A DNA stretch of 64,000 nt, taken from a virus. A model generated the notes under the pieces. That model did not search any database, was not told the DNA's origin, and saw only the letters and a program-made list of their open reading frames with translations. The position numbers and the translations under genes were made by a program. This document shows, one piece after another, positions 1 through 64,000 of this stretch. Within the stretch, counting starts at the first letter, position 1. Each line of letters opens with the position of its first letter. The stretch is from positions 1 through 64,000 of the IMG/VR virus record IMGVR_UViG_3300025876_000018. One strand, 5' to 3'.

Positions 1-363
1 AACAATATTATAGAAAACGATCCAGAAGCTACAGGTGAATATAATATAGATAGATACTTAGATGCATTTAATAAAAGGGTTAAACCATTATTAGTTTGTT
101 TCGATCCTTCATTAAGGGATGATATTTTAATTTCTAATCCTTCTGATAGAAAATATTATACTCGTCAAGAATTAGAATTAACATCAGGACAACCATTTAA
201 AGATGGTGACCAAGATAAATTAGATGAATTATTAACTATTACTGATGAGGAATTAGAATTTTGGAATAAGATAGGTGTTTCTCCCACATATATGTTTGAA
301 GATTATGGAATAGATGATGAATTTTCATATGACGTAAAAACCCAAAGGACGGTAACCCAATGA
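1..363 (+). CDS. 3' end of an unidentified phage gene (last 120 codons)
   Basis: An open frame enters from the left edge and stops at TGA 361-363, giving 120 residues of C-terminus. The composition is ordinary for a soluble phage protein: charged, with motifs such as KPLLVCFDPSLRDDIL and a DEELEFW patch near the end. I do not recognise the family and assign no function. The last 39 nt overlap the 3' end of the convergent gp13-like gene. The start and full length lie outside the window. Coding is supported by an uninterrupted frame and by amino-acid composition like that of neighbouring genes. Confidence 0.75.
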   Translation, partial: NNIIENDPEATGEYNIDRYLDAFNKRVKPLLVCFDPSLRDDILISNPSDRKYYTRQELELTSGQPFKDGDQDKLDELLTITDEELEFWNKIGVSPTYMFEDYGIDDEFSYDVKTQRTVTQ

Positions 364-1470
364 TTTATTAAGGTTTTCCGCTTCTAATCCTTTATTTTCT
401 AATTGTTTAACATTACTTAATCTTTCTAATCTTAGGTCTAATTGTTCTAACAATTTAACTTGTTCTTCTTTACCTTCACTTAATAGACTATCATAATCCA
501 TTGTCAGTTCTGCGTCTGGTACTTTTAATGACCCCTGAAATTTACCCCTTACCCTACCTAAAGCTTCTTTAAATAAAGACGTAAGATATCTTCTTATCCA
601 CACCCTTGTTGGTTCGTTTAACTGTGAATATTGTATTTTAGATAATGGTACGTCATTAGGTAGTTTAATAATATCTGGATTATCTGCTAAACATTCATCT
701 CTATTTTCGTCTGTAACATCGTAATAATGGTACCATACTTTAGTCCCTGCAAGTCCAATCTGACTATTCACTAACCCTGCACCTGCGAAAGATAATCTAC
801 TTCCTGGTATAGGTAGAAGATGTAACAATCTCGTACCGTTGGGTCCTGCAGTTACTTTATAAGATAATTCACTCCTCAGTAATTTAGATTTAAGACTAAA
901 ATCTTGTGCCCTTAATAACACATCAAAAGCGGGTGCCACATAAAATCCACCATTTCCTAAACCACCGCCTTGACCCCAACCTGCGTATGGGACTTGTCCG
1001 AATCCACCACCAAACCCATAATCACCAAAACCCGCAAATGAGTAAAGTGCATGATCAGTAGAATTAGGGGTAATCCACAATATTTCATTTATTTCTCTTC
1101 CTTTAGGTATCTGATATACTTGTTGGTTCGCAACTATACTAACATAATCTTTTTTTAATTCCCAAGGTCCCCTAGTTTGTAAACCAACTTGTTTAGAATA
1201 TGCATATGAAAAGTTACTTTCAAAGTCTAAAGATCTAGTAGTTAATGCAAATGCGATATCTACTTTATTAGCATCTTTATCTAATAAAGAAGACCATTGG
1301 TTTTCAATTAACCAATCTTGTACTCTTTGAGCATAATCCTCAACGGCAGTCTCCAAAAGAGAGTTCATTTGATCCCAATCCAATTCTATTTTTCTAATTG
1401 GTGCACCTAATCTATGTTTTATCTGAGTAAATAAATCTTCTTTTAAATTATCGTTTAAAGAATTTGGCAT
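325..1470 (-). CDS. Neck protein, T4 gp13-like
   Basis: Probable neck (head completion) protein of the head-tail junction, 381 aa; T4 gp13 is about 309 aa. The N-terminal stretch RLGAPIRKIELDWDQ (residues 20-34), followed by a helical region ending in DYAQ, matches my recollection of the gp13 family start, in which an RLGAP-xxxVEL-xxDQ motif leads into a helix. Residues 110-135 (KDYVSIVANQQVYQIPKG) resemble the beta segment of the same family. A glycine-rich insertion around residues 147-175 (GFGDYGFGGGFGQ and following) is unusual. The next neck genes, gp14-like and gp15-like, lie about 2.5 kb away on the other strand, so the neck cluster has been split and inverted. The gene starts from a promoter palindrome shared with the gene at 1510. 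The family call is from remembered motifs only. Confidence 0.6.
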   Translation of the reverse strand: MPNSLNDNLKEDLFTQIKHRLGAPIRKIELDWDQMNSLLETAVEDYAQRVQDWLIENQWSSLLDKDANKVDIAFALTTRSLDFESNFSYAYSKQVGLQTRGPWELKKDYVSIVANQQVYQIPKGREINEILWITPNSTDHALYSFAGFGDYGFGGGFGQVPYAGWGQGGGLGNGGFYVAPAFDVLLRAQDFSLKSKLLRSELSYKVTAGPNGTRLLHLLPIPGSRLSFAGAGLVNSQIGLAGTKVWYHYYDVTDENRDECLADNPDIIKLPNDVPLSKIQYSQLNEPTRVWIRRYLTSLFKEALGRVRGKFQGSLKVPDAELTMDYDSLLSEGKEEQVKLLEQLDLRLERLSNVKQLENKGLEAENLNKSLGYRPLGFYVI

Positions 1471-1485
1471 AATCTATTGTTTATT

Positions 1486-1506
1486 TATAAATATTGCAAT
1501 ATTTAT
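1486..1506. promoter_or_regulatory. Divergent late-type promoter palindrome
   Basis: A perfect 20-bp palindrome (1487-1506, ATAAATATTG followed by its reverse complement) lies between the divergent starts at 1470 and 1510. Each half reads AATATTTAT towards its own gene, the motif found upstream of many structural genes here. The rightward copy ends 3 nt before the first ATG at 1510, so that transcript would be leaderless or nearly so. Confidence 0.5.
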
Positions 1507-1509
1507 TAA

Positions 1510-1890
1510 ATGATGAAAAATGTGATTAAAAAAATATTAAAAGAGGAAACTAATAGAATAGGTTTTAATGGAACCGATGTTTATGAAACACAAGATGAGA
1601 TTGCGTTAGGATTATCCTATAAAGCGATGCAACATTTAATAGATGCACTTAGAGATATTGAATCAGCGTTAGAAAACGTAGATGATAAAAATATGGAAAA
1701 GGTTTTAAATAGTATACGAATGTCTTTGTTGAGTGATGGTGGTAGACAAGAAGGTTTTGCAGCAGAACACGATACTGAATATGATAACATTATAAATGTT
1801 TTAGGGGATATGATAGATGGTAAAAAACAGGATAACGTTAATTTTAATTTAAATGGTCCCGGACCTAAAGCACCTGAAGGTGAGATTTAA
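1510..1890 (+). CDS. Small tagged protein, unknown function
   Basis: A 126-aa protein I cannot assign. It begins with a short basic helix, MMKNVIKKILKEE, ending in LKE at residues 10-12. This is the simplest version of the N-terminal tag shared by about 13 proteins here, and it resembles capsid-targeting peptides cut by a prohead protease. The rest is acidic and predicted helical (residues 30-75) with a Gly/Pro-rich tail. Two ATGs sit side by side at 1510 and 1513; either could start translation. The 3' end overlaps the convergent glutaredoxin gene by 26 nt. A role as a packaged internal protein is inference from the tag. Confidence 0.7.
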   Translation: MMKNVIKKILKEETNRIGFNGTDVYETQDEIALGLSYKAMQHLIDALRDIESALENVDDKNMEKVLNSIRMSLLSDGGRQEGFAAEHDTEYDNIINVLGDMIDGKKQDNVNFNLNGPGPKAPEGEI

Positions 1891-2122
1891 TTAAATCTAC
1901 CGCTTCATTAATCGTATTAAAAGACCTATCAGGAAGAAATGCGGTTTTACCTACCATAATTGCGGGTAGAAACTCACTATCTACTTTTTTAGAAAATTGA
2001 TCGTACAATTTTTCATGTTTATCTACGTCTAAAACAATAAAATCAATATTGTTCTCACTTAATTGTTTTTTTAAGTTGTCGCAGTGGGGACAACCTTTCA
2101 TTGAAAATACTTTAACTTCCAT
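1865..2122 (-). CDS. Glutaredoxin/thioredoxin-like protein
   Basis: An 85-aa thiol-disulfide oxidoreductase of the glutaredoxin fold. The active-site motif CPHC is at residues 11-14 after a beta strand (VKVFSMKG). The later FLPAIMVG stretch supplies the conserved cis-proline region of thioredoxin-fold proteins. Length is typical of phage glutaredoxins, such as T4 NrdC (87 aa). Phage glutaredoxins usually supply electrons to ribonucleotide reductase; this phage has a class II reductase at 52447-54351, which could be the partner, but the genes are far apart. The start overlaps the end of the upstream SNF2 helicase gene by 11 nt, so the two probably form one minus-strand operon. Confidence 0.85.
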   Translation of the reverse strand: MEVKVFSMKGCPHCDNLKKQLSENNIDFIVLDVDKHEKLYDQFSKKVDSEFLPAIMVGKTAFLPDRSFNTINEAVDLIKSHLQVL

Positions 2123-3905
2123 TATCTACTTTTTTTAAAAATTCATTTATTATATCATCTTCACCCATTATGGTTCCGATCACTTTCTTTTTTTCATTTA
2201 ATATATCCCATACTAATGTATCTATAGTTTCATCCATTAACATATAATAAATATTAACAGTTTCACTTTGCCCAATTCTATAAGCTCTATCTTCCGCTTG
2301 TTCATGATTACCAGGCACCCAATCCAAAGAGTTCATAATCACAATTTCCGCCTTAGTTAAGGTTAACCCTACACCTGCCGCCTTAATTTGTCCAACAAAC
2401 ACCATACAACTATCATCTTCTTGAAATCTATCTACTGCATGTTGTTTTTGTTTATCAGTCATTCCTCCCCTAACACATACGCATTTATCACCGAAATGGT
2501 TAATAAATGTGTCCATTTCTTCATTAAAATTACAAAATATAATTGTTTTTTTATTTAATTCTAACGCTTCTTCTGTTTTTTCTATAGTATAAGGCACTGT
2601 CTCCATAGATATAAAAGTTCTTAAAAGTGTCATTTCTACTAAATCTTTAGATGGGTTCCCTTTTTTACCATCTAATTTACGTTGTTCAATATACTCATTC
2701 CACACATTTTTATAACCATCTACATTTTCTAATTCTAAATAAACTGGTGTAATTAATTTTTCGGGTAAGTCTAACACATTTTCTTTTTTTCTTCTAAGAA
2801 TAGTTCTTTTTGTTTTTGAAGCCAATTCATCTAAATTAGATGCACCTTTAGTTACCCAAACGTATCTACCACCTTTTCTGAATCTAACGCCCTCACAATA
2901 TGTTTTTGCGAAATGTACCCAATTATTTGTAATCGGAGAATCAATTATTGATAGTAGATTATAATAATCCATAGGCCTATTAGCAATAGGTGTACCTGTA
3001 AGTAACCACACCCTCTCACACCCAAAATTCTTAGATAAATCTTTTAATATCGCACCTCTTTTACTTTTATGATTTTTAACATAGTGAGCCTCATCTAAAA
3101 TTAACAAATCAGGATTAAAATTTACTATGTCTCTCATAAGTTCCCATTCTTCATAATTTTTATTTTTTTCCGCAACTGTGTGGAAATTTTTTAATATATC
3201 ATAATTAATTATGGTAAATCTAGATGGGTCCCAATGAGTACCGCTTATGATAGAAACGTCCTCACAAAAGTTTTGGACTTCTCTCATCCAGTTAATTTTA
3301 AGTGAGGAAGGGCATATAATTAAGACTCTTTCTGCGTTACATTCTAATGCAGCAACAATGGACTGATATGTTTTACCCAATCCCATATCATCCGCTAAAA
3401 TACATTTTTTATTTTTTAATAAAAATTTAATTCCGTCTTCTTGATGTTTAAATGCGCGCCAACCTCTCTTATCTAATTTACTATACTTTTCAAAATCAAC
3501 ATCAACATCAATTTCTTCATAATGTATGTCATCTAAAATCTGTGTTTTAGGTACCCAAATCAGTTTAACATCTTTTTGATTTTTATATAGTTTACAAATA
3601 ATGTGAATAGCTTTATCAGATTCTGCTAATAAAGTTTCTACAAATATTTTTTTAGGTAAAATTTTTAAATTGTGCTCTTCTTTTAATTCATTAGAAAAAT
3701 AGTCTGTTAGTTCTACCACTTTATTTAAAATAATTGGTTCAAAATGTAAATATTTTTTTACGTATTTAGATTGATTATTAGTTAGGAAGTATTTTTTTTC
3801 TGTCTCTATTTTTTTCTTCATATATTTTATATAAGGGTTATTACCCTTATATGTAGCAAGTAAATCTTCACCATCTAGATTTTTTATATCTTTAATATCT
3901 AACAT
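2112..3905 (-). CDS. SNF2-family DNA helicase/translocase
   Basis: A 597-aa superfamily 2 ATPase of the SNF2/SWI2 type. Visible motifs: Walker A DMGLGKT (173-179), DEAH Walker B (271-274), motif III TGTP (303-306), and C-terminal GVGLTLTKA, then QAEDRAYRIGQ (motifs V-VI; the arginine finger is in the RIGQ-type signature typical of SNF2). The N-terminal about 140 residues are unassigned. Proteins of this class translocate on double-stranded DNA and remodel protein-DNA complexes or forks. In T4-like phages the related UvsW (also SF2) acts in recombination and in the switch from origin to recombination-dependent replication, but the RIGQ motif places this one in SNF2 rather than UvsW. The glutaredoxin gene follows with an 11-nt overlap. 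Transcription diverges from the gp14-like gene. Confidence 0.9.
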   Translation of the reverse strand: MLDIKDIKNLDGEDLLATYKGNNPYIKYMKKKIETEKKYFLTNNQSKYVKKYLHFEPIILNKVVELTDYFSNELKEEHNLKILPKKIFVETLLAESDKAIHIICKLYKNQKDVKLIWVPKTQILDDIHYEEIDVDVDFEKYSKLDKRGWRAFKHQEDGIKFLLKNKKCILADDMGLGKTYQSIVAALECNAERVLIICPSSLKINWMREVQNFCEDVSIISGTHWDPSRFTIINYDILKNFHTVAEKNKNYEEWELMRDIVNFNPDLLILDEAHYVKNHKSKRGAILKDLSKNFGCERVWLLTGTPIANRPMDYYNLLSIIDSPITNNWVHFAKTYCEGVRFRKGGRYVWVTKGASNLDELASKTKRTILRRKKENVLDLPEKLITPVYLELENVDGYKNVWNEYIEQRKLDGKKGNPSKDLVEMTLLRTFISMETVPYTIEKTEEALELNKKTIIFCNFNEEMDTFINHFGDKCVCVRGGMTDKQKQHAVDRFQEDDSCMVFVGQIKAAGVGLTLTKAEIVIMNSLDWVPGNHEQAEDRAYRIGQSETVNIYYMLMDETIDTLVWDILNEKKKVIGTIMGEDDIINEFLKKVDNGS

Positions 3906-3936
3906 ATTTATAATAATAAGGATTTTTTTCCTAAAA

Positions 3937-3948
3937 ATAAATATTTAT
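3937..3948. promoter_or_regulatory. Divergent late-type promoter palindrome
   Basis: ATAAATATTTAT, a perfect 12-bp palindrome, lies between the divergent starts at 3905 and 3962. It combines two opposed copies of the ATATTTAT motif. The rightward copy lies 13 nt before the gp14-like ATG, the leftward one about 31 nt before the helicase ATG. Confidence 0.45.
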
Positions 3949-3961
3949 CTATAAAAGAAAT

Positions 3962-4483
3962 ATGTCGCAACAAAGAAAAGTCCCAATAGAAAGATTAAAC
4001 AAGTTTTTTTCTGCTGAAGATTTTGAATTAGAAATAGGTTTTGGTAGGGAATGGTTAGAAGGTGATATAAATATAAAAGTTATTCTTTATCAGGTTGATA
4101 GGGTGGAGACTACTATAGATAACATTTATGGTGAGGCAGGTAAAGATGAAATAAGATTTAAACCACCAATAGAAATACCAGTTAATTTTAACTATGCTGC
4201 ACCCACTAATAAAAACTACAATTCTGATGGGTCTATGAGGTATTTAGAGCGTGGTAATATAACAATAGGGGTGTACCAAGATCAGTTGGACGAATTAGGT
4301 GTAGATATTAGTTATGGTGATTATATTGGTTATGCAGAAACTGAAACAAAAATAAAATATTTCACAGTATCAAATGATGGTAGGATAAATTCAGATAATG
4401 CCCATACAATGGTTGGGTATAAAGGTTTTTATAGAACTATAACTTGTGTACCTACTGACTTAGACGAATTTGACGGAAAATAA
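3962..4483 (+). CDS. Putative neck protein, T4 gp14-like
   Basis: A 173-aa protein directly upstream of the gp15-like gene (2-nt gap), the position of gp14 in T4-like genomes. The C-terminal half has beta-rich features remembered from gp14 relatives: an ERGNITIGVYQDQLDELG stretch, a GDYIGYAETETKIKYF stretch, then GYKGFYRTITC and an acidic DLDEFDGK end. It is shorter than T4 gp14 (about 256 aa). The call depends on gene order and weak motif memory. It could be another head-tail connector protein. Confidence 0.45.
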   Translation: MSQQRKVPIERLNKFFSAEDFELEIGFGREWLEGDINIKVILYQVDRVETTIDNIYGEAGKDEIRFKPPIEIPVNFNYAAPTNKNYNSDGSMRYLERGNITIGVYQDQLDELGVDISYGDYIGYAETETKIKYFTVSNDGRINSDNAHTMVGYKGFYRTITCVPTDLDEFDGK

Positions 4484-4485
4484 AT

Positions 4486-5517
4486 ATGGGATTACCAAAA
4501 AACTATAGAAAAGATTTAAAAATTACCCCACATAAACAGGGGTTTGAGCAAAGACAAAGTATCTTAGACGATATCGCTAATAAAGGTACCTATTTACCAA
4601 AGGGGATACTACATGAAGATATGGATGGTGAGTTAATAAATTATGTTAAAAATGATATTGACTTGTCTTTGGCGGGTGAAAAAGTACCCGTAATATTTTT
4701 AACAACCCAAAGGTGGGCAGAGTTTTCAAAAACATGGCAATATTCAGATATAGATAAAAATATTACACTACCTTTCATCACTATTGTTAGAAAACCAGAT
4801 CCACAACAAGGTACAAACTACGCAGGGTCTTTTAATATACCAGGAAGACCAACATTTACTTATATGAAAATACCAACATGGGATGGTAACAGAAAAGGGT
4901 ATGATATATATAAAATACCCCAACCTATATCTGTAGATATTATGTACGAAGTAAGGTTGTTTTGTAATAGAATGAGGGACTTAAATGTGATGAACAGGAA
5001 AATGCTAACTTCTTTTTCTGCATTAGAAAAATATATTAGGGTTAATGGTCATCCAATACCATTATTATTAGATGGTATTAGTGATGAAAGTCAAATTACT
5101 AATTTAGATGAAAGAAAATATTACGTTCAGACGTTTACTATTAAAATGATGGGATATTTATTAGACGAAGAAGACTTTGTTGTTACACCTGCGATTAGTA
5201 GGGGAATACAATTTTATGAAATTAGTGAAGAATTATATAGGGCTCAATATCAAATCAATGTTGATGATCAAGATAAAACAATCTGTATCAACGTACTATT
5301 TAATAGTGGGGTAAGTAGTGTAACTATACCTATAGAGATAGATGCGACTTATAACGATTCTAATTTCACAAACGCAAGTTCTGTAATATTAAAAGTCAAT
5401 GGTGTTGATAAAACATTACCATTTACAGTAAGTAATGGTGATGAATTATACATAAAAGTAAATAAAGTAGATGGTAATTTATCATCTGATGTGAAAATAA
5501 CTGGTACGATATTATGA
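4486..5517 (+). CDS. Tail completion/sheath terminator protein, T4 gp15-like
   Basis: A 343-aa protein similar in pattern to T4 gp15 (272 aa), the hexameric ring that caps the tail tube and sheath and joins them to the neck. Residues 67-105 (VPVIFLTTQRWAEFSK, then LPFITIVRKPD) and 145-175 (IPQPISVDIMYEVRLFCNRMRD) match the gp15 scheme: a basic segment, a Pro-containing strand, and a 'YELxIFxR' strand-helix. It ends with a segment like the conserved C-terminal strand (YYVQTFTIKMMGYLL). Residues 265-343 form an extra beta-rich, Ig-like tail absent from T4 gp15. The stop codon overlaps the fibre gene start in an ATGA, indicating translational coupling. Confidence 0.65.
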   Translation: MGLPKNYRKDLKITPHKQGFEQRQSILDDIANKGTYLPKGILHEDMDGELINYVKNDIDLSLAGEKVPVIFLTTQRWAEFSKTWQYSDIDKNITLPFITIVRKPDPQQGTNYAGSFNIPGRPTFTYMKIPTWDGNRKGYDIYKIPQPISVDIMYEVRLFCNRMRDLNVMNRKMLTSFSALEKYIRVNGHPIPLLLDGISDESQITNLDERKYYVQTFTIKMMGYLLDEEDFVVTPAISRGIQFYEISEELYRAQYQINVDDQDKTICINVLFNSGVSSVTIPIEIDATYNDSNFTNASSVILKVNGVDKTLPFTVSNGDELYIKVNKVDGNLSSDVKITGTIL

Positions 5518-8500
5518 GTAGTTGCGACAATTCTAACATAAGAAAAAATTATATAGTATCTGGTGTAGAACAAGACATTTTAAGTGCTTGTACTGGATTC
5601 TATACGAATGACATTTATCCTTGTACTGGTGATACTATAATCGTACATAGTGATATATTATCTGCGAACACAATTAATTCATCTGTATTTTTAAGTGGTG
5701 GTACAAATCTATTGGATATATTCGGTAGTATGGACACAAACACTTTTGTTACGGGTATGACATACGATAACTCTAATAACCTAAGTATTGGTAGAAATGA
5801 TGGCGTCTCTTTTGGAGTTAATATTAGTGAGTTTAGTGGTTTAACCATTAATGGTGTATTAAGTGCTTGTACTGGTGTATATACAACTAACATATATGGA
5901 TGTTCACCAATAACAGTACACGATGAGTTAATATTTTTAAGTGGACTAACTCTAAGTAGTATATCCCAAGACAATGGTTTAACAGAAATATTAGCTCGTG
6001 ATAGTGGTACGGGTGAGGTTAAATATAGAGATGTTAGTTCCATTGCTCCAGCAGCAAAATTACAAAACACATATTTTGTTTCCTCATTAAGTGGTGATAA
6101 TTCTACTGCCTTAGTCGGTGACATAAATAATCCTTGGAAAACAATCACAGAAGCTAGAAATCAAGCCGTTGTAGATGGGTATTCAAATTCATTGATTCAT
6201 GTTTATTCTGGTGAGTATTTAGAAGATGAGATTCAATATGAAAATGGTAATTTTTACTTCGAACCAAACTCTAAGGTTACCACACAAAGAACGGCTAGTG
6301 GTGGTACTACATCTATTTTTAGATTAGGTCAAACTTTAGTTTATGAATCAAACACATATTCAGCTAACACTTGTAATGTTTATGGTTATGGTGATTTTTC
6401 AGTATCAGCTACAACGGATACAGATTCTTTTGGTGGTTTTATTTTAAGTATGTTAGGTGACTCTAATTCTTATTTTGAGTTTAATGATGCCTATGTACAT
6501 AGTGGTGAAGCATTTTGGGCTGGAGGTAATTCTATACTAACTTTAGAAGGTCATGATATCTTACTAGACCCTAGTGGTAGTGATGGTTTAGATTTTAGTG
6601 ACACATCAACTACGCTAATTAATGTAAATGATATTGTTGGTGGCAATAGTCATTATAATATACATTATAGACAATCTTTTGCTGGTAAATCTGTGGTTAA
6701 TTTTAATAAGCTAATTGGTTCGGACCAACTTATTGGATTTGATAGGTTTATGCAACCTACGGCTGAAATCACAATGAACTTTAACTTAATTGAACACACT
6801 GGAGGTTCTCGATATATAATAAACTCAGGAGATAATTTAGGGGCGAAAGTTACATTAAATGGTGATTTTTACGCACCTTATGGTAATGGTATATTGTTAT
6901 ATCATGATGCTGGTGAATATAATATAAATGGTAATATAACTTGTAGAGATACAGCGTTATTATCTGTAGGTGTTTTATCACCTAGTAATGATTTTGTTTT
7001 AAATTATAATGGAGATATTGTTACGAGTGGTGTAACATCAGAGCCGCCCCCCCTTAATTCTAATGGTGGTATCGAATTAAATAAAATAACCGCTAACTTA
7101 AATGGTTCATTAACTAATTTGTCTTTAGGTGATTTATCTAACGGTATTAACATTGATGGTGATTCTATATTATCTATAGATAATTTTGATATTAATGTTG
7201 CTAGTGGTAATACTATAGGAACTTCATCATCTAATGTTGTAAACATAAAACATTCATTGAATATTAATAAACCAATGAGTTCTGGCATTACAACAACTGG
7301 GTTGTTTAATTATACAGGAACAACAAATGTTGGTGATTTAGTAGTTTATAATACACCAACAAACGACAATTCATTAACTCAAATTTTAGGGAGAAATTCT
7401 ACAACTGGAGATGTAGAATACAGAGATGTTAGTTCTATTATAAGTGCAGCAACATCACAAGACACATTTGTTAGTGGTGGCACATATAATGAAGGTACGA
7501 CATCAATAGATTTTAGTGGTAATAGTATTGAGACTACATTTAGTGTTTCATTAAGTGGTATCAGTTCTAATATCGATATTTATAATACTTACTTCGTCTC
7601 ACCAACAGGTGATGACTCAACTGCGGTTAGGGGTGATTTACATAATCCATTTAAAACAATAACTGCAGCTAGGAATAAAGTGGTTTCTGAATTGTCAGCT
7701 TCAACAGTAACTGGTGACACGCTTATTCATGTTTACCCTGGTAGTTATGAAGAAGAAGAAATTCAATATGAAAATGGTAACTTTTATTTTGAACCAAATT
7801 CTATTGTAACAATGACGCCAACCCTTGTTGCTAACGCAAGTGCACTATTTAAATTAGGTTCAACACCAACTAAAGTTTCTAATATTTATTCCGCAACAAC
7901 TTGTAATGTTTATGGTTATGGTATATTTGTGGTTTCAGCAAGTACAGATGGTAGTGTTGGTGGTACTGTTTTAGATTTGGAAAGCAATTCTGTTTCGTCT
8001 TTTGAATTCGATATTATTAATATCGAAAACGGATTAGGTATTAACTCAAAAGATGTGTCTACATTACATTTAGAGGGTAATGATATAAATGTAGACATTA
8101 GTGCAGACTGTATTGCAATGCAAGATGGTTCTAAACATATTATAAATGTAAATAAAGTAGTAGGTGGTAGTGGTCATTGGGGGTTCCATTATAGTAATTA
8201 TTCGGGAACGTCTTTAGTAAATATTTCAGAAATATTAGGAAAACCATCATTTCAACCTATAGGATTTAGTGACACTGAAGATGGGGCTGAAATTGTTGTT
8301 AATTTCAACAAGCTATCTCATGAACCAGTGGGTACCCAATTTGTTATCAATAATAGCAACCAAAAAGGTGGTAAGATAACACTTAACGGTAATATAGAAG
8401 CACAAAGAGGTATTGTTTATGGGCAAACATGTACTGGTGGTGAGTTTAATTATAATGGTGATATAATTGTAAACGAATACCCTATTCTTAACTCTTTTAC

Positions 8501-11500
8501 TGGTCCACATAATGGTAATACTTTTTTTTATAATGGTAATATCATTTCAAATGGGGATAACGGTAACGGTTCTATATTACTTAAGGGTGGTACAACTATT
8601 TTAAATGGCTCTTTAACAAATAACACTTTTACTGGTAACACTAATGGTGTTTCTATAACTTCAGACCCAACAGATTTAAAAATTGGTAATTTCGATATTA
8701 ATGTTAATACTGAATCTATAACGTCTACCGCGTCTCAGACGGTGGAAATTTTACATTCTTTAAATGTAAATAAACCTATCAATTCCAACATAACAACAAC
8801 TGGGTTGTTTAACTATACGGGAACAACAAATGTAGGTGATTTAGTAATATATAATACACCGACAAATGATAATTCATTAACAGAAATATTAGGAAGAAAT
8901 TCTACAACTGGAGATGTAGAATATAGAGATGTTAATTCTATTATAAGTGCAGCAACATCAGCAGATACGTTTGTCACTGGATTTACTTATGACAATTCTA
9001 ATAATTTAACTATCACTAGAAATGATGGTGTTGATTTAACTACCTCTATTAATATAATGTCTGCACTTACTGTTACATCATTATCTGGTGTAAGTACAAT
9101 ACAAGACGATGGTGGAGAATTAACTATTATTAGTGATGACTTTAAGATTAAAGGTGATGGTATTACTATACAAGATAATGGTGGGAATGATAAAATATCT
9201 ATTGATACTACAACATCTACACCTGAATTATCAGGTGAAATATCTTTTAATGACAACCAAAATTTTAGTAGTAATGTTTTTGTTAGTAATGTTTTAACTG
9301 CAACAACAATATCAGCGACAACTTATTTTGGGGATGGATCGAATTTAACTGGGATATCTACTGATAATTTTTATGTTAGTGGTGGTTCCTATGATGTGGG
9401 AACAAATAATATTAATTTTAGTGGTAACAATGTAGTAACTACTTTTGATGTTGGTTTAAGTTCTTTAATCAGTTCGGTTAGTGGAGATACTTTTGTTGTT
9501 AGTGGTAACGCGGATGTTGCAACTTCACAATTAACATTTACATATAATACTGGAGGTACATTTACTGTAACAAATTCTGCAGCGTTATTCTCAGACAATG
9601 ATATTAACGTAACTGGTGGTACTTATAACCCATCATCAGGATGTGTCACATTCACCACAAATAGTGGGACAACTTTCGATGTTTGTGGTTTTGTTACAGG
9701 TATAACAGATACCTTTACCACTGGTTCTACTTTGGTTGGTGAGACGATTCAATTCGATAGTAATATATTAGGTACCAATTATTATAATGTTAGTTTAAGT
9801 CCTGTGTTAAGTGGTAAAACAGATAATTTAACATTTAATAGTTATACATCTAATACTGAAACAATATTAAACTCAAAAGTAAGTGGGGCAACTAATTTGT
9901 CTACCACAGGATTATTTGCACAAAAGAATGGTGATAATTTAGAATTTAAAGGTTTAACATCTACTGGTGGTACTGTCACAATTACTAATGATAGTACAAC
10001 AGTCAATTTAGAAGTTTTGGATACTACTGATACTAACTCATTTAGTACTGGTGGTACGGTAACACAATCCGCAACAAGTGGTGATAGTGAAGTTATTGTG
10101 CAAATTGTAGGTAATTCAGGTTTTACACCATATAACATTACAGGACTTACAGATACGTTTGTAAATGATTTTAGTATAAGTTCAAATACATTTACTATTT
10201 CACAAAACGATGGTACCTCATTTGTCGCTACCGCAGATACAATAGACTTAGCGACTGTACTAAGTGCAGTTACTTTTGATATTGGTACATCTGGTAGTAT
10301 ATCCGCAACAACATTTAATGGTGGTACGTTTAATGGAACTTTTGTTGGTGATGGTAGTGGGTTAACAGGTATTACAGATAACAATACATTTGTCACTGGA
10401 ACAACATTCGCATCCAATCAACTAACACTAACAAGAAATGATAATGTAGATATATTTAGTCTATCTGGTGGTTCTAATGTCACCTTAAGTGAAACGGCAA
10501 CAAATGATATATTGATAGATGTTTCATTACCATCTTCTATGAATACATTTGTTACTGGTGGTACATATAACGAATCTACTGATACAATTACTTTAACTAG
10601 AAATGATGCGGCTACAGTAGACATTACTGGTGTTACAGATACTTTTACTACAGGATCTACATACGATAATGGAACTGCGTTAGCGACATTTACTAAAAAT
10701 GATGGTACGACATATACTTTAGATTTATCAACAATAGATGTTAATGATACATTTGTCACAGGATTCACTTACAACAATACAAATACGTTTACAATTAGTA
10801 GAAATGATGGTGTTGATTTAAACACCTCAATAAATACAATGACAGGTTTAACTGTTAATGGTGATATAACTGTCACAGGAACTTCTAACTTAAATGCGGT
10901 TACTGCTACCACAATTGATTTTGATTTAAACTATACTGGCGAGACCGCTGAAGGTAGGTTATCTTGGAACTTTGAGGATGCTACTTTAGATTTAGGTATG
11001 GGTGGTGGAAACGTTACCCAACAGATTGGACAAGAAATATATTATATAGTTAAAAATCAAAGTGGGGCAACAATATCAAACGGTAGGGTTGTTAGGAACG
11101 CTGGCTCATTTGGTGCATCGGGTAGGATTTTAGGTGAATATATGATTGCGGATGGTACATATCCTTTCGCAAAAACTTTAGGTATTGCAACAGAAGATAT
11201 ATTAAATGGTGAAGATGGTTTAGTTACTGAATTTGGTGTTGTTAGAGGTATAGATACCACAGGTTCATTATATGGTGAATCTTGGTCTGATGGTGACGTA
11301 TTATACGTTTCACCAACAATACCAGGAGGATTAACCTCAGTAGAACCAAGTGCTCCCAATCAAGTATTGGAGATGGGTGTTATTTTAAATGCAGCAGCTA
11401 ACGGTTCTATATTTGTAGATAGACATTTATCAACTAAATTAGGGGATATTAGTGATATTCAAACAACTGGAGCAACAAATGGTGATTTAATTGTTTATAA

Positions 11501-13148
11501 CTCCGCAACTACTGTTTGGGATTATAGTAAAACACTCACAGGTGATTATGACATAAATGGTGATTTAGATGTTACAGGTGATACAACACTTGGTCCACTA
11601 ACCGCAACTAGTGTTACATCTAATTCCGCAATTAACGTATTTAACGGACATATTAATATAAGGGATAATTCTTTCTTTTTACAAGGTAGGACGGTTGCGG
11701 ACGCCAATGTTTCTTTAATAGGTGTAGATAATCAAGATAGAGTTTTCGTTGGTAATGCAGGATACGATACATACATAGATAGTGACACTATTGTAGATGG
11801 CGTATTATCAGCACAAACCGCATTCTTAACAACCACACCAACACTTAATAATTCCGCAACTGATATTTTAGTAAGAAATAGTAGTACAGGTGAAGTAGAA
11901 TATCGTCCAGTTAGTGGTATAACACCCGATACGAATACATTTGTTACAGGTTCTTCCGTTACATCAAATGTTTTAGAGTTAACAAGAAATGATTCACAAC
12001 AAGTATTACAACTTAGTGGTGGTACAAACGCACAATTTATAGATAATGGTAATAATTCTATAACTTTAAATGTTACTTCAGGTGGTGGAGGTGGTGCTTC
12101 GGTATCATTCCCTTGGAAATTTAAAGAACCTACTGCTAGTTCAGACCCAGGTTCAGGACATTTTAGATTAAATAATACAGTTGCAAGTGCGATTACAGAA
12201 GTCTATGTTAGTGATGAAACTAATAATAGTATAGACGCTAGTAACCTATTAAACATATTAGATGTTGGTGATGTAATTTACATTCAACAAAATGATGATG
12301 CAACTAGAGCACTTTTATTTACAGTAAGTGCTTCAACTGTAGATAATACAGGATGGTTTACAATACCTGTTCAATATCAACAAGGTAGTACAATACCCAA
12401 AAAAGATAAGATTTGTGGTTGGATATTTGCATCCACAGGTGCGGAAGACAATACAGTCTCTAATGTAGGTGTTGGTCAAGGAGTATTTAAACAAAGAAAT
12501 GTTGATGACTTTGAATTCTATTCCCTAAGTGGTGGTTCTAACACAACATTAAGTTTAAATAATGACACAATTGTTATTGATGTTTCTCTTCCACCTTCTA
12601 TGGATACTTATGTTACAGGTGGTACTTATAGTGATGCAACAGACACAATTACTTTAACAAGAAATGATGCCACTAATGTAGACATCACTGGTGTAACAGA
12701 TACATTTGTAACAGGAACGACATTTAGTTCTAATCAAGCAACAGTCACAAGAAACGATGGTACAGATGTTTTATTCTTAACTGGTGGTACAAATGTAACA
12801 CTATCTAATCCTTCAACAAATCAAATTAAGATAGATGTGTCATCGTCATTAAGTGTGGTATCAGTTACAGGAACAACTTATTCCGCAACGACAAGTGATG
12901 ATGTTATTGGTTTTGACACTTCTTCTGTTGAACCTACTTTATTCTTACCCGATTCTACAAGTAGTGGTACAAAAAGATATGAAGTAAAAGATATTGGTGT
13001 TAATTCTAGAAGAAATCCTATAACCATACAAGCCGCAGGTTCAGATACCATAATAACAACATCAGTAGTTTCTTCCTTTGAATTATCCGCAGATGGTGGA
13101 GCGGTTATATTAGTTAGTACAGGAACAGGACAATGGTGGCAAATGTAA
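5514..13148 (+). CDS. Giant tail fibre protein with duplicated beta-helix domains
   Basis: A 2544-aa repeat-rich adhesin, the largest complete gene in the window. Residues 184-649 and 691-1150 are two copies of the same module. Each opens with NTYFVS, then (N/H)NP-KTIT-AR, then HVY-G-Y-EEIQYENGNFYFEPNS, a pectate-lyase-like right-handed beta-helix start, and ends with NYTGTTNVGDLV-YNTPTNDNSLT-ILGRNSTTG. The rest is built from at least eight copies of a roughly 35-residue beta repeat, DTFVTG-TY followed by about 8 residues and TITLTRNDG. A distinct domain near residues 1800-1970 (AEGRLSWNFED, then QEIYYIVKNQSG) resembles domains in other phage fibres. It ends in a QWWQM tail. No signal peptide or chaperone domain seen. 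Such proteins trimerise and bind the cell surface. Coupled to the gp15-like gene by ATGA. Confidence 0.85.
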   Translation: MSSCDNSNIRKNYIVSGVEQDILSACTGFYTNDIYPCTGDTIIVHSDILSANTINSSVFLSGGTNLLDIFGSMDTNTFVTGMTYDNSNNLSIGRNDGVSFGVNISEFSGLTINGVLSACTGVYTTNIYGCSPITVHDELIFLSGLTLSSISQDNGLTEILARDSGTGEVKYRDVSSIAPAAKLQNTYFVSSLSGDNSTALVGDINNPWKTITEARNQAVVDGYSNSLIHVYSGEYLEDEIQYENGNFYFEPNSKVTTQRTASGGTTSIFRLGQTLVYESNTYSANTCNVYGYGDFSVSATTDTDSFGGFILSMLGDSNSYFEFNDAYVHSGEAFWAGGNSILTLEGHDILLDPSGSDGLDFSDTSTTLINVNDIVGGNSHYNIHYRQSFAGKSVVNFNKLIGSDQLIGFDRFMQPTAEITMNFNLIEHTGGSRYIINSGDNLGAKVTLNGDFYAPYGNGILLYHDAGEYNINGNITCRDTALLSVGVLSPSNDFVLNYNGDIVTSGVTSEPPPLNSNGGIELNKITANLNGSLTNLSLGDLSNGINIDGDSILSIDNFDINVASGNTIGTSSSNVVNIKHSLNINKPMSSGITTTGLFNYTGTTNVGDLVVYNTPTNDNSLTQILGRNSTTGDVEYRDVSSIISAATSQDTFVSGGTYNEGTTSIDFSGNSIETTFSVSLSGISSNIDIYNTYFVSPTGDDSTAVRGDLHNPFKTITAARNKVVSELSASTVTGDTLIHVYPGSYEEEEIQYENGNFYFEPNSIVTMTPTLVANASALFKLGSTPTKVSNIYSATTCNVYGYGIFVVSASTDGSVGGTVLDLESNSVSSFEFDIINIENGLGINSKDVSTLHLEGNDINVDISADCIAMQDGSKHIINVNKVVGGSGHWGFHYSNYSGTSLVNISEILGKPSFQPIGFSDTEDGAEIVVNFNKLSHEPVGTQFVINNSNQKGGKITLNGNIEAQRGIVYGQTCTGGEFNYNGDIIVNEYPILNSFTGPHNGNTFFYNGNIISNGDNGNGSILLKGGTTILNGSLTNNTFTGNTNGVSITSDPTDLKIGNFDINVNTESITSTASQTVEILHSLNVNKPINSNITTTGLFNYTGTTNVGDLVIYNTPTNDNSLTEILGRNSTTGDVEYRDVNSIISAATSADTFVTGFTYDNSNNLTITRNDGVDLTTSINIMSALTVTSLSGVSTIQDDGGELTIISDDFKIKGDGITIQDNGGNDKISIDTTTSTPELSGEISFNDNQNFSSNVFVSNVLTATTISATTYFGDGSNLTGISTDNFYVSGGSYDVGTNNINFSGNNVVTTFDVGLSSLISSVSGDTFVVSGNADVATSQLTFTYNTGGTFTVTNSAALFSDNDINVTGGTYNPSSGCVTFTTNSGTTFDVCGFVTGITDTFTTGSTLVGETIQFDSNILGTNYYNVSLSPVLSGKTDNLTFNSYTSNTETILNSKVSGATNLSTTGLFAQKNGDNLEFKGLTSTGGTVTITNDSTTVNLEVLDTTDTNSFSTGGTVTQSATSGDSEVIVQIVGNSGFTPYNITGLTDTFVNDFSISSNTFTISQNDGTSFVATADTIDLATVLSAVTFDIGTSGSISATTFNGGTFNGTFVGDGSGLTGITDNNTFVTGTTFASNQLTLTRNDNVDIFSLSGGSNVTLSETATNDILIDVSLPSSMNTFVTGGTYNESTDTITLTRNDAATVDITGVTDTFTTGSTYDNGTALATFTKNDGTTYTLDLSTIDVNDTFVTGFTYNNTNTFTISRNDGVDLNTSINTMTGLTVNGDITVTGTSNLNAVTATTIDFDLNYTGETAEGRLSWNFEDATLDLGMGGGNVTQQIGQEIYYIVKNQSGATISNGRVVRNAGSFGASGRILGEYMIADGTYPFAKTLGIATEDILNGEDGLVTEFGVVRGIDTTGSLYGESWSDGDVLYVSPTIPGGLTSVEPSAPNQVLEMGVILNAAANGSIFVDRHLSTKLGDISDIQTTGATNGDLIVYNSATTVWDYSKTLTGDYDINGDLDVTGDTTLGPLTATSVTSNSAINVFNGHINIRDNSFFLQGRTVADANVSLIGVDNQDRVFVGNAGYDTYIDSDTIVDGVLSAQTAFLTTTPTLNNSATDILVRNSSTGEVEYRPVSGITPDTNTFVTGSSVTSNVLELTRNDSQQVLQLSGGTNAQFIDNGNNSITLNVTSGGGGGASVSFPWKFKEPTASSDPGSGHFRLNNTVASAITEVYVSDETNNSIDASNLLNILDVGDVIYIQQNDDATRALLFTVSASTVDNTGWFTIPVQYQQGSTIPKKDKICGWIFASTGAEDNTVSNVGVGQGVFKQRNVDDFEFYSLSGGSNTTLSLNNDTIVIDVSLPPSMDTYVTGGTYSDATDTITLTRNDATNVDITGVTDTFVTGTTFSSNQATVTRNDGTDVLFLTGGTNVTLSNPSTNQIKIDVSSSLSVVSVTGTTYSATTSDDVIGFDTSSVEPTLFLPDSTSSGTKRYEVKDIGVNSRRNPITIQAAGSDTIITTSVVSSFELSADGGAVILVSTGTGQWWQM
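7280..7460 (+). repeat. Intragenic repeat, copy 1 (fibre gene)
   Basis: About 170 nt that recur with few changes at 8780-8960 inside the same fibre gene. The match covers the end of the beta-helix module (ACAACAACTGGGTTGTTTAA onward). It marks the join between duplicated modules and is a candidate site for recombination between copies. Confidence 0.75.
8780..8960 (+). repeat. Intragenic repeat, copy 2 (fibre gene)
   Basis: Second copy of the repeat at 7280-7460, in direct orientation and 1.5 kb downstream. Differences are mostly third-position changes, so the protein sequence is under selection and the duplication is not brand new. Confidence 0.75.
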
Positions 13149-13157
13149 AATTAGAAT

Positions 13158-14039
13158 ATGGGTCGAAAGTTTATTTCATATAATGGTAGAATCGTTAGTG
13201 ATAATCTTACTTTAAAGTTATTGGGTCAAGATGTTTCACCATCAGATTGGGAACCTACAAATGTTAATGTAGTTGCTTGGATTGACGCTAGTGATACTAG
13301 TAGTTATACCACCGCAGGTTCGACATTAACATCTGTAACTGATAAGGCTGGAACTTATACAATGAATATCGGTAATACCCCAACGGTTGTTAGTGGGGGG
13401 CTTAATAGTTTAAATGTATTTGATTTTGATGGGAATGGTGAATATTTACAAAGTTCTACATATTCAAATCAAACTAGTTCTGGTAATCATTGGGCAATAG
13501 GTGTATTTTTAGCGGATTTTGTTGATGGTGATAAAGATAGTTTTTGGTCATATGAAACAAACCAATCACCTAAAAGGGATTACGCAATATCTTCAGCGGG
13601 TGGTGGTTCTAACTCTTGGCCAGGTGAATTAGACTTAGATGCATTATCATCTAATAGAATTAGTTCTACAATTGGTAATTTACAAGATTGGAATCTTCAA
13701 AGTGTTTCAATAGATAGTTGGGTGATTGTTTCTTGTTGGTTTAATAAAACAGGAAATCAAATAGGTAATAGAGTTAATGGTAATAACGCATATACTCCTG
13801 TTAATGATTATGATAATTCTATTAGTTCAAATCAAGAATTAAGATTAATGAGAAATAGAGCGTCACAAGAATTGGATGGTAGATTAGCAGAATTCTTTGC
13901 AGTTGCTGATATCACAGGTACAGGAGGAACAGATTTAACAGATTTAGAAAAGGCGGAAGGATATTTAGCGTGGAAGTGGGGGTTAGAAGGAAATCTACCC
14001 GTATCACATCCATATAAAAATTCTCCACCAACAGTATAA
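13158..14039 (+). CDS. LamG/concanavalin-like lectin-fold tail protein
   Basis: A 293-aa probable receptor-binding tip or fibre-associated protein. After about 35 residues, the stretch VVAWIDASDTSSYT, then LTSVTDKAG and FDFDGNGEYL, is the typical start of LamG-like jelly-roll domains in phage and Bacteroidota surface proteins. The end has the usual LEKAEGYLAWKWGL-x-LPVSHPYK signature, where the closing 'YLA-KWGL--LP-SHPY' box terminates such domains. The lectin fold probably binds carbohydrate on the host surface. It starts 9 nt after the giant fibre gene, in the same operon and probably the same fibre complex. Confidence 0.8.
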   Translation: MGRKFISYNGRIVSDNLTLKLLGQDVSPSDWEPTNVNVVAWIDASDTSSYTTAGSTLTSVTDKAGTYTMNIGNTPTVVSGGLNSLNVFDFDGNGEYLQSSTYSNQTSSGNHWAIGVFLADFVDGDKDSFWSYETNQSPKRDYAISSAGGGSNSWPGELDLDALSSNRISSTIGNLQDWNLQSVSIDSWVIVSCWFNKTGNQIGNRVNGNNAYTPVNDYDNSISSNQELRLMRNRASQELDGRLAEFFAVADITGTGGTDLTDLEKAEGYLAWKWGLEGNLPVSHPYKNSPPTV

Positions 14040-14064
14040 AAAAATAACAAATTAAGAAACTTTG

Positions 14065-14072
14065 ATATTTAT
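14065..14072 (+). promoter_or_regulatory. Late-type promoter motif
   Basis: ATATTTAT, 17 nt before the ATG of the 757-aa beta-helix gene, in a 50-nt intergenic gap. Same motif as upstream of the sheath, tube and gp25 genes. Confidence 0.35.
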
Positions 14073-14089
14073 TTAAAAATAGAATTATT

Positions 14090-16363
14090 ATGGCATTTGT
14101 ACCAGATTTTATAGGAAATGTTTTATGGGTAGATAGTATACATGGAAATGATAATACGGCTCAACCTGATAGACAAGAATACCCTTACTTAACAATCGCA
14201 GCAGCTTTAGCGGTAGCACCAACCACAGGTTCGACAGTGGTGGTTAGACCAGGTGTTTACCCAGAAGAAGGTTTAGTAGTTAATGGTAACGTATCTTTAA
14301 TAGGTGAAGGTGGTTGGCAGGTAACAACTATTGGTCCTTCACCAGCTTCCGCTACTACAGATATTATAGAACTAAAACAAAACGCTTATGTAGAAGGTGT
14401 TAGTGTTAACGTACCACAAGGTAGTTTTAGTGGTATATTCGCTAGTAACGCTGCAGGTACAAATAGTGCATACAATGTAACTTTTTACGGTAATGGTACT
14501 ACAGGTAGTACAGGTGTTGGACTTTTTAAAAGTGGTGGTGGAAAACTTATCGGTACTGGTATTAGAGTAGAAGGTGGTGGAATACAAGATTGTTTAAAAG
14601 TAGATTCAGGGGTTTTAGCGTTAGAAGGTATTCATGTACCACAATCTAGTGGTTCAATCGAAAATGTACTATTAGTTACAACTTCGGGAGGTACATTAGC
14701 AGGTAGAGCACAAATGTTAAGTTTTAACTCAGGTAACAATAACGTAACCAATGTAGTTAAAACTACTGGTGGTGTTACAGGTGTGATACCAACCGCATTA
14801 ATATTTACACCAAATATATTTAACGCAACAAATGCATACACAGGTGACGGTGAGTTTGAAACTTTAAATATGTTAGGTGGTAGATTTGAGAATGTAACTT
14901 TATCGGTTAATTTGGATTTAGCTGGTACCGCACAGGAATCTACATACAGAATAAATGCAAATCACCAACCATTATATCTTTACAATAAGGAAGCTGCTGC
15001 GTTGGCAGAATTTAGTTTAACCTTTACACAACAATCAACAGATATTTTTGATTCAAGTTTTAATGTTTTTGGTGCAGATCAAATGTCGGTTGGGTTTGCT
15101 GAAAGGGGTACTTCACTTTCCGTAGGTAGAGGATCACCTTATACTACAGGTATGGTTGTTTTAACTACAGATAGTACCGCTAGTAGTACATCAGACGGTG
15201 GTAACTTAACTGATGTAACTGATGAGGCGACTAGTAAAACAGGTAGTACATTTACTTTTCAAGGGGCTGGCGCTAACCATACAATATTAGTAGGTGTTAG
15301 GAGACAAGATTTAAATGGTGACCCATTAAAATTTTATGGTTTAGAAACATTTGTTAGCTCACAAGCGTCATCTGGTGGAACTTATGTGTTTGAATCTTGG
15401 AATGGTTCTCAATGGGTTGAAACTATGGGAATGTGTAGTAGTGTTGATAAGGGTTTTTCATATGGTACGGATTATTTTATTAGACCTAATACCGATGAAT
15501 TTGTTAGAGTAGGATTAGATGAATTTATTGAATCCCCAATTGCTGATTTTGCGGTGTCCGCAGTTACATGGTCAAATAAAACTATTAATAGTGTAGACGC
15601 ATATTGGTTAAGGATAAGAATTGATACGTTAGTAACAACTTTACCTAACTTCGAAAGATTTAAAATTTTAGATAGTATTTATTCTTTTTCTAAAAATGGT
15701 GTTCCTTCCGCAAAAGGTTTGGCACAATTTAGAAAAACTATAAACTTAAATGGTAATATATGGTCTGGTAATGCTGCAGGTATGGGTACTGCATTGGCTA
15801 GTTATGATAGAACGGTGGGTACTGGCGGAAATGCTTACACACATTATTTTAACGACTCTTTGATTGAAGGTGCATCAGATAGTGTTAGTATACAGTTCCC
15901 TTTACCTATTGGTACATGTACTGCTTTTCCATTAATACTTAAATTAGTTATGGAAGCTCCTAATGGTAGCGGCACCGCAATAGATGATGGTGGTAATACT
16001 ATACAATTAACTACAAGTGTTTTACCACAACCATTAATAGGTACATTAATTGCGGATTCTAGTGGTGGGACAGAACCAATAAAAAGAACCATTGCACAAA
16101 CTAGTACCATTATATCTCAAAACCCATTCTCAAATACTGTAACTGTCTTACCTGAAGGTTATGTACCTACTACAACAACTTGGGAAGATTTAGATAACCA
16201 GATTTTTGAAATTGATTTAGGTCAAGTAAATGTTCAATCAATTTATGAAGGGGACATTGTTTTGGTAAATATTAACGTTAGTACATTAGATTCTACAGGT
16301 GAAGTTGCCATTTATTCCTTAATTGTAGAAGGAGTATCACATCAAGACGGTAAAGGTATATAA
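14090..16363 (+). CDS. Beta-helix tail fibre/spike-like protein
   Basis: A 757-aa structural protein. Residues 10-85 (GNVLWVDSIHGNDNTA, then YPYLTIAAALA, then TVVVRPGVYPEEGLVVNGNVSLIGEGG) form the classic opening of a pectin-lyase-like right-handed beta-helix, with the WVD-xx-GND signature and the VRPGVY turn. Coils continue to about residue 260. The C-terminal two thirds has beta-sandwich-like segments, including FYGLETFVSSQASSGGTYVFESWNGSQW and a DAYWLRIRI motif near residue 505, but no catalytic motif I can name. It may be a depolymerase or a purely structural fibre. It is the third consecutive adhesin-type gene between the neck and sheath genes. Confidence 0.75.
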   Translation: MAFVPDFIGNVLWVDSIHGNDNTAQPDRQEYPYLTIAAALAVAPTTGSTVVVRPGVYPEEGLVVNGNVSLIGEGGWQVTTIGPSPASATTDIIELKQNAYVEGVSVNVPQGSFSGIFASNAAGTNSAYNVTFYGNGTTGSTGVGLFKSGGGKLIGTGIRVEGGGIQDCLKVDSGVLALEGIHVPQSSGSIENVLLVTTSGGTLAGRAQMLSFNSGNNNVTNVVKTTGGVTGVIPTALIFTPNIFNATNAYTGDGEFETLNMLGGRFENVTLSVNLDLAGTAQESTYRINANHQPLYLYNKEAAALAEFSLTFTQQSTDIFDSSFNVFGADQMSVGFAERGTSLSVGRGSPYTTGMVVLTTDSTASSTSDGGNLTDVTDEATSKTGSTFTFQGAGANHTILVGVRRQDLNGDPLKFYGLETFVSSQASSGGTYVFESWNGSQWVETMGMCSSVDKGFSYGTDYFIRPNTDEFVRVGLDEFIESPIADFAVSAVTWSNKTINSVDAYWLRIRIDTLVTTLPNFERFKILDSIYSFSKNGVPSAKGLAQFRKTINLNGNIWSGNAAGMGTALASYDRTVGTGGNAYTHYFNDSLIEGASDSVSIQFPLPIGTCTAFPLILKLVMEAPNGSGTAIDDGGNTIQLTTSVLPQPLIGTLIADSSGGTEPIKRTIAQTSTIISQNPFSNTVTVLPEGYVPTTTTWEDLDNQIFEIDLGQVNVQSIYEGDIVLVNINVSTLDSTGEVAIYSLIVEGVSHQDGKGI

Positions 16364-16397
16364 TTTACAATATTTTTTTTTGTAGTATTATTGTAAA
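16364..16397 (+). other. Inverted repeat before SET gene
   Basis: TTTACAATA (16364-16372) and TATTGTAAA (16389-16397) form a 9-bp stem with a T-rich 16-nt loop. It fills the whole gap between the beta-helix gene and the SET-domain ATG. It could attenuate fibre-operon transcription or bury the SET start. It lacks a G+C-rich stem, so a terminator role is uncertain. Confidence 0.35.
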
Positions 16398-16802
16398 ATG
16401 AAAAATGTTTTATATAAGAACAAATCAATTGAACCTAGAAAAAGTGACGTACATGGTTGGGGTATATTCACAAAAGAAAAAATATCTAAGGGAGAAATAT
16501 TAGAAGAATGTCATTGTTTATATATGACAGAAGATGACGCTTCCTATACACACCATTTAAAACCAATAAGAATAAATACTATTAGAGTAGAAGATAATGG
16601 TACATTTCCTTATGTTATTCCTTTTGGTTATGGGGCGTTATTTAATTCATCTAACGACCCAAATATAATTTATAAGTGGGATAATGAAAATAAAATATTA
16701 GTATTCTACACATTAAGAGATATAGATAAAAATGAAGAACTATTTTTAAATTATGAATTTAATAGGGTCTTAGCTAATACGGATTTATTTACTCTTAATT
16801 AA
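16398..16802 (+). CDS. SET-domain protein (putative lysine methyltransferase)
   Basis: A 134-aa compact SET domain. The family motifs appear in order: HGWGIFTKEKISKGEILEE at 20-38 (the GxG-like and 'I-KGE-I-E' start of SET), ALFNSSNDPNI near 75-85 (matching 'xxFxNHSxxPN', with S in place of the usual H), and NEELFLNYEF near 114-123 (matching 'GEELxxxY'). Such enzymes transfer a methyl group from S-adenosylmethionine to lysine side chains. Short SET proteins occur in bacteria and viruses, and substrates are often unknown. Placed right after the fibre genes, it might modify a virion protein or a host protein; that is inference. The 3' end overlaps the convergent small gene by 8 nt. Confidence 0.8.
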   Translation: MKNVLYKNKSIEPRKSDVHGWGIFTKEKISKGEILEECHCLYMTEDDASYTHHLKPIRINTIRVEDNGTFPYVIPFGYGALFNSSNDPNIIYKWDNENKILVFYTLRDIDKNEELFLNYEFNRVLANTDLFTLN

Positions 16803-16953
16803 CCTCATCACCATAGATATCAGTCTTAGGTTTACAAGTTTCTCTAATTAGTTTTTCCACAAATGCGAACATTTTTAAACCATTATTTTCACAATATTCT
16901 TTTAATAGTTTATGTGTTTGTGGTGTAATTTTTAAGTTTTTATCCCTTTTCAT
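16795..16953 (-). CDS. Small ribbon-helix-helix-like DNA-binding protein
   Basis: A 52-aa gene. The protein starts MKRDKNLKITPQTHKLLKEY and continues with a second helix around KMFAFVEKLIRET. A short basic strand (KNLKITP) followed by two helices separated by a turn (ENNGLK) is the ribbon-helix-helix (Arc/MetJ/CopG) layout, and the length fits. Such dimers bind palindromic DNA with the strand and often repress their own gene. Directly upstream lies a palindrome with an extra half-site (16970-17000) that could be its operator. It lies between the fibre/SET block and the sheath gene, so it could regulate both. No similarity search was possible. Confidence 0.65.
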   Translation of the reverse strand: MKRDKNLKITPQTHKLLKEYCENNGLKMFAFVEKLIRETCKPKTDIYGDEVN

Positions 16954-16958
16954 ATTAT

Positions 16959-16966
16959 ATAAATAT
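16959..16966 (-). promoter_or_regulatory. Late-type promoter motif (minus)
   Basis: On the minus strand this reads ATATTTAT, ending 5 nt before the ATG of the 52-aa RHH-like gene, the same tight spacing as at 20397 and 57052. The message would have almost no leader. Confidence 0.4.
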
Positions 16967-16969
16967 GAA

Positions 16970-17000
16970 AGTATGACAAAAGTATGATAAAATTCATACT
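16970..17000. promoter_or_regulatory. Candidate operator: AGTATGA repeats
   Basis: AGTATGA occurs at 16970-16976 and 16981-16987 in direct orientation, and its exact reverse complement TCATACT at 16994-17000. The second and third copies form a 7-bp inverted repeat with a 6-nt spacer. The cluster lies just upstream of the small RHH-like gene and of the sheath gene promoter on the other side. This arrangement is typical of autoregulatory sites for RHH proteins; binding is inferred. Confidence 0.45.
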
Positions 17001-17002
17001 AT

Positions 17003-17025
17003 TTTTTGTTGTATAACAACAAAAA
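17003..17025. other. A/T-rich 10-bp hairpin
   Basis: TTTTTGTTGT (17003-17012), loop ATA, then ACAACAAAAA (17016-17025). A perfect 10-bp inverted repeat between the RHH-like gene and the sheath gene. It could end transcripts in either direction or be part of the control region; the stem is weak in G+C. Confidence 0.4.
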
Positions 17026-17047
17026 GAAATTTTTCGAAAATATTCGC

Positions 17048-17056
17048 ATATTTATA
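17048..17056 (+). promoter_or_regulatory. Late-type promoter motif upstream of sheath gene
   Basis: ATATTTATA, 42 nt before the sheath ATG, followed by an A-rich leader without a Shine-Dalgarno sequence. Confidence 0.45.
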
Positions 17057-17098
17057 ATTAAAAGAAATTAATAATAAAAATCAAAAAAATAAAATTAA

Positions 17099-19951
17099 AT
17101 GGCATCAACAGACAGAATTTTTGTAAGTCCAGGTGTATTTACATCAGAAAAGGACTTAACATTCGTAACGAGACAAGTCGGTGTTACAACGTTAGGATTA
17201 TTAGGTGAAACCCCTAAAGGTCCAGCGTTTGAGCCCGTATTTATCTCTGACTACAATGAATTTATTAGTTATTTTGGTGGTCTTAACTCTGAAAAATTTA
17301 AAGGGACGGGATTCCAAAAATACGAATTAAATTATATCGCCAAATCGTTTTTAACACAAACCAACCAACTGTATGTAAGTAGAGTTTTAGGGTTGTCGGG
17401 TTATAAGGCAGGCGATGCGTGGTCAATTACATTGGACTCCTCAGAAGATCCCGACACTGTAGGTAGTGCATCTACAGTTACCGATACGTTATTAACATAT
17501 ACTGCAGAAACTACTGGGGTACCAGTCGCGTTGGATTGGAACAACAACAATTTAGAGGCATTATATAATGATGGACAATTCACATTATCAACATTAGGGT
17601 TATTAGATACAGGACAAACTATTTCACAAACCGACCCTATATACGTTAAAACAGAATGTGACTTCAGTGGTGCAACTTTCGATATGGAAGTAACTGCAAC
17701 AGGAACAAGTGGAAGTTTTGTAACTGGTACTACAAGTGGTACGGTTGTAAGTTATACCGCAACTTGTTTAACAGACATAGATGGTAGTGTTATCGCAACA
17801 TTGAGATCGAGAGGTACATATAACGCAAATGAAGAGTTAGTTTTCGAAGTTACTGGTACTTCAGCAACAATGAGTAATACTACAAATATTGTAAATAATG
17901 CATTGGCATCGTTTACTATAGGTGGAACCGCAACGAATGGTAACGCATTTAGTTATGACGTTTCATTAGATAGAACTAAAAAGAATTATATCCCTAGAGT
18001 ATTTGGTAGTTCAGCACAAGATAAAGACACTGAATTATGGGTAGAAGAAATTTATGAAAATGTATTAGTTGATTTAATCTCTAAGAATCAAGTTAGAGGA
18101 TTAGACGTTGACTTTAATACTATCCAAACTACAGATGCAAATGATTTAGATAATTATCAAGAACAATGGAAGTCTGCGGTATCACCTTGGGTTCTCTCAG
18201 AACTAAAAGGTACTGGTTCAGGTGCAACATTACAAAGACTATTTAGATTTATTACAATATCTGATGGTAATGCAGCAAATGAAGACGTTAAATTTTCAAT
18301 TATTAATATTAAACCAGGTGATAAGACATTTGATTTACTAATAAGAAATTTTAATGATACTGATGCTAACCCATCTGTTGTAGAGAAATTTTCTAATCTT
18401 AGTTTAGATATTAACGCAACAGGATTTATTGGTAGGAAAATTGGGACAAACGATGGTGAGTTTCCGTTACGTAGTAAATATATTATGGTTGAGTTTTACG
18501 ATAGTGAGACACAATCTTCTTATTTAGAAGATCCAGATTTAGGTAACCATTTTCCTGCAGGTTTTGAGGGAGTATTAAATAGAACGTACATTGGTTCTAG
18601 AACTTCTTCTCCACCAAAAATTGAGTATAAAACACAATATACAGATTTTAATACGTCAAAATTAAGAAAAACATACTTAGGTTTAAATAGTGAAATCGGT
18701 GTAGATCAAGATTTCTTTGACTACAAAGGTAAAAACGAAGTTAATAATGGTGTTTATAGTGGGAGAACAGATGGTTTTCATTTAGACGTTAATGCTAATG
18801 GTGCAAATGTAGACTTAGGTAGTAACACATATTCACCTTCTTTACAAGTTGGGGTGTCTGCATTTACAACAGAGACTAGCATACAAACTGGACCATATAG
18901 AAAATTAGCGGCTAGGAAATTTACGTTTACACCATTCGGTGGATGGGATGGATGGGACGTTTATAGACTACAAAGAACTAATGACGATAGATATACTATA
19001 AATGGTTCTAGAGGTTCTATTGGAGAAACAAATGGGACGTTTTCTTCTTTTGTTACATCTGAAGGTGATAGTGGGATTAATTCCGATTATTACGCTTATT
19101 TAGATGGTATTTACACATATAACAATCCTGAAGCAGTTAATATTAACGTATTTGCAACACCAGGAATTGACTTAAGAGATAATATTAGTTTGGTTGAGAA
19201 TGCGGTTGATATGGTGGAAGTTGATAGGGCGGATTCGCTTTATGTGATTACTACTCCTGATACTAGTGACGGTGGTATCGTATTATCACCAAGTGAGGCA
19301 GTGGACACCATAGAAGATTCTGGTATTGATTCTAATTATTCTGCCACATACTGGCCGTGGTTACAGATGAATGATACAGAAAATAACAGATATGTATGGT
19401 TACCACCTACAGTAGAAGTTATGAGAAACATCGCCCTTACCGATAATGTGGCGTTCCCTTGGTTCGCAGCGGCTGGTTTAAATAGGGGTACAACAAACGC
19501 AATCAAAGCGAGAGTGAAACTAAAATTAGATGATAGAGATGACTTATACGAAGGTAGAATTAACCCAATGGCGACATTCTCAGATGTAGGAGTTGTAATC
19601 TTCGGTAATAAAACACTACAAGTTAAAGAAACCGCACTTAACAGAATCAATGTTAGAAGATTGTTGTTACAAGCGAGAAAACTTATTTCAGCGGTGTCAA
19701 TCAGATTGTTATTCGAACAAAATGATGATGTTGTAAGAAATCAGTTCTTAAGTTTAGTTAATCCAATTCTGGATAACATTAGAAAAGAGAGAGGTTTAAC
19801 AGACTTTAGAGTTGTATTGGATGACACACCAGAATCTATTGATAGAAACGAACTTAATGGTAGAATCTTTATTAAACCAACAAGGTCGTTAGAATTCATT
19901 TCAATAGAGTTCAATATTACTAACACTGGCGCATCTTTTGACGATATTTAA
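17099..19951 (+). CDS. Tail sheath protein, T4 gp18-like
   Basis: A 950-aa contractile sheath subunit, longer than T4 gp18 (659 aa). The N-terminus DRIFVSPGVFTSEKDLT with GVTTLGLLGETPKGPAFEPV is the standard sheath opening ('SPGV---E-D'). The C-terminal domain from about residue 770 is the conserved core: WLPPTVEVMRNIALTD, then PWFAAAGLNRG, then NPMATFSDVGVVIFGNKTL, then INVRRLLLQARKLIS. The extra length lies in the middle (about 120-300 and 480-700), where beta-rich insertions probably form protruding domains on the tail surface. The gene starts after an A-rich leader and is followed by a strong G/C hairpin, consistent with a highly expressed late gene. Confidence 0.95.
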   Translation: MASTDRIFVSPGVFTSEKDLTFVTRQVGVTTLGLLGETPKGPAFEPVFISDYNEFISYFGGLNSEKFKGTGFQKYELNYIAKSFLTQTNQLYVSRVLGLSGYKAGDAWSITLDSSEDPDTVGSASTVTDTLLTYTAETTGVPVALDWNNNNLEALYNDGQFTLSTLGLLDTGQTISQTDPIYVKTECDFSGATFDMEVTATGTSGSFVTGTTSGTVVSYTATCLTDIDGSVIATLRSRGTYNANEELVFEVTGTSATMSNTTNIVNNALASFTIGGTATNGNAFSYDVSLDRTKKNYIPRVFGSSAQDKDTELWVEEIYENVLVDLISKNQVRGLDVDFNTIQTTDANDLDNYQEQWKSAVSPWVLSELKGTGSGATLQRLFRFITISDGNAANEDVKFSIINIKPGDKTFDLLIRNFNDTDANPSVVEKFSNLSLDINATGFIGRKIGTNDGEFPLRSKYIMVEFYDSETQSSYLEDPDLGNHFPAGFEGVLNRTYIGSRTSSPPKIEYKTQYTDFNTSKLRKTYLGLNSEIGVDQDFFDYKGKNEVNNGVYSGRTDGFHLDVNANGANVDLGSNTYSPSLQVGVSAFTTETSIQTGPYRKLAARKFTFTPFGGWDGWDVYRLQRTNDDRYTINGSRGSIGETNGTFSSFVTSEGDSGINSDYYAYLDGIYTYNNPEAVNINVFATPGIDLRDNISLVENAVDMVEVDRADSLYVITTPDTSDGGIVLSPSEAVDTIEDSGIDSNYSATYWPWLQMNDTENNRYVWLPPTVEVMRNIALTDNVAFPWFAAAGLNRGTTNAIKARVKLKLDDRDDLYEGRINPMATFSDVGVVIFGNKTLQVKETALNRINVRRLLLQARKLISAVSIRLLFEQNDDVVRNQFLSLVNPILDNIRKERGLTDFRVVLDDTPESIDRNELNGRIFIKPTRSLEFISIEFNITNTGASFDDI

Positions 19952-19960
19952 AATAAAAAT

Positions 19961-19984
19961 ATGGGGGGGTTAATTTCCCCCCAT
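19961..19984 (+). terminator. G/C hairpin after sheath gene
   Basis: ATGGGGGG (19961-19968) pairs with CCCCCCAT (19977-19984), an 8-bp stem with an 8-nt loop, 10 nt after the sheath stop. It is the strongest G+C stem in an A/T-rich region. The downstream sequence is TTTATAATAA rather than a pure T run, so it may also act as a 3' stabiliser of sheath mRNA. Confidence 0.6.
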
Positions 19985-19986
19985 TT

Positions 19987-20008
19987 ATAATAATAATAAT
20001 AATAATAA
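19987..20008 (+). repeat. ATA/AAT trinucleotide microsatellite
   Basis: About seven ATA units in the leader between the sheath terminator and the ATG of the 108-aa gene at 20013. Repeat number could vary by slippage and change the leader length. Confidence 0.7.
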
Positions 20009-20012
20009 AGAG

Positions 20013-20339
20013 ATGAAAATTAAAAAAAACGGAAAAGTAATTAGATTAACAGAAAGTGATTTACGTAGAATTGCAAAAAGATATTTAAATGAAAATAAAG
20101 ACCCTAAACAGATTGTTATTGATTGTATTATGGAAAATACTACACTAAAAGATATTACAAATTTACCTGAATCATGTATAAAAATGATAACAGAAAAAGA
20201 TTATACTAAAGCGTTAGAATGTGGAACGGAAATGGATGCAAGCGACGCTAAGATGATTATTTCTAAAATTGAGCCTATCGGAAAATGTGTTATGAAGAAG
20301 ATTGGTGGTAGTGGCCCTATGGATGAAAAATTACCATAA
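20013..20339 (+). CDS. Tagged small protein, unknown function
   Basis: A 108-aa protein without a family I know. It carries the shared N-terminal tag: IRLTESDLRRIAKRYLNEN, with LTE at 12-14 and LNE at 25-27 around a basic helix. The first ten residues (MKIKKNGKVI) are nearly the same as those of the gene at 21567, although the bodies differ, so the tag is an exchangeable module. The body has four cysteines (in IDCIME, PESCIK, LECGTE and GKCVMK) and is mostly helical. A rho-independent terminator follows 20 nt after the stop. The tag suggests a protein packaged in the head and trimmed; this is inference. Confidence 0.75.
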   Translation: MKIKKNGKVIRLTESDLRRIAKRYLNENKDPKQIVIDCIMENTTLKDITNLPESCIKMITEKDYTKALECGTEMDASDAKMIISKIEPIGKCVMKKIGGSGPMDEKLP

Positions 20340-20359
20340 TATTATAAATCTAATAAATT

Positions 20360-20387
20360 AACCCCTCACATATGTGGGGTTTTTTTA
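20360..20387 (+). terminator. Rho-independent terminator
   Basis: AACCCC-T-CACATATGTG-GGGGTT followed by a run of seven Ts. The inner CACATATGTG is self-complementary and the outer CCCC/GGGG arms pair with one bulged T. It lies 20 nt after the 108-aa gene. Confidence 0.85.
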
Positions 20388-20396
20388 TGATCGGAC

Positions 20397-20406
20397 AATA
20401 TTTATA
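20397..20406 (+). promoter_or_regulatory. Late-type promoter motif
   Basis: AATATTTATA, right after a terminator and ending only 4 nt before the ATG at 20411. If it is a -10-type element, the message starts at or very near the ATG (leaderless). Confidence 0.5.
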
Positions 20407-20410
20407 ATAT

Positions 20411-20668
20411 ATGAAATTAATTATTACAGAAAAACAATTTAAAAAACTTATTTTAAAAGAAAATAAGGAATCAGATTTAAAATTATTAAGTGAATTTTGT
20501 AGTCGTTGGGGAGAACTTACCGATGTATCTAAAAACAATTTTTTAAAAGACAAAGAAAATTTAAAAAGTGATGGTTTACCATTAGATCCTTTTATGTTTT
20601 GTCAATTACCATTATCCGTTGAGTGGATAACAGATATAGAAAGAAACTTACTAAAAAAATTATTATAA
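20411..20668 (+). CDS. Tagged small protein, unknown function
   Basis: An 85-aa protein that starts with the shared tag MKLIITEKQFKKLILKEN: ITE at 5-7, basic helix, LKE at 15-17. The remaining 65 residues are helical with two cysteines (FCSRW and FCQLP) and no motif I recognise. It is the first gene of a short cluster (20411, 20673, 21567) that all bear the tag and lie between sheath and tube genes. It starts from its own promoter after a terminator. Possible internal head protein, by inference. Confidence 0.7.
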   Translation: MKLIITEKQFKKLILKENKESDLKLLSEFCSRWGELTDVSKNNFLKDKENLKSDGLPLDPFMFCQLPLSVEWITDIERNLLKKLL

Positions 20669-20672
20669 TTAG

Positions 20673-21524
20673 ATGAATATTAAACTTACAGAGTCACAAT
20701 ATAAATTATTAAAGGAATTTAAGAAAAAAGCGTATTCTTTTGATTGGGATGATAATATATTGATTATGCCCACAAGAATACATTTAGATTATAATGTTAA
20801 TAGTAATGATATTGCGGATTTAGGTAGTGAAGGTAATAAAATTTGGGTACCTGTATCAGTATCAACAGAACAATTTAGAAGTGTTAGACATAAATTAGGA
20901 AAAGACTTTAGATATCCAAACAATGATATACTAAGTGCGTTTAAAGATTTTAGAGATTATGGTGCATTTATTGAAGATACAAAAAGGGCATTAAGTTATA
21001 GAAGTTACGGACCTAGTTTTAATAAGTTTAAAGAAGCTTTAATAAGTGGTAGTGACTTTTCTATTATTACCGCAAGATCTAATCCCCCACAAGCAATAAA
21101 AGAAGGTATAAAGTTAATAATTAGAGATATGAGTTGGGGTGAACAAAAAGAGATGGAAAAGAACCTTAATGGGTTAACAATAGACGAATATTTAAATCTA
21201 CAAGATTATCATCCTGTGTCTTCAGAAGAATTCGCACAAAAGTTTGGTTTAGATAGTGTGGGGACAAATCCAGAAGAAGGTAAAAAAATTGCGTTTAAGA
21301 GTTTTGTAGATAGAATTGTGAGTCAGATATCTAAGATTAAAGATGACAAAGACTTTGAGGGTATTAGTGTTGGGTTTAGTGATGATGATGAAGGTAATGT
21401 AGAAGTTATAGAAGATTTAATTAGAAATGAATTAAAACGACTACACCCCGAAATTACTTTTACAGTTTATGATACTTCAGATCCAAAAGACACAAAAAAG
21501 AAAAGAATAATAATTAAAAAGTAA
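20673..21524 (+). CDS. Tagged HAD-superfamily phosphatase-like protein
   Basis: A 283-aa protein. After the tag MNIKLTESQYKLLKEF (LTE at 5-7, LKE at 13-15), residues 20-33 read AYSFDWDDNILIMP. This is the HAD motif I DxD-type loop with D24 as likely nucleophile and D26 as acid/base. Motif II is IITARS near 131-136. The acidic motif IV is GFSDDDEGNVEVIEDL near 232-247. These enzymes hydrolyse phosphate esters using Mg2+. The substrate cannot be told; phage relatives include nucleotide and polynucleotide phosphatases. An enzyme fused to a putative capsid-targeting peptide would be delivered with the DNA. The end is lysine-rich. Neighbours are two small tagged genes. Confidence 0.75.
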   Translation: MNIKLTESQYKLLKEFKKKAYSFDWDDNILIMPTRIHLDYNVNSNDIADLGSEGNKIWVPVSVSTEQFRSVRHKLGKDFRYPNNDILSAFKDFRDYGAFIEDTKRALSYRSYGPSFNKFKEALISGSDFSIITARSNPPQAIKEGIKLIIRDMSWGEQKEMEKNLNGLTIDEYLNLQDYHPVSSEEFAQKFGLDSVGTNPEEGKKIAFKSFVDRIVSQISKIKDDKDFEGISVGFSDDDEGNVEVIEDLIRNELKRLHPEITFTVYDTSDPKDTKKKRIIIKK

Positions 21525-21541
21525 TTTTTAATAAAAAACTA

Positions 21542-21551
21542 AATATTTATA
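21542..21551 (+). promoter_or_regulatory. Late-type promoter motif
   Basis: AATATTTATA, 15 nt before the ATG at 21567. Confidence 0.45.
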
Positions 21552-21566
21552 TAAAAATATATAATT

Positions 21567-21875
21567 ATGAAAATTAAAAAGAATGGGGAAGTTATAAATC
21601 TAACGGAGTCGGATTTAAAACGAATTGTGAAAAATAGTCTACTTAAAGAAGAAACTGTAGAATGGGATTTAGACAAAGAAAGATTAGAAAAAGATGAAAA
21701 AGATATTTTATCTATAGATAAAAGACTATCACTATTAGAAAAAGAAGTACATGGTAATATGGATGGAGAGAAGTTTACGGATCAATCATTGCAAGAACAA
21801 GTTGATTGGTTAAGTAGTGGGATGGATGAAATAGGTAAAACAGTCACTAGAATATTAAAACATATAAAATTATAA
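21567..21875 (+). CDS. Tagged coiled-coil small protein
   Basis: A 102-aa protein. The tag is INLTESDLKRIVKNSLLKEE (LTE at 12-14, LKE at 26-28), closely matching that of the 108-aa gene at 20013. Residues 33-65 form a charged heptad-like helix (KERLEKDEKDILSIDKRLSL and following), probably a coiled coil. The C-terminus is a second helix. No enzyme motif. It lies directly upstream of the tail tube gene with its own promoter motif. Function unknown; virion-internal location inferred from the tag. Confidence 0.7.
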   Translation: MKIKKNGEVINLTESDLKRIVKNSLLKEETVEWDLDKERLEKDEKDILSIDKRLSLLEKEVHGNMDGEKFTDQSLQEQVDWLSSGMDEIGKTVTRILKHIKL

Positions 21876-21902
21876 TAAAAAAATAGTTTTTTTTGAAAAC
21901 TG

Positions 21903-21912
21903 AATATTTATA
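21903..21912 (+). promoter_or_regulatory. Late-type promoter motif upstream of tube gene
   Basis: AATATTTATA, 46 nt before the tail tube ATG, followed by a leader made almost only of A and T. Confidence 0.45.
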
Positions 21913-21958
21913 TAATATACAAAGAATAACTATAATAAAAAATTAAAAAAAAGAAAAA

Positions 21959-22447
21959 ATGGCAGATTTATTAATGAGAATGCCTGTTCCTTACGAACCG
22001 TTAAGAAAGAATAGGTTTATTTTGAGATTCCCAGACGAATTAGGAATTCAAGAATGGTGGGTTTCTACAACATCAAGACCTAAATATACGAGTGATGAGG
22101 TAGAGATTCCATTTTTAAATACGTCTACTTTTGTTATTGGTAGATTTAAGTGGGAATCTATTTCCGTAACATTTAGAGACCCTATTGGGCCTTCTGCAAC
22201 ACAAGCGTTAATGGAATGGGTTCGTTTACACTCAGAATCAGTAACAGGTAGACAAGGTTACGCTGCAGGATATAAAAAAGACGTAGAATTAGAAATGTTA
22301 GACCCAACTGGTGTTGTTGTTCAGAAATGGATACTACAAGGTACACAATTAAATGACGCAGATTTTAGTGGGTTAGATTATAATTCTTCTGATTTAGCAG
22401 AAATACAGTGTACACTTCGTTTTGATAGAGCGATTAACGTATTCTAA
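21959..22447 (+). CDS. Tail tube protein, T4 gp19-like
   Basis: A 162-aa tail tube subunit, almost the same length as T4 gp19 (163 aa). Diagnostic features: the opening PVPYEPLRKNRFILRFPDELGIQEWWV, the strand VEIPFLNTSTFVIGRFKWESISVTFRDPIGPSA, the helix ALMEWVRLHSES, and the closing strands around CTLRFDRAINVF. These hexameric rings stack to form the inner tube through which DNA and possibly proteins pass. The start follows an A-rich leader; no other upstream ATG is in frame. Confidence 0.95.
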   Translation: MADLLMRMPVPYEPLRKNRFILRFPDELGIQEWWVSTTSRPKYTSDEVEIPFLNTSTFVIGRFKWESISVTFRDPIGPSATQALMEWVRLHSESVTGRQGYAAGYKKDVELEMLDPTGVVVQKWILQGTQLNDADFSGLDYNSSDLAEIQCTLRFDRAINVF

Positions 22448-22518
22448 AAAATTAAAATATTTAATTTTATAAATAAATCCTTATCATTAGTTTGGTGGGG
22501 ATTTTTTGGTTTTTGTTT

Positions 22519-22527
22519 ATATTTATA
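22519..22527 (+). promoter_or_regulatory. Late-type promoter motif
   Basis: ATATTTATA in the 116-nt gap after the tube gene, 36 nt before the ATG at 22564. A weak T-rich stretch (GGGGATTTTTTGG) precedes it. Confidence 0.4.
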
Positions 22528-22563
22528 TAATAAACACAATAAAAAAATTAAAAAAAAGATATT

Positions 22564-23901
22564 ATGAAAAAAAGATTTAATACTTTGAATGAAGAAATAA
22601 AAAGAATGAAGTCTTTGTTTACGGAAGAAAGGTTATTCGGTAATCTAGTTGGTACTGAAGGAGAAAAATATATAACAGAAGGTTCATTAAAAAATGGGTC
22701 TAAAGGAGAAGGTGTAAAAGCACTACAAACCCTTCTAGGTGTAAAACCAGTCGATGGTAAATTTGGTCCGAATACAAAAAAAGCATTAGAGAAATTTCAA
22801 AAAGAAAATAATTTAACACCTGACGGTATTGCAGGACCTAAGACTTTAGAGGCTTTTAATAAAAAAGCTGGATTAGTTAATGAAAGTGGACCCATCACTA
22901 CACATGGTATGATGGACGCCATTAAAACAATAAACAAAGTAATTGCTAACAAAACCGTTGACGTTGAGTCATTGTCGAAAAGCATTGGTATAAAGCCAAA
23001 TCCTACAGACGGAAACAAAAAGTCTACAGGTGACGGAGATGCTACACTAGATAACCCATTTGCTCAGAAAGGAGATCTAAAAAGTCAGTTAGAGAAAAAA
23101 AACAAGGAAGATAAAGATGACGGTAAAACTTCTTCCACTAAAGTTACCAAAGGTGAAGACGGTACAGAAACTACAGTTACCAAAGGTGAAGACGGTAAAA
23201 CTTCTTCCACTAAAGTTACCAAAGGATCTGATAGTGGGAAAGACTCAGAAACTGGGACATATGATGATCAGAAGGGTGAGGATGATGACGGACCTAAAAA
23301 AGCGGGAACAAATAGACAAGGTACAGAGTTTTACCAAAAAGGAAAAAGAAAAAATACCGTTAAAAGTGTTTTAGCGAGTGTTAAAAGAGATAAGGGTGAA
23401 ATTAATGATAACGTTAAAGCCTGTAAAAAAGGGATGAAAGAAATTTATAAACAAACTACTAAAATAGGTAATGCGGAGATGAATTTAACTGATGAGGAAT
23501 TAAAAGGTCTTGATTGGTGTGTTAGTACATTTAAAAATAGATTTGGTAAATTAGGTATTGGTATTGGGATGGAAGAAATGGAACAAACTTATGATTTATT
23601 AAATAGAGAAATTCCTGAATTGGAATCTTCCGTTGAGGGTGAAACATATGAAGTAAAAGATAGTGGTGGATTAACAGTTGCGAAGTTAAAGATGGTTGGG
23701 CCTGGTAAGTATAAGTTTAATGGTAGAAAGGGTTATACTATCGCATCTAAAAATAGGAAAAGTGGTAGAATGCAAATTAATAATGATTTTAAGGAATATT
23801 TTTTAAAGACATTACAAAAAGATCCTAGTACTTATAAAGTTGTAACATTACATAAAAAAACGGGTAAAAACAATGGTTTTTTCGCAATAAGAAAAAAGTA
23901 A
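22564..23901 (+). CDS. Tagged peptidoglycan-binding protein
   Basis: A 445-aa protein. Residues 1-30 are the long form of the shared tag (LNEEIKRMKSLFTEERLFGN), nearly the same as in the gene at 27646. Residues 41-100 form a PG_binding_1 domain: GSKGEGVKALQTLLG, then DGKFGPNTKKALEKFQK, then PDGIAGPKTLEAF. It is followed by a low-complexity linker with tandem repeats (about residues 185-225, KVTKGEDG units). The C-terminal half (250-445) is basic with no catalytic motif I can identify, so wall binding is supported but hydrolysis is not. It is likely a virion protein that contacts the cell wall during entry. First of four large unfamiliar genes between tube and gp26. Confidence 0.8.
   Translation: MKKRFNTLNEEIKRMKSLFTEERLFGNLVGTEGEKYITEGSLKNGSKGEGVKALQTLLGVKPVDGKFGPNTKKALEKFQKENNLTPDGIAGPKTLEAFNKKAGLVNESGPITTHGMMDAIKTINKVIANKTVDVESLSKSIGIKPNPTDGNKKSTGDGDATLDNPFAQKGDLKSQLEKKNKEDKDDGKTSSTKVTKGEDGTETTVTKGEDGKTSSTKVTKGSDSGKDSETGTYDDQKGEDDDGPKKAGTNRQGTEFYQKGKRKNTVKSVLASVKRDKGEINDNVKACKKGMKEIYKQTTKIGNAEMNLTDEELKGLDWCVSTFKNRFGKLGIGIGMEEMEQTYDLLNREIPELESSVEGETYEVKDSGGLTVAKLKMVGPGKYKFNGRKGYTIASKNRKSGRMQINNDFKEYFLKTLQKDPSTYKVVTLHKKTGKNNGFFAIRKK
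23119..23225 (+). repeat. Tandem repeat in linker of PG-binding protein
   Basis: Three imperfect units encode DGKTSSTKVTKGE, DGTETTVTKGE and DGKTSSTKVTKGS. Units 1 and 3 are identical over 35 nt with 72-nt spacing. The repeat is in frame and may vary in copy number. Confidence 0.8.
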
Positions 23902-23914
23902 TTAGACTAACGTA

Positions 23915-26900
23915 GTGGGTAAAAAAATTGTTATATCGGAATCTCAGTATAAACGTGTTTTTTTAAATGAACAAAACACTAATAATAATGTAAATCCTAA
24001 TGCAATAGACATACAAAAGTATTTAATAAAAAATGGTTATTTACCCGCATATAGATTAGAAAAAGGTAAATCTATTAGAAATGATGATGGTGATTTTGGA
24101 GATTTAAGTGCGGAAGCGTTTGCCAAATATTATTACGGTGATTTTAATAATATTAAAACTATAGAGGGGTTATATGATAAATTAAAATCTGATGGTTACG
24201 ATTTAGGTTCTAAAACAGGTAAGATTTTTGGTGTTAAGATGGTAAAAGTTTTATCTGAAATTATAAATGAGAATAAAACCGATAAAGGTATTTTTAATAA
24301 AATATGGGATTCTTGGAAGGATGGAGTTAATTGGTTAGAACAAAAAAGATTAGATATAAGTAACGTATATTTAAATAAGCATATTAAAACAAATTCTGAT
24401 GGTCAACAATTTAGAAAATGGGTTTATAAAAATGATGAAAGATTAAAAAAAGTTAACAATCTTTTTAAAAAATTAGGGTATTCTGAAAAATTTAGTAAAG
24501 TCGGTCCGATAGACAATAAATATTTTATGTCTGCATGGTACTTACTATATAGTGAATATTTAAAAAATAGTGGGTTATTTCCTGAATATGAAAAGTATTT
24601 TTATATACCTGTGGATGGGTATAGTTGGAATATCGAAGAAGATATTAATTCTGTAGAAGATGAAAATGGTGATTATATTCAAGTTACAGATGAATATTGG
24701 TATTTTGAACCGACAGATAAAAATAAATATAGAAATAGGGGTGGATGGTCTACTAGTGAATGGGTTACAAGTTATTCGAAATCGATGGGGGAACAATTGA
24801 CTGTTCAATCGATGGTACGGTTGGTGGAAAAAAGTTTTAAAAGTGCACCTGAAAAGGCAGGATATAAAAAAATGTACTGGGTAACTACAATTGGTGGATC
24901 AGTTTACGTTCCTCCTGTTAGTTCATATGAATACTTAAACGATCAAGGTGAATATGAGATAGTTAATGACACAATATCTCAACAGATGATGATGTATTCG
25001 TTTGTTGAAAGTCCTTATCCTTTAATTGAACATAATTATAAACGATTTGATGATGATACTAATACACCTGTTTTTTGGTCATATGTACCCGATACATTTT
25101 ATGAACAAGAGTATGAATACCATAAAGAAATTGGGGTGAAAGAAAAAGAAAGGGATGAAGACAGGGAAAAAGAAAGGGAAAAGGAAAAACAAAAAAACTC
25201 CTTATATAGTGATCAGAATACCTTATCAAAGGTTGATGTTGGTAATTCTTTGTATTTACCTTTTAATGATATTAATGGTGGAGATGTTAAGAATCCCAGA
25301 ACTGATAATTTGGCGACAATTAATTTAAATAGTTATATAAATGACTATAATAAATGTCTTAACCATTGGAAAAGTGTTAAAGGTACATTTAAATGGAATG
25401 GTCAGGTAATTAATATGGATCAAAAACTTTTAGATACCTATAAATTTAAAGATATTTACGATAGCAATAAAGATATTTATAATTTTGGGACTTTTGAAAC
25501 TTTTTTAGAAAATAATGCCACTACTATTTTTAACCCTTCATATATTATAAAACTTATTGGGGATATATATGAAAAAGTTTATATTTATGATCCAAATACT
25601 ATAATGTCTAGAATTTGGACAATAAAATTTTTAGAAGAAAATGGTTGTCTAACAAATGTAAATTTAAGTGGTGATTATACAGAAAGTGATTTAAAAACTG
25701 CATTAAATTATACTTATATAGCGGTTGAGAATGGTGATTGCGCTAAAGATTCTTTGAATTTAATACAACAACACTATAATAAGAATCAATCTGATTCTGA
25801 AAAAACTTTAAACGGTTTGTTAAACCTATTAGAATTTGTTGATCAATGGAACAAAAGGTTTTTAAGTCAAAAGAAAGAATATTATAAAGGCGCTTGTGAA
25901 CAATGGATTAATTCTGGTGGGTCAACATCTTGGTCAAGATTTGTAACTTCTTTTCAGGGACCTACAAAATTCATTGGGCAAAAATGGTCTGATTTTTGTC
26001 GTTACGAAGGAGGGGGAAATTGGTTATATTACCCACCTAGTTCGGATGAATATGGTAACAAAGATTATATCTTAGGTTGTGGTTGTGTAAATATGAAACA
26101 TAGTAACCCTCAAGGTTTACAAAAACACCCTAACACATTTTTTCTGTTAAACCCTTTAGCTGGGGGAGATATCCAATTAAGTACAACCAACGCAGAAGAA
26201 GGGTGGGGCAACGCAGGGGTAATAGATACAAGACCATTTTCTACAAAAGCTAAAGAATGGGCGAAGGAATGTAAATCAGATTGGCACTGTTGGGTAGATA
26301 TTGCGTCGATAGCACTTTCACTAATTGGGTGTGTCTATACAGGTGCCGTTGGGTGTATAATTAGTGGTGGTAGGTTAATGATTGCGGCAGATACTATTAA
26401 TGGGTTAGGATATACATATGAAGGTATAACTGACCCTAACAACCCTAAAAATAATGGTTGGAAATTGAATGCTGCTTTTAGTTTTATGCCAGTTATATTT
26501 AAAAGTGTTGGTAAATCTTATAAAATTTTAAAGGGAATACAAAAATCAGGTGATTTAAAAACGTTTTCAAAAATAATAAAAAATGCAGAGGGAAAGTATA
26601 GTTCTTCTGTTTGGAAGTCTATGTCTGAGGAGGGAAAGAGTAAGGCAGTTGCGGAAGCATTTCAAGAGAGTTTTAAAGATTTAAGTGGTTCACAACTATC
26701 TAAAATGCAAGAAATGTATACTCAAACTTTAAATATACTTAAGAACTCTGATTACCAAAAGTTAGTGGCGGCATTGGATGATGTTCCTTATAGTAAAGTT
26801 GGAGATTTAAATCAGTTAATGGTATTGGCATCTAAAGACGTTAAAGTTTCAAATAACGTACTTAAATTAATAAATGAAGGTAAAACATTTAATGATATTA

Positions 26901-27559
26901 TTAAGATATATAAAATTAAACCTATAATAGATTTATCTAAAGGGGCAATAACAGATTTCTTATTCCAAAGCACACTATTCGCATTAACACAATTTTATCC
27001 TGAACCAGTCGCTAAACTAATTCTTAGTGGTATCCAATCATTTGAAGATGCAACAGGTGTACCATTAAAAAAATGGTTGGGTGTAAGTACCGATAAAAAC
27101 CCTGAAGATGACATGTCTAAATCTATACAAAGAGGGATGGGATATTTTGAAAATTGGTCAACAGTAACCACTGAAATATCTAACTATTTAAAAAATAGAA
27201 TATCTCCGTTATTATTGAAATATAAAATTGATATTAGTAGTGGGAATATTGAAGATTTTATTGTTAATGGTGTTAATTCTTTATTCGGTGAACCTTTAAA
27301 TAATTTTAAGGCTAGGTTAGAACTTATAGTAAAAAGAACAGAGGAAAAAGAAGATGAAAAATTAGGTTTTGATGAGGTTAAATCCTTTTTACAAAAAATG
27401 TATGATTCAGAGATTGATTATTTAGAGAGTTATACTAAAGAAGATAATGTTATAAAACAAATTAAAAGTGAGAGTGAGAAGAACCCACCTGATGAAGCAA
27501 CTAAAGATTGGATAAAAACAAATAATATTGATATGGATCAATTTGATATAGTATACTAA
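23915..27559 (+). CDS. Giant tagged protein with hydrophobic segment, unknown function
   Basis: A 1214-aa protein starting at GTG 23915 (no ATG in frame nearby; the tag GKKIVISESQYKRVFLNEQ supports this start, with ISE at 7-9 and LNE at 17-19). Residues 30-75 resemble a degenerate PG_binding fold (IDIQKYLIKNGYLPAYR, then DFGDLSAEAFAKYYYG). A very charged linker lies near residue 400-430 (KEKERDEDREKEREKEK). Residues 789-825 form a cysteine-containing hydrophobic stretch (CWVDIASIALSLIGCVYTG and following) that could enter a membrane. The C-terminal 350 residues are helical. It could be an ejected virion protein that helps cross the envelope, by analogy with other phages' giant internal proteins. 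No family recognised. Confidence 0.65.
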   Translation: MGKKIVISESQYKRVFLNEQNTNNNVNPNAIDIQKYLIKNGYLPAYRLEKGKSIRNDDGDFGDLSAEAFAKYYYGDFNNIKTIEGLYDKLKSDGYDLGSKTGKIFGVKMVKVLSEIINENKTDKGIFNKIWDSWKDGVNWLEQKRLDISNVYLNKHIKTNSDGQQFRKWVYKNDERLKKVNNLFKKLGYSEKFSKVGPIDNKYFMSAWYLLYSEYLKNSGLFPEYEKYFYIPVDGYSWNIEEDINSVEDENGDYIQVTDEYWYFEPTDKNKYRNRGGWSTSEWVTSYSKSMGEQLTVQSMVRLVEKSFKSAPEKAGYKKMYWVTTIGGSVYVPPVSSYEYLNDQGEYEIVNDTISQQMMMYSFVESPYPLIEHNYKRFDDDTNTPVFWSYVPDTFYEQEYEYHKEIGVKEKERDEDREKEREKEKQKNSLYSDQNTLSKVDVGNSLYLPFNDINGGDVKNPRTDNLATINLNSYINDYNKCLNHWKSVKGTFKWNGQVINMDQKLLDTYKFKDIYDSNKDIYNFGTFETFLENNATTIFNPSYIIKLIGDIYEKVYIYDPNTIMSRIWTIKFLEENGCLTNVNLSGDYTESDLKTALNYTYIAVENGDCAKDSLNLIQQHYNKNQSDSEKTLNGLLNLLEFVDQWNKRFLSQKKEYYKGACEQWINSGGSTSWSRFVTSFQGPTKFIGQKWSDFCRYEGGGNWLYYPPSSDEYGNKDYILGCGCVNMKHSNPQGLQKHPNTFFLLNPLAGGDIQLSTTNAEEGWGNAGVIDTRPFSTKAKEWAKECKSDWHCWVDIASIALSLIGCVYTGAVGCIISGGRLMIAADTINGLGYTYEGITDPNNPKNNGWKLNAAFSFMPVIFKSVGKSYKILKGIQKSGDLKTFSKIIKNAEGKYSSSVWKSMSEEGKSKAVAEAFQESFKDLSGSQLSKMQEMYTQTLNILKNSDYQKLVAALDDVPYSKVGDLNQLMVLASKDVKVSNNVLKLINEGKTFNDIIKIYKIKPIIDLSKGAITDFLFQSTLFALTQFYPEPVAKLILSGIQSFEDATGVPLKKWLGVSTDKNPEDDMSKSIQRGMGYFENWSTVTTEISNYLKNRISPLLLKYKIDISSGNIEDFIVNGVNSLFGEPLNNFKARLELIVKRTEEKEDEKLGFDEVKSFLQKMYDSEIDYLESYTKEDNVIKQIKSESEKNPPDEATKDWIKTNNIDMDQFDIVY

Positions 27560-27574
27560 TGAAGAAAATATAGA

Positions 27575-27631
27575 ATGGGTAAAAAAAATAACATTAATAT
27601 GGATATATTTGATGTAGTAGATATTTATTAG
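27575..27631 (+). pseudogene. Remnant copy of upstream gene's C-terminus
   Basis: The frame encodes KKNNINMDIFDVV followed by a stop at 27629-27631. The preceding gene ends KTNNIDMDQFDIVY and stop. At DNA level about 34 of 45 aligned positions match between 27509-27553 and 27575-27619. The simplest reading is that a paralogue of the 1214-aa gene once stood here and was deleted, leaving its last codons. Without alignment tools the match is by eye. Confidence 0.45.
27621..27628 (+). promoter_or_regulatory. Late-type promoter motif
   Basis: ATATTTAT, 17 nt before the ATG at 27646 and inside the remnant described at 27575-27631. The gap also contains GGAAAGG, the only purine-rich SD-like element seen in this part. 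Confidence 0.35.
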
Positions 27632-27645
27632 GAAAGGTAGTAATT

Positions 27646-28503
27646 ATGAAAAATTTAAATGAGGAAATAAAAAGAATAAAATCCCTTTTTACTGAAGATA
27701 GATTATTTGGTAATTTGGTTAATGAGGCAACAAATCCCGATACCAGTGGTGATGGTAAAATAGATTCTTCAGAATTTACTGCGTCTGGTAATGAAATAGA
27801 TACAGATGAGGCTATGGAATTTTTAATTGCGTCAGGATACACTGTTACTAATCCAAATGATGTAGACGAAAAAGTAACTACTTTAGATATTTGTAGTCAA
27901 AAAACAAATATGAAATGGGTGTATAAATACTCTAAAAATAAAAACCTACTTAATAATAGTGGGGTTCGTAATAATTTTAACGCTACTAATGGTGTTTGTT
28001 ATTACTACTGGACTGACATTAATAGTCCGACACTAGGGGATTTAAAAGTTAAAAAAGTAGTTGCTTGGGATGATGATCAGATAACTTTTTACATACAATT
28101 ACCATACGAAATAAACTTAGAGTCTATGAATGATGCATTAAAGTCTTTTAATGACTTAACTATGAAAATGAGAACGTTTGTAGAAACGTCAGAGTTATTT
28201 CCTGGTAGTATATCAAAACCACCTTTTTATATTAAGTTTAGTGGAAAGTTAGATTATAATAATATGAAGGTTAGAGATGTGGAATTTTTAAATTTTAGAG
28301 ATAAAGATATGAAAAAAACTTCATTCAGTAGTACTCTTTTTGATCAGATTGAGGATAAGGGTTATAACCCTCTAGTTAATCAAAGTGGTCCATCTACTGG
28401 TGCTAGAAAATTTAGTTCTTCGATTGGTTTATTAGATATAATTAGTGAAGTGACTGGGTTGACGGATAGGTTCGTAATAGATAAATTGGTTGATAAATTA
28501 TAA
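27646..28503 (+). CDS. Tagged protein with EF-hand calcium loop
   Basis: A 285-aa protein. The long-form tag LNEEIKRIKSLFTEDRLFGN matches the start of the gene at 22564 almost residue for residue. Residues 32-43 (DTSGDGKIDSSE) are a textbook EF-hand/dockerin Ca2+ loop: D1, S3, D5, G6, I8, D9, E12. Only one loop is seen. The rest is a mixed alpha/beta body with residues 95-170 containing CYYYWTDINSP and TFYIQLPYEINLESM; family unknown. The single loop may bind calcium on entry to a Ca2+-rich medium or periplasm. It sits between the 1214-aa and 836-aa genes and is probably co-expressed with them. Confidence 0.7.
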   Translation: MKNLNEEIKRIKSLFTEDRLFGNLVNEATNPDTSGDGKIDSSEFTASGNEIDTDEAMEFLIASGYTVTNPNDVDEKVTTLDICSQKTNMKWVYKYSKNKNLLNNSGVRNNFNATNGVCYYYWTDINSPTLGDLKVKKVVAWDDDQITFYIQLPYEINLESMNDALKSFNDLTMKMRTFVETSELFPGSISKPPFYIKFSGKLDYNNMKVRDVEFLNFRDKDMKKTSFSSTLFDQIEDKGYNPLVNQSGPSTGARKFSSSIGLLDIISEVTGLTDRFVIDKLVDKL

Positions 28504-28509
28504 AATAAT

Positions 28510-31020
28510 ATGAAAAATAGGAAGACATTAAGTATTGATAGTAAGAATTTTAACCTACTGATTGAACGTATGAATAAAAAATATACATACGAAGAAAGTA
28601 TAAATAAAATTAGAGATTTAATAGTAGAAGGTCCGGGTAAAAGGATTAAAGAACTAATTATGGGTGGTGCTATTCATGTGGATATTCCAATATCTTTAAG
28701 AAGGATAAGTAATATTTTTGATGTTAATCGTTCAGTTGATATTGCTGATATAGATGGTGTCTTAAAAAGGGGTGTTGATGGTATTATAGAGGATTTCAGT
28801 AGTATGGGGAAGAATTTGACTCCTCTGGATCAAAAAAGTATTAGTAATTTATTTTCATATTTAGAAGGTATAAAAAGTGCTAGTGATAATGCAGGTGACG
28901 CATTAATAAGCATAAATAAAAATTTAAAAAATGGCACCAATTTAGATTTAAACCAAAGAATAGATTTTATTGATGAGGTATATAAAGATAAACCATCGTT
29001 ATTAGACGAGGTTTATCCAAATAAAACAGATTTAAACAAAGTAAAAAACAAAAATGGGGAGTTAAATAGTAGGGATGCAATTGAAAGTAGAATTAAAAAT
29101 AACTTTTTAAGTTTAGATGTTGATGATATTAAATTTTTATATAAAAATGGTACTTATCGGGTAAGGTTTAACCCTAAAAAATTGTTTAGTAAACTTAATC
29201 TTAAAACAGGTGATTTAGTAGTTTGGAATAAAAATTGGGGTAAGGGAAATTATTATATAATACCTTTTGAAGATACTAACCCTTCAATGATAAAGGATTT
29301 GGAGAAAAATGGTTATAAAACGTATACAGAAGCTAATTATACTGGTATTGAGGGAACTATACCTAAAGGTGGGGAAGTAACCGCCATAACACAAAGCAAA
29401 GGCGCTAATTTCTTTTTAAGACTGTTGGTGGGTGCAAATAAAAAAGGTGGTGTTGGTGGTTTTTGGTTTAGAACTAAGTCAGGAAAACGGTTGTTTCCAG
29501 CATATACTTGGGTAGCTTCATCTAAATTAATGTTGTTGATTATAGAATGTGGGGTGCAGGATATTTTTGACAAACAAAAAATAAATCGTTTAGTATCTGG
29601 TGTGGAGAAAGAATACTCTTATACTTTTGCTGATTGTATGTTTGGTAGTGAATATCAAACTAAAGATGGATTAGTGTCATATGAGCCAGTGTTTTATGCG
29701 TGGCATGGATACAATATATTAATACCAGTAACTTTTCAAATTGTATTTGGGGTAGCGGGGAAAGTTTTTAAGGAAGTACTTTTAAATCGATTAGAAAATA
29801 GAAAGGAGGAGTATATAAATAGGTTTAATAATAAAGTGGATGAAATGATGGGGGGATTATCTATTAGGGGGGTGTTAAATTTTGATACTAAACTACAAGT
29901 AGAGGGTAGTGTTAATGAATTATTAGAGGATGAAGATGTTACAATGTATTTTAAGGTCATTAAATGGGCCACTGGGATTGATTATAATGAGAATGATGTT
30001 AAAGAGTTTATTTTAAATACTATTGATGGAATCTCAGAGGCGGAGCTGGATTCTGAAAAGAAGAGAGATGAGGTTCGTAAGGATATTAATGAAAGGATTG
30101 GTAAAGAGATACAAATAAATAATGAAATATCTGTGGAAGGTGATACCAATTATGATATTCAAATAGAAAATTTAAAGGAATTGTTCTATGAAAGTGCAAA
30201 AATGAAAAAAGGTAAAATTATTAACGAAAAACTAATTGCACATAAGAAAGAGTATGATGGTGAATCTGAGGAAATGAAAAAATTATGTATAGATTTGGAA
30301 GTAATGTTAGATTTATATTCTCTTGAAGGTTGGGAACCTGGTGAGAGTTTAGAAGGTTTAAGTGACGCCAATTGTATAGACAGTAAAGAAAAGTTGGAGG
30401 AGATAATTCTTGTGTTTTCAGAAAAAGAAGCAACAGGATATGAGGGGTTAAATGAATTTAATAAAGAAATAAATTGTAACTTATTAACCATTAAAGATTC
30501 ATATAAAAATGGATGTATAAATAATCAAGGTACACAAGTGGTTGATGTAAAAAAAGAAAAAATAAATGGGGTAATAACCACAATTACAATACCTGTGAAA
30601 GATTATACTTTTCAAGAGGTAAAAGAAGTTTCTGGGGAATATAAAATTGTTGCGGGATTTGATGATACAGATTTATTGTTGAAGATGTTATCTATGTCAG
30701 GTTCTATTATTAAAGATACTAATAAAGGTATTAAATTTTTAAATGATAATGGATTAGAGTATAAGGTAGGGACAAAAGGAATGCCCACTGAAGGAAAATT
30801 TTGTGTTAAATTAACGGAGAAAAATCTTAGAACATTAGAAACATATGGAAAAGGAGGTTTTTGTGGAGGATCAGCAGATAAAGCAAAATGCATTAACACC
30901 TTAATTGAAACAATTAAAAATGATGAATATTTATCACAATCTATGGACACTTGGAACGGATGTGTTTATGACGATCTATGGACACTTGGAACGGATGTGA
31001 ATATGGGTGGGAATGAATAA
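28510..31020 (+). CDS. Large tagged protein, unknown function, altered C-terminus
   Basis: An 836-aa protein. The N-terminus has an extended tag-like region with LIE at 17-19 and IVE at 38-40, followed by a basic GPGKRIKEL. A hydrophobic segment at about 401-420 (NILIPVTFQIVFGVAGKVF) could span a membrane. The middle and end are helical and acidic, with a Cys-containing stretch (ANCIDSKEK, INCNLL, NGCINNQ). No enzyme motif found. The last 25 residues are affected by a 35-nt duplication at 30939-30999 that shifts the reading frame; without it the protein would end after SMDTWNGCEYGWE. Probable virion protein of the group between tube and gp26. Confidence 0.65.
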   Translation: MKNRKTLSIDSKNFNLLIERMNKKYTYEESINKIRDLIVEGPGKRIKELIMGGAIHVDIPISLRRISNIFDVNRSVDIADIDGVLKRGVDGIIEDFSSMGKNLTPLDQKSISNLFSYLEGIKSASDNAGDALISINKNLKNGTNLDLNQRIDFIDEVYKDKPSLLDEVYPNKTDLNKVKNKNGELNSRDAIESRIKNNFLSLDVDDIKFLYKNGTYRVRFNPKKLFSKLNLKTGDLVVWNKNWGKGNYYIIPFEDTNPSMIKDLEKNGYKTYTEANYTGIEGTIPKGGEVTAITQSKGANFFLRLLVGANKKGGVGGFWFRTKSGKRLFPAYTWVASSKLMLLIIECGVQDIFDKQKINRLVSGVEKEYSYTFADCMFGSEYQTKDGLVSYEPVFYAWHGYNILIPVTFQIVFGVAGKVFKEVLLNRLENRKEEYINRFNNKVDEMMGGLSIRGVLNFDTKLQVEGSVNELLEDEDVTMYFKVIKWATGIDYNENDVKEFILNTIDGISEAELDSEKKRDEVRKDINERIGKEIQINNEISVEGDTNYDIQIENLKELFYESAKMKKGKIINEKLIAHKKEYDGESEEMKKLCIDLEVMLDLYSLEGWEPGESLEGLSDANCIDSKEKLEEIILVFSEKEATGYEGLNEFNKEINCNLLTIKDSYKNGCINNQGTQVVDVKKEKINGVITTITIPVKDYTFQEVKEVSGEYKIVAGFDDTDLLLKMLSMSGSIIKDTNKGIKFLNDNGLEYKVGTKGMPTEGKFCVKLTEKNLRTLETYGKGGFCGGSADKAKCINTLIETIKNDEYLSQSMDTWNGCVYDDLWTLGTDVNMGGNE
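30939..30999 (+). repeat. Frame-shifting direct duplication at gene end
   Basis: ATCTATGGACACTTGGAACG plus GATGTG occurs at 30939-30964 and again at 30974-30999, an identical 26 nt with a 35-nt offset. Because 35 is not a multiple of three, the second copy is read in another frame (LWTLGTDV instead of MDTWNGC). Confidence 0.9.
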
Positions 31021-31048
31021 AATAATAACAAATAAAAAATAGTTTTAA

Positions 31049-31837
31049 ATGGAAGAAAATATGAATGACTCATTAATGAGTCCAAACTACATACCTGATG
31101 AGTTAAAAACACCTTATGATATTGTAGAGTTACCATCACAGGGTTTATTATATAAAAATAAAAAAAGTAAAGTTAAAGTAGAATACTTAACCGCTATGGA
31201 TGAATCAATTTTGACTTCTCCTAATTTATCTAAGAATCCTAATCTTATGATAAATGTTTTATTAAAAAGAAAAATAAAAGATTTAGGTTTTGATCCTGAA
31301 GAATTGTTAGAGGGTGATAGAATCGCACTTTTATTATTTTTGAGAGTTACGGGTATAGGTGAAAAATACCCCCAAATAGTTTATGATGCAGAGTCAAACG
31401 ACTTTGTGGAAGGGGAAATTGATTTAACCTCATTGGAACAAAAAAAATTATTAATAAAACCCGATGAAAGAGGTGAGTTTGATTTTACTTTACCGATAAA
31501 AAAACATAAGTTAAAATATAGATTATTAACTTCTAAAGATGAAGAAGAGATTAGTAAACAAGATGAAAATTTAATGAAAAGAGATCCCGATAAAGTATCT
31601 ACACTAAATTTACTTAGGTTAGAAAGGTCAATAATGGGAATTAATGGTGAAAGAGATAAAATGAAAATTTCTAATATTGTTAAAAATTTACCTCTAATGG
31701 ATTCTAGGGCAATTAAAAGTCATATAGAAGAAATGGAACCAGGAATAATATTAAAAACAGTTGCACGGATTCAGGGGGGAGAATCCGTAGATTGCTTTCT
31801 TAGAATCGGAGCGAATTTTTTCTTTCCTAAACTCTAA
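31049..31837 (+). CDS. Baseplate hub assembly protein, T4 gp26-like
   Basis: A 262-aa protein matching the gp26 family scheme: IVELPSQGLLYKNKKSKVKVEYLTAMDESILTSPNL near residues 25-62 ('ELPS-GL-Y---- V-V-YLT--DE-IL--PNL'), then LLEGDRIALLLFLRVTGIGEKYP near 87-109. T4 gp26 is 208 aa. In T4 the order is 25-26-51-27-28-29, where gp26 and gp51 act in baseplate hub assembly. Here the tape measure also lies downstream, and a 59-codon frame follows in the +1 frame without a start codon, so a longer frameshift product is likely (see 31791-31970). Direct evidence is motif-level only. Confidence 0.75.
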   Translation: MEENMNDSLMSPNYIPDELKTPYDIVELPSQGLLYKNKKSKVKVEYLTAMDESILTSPNLSKNPNLMINVLLKRKIKDLGFDPEELLEGDRIALLLFLRVTGIGEKYPQIVYDAESNDFVEGEIDLTSLEQKKLLIKPDERGEFDFTLPIKKHKLKYRLLTSKDEEEISKQDENLMKRDPDKVSTLNLLRLERSIMGINGERDKMKISNIVKNLPLMDSRAIKSHIEEMEPGIILKTVARIQGGESVDCFLRIGANFFFPKL

Positions 31838-31970
31838 ATATTTATCTTATCTTCATAAAGAAATTGGATTTTTAGTTAAAAGTGGAGGGTTTAGTTATTC
31901 AGATATAATGAATATGCCTACATTTTCGAGAAAGGTGTTTATTGAACAAATTTTACCTAATAATGAATAA
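31791..31970 (+). CDS. gp51-like frameshift extension of gp26-like gene
   Basis: This frame opens after TAG 31788-31790 and runs to TAA 31968-31970, overlapping the gp26-like 3' end by 47 nt. It encodes SKYLSYLHKEIGFLVKSGG, then FSYSDIMNMPTFSRKVFIEQ. This looks like real protein and resembles the C-terminal part of tail-assembly chaperones ('F-Y-D-xNMP---R--FIE'). No ATG, GTG or TTG is available before the conserved part; the first ATG is within NMP. The overlap contains AATTTTTTCTTTCC, where tRNA-Phe on TTT could slip +1 onto TTT (or the ribosome could move -2). It is probably made as a gp26 fusion. Confidence 0.5.
   Translation: MAFLESERIFSFLNSKYLSYLHKEIGFLVKSGGFSYSDIMNMPTFSRKVFIEQILPNNE
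31837..31845 (+). promoter_or_regulatory. Late-type promoter motif
   Basis: AATATTTAT at the gp26-like stop codon, inside the frameshift extension frame. It may serve downstream genes or be chance within coding sequence. Confidence 0.25.
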
Positions 31971-31983
31971 TTATAATTTTTTA

Positions 31984-31993
31984 AATATTTATA
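31984..31993 (+). promoter_or_regulatory. Late-type promoter motif
   Basis: AATATTTATA, 12 nt before the ATG at 32006. Confidence 0.45.
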
Positions 31994-32005
31994 ATAAAAA
32001 GTAAC

Positions 32006-33121
32006 ATGAAAAAAGATATTGATTACATTAATAAAGAAATTGAATTTATTAATATATATATTAAAGATTTAATTTCAGAACAAATAGATATAGATGATAG
32101 AGATGATAGTGATACCGAAGAAGATAGGATTGAGGATATTGAGGATAGGGATTCAGGAAAATTGTCTATAGATGATAGAAGAAATGCACTATCAGACGCA
32201 ATTGAAGGGTGCCCTCCCGATTGTGATGACTTTGATAAAATATTTACTGAAGAAGAACAATCAAAAATCGATTCTACTGTTGAAAGTGTTGAGGAGTTAG
32301 CCCAATATACTATATCTTTCGGACCATATGCTGGTACAACTATAGGTCCTAGAGTAGCGAAAGCATATTGGACACTTAAAAAGGTTGGTAAATTAAAAAG
32401 TCCTTTTAAGAAAAAGGTTTCTCCTGATATATGTAGTTGTTACGCACTTTCTAGAAAATATTCTTCATGTATGAGCGGTAATAGAGCTCAATGTTATAAC
32501 GAAGTGAGCAGTAATTTTAAAGCTGATATTGCAAGATTAAGTGATGATGAACAAGAATTAGCTGAAGATTATTTTAATAGTTGTCACGATAAATACGCAA
32601 TGAAAGGTTTATATAATAAAGATAAAAGAGATAGTGCGGAAACTAAAAGAGGGTGTGATGAGTTTAAAAGTTTTTTAGGGTCTATCTCAGTTGTTAAATC
32701 CGAACTAACTAGTATGTTATCACAATATTTTAGAATTAAAAACCAAAAAGATTTATCTAAAAAAAGAAGTGGAAATGGTAGTGTTGCAGATAAACTTTCT
32801 TCATATAAAAAAATAACAATAAAATTTACACAAGATACTATACCTATTAATAGTGGAACATTTACGGATTGTACTAGTTTTAAGGTGGATTTTGAAAATC
32901 TTGAAGATACTGAATTTGAGGTAATGTCTGCTAGCCCATTTAATGAAGGTAAAACTATATTATTAAAATTAGGTAGTAAATATTGTCTGATGACTTTTAA
33001 TACAGAAATTAGGGGTGTAGAACAAAATGGTAATGTTGTTTGGGTAGATGAGAATGATAGTATGAAACCAAAATGTGCATCTTATAGTTGGAAAGGTAAA
33101 ATAATAAATTTAGAGGTATAG
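32006..33121 (+). CDS. Tagged Cys-containing protein, unknown function
   Basis: A 371-aa protein. The N-terminal helix is rich in isoleucine and ends DLISEQ, giving ISE at 23-25, a variant of the shared tag. An acidic linker follows (about 26-60, many D/E). Residues 68-72 (CPPDC), 140-165 (CSCYALSRKYSSCMSG and QCYNE) supply several cysteines. The C-terminal third is beta-rich (KITIKFTQDTIPINSG to the end). No catalytic motif recognised. It lies between the gp26-like gene and the tape measure, where T4 has genes 27 and 28, but shows no resemblance to gp27 that I can see. Probably a virion protein by its tag and position. Confidence 0.65.
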   Translation: MKKDIDYINKEIEFINIYIKDLISEQIDIDDRDDSDTEEDRIEDIEDRDSGKLSIDDRRNALSDAIEGCPPDCDDFDKIFTEEEQSKIDSTVESVEELAQYTISFGPYAGTTIGPRVAKAYWTLKKVGKLKSPFKKKVSPDICSCYALSRKYSSCMSGNRAQCYNEVSSNFKADIARLSDDEQELAEDYFNSCHDKYAMKGLYNKDKRDSAETKRGCDEFKSFLGSISVVKSELTSMLSQYFRIKNQKDLSKKRSGNGSVADKLSSYKKITIKFTQDTIPINSGTFTDCTSFKVDFENLEDTEFEVMSASPFNEGKTILLKLGSKYCLMTFNTEIRGVEQNGNVVWVDENDSMKPKCASYSWKGKIINLEV

Positions 33122-33124
33122 AAT

Positions 33125-35173
33125 ATGACAATTGGAGATGATGGTTGGTCTGAGGATGAGTACCAAAAAGAAGTAAAGGCGTTAAGGGAACTTAGATCAG
33201 AAGCAACTAATTGGTATAAGGATATTGATGGTGTTAGTAGGAAGGCTAGGAAAGAGCAAATAGCGCAAATTAATGAGGAGATTGATAGATACAAAGAGTT
33301 ATCTAAAGGTACGGGTAGACTAGCAGAACAAGCAAAAGTATTGTTGGATTTAAAAACCAAAGAACTAGCGGTAGCAAAACAACAAACTCAAGTATTAGGT
33401 AGGGTACAACAAGAAGCCAATGTTACATACAGACAGTTCTTAAACTTTTTGACATCAACGGCAGCTCAATATAACTACGCACAACAAATCGCTAAAGAAT
33501 ATTTGTCAGTATCTAGAGATATTGGTGCGGGTGCAGGTGCTAGTGAAAGATTAACTCAAAATTATAAAGATTCATTAGAACAGGTAATGCAAATGGGTGG
33601 AAGTTTAGAAGATGTAACCAATATAATGAACACAATGGCTGAAGAATCTGGTAGAGCGAAAATTTTAGATTCTGAAGATGTTATAAATATTGAATCAATA
33701 TCTAAAGGTTTGAATATGAGTGCCTCTGATGCTGCCTCAATGGCGGAAAAATTTGATCTTATGGGTGTTTCCACAGACTCTATGGGAAACCATTTAGCAA
33801 ACGTATATAAAGAATCTCAAGCAATAGGTTTAAATGCGAATATGGTGGTAAAATCATTAAGTAAAAATATGAATTCAATTCAATCGTATTCTTTTGCTAA
33901 TGGTGTAAAAGGTATGACTGAAATGGCTAAACAAGCAGTTAAAATGCGTTTAGATGTTTCAGATGTTTTACAAATGTCAGATAAATTTTATCAACCAGAA
34001 GCTGCAATTGAAGCGGCGGCGAACTTACAAATGTTAGGTGGTGACATTGCAAAGGCATTCGGTGATCCTTTTGAGACTATGTATATGGCTAGAAATAAAC
34101 CAGAAGAACTAGCTAAAAAGGTTGGTGAGATGACTGAAAATATGATGCAATTCAATGAAGAAACGGGTGAATATGAAATGCCCGCTGAAGCTAGAATGCA
34201 ACTTAAATCTGCAGGTGAACAATTAGGTATAAATACCGAAAAAATGGTAGAGATGGCTCGTCAAGCATCTAAAATTAAAGATGTAAAAATGAAATTTACT
34301 TCTATTGGGGATGATGATACTAAAGAAAATTTAGCATCTTTAGCGAAATATTCTGAAGAAAAAGGAGAATTTGTAATCAAACATGGGACTGAAGAACTTG
34401 GTTTAGATCAAATTAGTGATGGAATGGCGGAGGAAATTTTAAAGGCTAATGAAAATGAGGGAAAAGATGATAGTGAATTGTTTAAAAATATTGCGATTAA
34501 TACTCAAACTATGTCGGAACAAATGGCTAGTCTTCAAAAGGCTAGTATGGCAACTGTCGCAACAAAAACAAATATGTATGAAGTTGCAGGTGCGGAAATA
34601 AAGGATAATCTTTTAGAACCTATGAAAAAAGGTATGGATGAAGCAGTTAAAAATTTTACAACTAGTTTCGACCCTAAAGCATTATTTAAAGAGGCTAAAT
34701 GGGACACTACTTTTGGTAATGCAACTAAGGAAGTTAAAGAATTCACAAAAGCATTAAAAGAGGATTTAGTAAAATATATTAAATCAGAATCTGAATCCAA
34801 TGAAGGTAGTACACAAGATGAAGGAGAGACAGAAGATGATTTCTTAATGAGAGAAAACGGTTCTACTGTTTCTTTTTCTACAGAAGATGATATTATTGGA
34901 GCAAAAAGAGGTGGACCATTAGATAAATTAATGGATAAAGGGTTACCTAACAAAATGGCGGGGGGTACAACAAATTCTAAAATGGAGTTTGGAAACTTAA
35001 ATATTACAGGTAGAATAGAAATAGTTTCACCAGATGGGTCAGCATCAAATATGGAAATGTCTTCTATTAAACCACAGATTGAAAGTATGATTATTAACCA
35101 ATTAAACGGTACATTTAGAGAAGGAGGAGTACCTTCTAGTAAACAATCTACTGATTATATGGGTCAAAAATAA
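33125..35173 (+). CDS. Tail tape measure protein, gp29-like
   Basis: A 682-aa protein, mainly helical, with an N-terminal coiled coil (residues 12-100, EKVALRELRSEA-like heptads through KQQTQVLGRVQQEA). It contains Gly/Ala-rich amphipathic segments typical of tape measures (RDIGAGAGASERL near 135-147, and ANLQMLGGDIAKAFGDPFE near 300-318). The end includes a basic patch KRGGPLDKLMDKGLPNKMAGG. T4 gp29 is 590 aa. With the rule of about 0.15 nm per residue, the tail would be about 100 nm long. Located downstream of gp26-like and upstream of baseplate genes as expected. The first 3 nt after the preceding stop lead into this ATG, so coupled translation is likely. Confidence 0.75.
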   Translation: MTIGDDGWSEDEYQKEVKALRELRSEATNWYKDIDGVSRKARKEQIAQINEEIDRYKELSKGTGRLAEQAKVLLDLKTKELAVAKQQTQVLGRVQQEANVTYRQFLNFLTSTAAQYNYAQQIAKEYLSVSRDIGAGAGASERLTQNYKDSLEQVMQMGGSLEDVTNIMNTMAEESGRAKILDSEDVINIESISKGLNMSASDAASMAEKFDLMGVSTDSMGNHLANVYKESQAIGLNANMVVKSLSKNMNSIQSYSFANGVKGMTEMAKQAVKMRLDVSDVLQMSDKFYQPEAAIEAAANLQMLGGDIAKAFGDPFETMYMARNKPEELAKKVGEMTENMMQFNEETGEYEMPAEARMQLKSAGEQLGINTEKMVEMARQASKIKDVKMKFTSIGDDDTKENLASLAKYSEEKGEFVIKHGTEELGLDQISDGMAEEILKANENEGKDDSELFKNIAINTQTMSEQMASLQKASMATVATKTNMYEVAGAEIKDNLLEPMKKGMDEAVKNFTTSFDPKALFKEAKWDTTFGNATKEVKEFTKALKEDLVKYIKSESESNEGSTQDEGETEDDFLMRENGSTVSFSTEDDIIGAKRGGPLDKLMDKGLPNKMAGGTTNSKMEFGNLNITGRIEIVSPDGSASNMEMSSIKPQIESMIINQLNGTFREGGVPSSKQSTDYMGQK

Positions 35174-35202
35174 AAAAAGTTTTATTTTTATTCACTTTAC
35201 TA

Positions 35203-35234
35203 TTGACTTTTTAATAATTTATTCCTATTATTGC
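35203..35234 (+). promoter_or_regulatory. Sigma70-like promoter
   Basis: TTGACT (35203-35208), 17-nt spacer, TATTAT (35226-35231), with TG after it (TATTATTG, near the Bacteroidota -7 box). The upstream part TATTGACTTTTT is shared exactly with the promoter before the gp32 gene at 47444. It would give a leader of about 125 nt before the 1187-aa gene. Confidence 0.55.
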
Positions 35235-35362
35235 TAGGACCAGATTTAAACAAGACTTATACAAGATTTAAATATTAAATAATAAAAACAATTATAATAA
35301 TTATTATTTAATTCTCCTGAATTTTATTGATGTAATATTTATATAGTAAGAAATTATTATAT
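35235..35362 (+). other. Leader region with 12-bp A/T inverted repeat
   Basis: Non-coding stretch between a sigma70-like promoter and the 1187-aa gene. It contains ATTAAATAATAA (35274-35285) and its exact reverse complement TTATTATTTAAT (35301-35312) with a 15-nt loop, and two AGATTTAAA copies. It may form a 5' leader structure or small RNA; sequence alone does not decide. Confidence 0.3.
35334..35343 (+). promoter_or_regulatory. Late-type promoter motif
   Basis: AATATTTATA, 19 nt before the ATG of the 1187-aa gene, making this gene potentially served by both promoter types. Confidence 0.45.
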
Positions 35363-38300
35363 ATGGCAGGAATATTAGACCATCAGGGAATATTTTATAA
35401 GTTAGGAGTATTATCAACACAACAGTTTAGAGATAGTATACTAGGAAGGAACTTACCACCACCTGTTAGTGATACATTAACACAATCAGGATTAGTATCT
35501 AAATTAGAAGATATAGGTAAAGTTATTAATGTACCCATATTTGGTACTGCGGATGAGAATATACCTATACATTATAACGAAGAAGAAAGATTATTTCCTT
35601 TAGGTGGGTTTTTTCGGGAAACCCAAAACGTCAATTTAAACCCTTATATCCCACAAGATGATGATTATATCACTTACAACCTAACAATTCCACCGAACCT
35701 ACCTATACCTTCACCAGAAGGGTTTGGAGAGAGAGAAAGAGCCCCTTATCCCACATCATATGCACCTAATAGGTTTGATTTAATCAATAAAGGAGAAAAA
35801 AAAGGTGTTCCTTTTCCTTTTAATGTTATAAATAGATATAAATCATTAAATTTTAAAACAGAAAGTTCTTTAGGATTAGTAGGTGGACAACAGTTAGAAA
35901 AAACAATTATTGACAAGATTGCGCAGATTGAGGACGAAATGAACACAAATACAGATAGTACTGGGTACATTACTGAACCTTTAGGGAATATGGTAGACAA
36001 TTATGTTGATACATTGGGTGGTTTCGCACAAATCTTTAATACATTACCAAATGATGCGGTGGGTTGGAATGAGTATAATAGTAGTAATAAAATAAATGGT
36101 GGCGATGTTGATGTGGCGGAAGGGGTGGTACCCACAATGTCTACTGAAGTTAGAATGAAAACTTTATTAGGTAGAACTAGTGAAACCCAAATACAATTTA
36201 CATTTAACCTATTAAAAACTAATAAATACCGACCATTATACAACGATAGTAGATTTGTGGGTACTGAGGATGAAGGTACAAACGGAAGATATTATATCGG
36301 TACAGATAAAAATACTAATAGGGGTAGTTTAATTACTAAAACTTTTGATAGTGACGACCTTAATGGTGAAAATTCAACAGGGAGTAATACTAAAACTTCA
36401 ATAGAGGGAATTGGAGAACCTTTTGGGGAACCTAATAAATTCTTTTGGGCTACTGGTGGTGAACAGAATTTCAACCCAAAAACGTTATTATATAAAACAC
36501 AACAATTAGTAAATAATAGTCAAGATAGTGTTTATATAAATCAAACAAAAAAATATTTTAAAGATAAAAAACAAAAAAAACTTATCAGTAGGGGTAATGC
36601 AATTAGTGAGATTTTATTATTTGACGCAGAGACCAACGGTAAATACTGTAGAGTATGGACAGTAAATGATAGATATAGTTACTTTAATGCAATAAGAAAT
36701 ACGGGATTGTTTACTTCAGACTCAGGAACAGAAGGGTTCTCTGCTACACAAGAAAAATCATCATTAAGTGTTTTACAAGATAATGGAATACCTAAATATC
36801 ACCCAGTACTTAACGAATCAGAAAGTGATAGGAAAAAATTTATGTTTTCTATAGAAAATTTAGCGTGGGCAGATAATCTTGCGGATTTACCCGCATTTGA
36901 AATCGGTGGTGGCGATCCATTATCGGGTAATAAAGGTAGGTTAATGTGGTTTCCACCATATGATTTAAAGTTTGATGAAAATACTGCGGCAAATTGGACA
37001 TCTACAGAATTTATTGGTAGGAGTGAGCCAGTTTATACATATAATAATAGTAAAAGAAGTGGTTCACTATCTTTTAAAGTTTTAGTAGATCATCCTAGAG
37101 TTATAAATTGTTATAGAGGGCAAAATAATAATTTAAACGAAAGATTCTTTGCGGGTTGTGTAACACCTGAAGATTTTTTAAATGCTTTAGAATGTGTGGT
37201 TCCACAAACAGACTATGGTGAAATAGAAAAATTATTAGAAAAAGAAAAAAAACAAACTACTACAGTTTTAGATAAAATAAAAGATGAGGGTGTTGTAAAG
37301 TTAATAACTACAGTTGATTGTAATGTTGAACCTGAAAACTGTAGAAAGACAATGACATATGATCAACCTTCTTTAGATAGTATAATTACAAAGGTGACAG
37401 AATTTATTGAAAAACAAAACGGTAATACTAATCCAAAGTCAAAAATAATTTTTAATGGTTATGTTGGAAGAACGGCAAATAGAGATAGTTTTGGAGAAGT
37501 ATCAGGTGAAGGGAAGAATATAAGTAAAAAATATGCGGAAGAGGTGAAAACCGCAGTAGAAAGTGCGTTAAACTCTTCTGGAATAGATACTAAGATATTA
37601 AAAAATATAACTTATAATGTTATAGGTAATGATGCTTTTGATTCTGATACGGATGCCGACTATAGAGTTAGTGTAGAAATGGAATCTGATGTAGAAAATT
37701 CGGAAGAGACAAAAGTTAAAAAAGAAGTAAGTAAATCTAAGACAGGAACCTTAGATCCTGATCAAATTAAATTAGTCGATAATTTAATTATAGATGAAAG
37801 TGCCTATTTCGAATATATAGATGGTAATTATCCTAATTATTTTAAAACTATATCAGAAAAAATAAAATATTTTCAACCCGCATATCATAGTATTACACCT
37901 GAAGGGTTTAATAGTAGGTTAACATTTTTAAATCAATGTATGAGACAAGGTCCTAGTATATACGATAAGAAAACAAATAAAAATGGAGTTGAGGTTGGAG
38001 TACAACCACAAAATTTATCTTTTGGTAGACCACCCGTTTGTATACTTAGAATAGGAGATTTCTTTTATACTAAAATAGTTATTAATAGTTTGTCTATTTC
38101 ATACGATGGACCACAATTTGACTTAAACCCAGAAGGGATAGGAGTCCAACCAATGATAGCTTCAATACAACTAAGTATTGATTTAATTGGTGGTCATTCA
38201 TTAAGTGGACCATTAAATAGGTTACAAAATGCGGTATCGTTTAATTATTATGCGAATACAGAAATGTATGATGTTAGGTCAGATACGACAAAAGATGGTG

Positions 38301-38926
38301 AAATAGTCGATGGTTTAAAATTAGGAGAAATAAAACGAAAATTAGCGGGCGAATCGGAAGATGAGTCTTTAAAAGATGATGTTGAGCTAGATCAAAATAG
38401 TGAGAATGCAAATTCAGGTAATCAAGAAAACACAGATGGTGAAGGTGAAATAATAATATCAAATCCAGGGGAAACAATAGTTGCACAATCGAAAACATCC
38501 CCTACCACTTATAGTGGAGGAACAAAACCAAATGAGGATAATCGATTAATTTTAAAGGTTAAAACCAAATCTTCCGTAGAAGACATTGAAACTAGTACTA
38601 AAGCAGAAGTTGGACTATACTCTTCTGATAATAAAGATATACTCAATCTAGTAACAGTGGTAGAATTAAAAGATAGGGTTGATGCAATCAATACGGCACA
38701 AACAGAATTAACAACCGCACAAAATATTTTACAAAGCAACCCTAGTTTAGAAAACCAAAATTTAGTATATACTGCTCAAAATAATTTAAAAAATGCCGAA
38801 CAGAATCTTATAAATTTAAAGAAAGATAAAGAAACTAAAATTAATGTAGAAGCTTATTTTAGTAAATTTAAAAATAAAACTAAAGTTAAAAAAACCTTTA
38901 CTGTTACAGAAAATGGTATAGTATAG
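35363..38926 (+). CDS. Large baseplate/tube-initiator-type protein with OmpA-like insertion
   Basis: A 1187-aa structural protein downstream of the tape measure, where T4 has gp48 and gp54. The conserved-looking parts are the start (GILDHQGIFYKLG), MKTLLGRTSETQIQFTFNLLK near 275-295, and a segment near 895-970 with RPPVCILRIGDFFYTKIVINSLSI and PMIASIQLSIDLIGG. That pattern recalls tail tube initiator or baseplate proteins. Residues about 670-777 look like an OmpA-type peptidoglycan-binding domain (SIITKVTEFIEKQ, IIFNGYVGRTANRD, ISKKYAEEVKTAVESAL, DYRVSVEME). The C-terminal 200 residues are charged and helical. The OmpA-like call and the T4 equivalence are tentative. Confidence 0.55.
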   Translation: MAGILDHQGIFYKLGVLSTQQFRDSILGRNLPPPVSDTLTQSGLVSKLEDIGKVINVPIFGTADENIPIHYNEEERLFPLGGFFRETQNVNLNPYIPQDDDYITYNLTIPPNLPIPSPEGFGERERAPYPTSYAPNRFDLINKGEKKGVPFPFNVINRYKSLNFKTESSLGLVGGQQLEKTIIDKIAQIEDEMNTNTDSTGYITEPLGNMVDNYVDTLGGFAQIFNTLPNDAVGWNEYNSSNKINGGDVDVAEGVVPTMSTEVRMKTLLGRTSETQIQFTFNLLKTNKYRPLYNDSRFVGTEDEGTNGRYYIGTDKNTNRGSLITKTFDSDDLNGENSTGSNTKTSIEGIGEPFGEPNKFFWATGGEQNFNPKTLLYKTQQLVNNSQDSVYINQTKKYFKDKKQKKLISRGNAISEILLFDAETNGKYCRVWTVNDRYSYFNAIRNTGLFTSDSGTEGFSATQEKSSLSVLQDNGIPKYHPVLNESESDRKKFMFSIENLAWADNLADLPAFEIGGGDPLSGNKGRLMWFPPYDLKFDENTAANWTSTEFIGRSEPVYTYNNSKRSGSLSFKVLVDHPRVINCYRGQNNNLNERFFAGCVTPEDFLNALECVVPQTDYGEIEKLLEKEKKQTTTVLDKIKDEGVVKLITTVDCNVEPENCRKTMTYDQPSLDSIITKVTEFIEKQNGNTNPKSKIIFNGYVGRTANRDSFGEVSGEGKNISKKYAEEVKTAVESALNSSGIDTKILKNITYNVIGNDAFDSDTDADYRVSVEMESDVENSEETKVKKEVSKSKTGTLDPDQIKLVDNLIIDESAYFEYIDGNYPNYFKTISEKIKYFQPAYHSITPEGFNSRLTFLNQCMRQGPSIYDKKTNKNGVEVGVQPQNLSFGRPPVCILRIGDFFYTKIVINSLSISYDGPQFDLNPEGIGVQPMIASIQLSIDLIGGHSLSGPLNRLQNAVSFNYYANTEMYDVRSDTTKDGEIVDGLKLGEIKRKLAGESEDESLKDDVELDQNSENANSGNQENTDGEGEIIISNPGETIVAQSKTSPTTYSGGTKPNEDNRLILKVKTKSSVEDIETSTKAEVGLYSSDNKDILNLVTVVELKDRVDAINTAQTELTTAQNILQSNPSLENQNLVYTAQNNLKNAEQNLINLKKDKETKINVEAYFSKFKNKTKVKKTFTVTENGIV

Positions 38927-38930
38927 TATT

Positions 38931-39257
38931 ATGGGAAAAGAATATTTCGATAGATATCAGAGTTTTAAATTTGACGGTAAATATTTGCCGTTACCTTTTA
39001 TAAAAATACCCCCTAAAGATAGTGACAAAACAATTGTTTATAATTCAGAAAGAAGTAGGTTAGATAAATTTAGTCAATTATATTATGGGAACCCTTATCA
39101 TGGTTGGTTAATTCTTTTAGCAAACCCTCAGTATGGTGGAGTTGAAGAAAATATACCTAATAGAGAAATTATTCGAATACCCTTTCCTTTTAGAGATAGT
39201 ATACAACAATATATTGACGAGGTGGAAAAATATAAAAAACTAAATATAAAAAAATAA
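38931..39257 (+). CDS. Baseplate wedge protein, gp53/LysM-like
   Basis: A 108-aa protein. Residues 43-90 read RSRLDKFSQLYYGNPYHGWLI, then ANPQYGG, then IPNREIIRIPFPF. This is the LysM-like pattern ('D-IA--YYG-P--WWLI--AN-----IP-G--L-IP') found in phage gp53-type baseplate proteins, although T4 gp53 is longer (196 aa). It would help close the baseplate around the hub. It starts 4 nt after the 1187-aa gene and ends 6 nt before the 1878-aa gene, so the three are likely one translational unit. Confidence 0.7.
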   Translation: MGKEYFDRYQSFKFDGKYLPLPFIKIPPKDSDKTIVYNSERSRLDKFSQLYYGNPYHGWLILLANPQYGGVEENIPNREIIRIPFPFRDSIQQYIDEVEKYKKLNIKK

Positions 39258-39263
39258 CCTTAT

Positions 39264-42200
39264 ATGGCTAACGTAGAAGATTTAAGTTCTAATAAAAGAG
39301 GGGCTAAAACGGGTAATGTATTTGTTGTTGACCCTAACCCTCCAGGTATGGATATCATCCCACCTGAAGATATGTTTATCTACGTGAAATTTTCAGCATA
39401 TCCGAGAAGTAGAACTACATATGGTGGTAACACATTAGAAGGTGATCCAATTGTTTTTGATAGTGGTATTGAAGGAGAGGTAAATTTTATATCTACTAAA
39501 ATAAAATATAAAGACGGAAAATTAGACCCACCACTACAAAAAAGTTATGCGACAACTGATTGGACTAACATTGGTGGGTTTAAAGACGAAAACAGTAGAA
39601 GTGCGGGTACATTAGAGGGATTTGGTATAAAAGATATTAGTATTAAATATAACGCTAGTTTAGTTCCCGTTGTAGATATTACATTTACAGATGTAAGAGG
39701 TTCCGGGTTATTTGACGTAATAAAAGACAATGATAGAAAGTCACCATATAGTATATTTTTTAAAATGCCTTATCCAGTATTTAGACTATCCGTAAAAGGG
39801 TATTTCGGACAAAAAGTAGATTATTGTTTACATATGGTAAATTGGACATCAAATTTTGATGGATCAACGGGTAACTTTGATATTACTGCCAATTTCTTAG
39901 GATTCCAACAGGCATTTTTAAATGATATGGTTTTAGGTAATATCATTGGTACTATAAATACCCAAAAAGGGTTTAATAATCTTAATAGGATTTATGATGA
40001 TAGGGGTTCAGATATTGGAACCGAAGGAGATTTTAATATTAGAAAAATAGATGAATTTTTAACAAAAATAAGTAGAATACAGATAGAAACAGAAATCATT
40101 AAATCTGATTTAAATAGTTTTGAATACCTTAAAGATTTAAATGGTAAGTTAAAATTATTAGAAAGTATACAATCTTTTATCGGAAAAGATATTGGTAAAC
40201 AACCTATAAGTAATAGTAATGGTAGTGGTAACGAGTCTGTCACAGATTCGGTGGATTATATTAAAAGAGAAAATAATAACACTAAAATTTTTACTTCACC
40301 TATTAAAGATAGTATTTTAAAAAATAAAGACAACTACCTTTCCATAAGAGACTTTATAGTTATAAATTCAATCAACAGGGGATCTTTTAAAACGTACACT
40401 AATACATTAACAGATATAATTATTAAATATTTAGAATACTTAAGTGATGACGATAGAAAAGAATATAAACCTGAAAATACTTTATCGAAATTATCAGATA
40501 AGGTAAAGTCAAAAATATCTGGGGTACCCTCCAATGAAAATAAAAAAACTAATAAAGATGACGAATTAATTAAATCATTTTTTTTAAGTACAGACGATAA
40601 AAACTGGGAGAATTATGTGGTATCTACTAAAGATAAAAATGGTAAAATTGCAAAAAAACAATTAGAAGATATTATATCTGAGTTTCAAAACAAAAATAGT
40701 TCTATATATTTAAAAAATGACTATGATGGTAGCGATAAAAACGCAAATTACGAGTTATCTCTATTTAGTGCGGACACCCAAAAGTTTTACCAAACTTTAA
40801 GGCCTGAAACTAATGTTATTGTAGTAGATTTCCGTAAACAAAGAGAATTAGTGGAGTATAGGATTAGTGAATTAAAAACAATTATAAAAGATCAACAAGA
40901 GGCAGTACAATTAGAAATCAATGAAAAAATATTGAAAAATTTTAACGATTTATTTGGGTTTAAACCTACAATAGATAAATGTTTTGAAATTTTATCTAAT
41001 AATACTCAAGCAATGATTGAGACAATATATGATATTAGTAAAGAATCTGAACAAGAAGATAAATCTAGTAATAGAAATAAAGTTTTAAAAGGGTATGAAA
41101 CAGATGTACCTACAGGTATCAATAGAGTGGCTTGGCCAACAGTATATCAAAAAAATGGTGATGGTAGTCTAGAAGAAATCTATATTGGTGAAATCGGTGG
41201 GGTAAATTCTATAGATTTCCCTGAATGGAATTTTACTGAAGAAGTTTTTGATAATTTAGTATCTAAAAGTAAAGAACTAGAACAAGTAACTAAGGCTAGT
41301 GTATTAAAGAATGGGTTAGATACAGATAATTGGTTCCCAATAAATCCGATAGATTATAAAATTAACCCTTGGATAAAAATAAATATTTTAAATGATAAAG
41401 ATGAAATATATAATGAATTAATAAAACAGATTTTTTATAGAGTATCCATACTCCAAAATTATAGTAGGTTTGATTTAAATACGGGATTAGGTAATGTACC
41501 TAAGTATGCGAATTTTGAGTCTATTGCAGCAAATAAAACAATTTTTAACAAAAATGTTAGGTCGATTTTATCAATCATTTTAAAAGAATTGGTAAATGGT
41601 GAAATTGACTATAAAGATAGTCTATTTTTTAAAGAAAACATTAATCAGGTAGGGTCAAATTTTTATATTAAAGAAACAGATGATACTTTACCAGAGTATA
41701 ACAATTTTAATTTAAGTGGTAAATATAATAGTAAGGCTAATTATGTGATATTTGATGATAATGATATTATTAATAATAGTAAAAAATTATTTTCAGAAAT
41801 TCAAAAAGAAGATTCTTACGTAAAACTAACTGATCCTGATAATGGTGGTACTATAAATAAAAAAGAAACAGGTGATGAATTATATTATAAAAATAGTTAT
41901 TCATCAGCAAATAATTTCACCACTAATAATATATTTAATGTTTGGGCAAAAACTGTTTCTAAAAATCTATTTATAAGTAATAATAACGATTTTAATACCG
42001 ACTTAAGAAACTCAAAACTATTAGACTTTAATCCTTCTGCGACAACCTTTGATAGTAAATATTTAAATAAAACTAATTTCACATTAGACAACTCAAGTAG
42101 TTGTGACTATGAAGAAATATTAACACAAAGTGAATTTTATACTAAACAAAGTAGTAATTATAGTAGGGCGCTATTATTGTTATCTACGTTCCCATTTAGA

Positions 42201-44900
42201 ACTTTCGAAGAGGGGTTTTTAAATTCTATATTTCCCAATAATTCATATAAAGGTGCTAGGGTAGTAAAACTACCAAAGTTGTATATATTTTATTTAGGTG
42301 GTATTTTATGGAGATATGAACAAGGTTTAAATAGTAACGATAGTGTTGATTTTAATGTTAAATTATTAAAATCTGACGGAACGCCAGATAATAGTTGTAG
42401 TCACCAAAAATTCGAAACTTCTTATAAAAAATATTTAAATTCAGGTTATTTAAGAGGGGCATCATCTTCTAAAGATGTGAATATAGATATAGAAGATTCA
42501 TTAACTTCATTACCCCCATCAGTTAAAAAAGAATTTATAAACGGATTTAAAAATTGGGTAGATGGTAATGATAGGTTTAACGATAATTTAAGTGGTAAAT
42601 TTGAATTGAATATGACTTATTATGTTTCTGATCCTGACGATTCTTTTAGTTCTAGTATTACAGAAAAACAAAAAAAGGATGGAGAAACTTTTATATTAAA
42701 AGAATTAAAAGAGACGACTAACCTAATAATTTTAAATCCTGAAATATTTAACCCTAATAGGGTAGAATCAGAATTAGAAATAAATGTTAGTAACATAAAC
42801 CAGTACATAGAATCTTTTAGTTTAAAGTTTGATGAAATAGAAAAAAATAATACTAATGGATCTGAAACTAATACTGAAGAAGAAAAGAAAAGTAAAAATA
42901 AAAGTACTAATAAAATAAAATTAGAAATATATAACTATTTCAAAAATATTAATAGTAAATGGGTTGGTGCAGAAAAAAAATCGTTTAATATATGTGGTGG
43001 ATCAGACACAAAAGATTTAATAGATTATTTTAGATTTATTGATAGGGGTTGGCGTAATATAGGTGAAAAAGCAACATTTAACCTTAAAAGTTTTTTAACA
43101 TTAGGTAGTAATTTAAATACTAGTGTTTATTTATTTATGTCTAAACTTTTAAGGGATAGTAATTTCTTATTTCAGATATTACCAAACTACATTAATTTTA
43201 AAGATAGAACAGAAGTAGCTAAAATTTTCCAACCACAAACAACTCTACAAGCTAATGAATCTACTGGACCAATCTTTTGTTGTATCTATGTAGGGGGAGC
43301 ATCTGAAGTTTTAGATATAGGTGAGAGGAGCAATTATTATTTTAAAGATGACGGTTTTAGTTTTAAAAGTGGGACAGAATTACCTTCAGATATGGTGGGT
43401 CCTGATGATTCATCTTTAGTAGCATTTAGAGTTGCTTTTGGTGCACAAAATCAAACAATTTTTAAAAATGTTTCTTTAAACCAACAAGAACATAAAGAAA
43501 CGGGTGAGTATTTTAGGGCACTATCAGATTTGGTAGATAAAAGAGGAGGAACCCAAAAAACGTATGTTGGTACAGATTTATTAAGATTGTTTAAAACTAG
43601 ATCATACACATGTAAAGTTGACGCTTTAGGGTGTATGAATATTCAACCACTAATGTATTTTGATTTACAAAATGTCCCATTCTTTAATGGTGCATATCTA
43701 ATTACTAGTGTCAATCATAATATTTCACCAAATCATATGACAACTAATTTTCAGGGTGTTAGACAATCAAAATTCATATCTCCACCTACAGAAGAAATAA
43801 CCGCAGATTTAGAAATAGATCTAAATGAATCTAGTGACATACCTAAAATAGAGTTCACTAATTTAAGTTCAGATAATCCTTTATATAGTATAGGTGTCAG
43901 AAATGATATAGAAGGTGGTGACGATTTTGACTTTAATAATTTTAACGTTGCTAACTTTAAAACTTTAGGTATTAAAAGAGATAGTGATGAACAATACTCT
44001 GAATTATCTAAAAATTTAGAAAATATATTTAAAGGTAACAATATGTTAACCAATTCTCAAGTAACTATGGCACTTACTGCGATGTTGTCAAATTCGAGTA
44101 ACTTAAATATAAAAGAAAAAGAAGTTGAAAGGGGTGCTGAAATACGTGATGCAGATAATAATATTTTATATTATACTTCTAATATAACAGGTATAGATGA
44201 CCCAATAGTTGTTAAATATGGTGAGTCTTATTTAGCATCATTACCATTATCTGCATCGACAAAAGATGAACCCAATACCGCTTATACAATTAAATCCAAT
44301 AAAAAATTAGATGAACAATCTCAAAATAATAGTATTGAAAATGAAAAAAATAGTATAAATAATCAAATAAGCGCTTTAGACAATACTGATTCTAATTATG
44401 CAAAAAATAAAAAATTGTTAGAGGAAAAACTATCAAAATTAAAAAAACAAGAAGAGGATTTAATAGAAACTACCACGTATTATAATATTTTACCTGGTGA
44501 CGCATATAGATTTAAACCTAGAGGTTATTTATATTTGATTGGTAGGAAAAACTATTATGATTTTTATAATTCATATTTCCAAAGTAAAGTTGCGGGGGAA
44601 TCAAACATTAAAACACCTAGTGTTAGTATAGAAACTGAAGTTGCAACTATTAACACATCGTTAAGTGCTTGGATATTTTTACAAAAAGATAAAAGAACTG
44701 CATACGAACTATCATCAAATAAAAATGATGGATCTGCATTAACATTTAAATCTTGTTTAGACATAGTTTATCAGGGATTTGGACCAGAGGATGAAGTATC
44801 GTTTAGTACCTTTGAAAAGGTATTAACTTTATTTACTGGTAAAGATAAACAACCACTAATAGATTATAATAATGCTAGAGGAGGAATTAACGCCTCGTAA
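39264..44900 (+). CDS. Giant baseplate/hub protein
   Basis: A 1878-aa structural protein. The N-terminal 220 residues are the most familiar part: an Asp/Pro-rich strand region, then SIKYNASLVPVVDITFTDVRG, then FRLSVKGYFGQKVDYCLHMVNWTSNFDGSTGNFDITANFLG. This resembles beta-barrel hub proteins in which 'VKGYFG----Y-L-L--F--FD--TGNF-I---F-G' recurs. A long charged middle region with coiled coils follows, then near 1440-1530 another barrel-like region (RLFKTRSYTCKVDALGCMNIQPLMYF, then PFFNGAYLITSVNHNISPNHMTTNFQGVRQS), like the second half of hub proteins. It could therefore be a much-expanded gp27 relative. No lysozyme domain seen. Co-transcribed with the two genes upstream. Confidence 0.6.
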   Translation: MANVEDLSSNKRGAKTGNVFVVDPNPPGMDIIPPEDMFIYVKFSAYPRSRTTYGGNTLEGDPIVFDSGIEGEVNFISTKIKYKDGKLDPPLQKSYATTDWTNIGGFKDENSRSAGTLEGFGIKDISIKYNASLVPVVDITFTDVRGSGLFDVIKDNDRKSPYSIFFKMPYPVFRLSVKGYFGQKVDYCLHMVNWTSNFDGSTGNFDITANFLGFQQAFLNDMVLGNIIGTINTQKGFNNLNRIYDDRGSDIGTEGDFNIRKIDEFLTKISRIQIETEIIKSDLNSFEYLKDLNGKLKLLESIQSFIGKDIGKQPISNSNGSGNESVTDSVDYIKRENNNTKIFTSPIKDSILKNKDNYLSIRDFIVINSINRGSFKTYTNTLTDIIIKYLEYLSDDDRKEYKPENTLSKLSDKVKSKISGVPSNENKKTNKDDELIKSFFLSTDDKNWENYVVSTKDKNGKIAKKQLEDIISEFQNKNSSIYLKNDYDGSDKNANYELSLFSADTQKFYQTLRPETNVIVVDFRKQRELVEYRISELKTIIKDQQEAVQLEINEKILKNFNDLFGFKPTIDKCFEILSNNTQAMIETIYDISKESEQEDKSSNRNKVLKGYETDVPTGINRVAWPTVYQKNGDGSLEEIYIGEIGGVNSIDFPEWNFTEEVFDNLVSKSKELEQVTKASVLKNGLDTDNWFPINPIDYKINPWIKINILNDKDEIYNELIKQIFYRVSILQNYSRFDLNTGLGNVPKYANFESIAANKTIFNKNVRSILSIILKELVNGEIDYKDSLFFKENINQVGSNFYIKETDDTLPEYNNFNLSGKYNSKANYVIFDDNDIINNSKKLFSEIQKEDSYVKLTDPDNGGTINKKETGDELYYKNSYSSANNFTTNNIFNVWAKTVSKNLFISNNNDFNTDLRNSKLLDFNPSATTFDSKYLNKTNFTLDNSSSCDYEEILTQSEFYTKQSSNYSRALLLLSTFPFRTFEEGFLNSIFPNNSYKGARVVKLPKLYIFYLGGILWRYEQGLNSNDSVDFNVKLLKSDGTPDNSCSHQKFETSYKKYLNSGYLRGASSSKDVNIDIEDSLTSLPPSVKKEFINGFKNWVDGNDRFNDNLSGKFELNMTYYVSDPDDSFSSSITEKQKKDGETFILKELKETTNLIILNPEIFNPNRVESELEINVSNINQYIESFSLKFDEIEKNNTNGSETNTEEEKKSKNKSTNKIKLEIYNYFKNINSKWVGAEKKSFNICGGSDTKDLIDYFRFIDRGWRNIGEKATFNLKSFLTLGSNLNTSVYLFMSKLLRDSNFLFQILPNYINFKDRTEVAKIFQPQTTLQANESTGPIFCCIYVGGASEVLDIGERSNYYFKDDGFSFKSGTELPSDMVGPDDSSLVAFRVAFGAQNQTIFKNVSLNQQEHKETGEYFRALSDLVDKRGGTQKTYVGTDLLRLFKTRSYTCKVDALGCMNIQPLMYFDLQNVPFFNGAYLITSVNHNISPNHMTTNFQGVRQSKFISPPTEEITADLEIDLNESSDIPKIEFTNLSSDNPLYSIGVRNDIEGGDDFDFNNFNVANFKTLGIKRDSDEQYSELSKNLENIFKGNNMLTNSQVTMALTAMLSNSSNLNIKEKEVERGAEIRDADNNILYYTSNITGIDDPIVVKYGESYLASLPLSASTKDEPNTAYTIKSNKKLDEQSQNNSIENEKNSINNQISALDNTDSNYAKNKKLLEEKLSKLKKQEEDLIETTTYYNILPGDAYRFKPRGYLYLIGRKNYYDFYNSYFQSKVAGESNIKTPSVSIETEVATINTSLSAWIFLQKDKRTAYELSSNKNDGSALTFKSCLDIVYQGFGPEDEVSFSTFEKVLTLFTGKDKQPLIDYNNARGGINAS

Positions 44901-44936
44901 TCTAAACATAAATTTTCTTTTTTAAAAAAAAATTAT

Positions 44937-44944
44937 TATATTTG
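44937..44944 (+). promoter_or_regulatory. Bacteroidota-type -7 box
   Basis: TATATTTG, an exact match to TAnnTTTG, ending 4 nt before the ATG at 44949. The transcript would be leaderless. No clear -33 TTG at the right distance. Confidence 0.45.
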
Positions 44945-44948
44945 TAAT

Positions 44949-45551
44949 ATGTATGTTGGAAATATAGTAACAGAATCTAAATTAGATGTTGAAAATTTTG
45001 GAATTTATAATAATATAGATGCAATTGATAATGACCTCCCCACATTAATTATAGGGTGGAAAAAGGTTAAAAAATTATATGGTGATAAAGTTTCTATTTT
45101 ACATAAACAATTAAATTTTAACACATATTGGACATTTTCACCTAAAGAAAGAAAATCGGAATATGAAACAGATACCGATTCTTTTTTCACCTATTGTTAC
45201 AATTTCTTTGGTCAAAATATTCCTTATGTTTATTTAGATGTTTTATTAGGTAAAAAAAGAGTTAATTTAAAAATAATAAAAAAAATACTAACCTTAAAAA
45301 ACCCAATAACATATATATCAGAAAATAAAATGGTTTATATATATGGAGAAAATATTATTTTTGGGTTAGATTTAAATGTGGTAAAATTATTCGAAGGAAA
45401 ATATGAAAAAATAGTAAATAAAATAAAGACTTTAGAAAATAATACTTTGGTAGATTTAGAGATATTTAATAAATGTGAGGACCTTATTTTAAAATTAAAA
45501 AATAAGGATAAATACGTACCTTACATTTATGAATATGGACACAAAAGATAA
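44949..45551 (+). CDS. Hypothetical protein
   Basis: A 200-aa soluble protein with no motif I recognise. Features seen: SKLDVENFGIYNNIDAID start, LPTLIIGWKKVKKLYG near 30-45, an aromatic-rich middle (FNTYWTFSPKERKSEYETD) and a lysine-rich helical end. It begins at a leaderless-type promoter after the large baseplate operon and overlaps the next gene by 23 nt. It is probably expressed with the early or middle genes rather than the virion set; it lacks the shared tag. Confidence 0.7.
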   Translation: MYVGNIVTESKLDVENFGIYNNIDAIDNDLPTLIIGWKKVKKLYGDKVSILHKQLNFNTYWTFSPKERKSEYETDTDSFFTYCYNFFGQNIPYVYLDVLLGKKRVNLKIIKKILTLKNPITYISENKMVYIYGENIIFGLDLNVVKLFEGKYEKIVNKIKTLENNTLVDLEIFNKCEDLILKLKNKDKYVPYIYEYGHKR

Positions 45552-45945
45552 AATTATAACCTTAGCTTCATTTGTATACTTAGACAAAATTAATAGTTTT
45601 AAAAACTATCTCAATAAAAGATTTTCAATCAACGAAGATAATATTTTTCAATATTCCTTTACCGACAACGATAAAAAAATATTAACCTTTATGGTTAGAC
45701 TCCACCAAAGTGAAAGAGTAGACACTCGTTCTTTTTACCCACCAACAATAATAGTACATAAAAAAGGTGAATGTTTTTATACTATAAATGCACTTAATAA
45801 ATTAATTGAGAGTAATACAGAATCAGAAATAGGTAATTTAAATTATCATGATGTTAAAATAGATTGGGACAACTACCAAAATAAAATGATGATTACTAAA
45901 AACAATGAATTGAAAATATTCACTATAAATAGAGATTTTTCTTAA
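45529..45945 (+). CDS. Hypothetical protein
   Basis: A 138-aa protein of unknown family, mixed alpha/beta. ATG codons at 45529 and 45535 are both possible starts (MNMDTKDK or MDTKDK); both lie inside the end of the upstream gene. The motif SERVDTRSFYPPTIIVHKKGE near 70-90 is distinctive, but I cannot name it. Tightly coupled to the 200-aa gene by overlap, suggesting the two products act together. Confidence 0.7.
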   Translation: MNMDTKDKIITLASFVYLDKINSFKNYLNKRFSINEDNIFQYSFTDNDKKILTFMVRLHQSERVDTRSFYPPTIIVHKKGECFYTINALNKLIESNTESEIGNLNYHDVKIDWDNYQNKMMITKNNELKIFTINRDFS

Positions 45946-45951
45946 TTTCTT

Positions 45952-45960
45952 AATATTTAT
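45952..45960 (+). promoter_or_regulatory. Late-type promoter motif
   Basis: AATATTTAT, 13 nt before the ATG at 45974. It marks the return to late-type genes (61-aa, 248-aa and 158-aa products). Confidence 0.45.
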
Positions 45961-45973
45961 TAATAAAAGTACT

Positions 45974-46159
45974 ATGGAAACAAATAAAGACAACAAAGAA
46001 AAAGAAACCTTAAAAAATAAATTAAACGACTTTTTAACTAACCAAAAAGAAGTTGAAGAGTGTGTCGGTGAAGAGTGTTTAATTAATGATGGTAAAGAGA
46101 TTGTAGAAAGAGTTGAAAAAGTATATAAGACTAATGACGGTAGACAATTATTAATGTAA
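45974..46159 (+). CDS. Small acidic hypothetical protein
   Basis: A 61-aa protein, charged and helical, with two cysteines in EECVGEECLIND. No family recognised. One nucleotide separates its stop from the ATG of the 248-aa gene, so they are co-translated. It has its own late-type promoter. Confidence 0.6.
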   Translation: METNKDNKEKETLKNKLNDFLTNQKEVEECVGEECLINDGKEIVERVEKVYKTNDGRQLLM

Positions 46160-46160
46160 A

Positions 46161-46907
46161 ATGAATAAGAAAAAATTACTTTCCGAAGATTTAAAAAGAT
46201 ACCAACAATTGTTGGAGTATACCTTTTATGTTCCAGAAGAAGAAGATAGAGTGGACGACTTACTTTTAGATGATATGTTAACAGAGCAAGATCCCGCAGC
46301 GGATGAAGAAGATCCTTTTTTTGATGTTGGTGACGAAGATGAAGCACCTGAAGGTGAAATTGAATCGACTGAAGACGAATTTTCGGAGGAAGAAGAAACT
46401 ACTGAAGAAACACCAGAAGAAGGTGGAGAGACAGATCCTTTTGGTTCTGATACAGAAGTAGAAGATGAATTTGCAGATGAAGATATGGAAATGGGTGGTG
46501 ATGATGAAACTGTAGAGGTAGACGTTACTGATATCGTAGATAAAACTGAAGAAACTAAAGCGTCTGTAGATGATATGGGTAGTAAAATGGATGACTTACT
46601 ATCTAAATTAAGTGACTTAGAATCACAAGTTACAGATATGGATGGAGTTATTAACAAAATTGATGACTTAGAAAAAGAAATTGAAAAAAGAAATCCTACA
46701 CCTGTAGAAAGATTAGAAATGAGATCTATGGATTCATTTCCATATAGTGTTAAACTAACTGATTATTGGAAAGATAAAGAAGGGTATGATGCGAGTGAAC
46801 CTGAAGATGAATACACATTAACTCAGAGTGATGTTGACAATTTTGAAGATAAAGAAATAAGAGCTTCTTTTGAGTCTGATAACGAAGAAGAAAAAGAAGA
46901 ATTATAA
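46161..46907 (+). CDS. Tagged, highly acidic protein (possible head-core protein)
   Basis: A 248-aa protein. The tag MNKKKLLSEDLKRYQQLLEY contains LSE at 7-9 and LLE at 17-19. Residues 25-120 are extremely rich in Asp and Glu, and residues 125-175 form a heptad-patterned helix (VDDMGSKMDDLLSKLSDLES and following), probably a coiled coil. The end is again acidic. Highly acidic coiled-coil proteins with cleavable tags are typical of prohead cores in T4-like phages, so a scaffold or internal role is plausible, but no direct relative is recognised. It is followed at once by another tagged gene. Confidence 0.65.
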   Translation: MNKKKLLSEDLKRYQQLLEYTFYVPEEEDRVDDLLLDDMLTEQDPAADEEDPFFDVGDEDEAPEGEIESTEDEFSEEEETTEETPEEGGETDPFGSDTEVEDEFADEDMEMGGDDETVEVDVTDIVDKTEETKASVDDMGSKMDDLLSKLSDLESQVTDMDGVINKIDDLEKEIEKRNPTPVERLEMRSMDSFPYSVKLTDYWKDKEGYDASEPEDEYTLTQSDVDNFEDKEIRASFESDNEEEKEEL

Positions 46908-46921
46908 AAAAACATTTTATT

Positions 46922-47398
46922 ATGAAAACAAGATTAGATGAAACAAATAAAATGAGAAAGTTAATGGGTTTAAACTTATTAACTGAAGAAGAAACCCCCA
47001 CAGGAAGGACTCAAACATCATTATCTAAAGAAGTATCCGAAAAAGAGATTGAACAATTGGAGAAATTAATAAATGATATGGAGACTACTATTAAAGAGTT
47101 AAAATCTGAAAAAAAATATAATTATGGTAATATATTAACCAGACTTAAAAATAAACGAAAAATCGCTGGTATGACAAAAAAATCAGAAAAACTACAAGAT
47201 AAGATTGATTCTTTAGTGAAAGATATGGAACAATACGATGAGGGTAAAGTAGTTAGTGGTTCAGATAAGAAAAAACTTAAAAGTGGTATTGGTATGGCAT
47301 TATCTTATATCGCCGCAATTGTTGCACAAATAAATTTAGTAAAACATAGGGAAAGGATATCTAAAAGAGTACAAGGACTCATCGACTCAATAAATTAA
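46922..47398 (+). CDS. Tagged coiled-coil protein with hydrophobic helix
   Basis: A 158-aa protein. The tag region MKTRLDETNKMRKLMGLNLL ends with LTE at 20-22 (LDE at 5-7). Residues 40-110 are a long charged coiled coil (EIEQLEKLINDMETTIKELK, then KLQDKIDSLVKDMEQ). Residues 122-138 (IGMALSYIAAIVAQINL) are hydrophobic and may contact a membrane. The end is basic. It is followed by a rho-independent terminator, so it closes the late-type unit before the replication genes. Confidence 0.65.
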   Translation: MKTRLDETNKMRKLMGLNLLTEEETPTGRTQTSLSKEVSEKEIEQLEKLINDMETTIKELKSEKKYNYGNILTRLKNKRKIAGMTKKSEKLQDKIDSLVKDMEQYDEGKVVSGSDKKKLKSGIGMALSYIAAIVAQINLVKHRERISKRVQGLIDSIN

Positions 47399-47403
47399 AT
47401 CAT

Positions 47404-47436
47404 AAAAAACCTCACAAAAGTGGGGTTTTTCTTTTA
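47404..47436 (+). terminator. Rho-independent terminator
   Basis: AAAAACCTCAC (47405-47415), loop AAAA, GTGGGGTTTTT (47420-47430), then CTTTT. An 11-bp stem with one G-T pair and a T tract. It separates the tagged genes from the replication operon. Confidence 0.85.
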
Positions 47437-47443
47437 CCACCTA

Positions 47444-47474
47444 TTGACTTTTTGATAAAGTATTGTTATAATTG
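47444..47474 (+). promoter_or_regulatory. Sigma70-like promoter of replication operon
   Basis: TTGACT (47444-47449), exactly 17 nt, TATAAT (47467-47472), then TG. Strong consensus promoter directly after a terminator and 27 nt before the gp32 ATG. Shares TATTGACTTTTT with the promoter at 35203. Confidence 0.8.
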
Positions 47475-47500
47475 TATATTATTAAATTAAAAAAAATACA

Positions 47501-48388
47501 ATGAGTAACAGTTTAGATGCAATTTTGGCTCAGTATGAGAAGAATACTGAACCAGTAAAAAGTGGAAAGAAAATTTCCAATGAAGACAGACTAAAAAAAT
47601 ACTTTACGGAAAAATTACCGAAAGGTGTTAAGTCACAAACTAAAACTTTCAGAATATTACCATCGAAGGATGGTGGTTCTCCATTTACTGAAGTTTTTTA
47701 TCACGAAAAAGAAGTTAATGGTAAATATGAAAAAATTTACTGTAACCATTTAAATGATGGAGAACATTGTCCACTATGTGAGGCGAAAGATGCCTTATAT
47801 GAAGATGGTTCAGAAAAGGCTAAACAATTAGCTAAAACATTCATCGCTAGAAAATTCTACGTAGTAAAGGGAATTGATAGAGATAATGAAGATCATGGTG
47901 TTAAATTTTGGAGATTTAAACACTACAGAAATGGAAATGGTGTTATGGACAAACTAATACCCGTTTTTAAATTAAAAGGTGATATTAGTGACCCTAGAGA
48001 AGGTAGAAATATAGTTATCACTTCTGGGAGAGATCAAAATAATTATTCTGTTGTTAATACAATTATGGCAGATGACGTATCTATCTTAACTAATGATAAA
48101 GATTACGCTAACGAATGGATGGGTAATGAAGAAACATTTAAAGATGTTTACGCTAAAAAATCTAAAGAGTATTTAGAAATTGTTGCAACAAACAAAACCC
48201 CAGTTTGGGATTCAGAACAAAAGAAGTATGTAGCTGAAGAAGACAAAGAAGAAAAAGAAACTGCGTCACTAACAGAAGAAATCAATATGATGAGAACAGA
48301 AACTACTACATCTTTTGAAGATGATTATAGTTCTAAAGATAATGTAGAAGTTTCTAAGTTAAATGACGATGACGAGTTACCATTTTAA
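47501..48388 (+). CDS. Single-stranded DNA-binding protein, T4 gp32-like
   Basis: A 295-aa ssDNA-binding protein that coats single strands during replication and recombination and organises partners. The zinc site is clear: H68, C81, C90 and C93, with spacing close to T4 gp32 (H64, C77, C87, C90). The basic N-terminus (GKKISNEDRLKKYF) fits the cooperative-binding region. The C-terminal 40 residues are acidic and end DDDELPF, which resembles the tip of bacterial SSB (DDDIPF) more than the T4 gp32 end. First gene of the replication operon, behind a consensus promoter; 8 nt before UvsX. Confidence 0.9.
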   Translation: MSNSLDAILAQYEKNTEPVKSGKKISNEDRLKKYFTEKLPKGVKSQTKTFRILPSKDGGSPFTEVFYHEKEVNGKYEKIYCNHLNDGEHCPLCEAKDALYEDGSEKAKQLAKTFIARKFYVVKGIDRDNEDHGVKFWRFKHYRNGNGVMDKLIPVFKLKGDISDPREGRNIVITSGRDQNNYSVVNTIMADDVSILTNDKDYANEWMGNEETFKDVYAKKSKEYLEIVATNKTPVWDSEQKKYVAEEDKEEKETASLTEEINMMRTETTTSFEDDYSSKDNVEVSKLNDDDELPF

Positions 48389-48396
48389 TTAAAACT

Positions 48397-49452
48397 ATGG
48401 CAAAGAAACCTTTAAAAAAGAAAACGTCTGATTTTTCGTCTATAAGGAAAAAGTTTTCCTCCAAAGAAAAGTATAAAGAACAAAAATACTTTGATTTGGG
48501 GGAATCCTTCCAAAAGGCGACAGGTTTACCTGGTCCTGCTATGGGACAAATTAATATGTTATTAGGACATTCAGACACAGGAAAGACAACTGCTTTAATA
48601 CAAGCAGCGGTAGATGCACAGAAAAAAGGTATTCTACCAATATTCATAATTACTGAACAAAAATTTAGTTTTGAACATGCTAAACAGATGGGGTTAAAAA
48701 CTGATTATGTGGAAGAGATTGACGAAGAGACTGGTGAAGTAACTGGTTATTGGGATGGATTTTTACTATATAAGTTAGGTTTTGACTATATTGAACAAGC
48801 ATTTGATTATGTGACTGAAGTTTTAGACGGTCAAAAGAACGGTGAGATACCACACGATATATTATTCTGTTGGGACTCTATAGGTACTATACCTTGTAAA
48901 ATGAGTTTCGATGGTAAGGGGGGTAATCAACATACTGCTAGGACTATCTCAGAAAAATGGGGAATGGGTATGGCGCAAAGAATTACTTCTTCTAGAAAAG
49001 AAACTGCACCATATACTAACTCTATGATTTTCGTAAACCAACCTTGGGTTGAGTTACCAGATAATCCTTTCGGTCAACCAAAGATACAACCAAAAGGTGG
49101 TCAGTCCATATACTTATCTTGTGCGTTAGTATTCTTATTTGGTAACCAAAAGAATGCTGGAATATCTAAACTATCTGCCACTAATAAAGGTAGAAAAGTT
49201 AATTTCGCTATTAGAACTAAAGTGGGTATACACAAAAACCATATGAATGGTTTAGGTTATGCTGATTGTAGGATACTTGCAACCACACATGGATTTATCG
49301 AAGACGATAAAAAGGCTATTGATGAATATAAAGCCCAACATAAGGATTATTGGGTTGAAATATTTGAGTCTGTAGGTGACGATGTAATGGACTTCGTTAT
49401 TGAAAACGATGAAAACTATATTGAAGCACCTGTAGAATATTCTGATGATTAA
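48397..49452 (+). CDS. uvsX: Recombinase, UvsX/RecA-like
   Basis: A 351-aa ATP-dependent strand-exchange protein. Walker A is GHSDTGKTT at 57-65. The Walker B strand is ILFCWDSIGTIP near 150-161, followed by a RecA-like loop region (GKGGNQHTARTISEKWG near 168-184) that binds DNA. The next core strand is SMIFVNQPWVELPDNPFGQPKIQPKGGQS. The length is near that of T4 UvsX (about 390 aa). It works with gp32 and the gp41 helicase in recombination-dependent replication and repair, and these genes sit side by side here. The C-terminus is acidic (YIEAPVEYSDD). Confidence 0.92.
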   Translation: MAKKPLKKKTSDFSSIRKKFSSKEKYKEQKYFDLGESFQKATGLPGPAMGQINMLLGHSDTGKTTALIQAAVDAQKKGILPIFIITEQKFSFEHAKQMGLKTDYVEEIDEETGEVTGYWDGFLLYKLGFDYIEQAFDYVTEVLDGQKNGEIPHDILFCWDSIGTIPCKMSFDGKGGNQHTARTISEKWGMGMAQRITSSRKETAPYTNSMIFVNQPWVELPDNPFGQPKIQPKGGQSIYLSCALVFLFGNQKNAGISKLSATNKGRKVNFAIRTKVGIHKNHMNGLGYADCRILATTHGFIEDDKKAIDEYKAQHKDYWVEIFESVGDDVMDFVIENDENYIEAPVEYSDD

Positions 49453-49481
49453 ATTATTTATTAACCTTTAATCATCTATGA

Positions 49482-50525
49482 GTGAAAATACCAAATAAAA
49501 AAAGAAATAATCAAAAAACTTTATTAGTCGATGGGGACTCGTTGTTAAAAACCGCCTATCATGGGGCTAAAAATCTTTACTATAAAGAAACCCATATAGG
49601 TGGTATTTTTCAGTTCCTAACAATGGTTAGAAAAATGTTAAACGAAAATAAGTTTGACAGAGTTTATGTATTTTGGGACGGAAAGTTTAGTGGTAGACTA
49701 AGGTACGAACTATATAAAGACTATAAATCTAATAGAGGGAAAGATTTCTACAACGAAAAACCACCATCTGAACTTAGTTTATATTTACAGAAAGAAAGAG
49801 TTATTTCTTATTGTGAAGAGTTATTTATAAGACAATACAGAGATGATATTGTTGAAGCGGATGACTCTATTGCATATTATGTAAAAAATACCCCAGATAA
49901 CGAAAGTGTGGTTATTATGAGTAATGATAGAGATCTTTGCCAACTAATCACCAAAAAGGTAAGTGTGTATATCATTAACCTAAAAAAAATAGTTACTGAA
50001 GAAAATTATTTAGTAGATTTTGATCATCACCCATCTAATCTTAAGTTAATTAAAACAATTACTGGTGACAATAGTGACAATATAAAGGGGATATTAGGGG
50101 TTAGCGAAAAAACTTTATTAAAATTTTTTCCTGAAATAATGGAAAAAACTTTGACTTTAGAATATATTTTTAGTAAAATTGAAGTTATACAAAAAGAAAG
50201 AAAAAATAGATTGAAGTCGTTAGATAATATACTTAACAAAGTAACTAAAGGTTCACAAAAGGAACTAATATATGAAGTTAATGATAAAATTATCGATTTA
50301 AAAAACCCATTGTTGACAGAAGATAGTAAATCAGAATTAGATTATTTATTTACCACTTCTATTGATCCAGAAGGTAGAGAAACTAAAAATGTTATAAATA
50401 TGATGATTGAAGATGGATTAATGTGGGCAATACCAGGAGGTAAGGATGGTTATATTAATTTTTTACAACCATTTTTATCAATAATAAAGAAAGAAAAAAA
50501 ATATTACAAAAAATTAAATGTTTAA
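49482..50525 (+). CDS. rnh: 5'-3' exonuclease / RNase H (FEN-type)
   Basis: A 347-aa flap/5' nuclease as in T4 RNase H (305 aa), removing RNA primers and flaps from lagging-strand fragments. Metal-binding acidic motifs in order: LLVDGDSL (D17, D19), VFWDGKFSGRLRYELYKDYKSNRG near 64-87, EADDSIAYYV near 127-136, SNDRDLCQL near 147-155, and TGDNSDNIKGILGVSEKTLLKFF near 193-215, the last combining a metal site with the helix-hairpin DNA-binding element. The start is GTG 49482; the nearby upstream ATG at 49479 is in another frame and stops after a few codons. Confidence 0.9.
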   Translation: MKIPNKKRNNQKTLLVDGDSLLKTAYHGAKNLYYKETHIGGIFQFLTMVRKMLNENKFDRVYVFWDGKFSGRLRYELYKDYKSNRGKDFYNEKPPSELSLYLQKERVISYCEELFIRQYRDDIVEADDSIAYYVKNTPDNESVVIMSNDRDLCQLITKKVSVYIINLKKIVTEENYLVDFDHHPSNLKLIKTITGDNSDNIKGILGVSEKTLLKFFPEIMEKTLTLEYIFSKIEVIQKERKNRLKSLDNILNKVTKGSQKELIYEVNDKIIDLKNPLLTEDSKSELDYLFTTSIDPEGRETKNVINMMIEDGLMWAIPGGKDGYINFLQPFLSIIKKEKKYYKKLNV

Positions 50526-50528
50526 GTT

Positions 50529-51005
50529 ATGAAAAAAAAGTATCAAAATTATCCTTATGAGTTTTTATTTTTAATAAATGGAAACCCTATTGTGGGTAGA
50601 AACTTCCCCATAAAAAATTATAATAGAGAATCGTTAAAATCTTACGAATTAAAAGAAACTATAGATGATGTGGTGGGCATAATTAAAAAACACTTTAAAA
50701 ATAACACATATGAGTATATGGAAAAAATTAATCATTTCTTTGTTGCTAGTACAGATGAAAATGCGGAAGTTAGAGACATATATGAAAATGAAGATTTTTT
50801 CACATTACAAATTAAAGTAAAAGGAAGAGTAGTATGTGAAAGTATTTTTAGTGGAAATGACTACCCACCAAATGTAAGATATGATGTTAATATAAGAAAA
50901 ATTATACCAAAAATCATTGATCACATCCAACAGGGGTTAAGTCGTAAAAATTATACAAAAAATTTGTACGGTTATCAGTTAGATCGCATATTTATTAATA
51001 ACTAA
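50529..51005 (+). CDS. Hypothetical protein in replication operon
   Basis: A 158-aa protein with no motif I recognise, lying 3 nt after the RNase H gene and 13 nt before the helicase gene. Features: an N-terminal NYPYEFLFLINGNPIVGRNFP strand pair, a central helix, and IRKIIPKIIDHIQQGLSRK near the end. Its position suggests a helicase- or primase-associated protein (T4 has the loader gp59 among these genes), but I see no resemblance that supports a name. Confidence 0.7.
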   Translation: MKKKYQNYPYEFLFLINGNPIVGRNFPIKNYNRESLKSYELKETIDDVVGIIKKHFKNNTYEYMEKINHFFVASTDENAEVRDIYENEDFFTLQIKVKGRVVCESIFSGNDYPPNVRYDVNIRKIIPKIIDHIQQGLSRKNYTKNLYGYQLDRIFINN

Positions 51006-51018
51006 AATTAGAAAAAGA

Positions 51019-52407
51019 ATGGCAAAAAATGAGAGTTTAAATTTAGGTTATTTAGGGTATAGTTTTCAAGTTAAATTAGTTAAACAATTAGTAGAAGATC
51101 ATAAATTTTCAGAAAGTATTGTTTCTATTATAGATCCAAATTATTTTGACAATGAATATATGAGATTAATTGTTGCGAGTTTAAAAGATTATTATGAAAA
51201 ATATGAAACAATACCATCTTATGAGACTATATTTAATATAATTAAAAGTGAAGTAAGAAGGGAAATTGCTAAAGAATCTGCAACCGAATTAATCAAAGAA
51301 GTTAAAAATTCTGATAATAAAGATTGTTTACATATACAGGATGTCGCCATTAAGTTTTGTAAACAACAAGAACTCAAAAAAGCAACTCAAAAAATCCAAA
51401 AAATATTAGATACTGGTGATTTTGATAGGTATGATGAGTGTGAAGAATTAGTTAAACAAGCTATATCTGTAGGTACTGAAAAAGACGAAGGCGTTGATAT
51501 ATTTCACGCAATTGAAGATGTCCTTGCAGATGATTTTAGAGATCCTATTGCAACAGGTTTGGTTGGTATAGATAATCTTATGGGTGGAGGATTATCTAAG
51601 GGTGAGTTAGGTGTTATATTGGCAGCGTTTGGTGTGGGTAAAACTACATTAATTACTAGAATGGCGAACACTGCTTATTTAGAAGGTAAAAATGTGGTAC
51701 AGATTTTTTTTGAGGACAACGTTAAGGTAATCCAAAGAAAACATCTATCATGTTTTTCTGAAATAAATTTAAGTGAGTTAGGTGATAGAAAAGAAGAAGT
51801 AAAAGAACTTATCCCTAAATTCCAAAATTTAAATGGTAACTTAATACTTAAAAAAATGTCTAGTGATGGTACTACTATACCACATATAAAACAATACTTA
51901 CGTAAACTAACTTCGTCAGGTGTAAAACCTGATATTGTATTTGTTGACTACATAGACTGTATCCAACCCACAAAACAATTTAAAGATGAATATAGTGGCG
52001 AAGGTAATGTTATGAGACAATTCGAAACTATGTTAGCAGAATTAGATGTGGCTGGATGGACTGCAGTGCAAGGTAACCGAAGTGCTATCGGAGCAGATTT
52101 GGTAGAAGCTAACATGATGGGAGGATCAATCAAAAAAGGACAAATAGGGCACTTTATATTGTCAGTTGCTAAAACTTTAGAACAAAAAGAAGAAGGTAGA
52201 GCAACTTTAGCCATTCTTAAATCACGTTTTGGTAGGGACGGAGTAGTTTTCGATGATATTGTATTTGATAATGGTACATTAGTTATAGATACTAGTCAAA
52301 GTAATGACGTAACACTTTTACAACATGGAAAAGGACAAAAGAAAAAGGAGTCAGACTTTATTAGTAGTACTATAGAGAAACGAAGAAGTTCTACAAATAA
52401 TAATTAA
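51019..52407 (+). CDS. Replicative DNA helicase, gp41/DnaB-like
   Basis: A 462-aa hexameric 5'-3' replicative helicase. Walker A is AAFGVGKTT (202-210), after TGLVGIDNLMGGGLSKGELGVI, the usual DnaB-family lead-in. Walker B is PDIVFVDYIDCIQP near 308-321. The FFEDN element near 233-237 corresponds to the catalytic-Glu strand, and AVQGNRSA near 352-359 to the sensor motif H3. The N-terminal 160 residues are the helical collar domain. T4 gp41 is 475 aa. Cells of this operon (gp32, UvsX, RNase H, helicase) correspond to one T4 replisome set; polymerase, clamp and primase are outside the window. Confidence 0.92.
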   Translation: MAKNESLNLGYLGYSFQVKLVKQLVEDHKFSESIVSIIDPNYFDNEYMRLIVASLKDYYEKYETIPSYETIFNIIKSEVRREIAKESATELIKEVKNSDNKDCLHIQDVAIKFCKQQELKKATQKIQKILDTGDFDRYDECEELVKQAISVGTEKDEGVDIFHAIEDVLADDFRDPIATGLVGIDNLMGGGLSKGELGVILAAFGVGKTTLITRMANTAYLEGKNVVQIFFEDNVKVIQRKHLSCFSEINLSELGDRKEEVKELIPKFQNLNGNLILKKMSSDGTTIPHIKQYLRKLTSSGVKPDIVFVDYIDCIQPTKQFKDEYSGEGNVMRQFETMLAELDVAGWTAVQGNRSAIGADLVEANMMGGSIKKGQIGHFILSVAKTLEQKEEGRATLAILKSRFGRDGVVFDDIVFDNGTLVIDTSQSNDVTLLQHGKGQKKKESDFISSTIEKRRSSTNNN

Positions 52408-52446
52408 TTTAGGGTAACAAATCTTTGATTTATATGATAAGTCATT

Positions 52447-54351
52447 ATGGAATACTTACCCCCTAAAAAAAGAAAAAAATTTAAAAATATGGAGTTATCA
52501 AACAAAATTTTATCGGACATTACAGTACATATGAAGTACGCAAAATATATACCAGAATTAAATAGAAGAGAAACTTGGGAAGAATTAGTCACTAGAAATA
52601 AAAATATGCATATTAAGAGATATCCTGAACTAAAAGAGGAAATCGAATTAAAATATAAATATGTGTACGAAAAAAAGGTATTACCATCTATGAGGTCAAT
52701 GCAGTTCGCTGGTAAACCTATTGAGATATCACCTAATAGAGTTTATAATTGTGCATTCCTACCTATAGATCACGTAGATGCATTTTCAGAAACTATGTTC
52801 CTACTTTTAGGTGGGACAGGTGTAGGATATTCAGTTCAAAAACATCATGTAGAAACATTAATGCCAATCAATAAACCTTATAACAAAAGAAAGAGAAGGT
52901 TTTTAGTGGGAGATTCCATTGAAGGTTGGTCTGACGCAATTAAGGTATTAATGAAATCTTACATAGGAGATAAAAGAAGTTCTAAAATTGAATTTGATTT
53001 TTCTGATATCAGACCTAAAGGTGCTAGGTTGGTTACTTCTGGTGGTAAAGCTCCAGGACCACAACCATTAAAAGAGTGTATAGTTAAAATAACTGGAATA
53101 TTAGAAAATAAAAATGATGGAGAAAAATTATCTACATTAGAAACACATGATATTGTTTGTCATATTGCAGATGCAGTATTAGCAGGTGGTATTCGTAGAG
53201 CAGCATTAATTTCATTATTTAGTGCAGATGATGATGAGATGATTTCGTGTAAGTCAGGTAATTGGTGGGAATCAAACCCACAAAGAGGTAGGTCTAATAA
53301 CTCTGCAGTACTTATAAGACACAAAATTACTAAAAAATTCTTTATGGAATTATGGAAAAGAATTGAATTGTCGGGTGCTGGAGAACCAGGAATATACCTA
53401 TCAAATGATAAAGAATGGGGAACAAATCCATGTTGTGAAATAGCTTTAAGACCATTCCAATTCTGTAATTTATGTGAAGTAAATGTTTCAAATATCGAAT
53501 CACAAGCAGATTTAAACTATAGAGTTCAAGCGGCAGCCTTTATAGGGACATTACAAGCAGGTTACACTGACTTTCATTATTTAAGAGAAGTGTGGCAACA
53601 AACTACAGAGAAAGACGCTCTAATAGGTGTTTCTATGACTGGAATAGGTAGTGGAGTTGTATTGGGTTATGATTTAGAAAAATCTGCAGATATTGTAAAA
53701 AGAGAAAATAGTAGAGTTTCTAAACTTATAGGGATTAATAAGTCTGCTAGATGTACAACAGTAAAACCTGCAGGAACTACTTCGTTAACTTTAGGTACAT
53801 CTTCAGGAATACATGCTTGGCACAATGATTATTACATTAGAAGAATTAGAGTTGGTAAGAATGAGTCAATTTACAAATATTTAATTGTGAATCACCCAGA
53901 GTTATTAGAAGACGATTTCTTTAGGGCTCATGATACTGCAATTATTACCATACCACAAAAAGCACCAAAGGGTTCTATTTTAAGAACTGAATCACCTTTT
54001 GATTTATTAGAAAGAGTTAAGAAAGTTGCAACAGAATGGGTTAAAAGTGGTCACAGAACAGGATCTAACACACATAATGTATCTGCCACAATTTCATTAA
54101 GAGAGGAAGATTGGTATTTGGCGGGAGAATGGATGTGGACAAATAAAGAACATTATAATGGATTATCTGTATTACCATATGATGGTGGAACATATACTCA
54201 AGCACCTTTTGAAGATATTACGGAAGAAAAATATAATGAAATGATTAACCATTTAAATAATATTGATTTATCCCTTATTGTTGAAGAAACTGATGAAACT
54301 GATTTAAGTGGTGAGTTAGCTTGTGCAGGTGGTGCCTGTGAAATCCAATAG
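52447..54351 (+). CDS. nrdJ: Class II (B12-dependent) ribonucleotide reductase
   Basis: A 634-aa adenosylcobalamin-dependent reductase of the monomeric type (Lactobacillus RTPR, 739 aa, is the model). Key residues: C102 in VYNCAF and C340 in FQFCNLCE as the substrate-level disulfide pair; C329 in TNPCCE as the thiyl-radical cysteine, with N327 and E331; and C626 and C631 in CAGGAC at the C-terminus, with the same 5-residue spacing as RTPR's C731/C736 shuttle pair. It converts ribonucleotides to deoxyribonucleotides for phage DNA synthesis, without needing oxygen or a second subunit. It requires cobalamin from the host. Electrons may come from the phage glutaredoxin at 1865-2122. It is 39 nt downstream of the helicase. 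Confidence 0.92.
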   Translation: MEYLPPKKRKKFKNMELSNKILSDITVHMKYAKYIPELNRRETWEELVTRNKNMHIKRYPELKEEIELKYKYVYEKKVLPSMRSMQFAGKPIEISPNRVYNCAFLPIDHVDAFSETMFLLLGGTGVGYSVQKHHVETLMPINKPYNKRKRRFLVGDSIEGWSDAIKVLMKSYIGDKRSSKIEFDFSDIRPKGARLVTSGGKAPGPQPLKECIVKITGILENKNDGEKLSTLETHDIVCHIADAVLAGGIRRAALISLFSADDDEMISCKSGNWWESNPQRGRSNNSAVLIRHKITKKFFMELWKRIELSGAGEPGIYLSNDKEWGTNPCCEIALRPFQFCNLCEVNVSNIESQADLNYRVQAAAFIGTLQAGYTDFHYLREVWQQTTEKDALIGVSMTGIGSGVVLGYDLEKSADIVKRENSRVSKLIGINKSARCTTVKPAGTTSLTLGTSSGIHAWHNDYYIRRIRVGKNESIYKYLIVNHPELLEDDFFRAHDTAIITIPQKAPKGSILRTESPFDLLERVKKVATEWVKSGHRTGSNTHNVSATISLREEDWYLAGEWMWTNKEHYNGLSVLPYDGGTYTQAPFEDITEEKYNEMINHLNNIDLSLIVEETDETDLSGELACAGGACEIQ

Positions 54352-54353
54352 TT

Positions 54354-54575
54354 ATGACAGTAAACGCATCAAAGGATTGGGTACAACAATTATATGTTAG
54401 GGAGTTTGGAAACAAGATCCTTTCATCTGATTACTATTATGACAATGATGGTAGAATGGTTATGTCAGAAACATATCATAAAAAAAGAGGAAGTTGTTGT
54501 GGTAATGGTTGTTTACATTGTCCTTATAATCCACCACATGAAAGAGGTAGTGAAGAAATAAGAAAGTCATCGTAA
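54354..54575 (+). CDS. Small Cys-rich protein, DUF5522-like
   Basis: A 73-aa protein with the compact motif GSCCGNGCLHCPYNPP near 46-61, preceded by YYDNDGRMVMSETYHKKR. I associate this 'YH--RG-CCGNGC-HCPY' signature with short DUF5522-type proteins widespread in Bacteroidota; the four cysteines suggest metal binding. Its role is unknown. It starts 2 nt after the reductase gene, so it may be an accessory to it or simply co-transcribed. Its stop codon lies in the loop of the operon terminator. It may have been acquired from the host. Confidence 0.7.
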   Translation: MTVNASKDWVQQLYVREFGNKILSSDYYYDNDGRMVMSETYHKKRGSCCGNGCLHCPYNPPHERGSEEIRKSS

Positions 54576-54589
54576 GGTGACTTTTTTTG
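54563..54589 (+). terminator. Rho-independent terminator of replication operon
   Basis: AAAGTCATC (54563-54571), loop GTAA, GGTGACTTT, then further Ts. A stable stem with a tetraloop and a seven-T run. The reverse strand also forms the stem, so it may stop the convergent protease gene. Confidence 0.85.
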
Positions 54590-54591
54590 TT

Positions 54592-55161
54592 TTAAAATTT
54601 AAAATCTTTTGAATAAAGGTATTTAATCATTGATTCATCTTTTTCTGTGTAGTTTTCAGAGTGATAAATAATAGAATTACTTTCATTATGATGGTGTTTA
54701 AATCCTAACATATGAAACATTTCGTGTCTGATTACATACATTCGGTTATCTATATTCCAATCAACACCATTATCAATTTGTATTTCACAACCTATTAAAG
54801 TATGTTCATTGTATCTATCTATTTTATTGTAAGTATTACCAACATTACCACTCTCATCAGAAAAAGAATAAATTTCTTTCATTTCTTCATCAGTAAGAAA
54901 ATATATTATAGTATTTGAAGAATCTCTGTTGTCAACAATATTAATAGATATGGTTTCTAACAAATTATTAATTTTTATTGATGTTTTTAAAACCTCTAAT
55001 GAATCTTTTTTTGTATAATCACCGAATAAAAATATTTTGATATCAGATTCCCATCTACCGTCTTTTACCACATTATTTATTAAATGACTATGTGTAAAGT
55101 GATTTTGTGATAAAATATGGTTTGAAGTAAATATTAATAGTGTAATGATTAAATTTTTCAT
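54592..55161 (-). CDS. Secreted metzincin-type zinc protease
   Basis: A 189-aa protein read on the minus strand from ATG 55161. An upstream TTG extension to 55185 is possible but would overlap the promoter box, so the ATG is preferred. Residues 1-20 (MKNLIITLLIFTSNHILSQN) form a signal peptide. The zinc site is HEMFHMLGFKH at 146-156 (HExxHxxGxxH), defining the metzincin/matrixin clan, with an M-containing turn likely downstream. The rest lacks cysteines for disulfides, apart from GCEIQ. It is the only clearly secreted enzyme in the window. It could act on the host surface, on competing phages' receptors, or in lysis; the substrate is unknown. It is convergent with the replication operon and flanked by a terminator. 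Confidence 0.85.
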   Translation of the reverse strand: MKNLIITLLIFTSNHILSQNHFTHSHLINNVVKDGRWESDIKIFLFGDYTKKDSLEVLKTSIKINNLLETISINIVDNRDSSNTIIYFLTDEEMKEIYSFSDESGNVGNTYNKIDRYNEHTLIGCEIQIDNGVDWNIDNRMYVIRHEMFHMLGFKHHHNESNSIIYHSENYTEKDESMIKYLYSKDFKF

Positions 55162-55170
55162 AGTTGTTTT

Positions 55171-55180
55171 ATATTTATAT
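55171..55180 (+). promoter_or_regulatory. Late-type promoter motif
   Basis: ATATTTATAT, 41 nt before the ATG at 55221. Confidence 0.35.
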
Positions 55181-55182
55181 AA

Positions 55183-55190
55183 CAAATATA
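55183..55190 (-). promoter_or_regulatory. Bacteroidota-type -7 box for protease gene
   Basis: On the minus strand this reads TATATTTG, matching TAnnTTTG, about 22 nt before the protease ATG at 55161. It argues for the shorter start and for expression by host-type polymerase. Confidence 0.45.
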
Positions 55191-55220
55191 CAGTTTTTAT
55201 ATTAAACTGCCAAATTATTT

Positions 55221-57008
55221 ATGAAAAATTTAACAGAACAATTAAATAGAATTAAAAATTTAATGGTATATGAGAAGGGTACACCTATTAATGAGATTTC
55301 TACATCTAATAATAAAACTATAAGAAAACCTTCAGAAGAAAGTGGTGAAACTAAATCTTCAGAAGAAAGTGGTGAAACTAAATCTTCAGAAGAAAGTGGT
55401 GAAACTAATCCCACAAAAGGTGGAGAAGATTGTTTTGAAGTCAAAGCTTCAGGTGAATTTGTAGTTAATGTAAATAAAGGTAGTAAGGCGGTAACTAATT
55501 TTATTGTAAATTTAGAGAATTCAATTAAGAATAACCCATCATTTGATAAGTCTAAAGTTAAGGAGGGTTCAATGTATATCACTGATATAACACTACAAGG
55601 ATTTGCTAGTAATTTTTATGGTAATGCAGTAGAACCTGATTTTGATAATGATTGGTGTACAAAATGGGATAAAAGAGGTGGTTTATATGATGGGTTATGT
55701 TCTGAATGGAATATAAAACCATTTTCTGGAACAAAAAAAAGTAGTTATTCAGGAGATAAATCTACTAACAATAAATTAGCTGCCGATAGGGCAGTAAATG
55801 CGTATAATGCATTAAAAGACAAATTAACAGAAAAAGCAAAAGGGCAGGGTATAAAAATTTCACCAGATTTAAAACCTAAATATATAAAAGGGGGTACAAT
55901 ATATACTGAAGATAAAGTTGATGAAAATTGGAAAACTAGAATAAGTAACGGTAAAATAAATCCTGGACAAGTTGTCCTATGCACTGCAAAGGTGTGTTAT
56001 TCACTAAAAGAAGAGGAAGAAGAAGAAGAAGAAGGTTGTCCTGATAAATGTATGGAAAAAGACGCAAATGGGAAATGTGTATGTATAGAATCAAAAGGAT
56101 TAAAAGAGGTAGATGGAAAATGTGTTTGTATAAGAACTGAAAAGGCACCTAATGAAAATTGTGAGTGTAAAGAAAAAGAAGAAGAAACCTGTCCTGACAG
56201 TTGTATGGAAAAAACAGAAGAAGGTAAATGTAAATGTCCTTCTGATATGAAATATGATGAGGAAACAAAAAAATGTGTTTGTAAAGATGAAAATAAAGTA
56301 AAAGTGCCTGGTGGTTGTAAATGCGAAAATAAAAAACCACCATTAAAATGTGATTATAATAGAGGACCCATTCCAGGTAAAAGGGGTACAAAAGAAAACA
56401 ACTACGTTGGTAAGTCATTAGAAACTTCATTTCCTGTTGGTGCAAACGACTCAATAACAATAGATTTTGATTCAGTTGTAGTACCAGATGCATTTTATAT
56501 TAAATATGGGGATCAAGAGTATTGGAGCGGTTTTATGGGTTCTATATATGATATGGGGTATAAACAAGTTGCTTTATCTATTGAAGATAGAAAATTAATG
56601 TTACCTATACAAAGTAAACAAACAAAGGCAGACATAAAAGATTCCTTATCAAAAGGAGATGATGACTATAGTGATATGACTAATACAATTAGAAATTTTG
56701 TGGGGGAGTTAGTTATGTACAAAAGAAATAAAGATTTAATTGGTGCTATTAATAGTGCGATTAGTGATGTAGAAGGTAAAATGAAAGTTAATTCATTATT
56801 TGAAAATGGTGACAACAACGCAGAGTCAGTTACAGATAATATTATAAAAAGTGGTTCTATAAGAGATAACATTAAAAAATACGAAGGTATTATGAAAAGA
56901 AATGTTTCATTTACTATAGAAAAAGAAAATGAATCTTTACCATTAACAGTTTTAGTGTTCTCACCTTTAGATAAAACAATTTTCACTATGAAAGTTAAAT
57001 GTCAATAA
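55221..57008 (+). CDS. Tagged OmpA-like, Cys-rich protein
   Basis: A 595-aa protein. The tag is MKNLTEQLNRIKNLMVYEKG (LTE at 4-6, then INE at 23-25). Three SEESGETK-type repeats follow (about residues 37-63). Residues 75-255 resemble an OmpA-type peptidoglycan-binding domain (ITDITLQGFAS, then NNKLAADRAVNAYNALKDKL). Residues 270-385 hold 17 cysteines in repeated GKCxC and CPDxCMEK units, like a small disulfide or metal-binding array. The C-terminal 200 residues have IDFDSVVVPDAFYIKYGD, typical of beta-sandwich proteins. Upstream of gp25, so it probably belongs to the virion. A packaged or baseplate-tip role is inference. Confidence 0.7.
   Translation: MKNLTEQLNRIKNLMVYEKGTPINEISTSNNKTIRKPSEESGETKSSEESGETKSSEESGETNPTKGGEDCFEVKASGEFVVNVNKGSKAVTNFIVNLENSIKNNPSFDKSKVKEGSMYITDITLQGFASNFYGNAVEPDFDNDWCTKWDKRGGLYDGLCSEWNIKPFSGTKKSSYSGDKSTNNKLAADRAVNAYNALKDKLTEKAKGQGIKISPDLKPKYIKGGTIYTEDKVDENWKTRISNGKINPGQVVLCTAKVCYSLKEEEEEEEEGCPDKCMEKDANGKCVCIESKGLKEVDGKCVCIRTEKAPNENCECKEKEEETCPDSCMEKTEEGKCKCPSDMKYDEETKKCVCKDENKVKVPGGCKCENKKPPLKCDYNRGPIPGKRGTKENNYVGKSLETSFPVGANDSITIDFDSVVVPDAFYIKYGDQEYWSGFMGSIYDMGYKQVALSIEDRKLMLPIQSKQTKADIKDSLSKGDDDYSDMTNTIRNFVGELVMYKRNKDLIGAINSAISDVEGKMKVNSLFENGDNNAESVTDNIIKSGSIRDNIKKYEGIMKRNVSFTIEKENESLPLTVLVFSPLDKTIFTMKVKCQ
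55329..55409 (+). repeat. 27-nt tandem repeat, three copies
   Basis: TCTTCAGAAGAAAGTGGTGA plus AACTAAA, three near-identical in-frame units (55329-55355, 55356-55382, 55383-55409) encoding SEESGETK. Only the first and last base positions differ, so the expansion is recent. Confidence 0.9.
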
Positions 57009-57051
57009 AAGATTTATATTTTACCATTTCTTTTCAAAAAATATATAGTAC

Positions 57052-57061
57052 AATATTTATA
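57052..57061 (+). promoter_or_regulatory. Late-type promoter motif upstream of gp25
   Basis: AATATTTATA, 5 nt before the gp25 ATG at 57067; nearly leaderless. Confidence 0.5.
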
Positions 57062-57066
57062 TACAA

Positions 57067-57450
57067 ATGGCAAAGACTAGATATATAAATATTGATTTTC
57101 CTTTTAAAGATAGTAAAAAAGGTTTTTACTTAGAATTAAATCAAACAGACAAAGATGCTATTAGGGCAGACTTACTTCACTTGTTGTTAACAAACAAAGG
57201 TGAAAGACTATATCTACCTGATTTCGGAAGTGATTTGAGAAAATATATCTTTGAACCTAACGATAATGTAACACACTCAAGTATTAAAGACAATCTAAAC
57301 GACACTATCTCTAAATATATACCTAACCTAACAGTAGATAGTATAAAGTTTGAGAATAATGATTTAGAGGAGGCAATAGTAGTGGTATTAACATATACAG
57401 TGTCAGAAGGAACATTTACTAATACTGATACTGTAACATTAACATTTTAA
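57067..57450 (+). CDS. Baseplate wedge protein gp25
   Basis: A 127-aa gp25-like wedge protein (T4 gp25 is 132 aa), which nucleates sheath assembly on the baseplate. Core motifs: FPFKDSKKGFYLELNQTDKDAIRADLLHLLLTNKGERLYLPDFGSDLRKYIFE near 11-63. The 'L-T--GER---P-FG--L---IFE' segment is diagnostic of the gp25/GPW family. Located immediately upstream of gp6 (3-nt gap), as in many contractile-tail systems. Its own late-type promoter sits directly before it. Confidence 0.92.
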   Translation: MAKTRYINIDFPFKDSKKGFYLELNQTDKDAIRADLLHLLLTNKGERLYLPDFGSDLRKYIFEPNDNVTHSSIKDNLNDTISKYIPNLTVDSIKFENNDLEEAIVVVLTYTVSEGTFTNTDTVTLTF

Positions 57451-57453
57451 AAT

Positions 57454-59283
57454 ATGATAAAAAAAATTGATTATAACGCTAGAAATTTTACAGATGTAAG
57501 GACACAATTAATTGAGTTCATACAAAAGTATTACCCAGAAACTTTTTCTGACTTTAATGATGCGTCAGTCGGAATGATGTTATTGGAGTTAAATGCGGCA
57601 GTAGGTGATATGTTATCATTCCACACCGATAGGATGTTTAATGAAACACAAATTAATTATGCGCAAGAAAGGTCTTCAGTTTTAGAATTGGCTAGAACGT
57701 TTGGGTTAAACATACCAGGAAAGAGACCGAGTATTACAATTGTAGATTGGACGGTGAGTAATGTACCAGTTAAGGGTGATACATTTGATATAAGTTATTT
57801 ACCTAAAATACTAAAAGGTTCACAAGCCACAGGTGCTGGTAAAGTATTTGAATTGGTAGAGGATAGTGATTTTTCTTCACCATTTACAACGGGAGGTATA
57901 CCTAATAGATTGATTATACCTAACATTGATGGTAGTGGAATTATCCAAAACTACTCCATAACCAAAAGAGAAATCATGTTAAATGGTATAACTAAAACAT
58001 ATAAAAAAGTATTAACTAGGGGTGATTATACTCCATTTTTAGAGGTAGTTTTACCTGAAGACAATGTATTATCTATAGAAAATATTATAACCAAAGAAGG
58101 AACAAACTTAGTAAATCAACCAACGGAAGAAGAATTTAATGATTTTAATTTAAATTATTTTGAGGTACCCTCATTGGCGCAATCACAAATATATGTTGTT
58201 GATGAAAATGGTGTATCTGATAGAGAAGGTGTTGTTGTAGGAAAATGGAAAAATGCTTCACAAAGATTTATAAAAGAATTTACTGATAATGGGTTTTGTA
58301 AAATTATCTTTGGTGGTGGTGACTCCGATGTCTCAGAATTAAATGAATTTATTGGATGTAGAGGTCAAATAGATAGAATTGGTAATACTATCAATAATCA
58401 GTCATTAGGTGATATCCCCCAACCAAACAATACGTTGTTTGTTAAATATAGAATAGGTGGAGGTGAAGACAGTAATGTCGGACCAAATACAATTAACACT
58501 TTGGGTACTATAAGTACTGTTATAAATGGAGATTCTTCAGAGATTAATAGAATTATTAGAGATAGTATAAGTGTTAATAACCCTATTCCAGCATTAGGTG
58601 GTAAAGAGCAGCCTTCAGTAGAAGAGATAAAAAACTTAGTTAGATATAACTTTTCATCGCAAAATAGATGTGTTACTATAAAAGACTATCAAAGTAGAAT
58701 CCCATTGATGCCGGGAGAATTCGGAGTACCATTTAGAAATGGTGTATGGGAAGAAAGAAATAAAATAAACGTTTCAATATTAGCATTAGATGAAAATGGT
58801 AAATTAACAACACAATCTACCTCAGCCTTAAAAGAAAATATTGCTGAATATTTGGCGGATTTTAGAATGGTTAATGATTATGTTACAATAAAAAATGGTA
58901 GGGTATATAACTTATCTTTTGAAGTTGATATTTTTGCAGATAAGGCAGTACCTAAAGGTGATGTCATTAGTGGTGTGATAGAAAGTATTAAAACTTATTT
59001 TGATATTAATAAATGGGATATGGGTGACAATATCTATATTTCACAATTAGTTGAGAATATTAACAATGTAGGTGGCGTATTAAATGTAACAGATTTAAGA
59101 GTTTTTAATAAAGTTAATGAAAATGGTAAATATTCATTAAATGAAATCGCTCAACCGTATATTGATGAAGAAACAAAACAAATAGATTTGTTAGGTAGGT
59201 ACACTTTGTTTGGAGAACCTAACGGAATGTTTGAGATTAAATATCCTAATAAAGATATAAAAGTAACAATTTCTACTTCATAA
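57454..59283 (+). CDS. Baseplate wedge protein gp6 (baseplate J-like)
   Basis: A 609-aa wedge protein, close to T4 gp6 (660 aa), which forms the inner baseplate ring. Diagnostic start: NARNFTDVRTQLIEFIQKYYPETFSDFNDASVGMMLLELNAAVGDMLSFHTDRMFNE. The C-terminal J-like core includes RNGVWEERNKINVSILALDENGKL and an SQNRCVTIKDYQSRIPLMPGEFG stretch near 400-425 ('R-VT--DY'). Follows gp25 by 3 nt. In T4, gp7 comes next; here a small membrane-type protein and the giant gene at 59822 follow. Confidence 0.92.
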   Translation: MIKKIDYNARNFTDVRTQLIEFIQKYYPETFSDFNDASVGMMLLELNAAVGDMLSFHTDRMFNETQINYAQERSSVLELARTFGLNIPGKRPSITIVDWTVSNVPVKGDTFDISYLPKILKGSQATGAGKVFELVEDSDFSSPFTTGGIPNRLIIPNIDGSGIIQNYSITKREIMLNGITKTYKKVLTRGDYTPFLEVVLPEDNVLSIENIITKEGTNLVNQPTEEEFNDFNLNYFEVPSLAQSQIYVVDENGVSDREGVVVGKWKNASQRFIKEFTDNGFCKIIFGGGDSDVSELNEFIGCRGQIDRIGNTINNQSLGDIPQPNNTLFVKYRIGGGEDSNVGPNTINTLGTISTVINGDSSEINRIIRDSISVNNPIPALGGKEQPSVEEIKNLVRYNFSSQNRCVTIKDYQSRIPLMPGEFGVPFRNGVWEERNKINVSILALDENGKLTTQSTSALKENIAEYLADFRMVNDYVTIKNGRVYNLSFEVDIFADKAVPKGDVISGVIESIKTYFDINKWDMGDNIYISQLVENINNVGGVLNVTDLRVFNKVNENGKYSLNEIAQPYIDEETKQIDLLGRYTLFGEPNGMFEIKYPNKDIKVTISTS

Positions 59284-59331
59284 TAATTACTTTTTAAAAA
59301 AATGAATTAGTTTTATAATAAAATTAAAATT

Positions 59332-59814
59332 ATGGGATGTACAACATGTAAAAACAAAAAAAAGAAAAAAAATAATAAATTTGATACAAACAATAAATTT
59401 GAATCTAACAATAGTCCTGAAGATATGTTAGACGTAGATTTATTACCTAAAAGCGTGCAGGAAGGTGGTTTTCAAAATGGAAGTATTGCTTTTAAAATAA
59501 TCGCATTTTTAGTGGTAGTAATTGCAATACCTTTGGTGATAGTGGTATTGATATCACAAATGTTTATTCATTTTTTCATACCTAAAGCATTACCTAAAGC
59601 AACTAAAAAGTTTAAAGGTTTTTTATTAGGTATATTAAACCGATACGCCAAATTTAAACACGATAGGGAAGTGAAAAAAAGAGAAAAAGAATTTTATAAA
59701 AATGCTACATATGAAAAAGAAAGTGAAATTGTAAATTCGGTAGACTATGAAGAATATTCAGATAAGTTTAATGATATTGACGTACACGAAAATAATAATG
59801 ATGTAAAAAAGTAA
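59332..59814 (+). CDS. Small membrane-anchored protein
   Basis: A 160-aa protein. The N-terminus MGCTTCKNKKKKKNNK has a CxxC pair and a very basic stretch. Residues 52-90 form one or two membrane segments (IAFKIIAFLVVVIAIPLVIVVLI, then FIHFF). The rest is charged. Such a small membrane protein between gp6 and the gp7-position gene is unexpected for a baseplate operon; it could be a phage membrane or assembly-site protein. Function unknown. Confidence 0.65.
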   Translation: MGCTTCKNKKKKKNNKFDTNNKFESNNSPEDMLDVDLLPKSVQEGGFQNGSIAFKIIAFLVVVIAIPLVIVVLISQMFIHFFIPKALPKATKKFKGFLLGILNRYAKFKHDREVKKREKEFYKNATYEKESEIVNSVDYEEYSDKFNDIDVHENNNDVKK

Positions 59815-59821
59815 ATTTTAA

Positions 59822-62800
59822 ATGTCTAAATCATATAGAATTAAGACAACACCTGGTGAGGGTAATGGTTATTTAAAGGTTAATGTTGATCTTAATCAAA
59901 ACTATGATTTTTTAGAAATCTTAAGTTTAAAAATATCCCAAAAAGACGAATATCAGAACTTTTGTGCTGACTATGGTGTAGTTGCAGGTAGAGTAATAGT
60001 TAATGGTGGTTTCGGTGTTCCAAACGTTAAAGTATCTATATTTATACCCGTAGATGATAAAGACTCAGAAGACCCTGTTAAGTCTGCAATATATAATTAT
60101 CCCACGCCCAACCCTAACAATAAAAATAGGAATGGTGTGAGGTATAACCTACTCCCAAAAAGTCAACAAACTTTAGACCACACACCTGTTGGTACTTTTC
60201 CTAAAAAAAGAGAAATTTTAGATGATAGTACAACATTAGAAATTTATCAAAAATATTATAAATATACTACCACAACAAACAAAGCGGGTGATTATATTTT
60301 ATTTGGTGTCCCTGTTGGTGAACATACATTACATTATGATATGGATGTCAGTGATATTGGTTTTTTATCTACACGACCATTTGAATTAATTAATAGGGGG
60401 TATAATGATAATTTATTTAAAAGTAGATTTAAGTTTAGTTCCTCTAATAATTTAGAAACCTTATCTCAGATATTTTCCGAAAATAAGCCAGTGACAGTAG
60501 AACCTTATTGGTGTGATAGCTTAAGTACGGGAAGTGTGTTAGGGATTACTCGATTGGATATCGAACCAAATGTAGAAATTATACCAACATCGGTTTTTAT
60601 GGGTAGTGTTTTTTCTGATGACGAAAAAGATTCATTGAATAAAAACTGTAAACCTGATAGGCAGATGGGTAAAATGAATGAAGTCATTACAGGTTCGGGT
60701 AGATTAGAAGCTATAAGGAGAACAGTTGATGGTAACATTGAAAAATTTAATTTTACGGAAAATAGTATAGATGATAATGGTAACTGGTCAGTATTAGTAC
60801 CTATGAATCTTAGAAAAGTAGTTACAGATGAATTTGGTAACTTAATACCCTCACCTGACGGTATAAAGGGTGTTGCCACTGAAGCCGATTTTAGATTTAG
60901 AATATCTATGGATACAACGTCTAACGATAAAAGACTTAGACAAAGAGCAAAATTCTTAGTACCAAATACTAATAATAATTTTGTATTTGATGAATTTTCT
61001 CCTAAAGAATTAGAAAATACTACTTTATTCACTAAAAATACTGATTTGTCAACCATAACAAACAATACACCATATTCTGAAGATTTAAGAAATCAATATA
61101 ACTATTTAGAAGAATTCTATTCTTTTAGGTGGAAAAAAGTTTATACGGTTAAACAATATATTGGTAGGCTACAAAGGGTTGGAAGAGATGAAGCTAGAGG
61201 TTTTATCGGAATAAAAGACATATATAACGCAACTGGAGTTAATAAATTCCCAAACAATAGATTTGACACTAATATAAATATTTTATATAGTATTATCTGC
61301 ATTTTATTAACATTATTTGGTCATATTATTGGGATTATTAATGGGATATTAAATATTATAAATGGATTAGTAACTCAGATATGTCAGATTAAAATTCCTG
61401 TGGGGATAAGAATTGCATTATCCTATTGTATACAGATTGCAGGGTGTGGAACATGTAGTCAAGCCTACAAAGATTCGTGTTGTTCGACTTATCAAGCCAA
61501 TTCAGATAACTGCGGACCTGGAAGTTGCGATTCTAGAGATGGACTTGATGGCAATCATGCGGCGACAACACCTGAAGCATGTAGTCAAAATAAAGGATGT
61601 GGTTGTGGTAAATGTAAATGTAATGTTGAAAACGACAAAAGGGCAGAATTTAGTCTAAACCTATACTTCAAATGGAAATGTTTATTTGCGGGATTTTTAT
61701 GTAAGAAATGTCGACCTTTATGTGACGATGAACAACTACACAGTTGTTGTCTTAATTCTCAAGAGTATGGTTGTGATTATGAACAGGATACTATTGAGGA
61801 ACAGGTAACCTTTACTGGTTCTATTTGTCCAAGTTGTTGTGGACAATGTTGTGTTAAAATACCTTTAATACCATTAAGGTGCGCTGAAGAAGATTTTACG
61901 GAGACGGTGACTATAATACCAACTCCCTTCGCCCCCTTAATATGTAACAGGAGGTATGCGATACCATTTGATTGTAAGAGTTGTGGTGGTTTTCAGACAA
62001 AAGTGATAAAGGATTGGGTATCGTGTACTTTAGAACCACTTGCGGTTTTCTTAAAGATGTTAAAATTTGACTTTTATAATGATTGGGTGGGGGGATCACT
62101 ATATTTCCCATTAATAAAAAGAAAATATAAATTAAAGAAAAGAAAAAGAAAATTTGGACAAATTAAAAAAGATAAATTTTGTGATTTTGATTGTAGAATT
62201 AAGAAAACCACAAATTTCCAAGGTGACCCCACATATAACCAATGGAGAATTAAAATACCAAACTTATTGTTCACTAACCCCACTATTACAGTGGAGGGGT
62301 GTACCTCAAAAATTAAAGGTAAAAGGGTTACTGATTGGTACGGTACACCTGAAAATGATGATGAAACCGACAACTTAAATTTGGCAGTTTTAGAGTTAAA
62401 ATTTAATGGTAAAACTTCATCTGGTGAAGGTTGTATTATCAAATTCAATGAATTTTCTTTATTAGCCTCAACTTTGAATAGTGTTGGTGTTTCAACAAGC
62501 TTATTTAAAAACAGAGAAGTTCCTGGAACACATGGTAAACCAGAATATGTTGAAACTGAAGATCCTAGTGGTTTTAGTAGTTGGGAAAATATTGGTGGTC
62601 ATAGTCATCACAAAAATAAATGTAACGATACTAGGTTAATGGAAAGAAAAGAATTCACACTTACAACTTTAAATTGTACCGCAAATGAGGAGATTGATAT
62701 AACAAACGAGTTGGCGTTCGGCACCAACGATGGAGATTTGCAAAATGATGAAACGGCTTTTGAAGAGGATGAATGTAATAATGACTTACTAGAATCATGT

Positions 62801-64000
62801 ATTCCTAGTTGTGCACCTGATTGTGGTAGTAATGGTGTTGCACCATGTAAAGATATTCCACAAGCATGGGATAATTATAAACCTATAGTAGAACATGGGT
62901 TAGTTAGTTGGTATGAGGGTGAAATATATTATACACCATATATTCCGACTAATGATTTAAAACATAACAATTCCGAATATAAGGCAAATTTATTATTACC
63001 TACTACTATAATGGAATTGGGTAGTATGAATTATTGTGATATCGATGATGTCCCATTCATAATGGATCAGTTAGAACCGACAACATTTCAAGTAAGTACT
63101 GAAGAGTTTAAATATAAAGGGGGAAGTCAAACTAGTGGTTATTCTGGCCCTGATAACATTAGTGGTAACGCAGATGATGGAACACTAATACAAATTAATA
63201 AACTAGAGGATAAGAAAGATGCTTCGTTAAATCTTAGGGCATATGTAGAATTTAGTTGTTTCGGTGTTGTATGTGCAAATACATTGGGGACAGTGAACCA
63301 ATCCCAAATAGGTGTAGACTTAATTGATAAAAATGATATCGGTATTGAAATAGGGACTTGTTTTATGAGGTTTGAACATGATGAAGACATACGTGAATAT
63401 TTCTGTAGGAGATTTAATGGGTATAAAGATAACTTAAATTTCCACCACACAAGACCAGGTGGTATAGATACAGACAATGTTTATAACACTTATCCCGAAA
63501 TAACCTTAGTTGATGGTTTGGCAGGTGATAAAACATATTACCAAATGCCTGATACAGGTGAAGTAATATTATCAGAATTTAATGACACAGATGCGTTTAT
63601 AGCGGGAGACGGTTGCGGATTCAAAAGAAACGGAAACCCAATACCCGATTATTTTTATGGTATTGCTCCTGGATTTACAGGGGAATTTATAAATTACCCT
63701 AACGGTTCTACTACAATTGATTTTGGAAATGGTACACAAGGAAATCTCATTGACGAAGTAAACGATGATGATAATCAAGAGCCTGGAGTATATGGAATTA
63801 GATTTAATAGGTCACAAACACCCTATCATCTATATTTCGGTTTAGTTCCAGGAAAAACCGCATTACATAAAACTGTTGCTAAGTTCTTTGCAGATAAAAT
63901 AAATGCAGTAACTTTACAAGGTTTAGGTGCATCTAATGCAAATGTAGAAGCAACCACTAAAAATGTTCCACCTATTAATGGTGGTATAGAAAATAACTTT
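59822..64000 (+). CDS. Giant Cys-rich baseplate-position protein (5' part, open at edge)
   Basis: From ATG 59822 the frame stays open for 1393 codons to the right edge. It was found by reading the frame directly. The start MSKSYRIKTTPGEGNGYLKV leads into a carboxypeptidase-regulatory-like (CarboxypepD_reg) fold: GRVIVNGGFGVPNVKVSIFIP near 58-78 and NKAGDYILFGVPVGEHTL near 157-174, with an insertion between. Residues 483-540 are strongly hydrophobic (LYSIICILLTLFGHIIGIIN and following), and 537-735 hold about 28 cysteines in CC, CxC and CxxC groups. Later parts are beta-rich. Its place after gp6 is that of gp7 in T4, but no gp7 similarity is seen. A metal-binding or membrane-inserting baseplate arm is possible. 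Confidence 0.75.
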   Translation, partial: MSKSYRIKTTPGEGNGYLKVNVDLNQNYDFLEILSLKISQKDEYQNFCADYGVVAGRVIVNGGFGVPNVKVSIFIPVDDKDSEDPVKSAIYNYPTPNPNNKNRNGVRYNLLPKSQQTLDHTPVGTFPKKREILDDSTTLEIYQKYYKYTTTTNKAGDYILFGVPVGEHTLHYDMDVSDIGFLSTRPFELINRGYNDNLFKSRFKFSSSNNLETLSQIFSENKPVTVEPYWCDSLSTGSVLGITRLDIEPNVEIIPTSVFMGSVFSDDEKDSLNKNCKPDRQMGKMNEVITGSGRLEAIRRTVDGNIEKFNFTENSIDDNGNWSVLVPMNLRKVVTDEFGNLIPSPDGIKGVATEADFRFRISMDTTSNDKRLRQRAKFLVPNTNNNFVFDEFSPKELENTTLFTKNTDLSTITNNTPYSEDLRNQYNYLEEFYSFRWKKVYTVKQYIGRLQRVGRDEARGFIGIKDIYNATGVNKFPNNRFDTNINILYSIICILLTLFGHIIGIINGILNIINGLVTQICQIKIPVGIRIALSYCIQIAGCGTCSQAYKDSCCSTYQANSDNCGPGSCDSRDGLDGNHAATTPEACSQNKGCGCGKCKCNVENDKRAEFSLNLYFKWKCLFAGFLCKKCRPLCDDEQLHSCCLNSQEYGCDYEQDTIEEQVTFTGSICPSCCGQCCVKIPLIPLRCAEEDFTETVTIIPTPFAPLICNRRYAIPFDCKSCGGFQTKVIKDWVSCTLEPLAVFLKMLKFDFYNDWVGGSLYFPLIKRKYKLKKRKRKFGQIKKDKFCDFDCRIKKTTNFQGDPTYNQWRIKIPNLLFTNPTITVEGCTSKIKGKRVTDWYGTPENDDETDNLNLAVLELKFNGKTSSGEGCIIKFNEFSLLASTLNSVGVSTSLFKNREVPGTHGKPEYVETEDPSGFSSWENIGGHSHHKNKCNDTRLMERKEFTLTTLNCTANEEIDITNELAFGTNDGDLQNDETAFEEDECNNDLLESCIPSCAPDCGSNGVAPCKDIPQAWDNYKPIVEHGLVSWYEGEIYYTPYIPTNDLKHNNSEYKANLLLPTTIMELGSMNYCDIDDVPFIMDQLEPTTFQVSTEEFKYKGGSQTSGYSGPDNISGNADDGTLIQINKLEDKKDASLNLRAYVEFSCFGVVCANTLGTVNQSQIGVDLIDKNDIGIEIGTCFMRFEHDEDIREYFCRRFNGYKDNLNFHHTRPGGIDTDNVYNTYPEITLVDGLAGDKTYYQMPDTGEVILSEFNDTDAFIAGDGCGFKRNGNPIPDYFYGIAPGFTGEFINYPNGSTTIDFGNGTQGNLIDEVNDDDNQEPGVYGIRFNRSQTPYHLYFGLVPGKTALHKTVAKFFADKINAVTLQGLGASNANVEATTKNVPPINGGIENNF

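Follow-up and report, generated by a model that had tools for sequence, protein, structure and literature searches.

Near the middle of the viral DNA analysed here (the window; positions 1–64,000 of IMG/VR record IMGVR_UViG_3300025876_000018, 64,000 nucleotides long) lies a single gene from which, with a probability of about 0.88, a +1 frameshift yields both members of a tail-assembly-chaperone pair belonging to the T4 gp26 family, the ribosome most likely slipping at UUU_CUU_AGA and an upstream hairpin probably helping. The features of this locus and the tail genes of the window named below are all on the plus strand. As described in the initial annotation, a gp26-like ORF (31049–31837, 262 aa, stop TAA 31835–31837), the putative equivalent of the short chaperone G, is overlapped by an ORF in the +1 frame (31791–31970, 59 codons plus stop), which carries a T domain resembling the C-terminal part of T4 gp51. 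The second ORF indeed has no start codon before its conserved part: its first ATG, GTG or TTG is the ATG at 31908, immediately 5′ of the conserved NMP motif. The motif proposed earlier, F-Y-D-x-NMP-x-R-x-FIE, is a loose rendering of the peptide, which actually reads FSYSDIMNMPTFSRKVFIEQIL. We infer that most ribosomes produce the 262-aa short form (G) and that a minority slip into the +1 frame near the 3′ end and produce a 306-aa long form (GT) that ends in a T domain roughly 50 aa long. The window overlap holds no canonical −1 heptamer (XXXYYYZ) leading into the second frame; the second ORF is in +1. An effect of phage tRNAs was considered and rejected: the window contains no tRNA gene. Elsewhere in the window, two near-identical tandem copies of a 35-bp unit (30930–30999) lie at the 3′ end of the 836-aa ORF immediately upstream of the gp26-like gene, and a gene similar to adenosylcobalamin-dependent ribonucleotide reductase (52447–54351) is matched in three stretches and is possibly interrupted by an insertion.

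The overlapping +1 frame is conserved. It is present in the first relative found (58% identical) and in 7 of 7 cultured or assembled phages (Microcystis phage Mel-JY01, Flavobacterium phage immuto, LR756508, Streptomyces phage LuckySocke, Streptococcus phage GXN1, Bacillus phage SP-15 and Pseudomonas phage QdP_Psa3), most of which, together with the first relative, have a similar +1 peptide. Profile scans of viral contigs added at least 186 loci. Beyond the gp26 stop, the +1 frame is open for at least 35 codons in 175 of the 187 listed loci with enough downstream sequence, compared to 35 for the −1 frame and 2 for the zero frame. A T-domain profile, applied like the slip-site counts with our own scripts to loci fetched with gp26-family queries, places T in the +1 frame at 153 of 169 distinct loci among the matches listed, in line with the initial proposal of a programmed +1 frameshift joining gp26-like and gp51-like parts. 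In 12 of the 169, T is in the −1 frame, but one of these (L180) is more plausibly a +1 locus that contains an indel, which leaves 11 −1 loci. Past the gp26 stop, the +1 reading is under purifying selection among close relatives (pN/pS 0.07–0.21; one more diverged pair has 0.70). Once the rules had been formed, a held-out set of 14 further loci was taken from assemblies of bacteria and archaea; one was cut off by a contig end and left out, and all 13 readable loci are of the +1 type with UUU_Y. Such assemblies may just include contigs of phages. A genome scan with the gp26 of SP-15 gave no match.

The sequences also show that the type of junction tracks the direction of the shift across the family. 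An in-frame TTT_Y (UUU_Y in the mRNA; the last one before the stop was taken as the slip site) is found within the overlap at 150 of the 156 +1 loci listed, three of which have an open +1 frame but no match to the T profile; stretches of equal size from other parts of these genes contain the element in 9.1% of cases. Its commonest forms are TTT_TTT_TGG_CCT, TTT_TTT_TAC_CCT and TTT/TTC_TTT_CGN. All 11 −1 loci carry an in-phase T_TTT_TTC, T_TTT_TTT or A_AAT_TTC heptamer (background 0.5%); an in-phase T_TTT_TTY is also present at 10 of 153 +1 loci. The six loci that lack TTT_Y are L138, which has a tandem duplication, L143, in which gp26 stops early, and a related group of four (L186, L189, L191 and L195). 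In the latter, T is in the +1 frame, and TTA_TTT_AAT or CTA_TTC_AAT_CCC_AGT is located near the gp26 stop. In L143, the stop (2537–2540) falls inside gp26 about 70 codons before the normal end; the 3′ part of the gene seems undamaged, as does the T domain. Shine–Dalgarno-like words are found at distances of up to 30 nt in 56% of cases (background 24%), without one fixed spacing. The gp26 gene of Salmonella phage Mutine (Ackermannviridae) is followed, from position 2956 of locus L222 onward, by an unannotated T-like extension of 53 codons in the −1 frame, which lacks a classic heptamer.

Within the window, the slip probably occurs at UUU_CUU_AGA (31796–31804, site A; slipping on UUU_C or CUU_A) and not at the TTTTTT favoured in the initial annotation. 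Either the Phe tRNA would re-pair from UUU to UUC or the Leu tRNA from CUU to UUA, and slipping on TTT_C or CTT_A gives the identical 306-aa product (...DCFL-ESERIFSFLN...). The assignment is based on codon invariance among 14 distinct members of the window clade, which are mostly 45–68% identical (a few pairs are closer). Only 7 of 58 amino acid-invariant degenerate columns are also codon-invariant, and five of the seven fall within the final 13 codons: TTT250, CTT251, AGA252, TTT257 and CCT260. CTT makes up 10.6% of Leu codons, yet it is used by all 14 members at site A. The two-frame constraint accounts for part of this invariance. In 11 of 13 members, C is the last base of the codon that follows AGA (background 10.7%), but a sister clade without CTT_AGA has such C-ended codons too, so they lend little weight to site A. 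Since TTT_CTT is itself a UUU_Y, the window follows the rule of the family; in other clades the site lies about seven codons further downstream.

That position is occupied in the window by AAU_UUU_UUC (31814–31822), which includes the TTTTTT run (31816–31821, site B). The same frameshift taking place there is the second candidate, and we regard it as rather unlikely. In position, site B is the counterpart of the TTT_Y site found in the other +1 clades (e.g. TTT_TTT_TGG_CCT), and its TTT is codon-invariant in the window clade too; however, TTT makes up 91% of Phe codons, so this invariance says little. Slipping at site B would leave unexplained both why TTT_CTT_AGA is codon-invariant and how the conserved hairpin described below is spaced, and in the window clade the excess of structure in the preceding 39 nt is greater for site A (z −2.2) than for site B (z −0.8), a difference not seen at 60 nt. 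Site A probably remains the slip site of the window. The GGGGGGA run (31774–31780) was also considered and rejected. It is in phase for a −1 slip and lies inside the hairpin loop, but a −1 slip would lead to a stop at 31803 and a +1 or −2 slip to the TAG at 31788–31790.

The hairpin (31766–31787) is formed within the coding mRNA by two arms, 31766–31772 (CGGATTC) and 31781–31787 (GAATCCG), which enclose the loop AGGGGGGA. Its 7-bp stem ends 8 nt before the TTT at 31796. It was noticed first and tested afterwards. In an alignment of 11 clade members, 92% of the cells are paired, compared to 27–53% in slid-register controls, and four of the seven pairs display changes on both sides. The predicted minimum free energy is −11.1 in the hairpin region versus −3.8 in the gene body. 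The hairpin folds in other registers in three members (L001, L099 and L101), and the single-sequence minimum of four others (L105, L106, L107 and L109) is a different fold. In other +1 clades, a paired 3′ arm likewise peaks 8–10 nt before the slip codon. Across 133 +1 loci, the 39 nt before the slip are predicted to be more structured than synonymous reshuffles (mean z −1.7), and this excess is found in 57 of 71 non-redundant +1 loci (sign P 3e-7). As the loci share ancestry, P values that treat them as independent are inflated. Predicted excess structure directly upstream of the slip is therefore a general property of the +1 group. It is not clear in the −1 loci (z −0.7, n = 11 only), and nothing points to a stem-loop on the 3′ side: folding in the 60 nt that follow the slip (z −0.42) does not exceed that of the gene body (z −0.44). 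In the window, the hairpin would be able to refold on leaving the ribosome and probably helps the slip. We tentatively propose, as a possible but not the likelier outcome, that +1 frameshifting is stimulated throughout this phage family by a coding-region mRNA hairpin located just 5′ of the slip site, which would refold as the mRNA leaves the ribosome and drive the ribosome forward.

Other origins of the second product are improbable to various degrees. The T domain could be a separate gene, translated from an internal start (e.g. the non-standard ATT at 31791) or by translational coupling. Gene callers do annotate short ORFs from late starts in the relatives, and an internal product, 26′, is annotated for T4 gene 26. 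However, there is no conserved internal start codon for T across the overlaps of the relatives, the late starts would remove the conserved N-terminal part, the type of site follows the direction of the frame, and T is fused in frame to a copy of gp26 in T4 gp51 and in L138/L140 (see below), which together make a separate gene quite improbable. Transcriptional slippage on a T run, in place of a ribosomal slip, agrees with the runs of six to seven T in many +1 loci, but sites without a long run are common (TTC_TTT_CGT, CAG_TTT_CTT, CTG_TTT_CAG) and the longest T run at site A of the window is three, so we rate this mechanism as very improbable.

In a metagenomic virus contig with homopolymer runs, one might suspect an indel introduced by sequencing or assembly, or a gene in decay. 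This explanation is already refuted by the relatives and has practically no probability left: the same frame is found in the 153 distinct loci listed, cultured phages included (SP-15, LIS04, immuto and Mel-JY01), and the low pN/pS of close pairs is not that of a decaying gene. The developments that the initial annotation had named as arguments against its own proposal were all looked for in the relatives, and a conserved ATG, a non-conserved frame and a sequencing error each gave way to results that favour a programmed +1 frameshift within one gene.

The gp26-like protein of the window matches the baseplate hub family phrog_150 (3e-5). Its score for PF12322 (T4_baseplate), 18.4 bits, is under the cut-off of 24.5, but several relatives pass this cut-off and four of them (L005–L008) score 42–100 bits. 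The AlphaFold model of the window protein has a pLDDT of 89 and matches the gp26 models of SP-15 and Aeromonas phage 25. The window +1 peptide alone has no significant family match. Among relatives, the T peptide of L119 matches phrog_634, ‘baseplate hub assembly catalyst’ (3e-7), as do that of cyanophage S-CAM22 (1e-32) and T4 gp51 (1e-23). T domains, e.g. that of L119 (1551–1736), give weak matches to DUF6760 (PF20546; best 18.3 bits, cut-off 27). DUF6760 was considered as a possible connection to the contractile injection systems of bacteria and rejected (weak matches below the cut-off, best E 0.0025), and a genome search for the DUF6760 family gave no match.

Both T4 gp26 and gp51 are full-length members of PF12322 (215 and 178 bits), and the C-terminus of gp51 is longer by about 45 residues. 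This extra part matches the T profile (hhalign probability 86%, P 5e-6; gp26 control 0.7%). Sequence comparison thus identifies the T4 proteins as paralogues, with gp26 equivalent to the short form and gp51 to the short form plus T. The earlier description of 26 and 51 as separate T4 genes is correct as to their number, but gp51 is not an unrelated neighbour. Since it is a gp26 paralogue with T fused to it, T4 has swapped the frameshift for a duplication. A tree of 97 sequences places the T4 pair among −1 members, adjoining Citrobacter phage Ci1, with moderate support (83–85), and its well-supported branches require that the direction changed at least twice. In L138/L140, two gp26 copies (1769–2759 and 2754–3786) follow one another; the first has no slip site and the second has T fused in frame. 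To judge from their sequences, this lineage, which is separate from that of T4, arrived independently at a T4-like arrangement by tandem duplication.

The correspondence of T4 gp26 and gp51 to a short form and a short form plus T points to a tail-assembly-chaperone (G/GT) system, and the initial analogy to the chaperones of lambda and Mu was apt. If the pair acts like lambda G/GT, the tape-measure protein would be coated by the short form, and T would serve to recruit tube subunits. Gene position agrees with this assignment: in the relatives, the gene lies between the genes for the major tail tube and the tape measure (in the first relative and the seven phages usually between the tail tube and a long tape-measure-like gene), in the order gp26-like gene, small ORF, tape measure. 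In the window, a tail tube gene (21959–22447, phrog_4542 4e-24) and a long ORF in the tape-measure position (33125–35173, named by position, with no family match) are present, but other genes intervene between the two. Position, family and G/GT logic together indicate a chaperone function. A PDB fold search with the AlphaFold model returned 85 matches, none with an E value below 1 and thus no significant chaperone match. Similarity of the model to the HK97 chaperone (2ob9, E 2.3, probability 0.28) and the YqbN chaperone (3klu, 0.08) is only suggestive.

T4 gp26/gp51 belong to the same family and comprise the same two forms as the window proteins, but they are encoded by two diverged, oppositely oriented genes, unlike the single frameshifted gene of the window phage. 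T4 gp51 is an essential protein that does not occur in the virion (PMC3004832). According to papers that cite the work of Vladimirov, Gautam and Davidson (2022; cited in PMC10885494 and PMC12846349), gp26/gp51 were identified there as tail-assembly chaperones, and T4-like phages can use a short gene and a fused long gene; T-run −1 sites in some T4-like phages are also cited from it. As far as these citations go, a frameshift in a T4-like phage is therefore less new than initially supposed. Chaperone genes of Vandenendeviridae and Andersonviridae use a −1 frameshift at GTTTTT (PMC12846349), with a similar logic and a T-run site but in the direction opposite to that of the window. Lambda gpG/gpGT and the chaperones of other long-tailed phages resemble our system in gene position (as seen in the relatives), in their short and frameshift-extended products and in the expected minority of the extension. 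They differ in direction (usually −1), and no significant sequence similarity was seen. UUU_Y-type +1 sites are used by influenza PA-X (UCC_UUU_CGU) and Yersinia YopN-TyeA (PMC5009743). These genes are unrelated but share the slip chemistry of the window family, several members of which, e.g. L007, contain UUU_CGU itself; PA-X has no evident stimulator, in contrast to the 5′ hairpin of the window. A cyanophage ‘gp51’ of about 20% of normal length, similar only to the C-terminus of gp51, was reported in 2010 (PMC3037559, Fig. S3), in a text that does not mention frameshifting. It is a T domain following gp26, as in the window; in cyanophage S-CAM22, T is in the −1 frame after AGT_TTT_TTC.

A 2016 review described G/T frameshifting as conserved in long-tailed phages ‘except T4’. 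The gp26 family fits this exception into the general pattern: most members found are +1, several are −1, and T4 and the unrelated L138/L140 have duplicated the gene. It also accounts for the truncated cyanophage ‘gp51’ genes and for orphan short ORFs in front of tape-measure genes. For the study of +1 frameshifting in bacteria, the family supplies many natural examples and a testable candidate for a 5′ hairpin stimulator.
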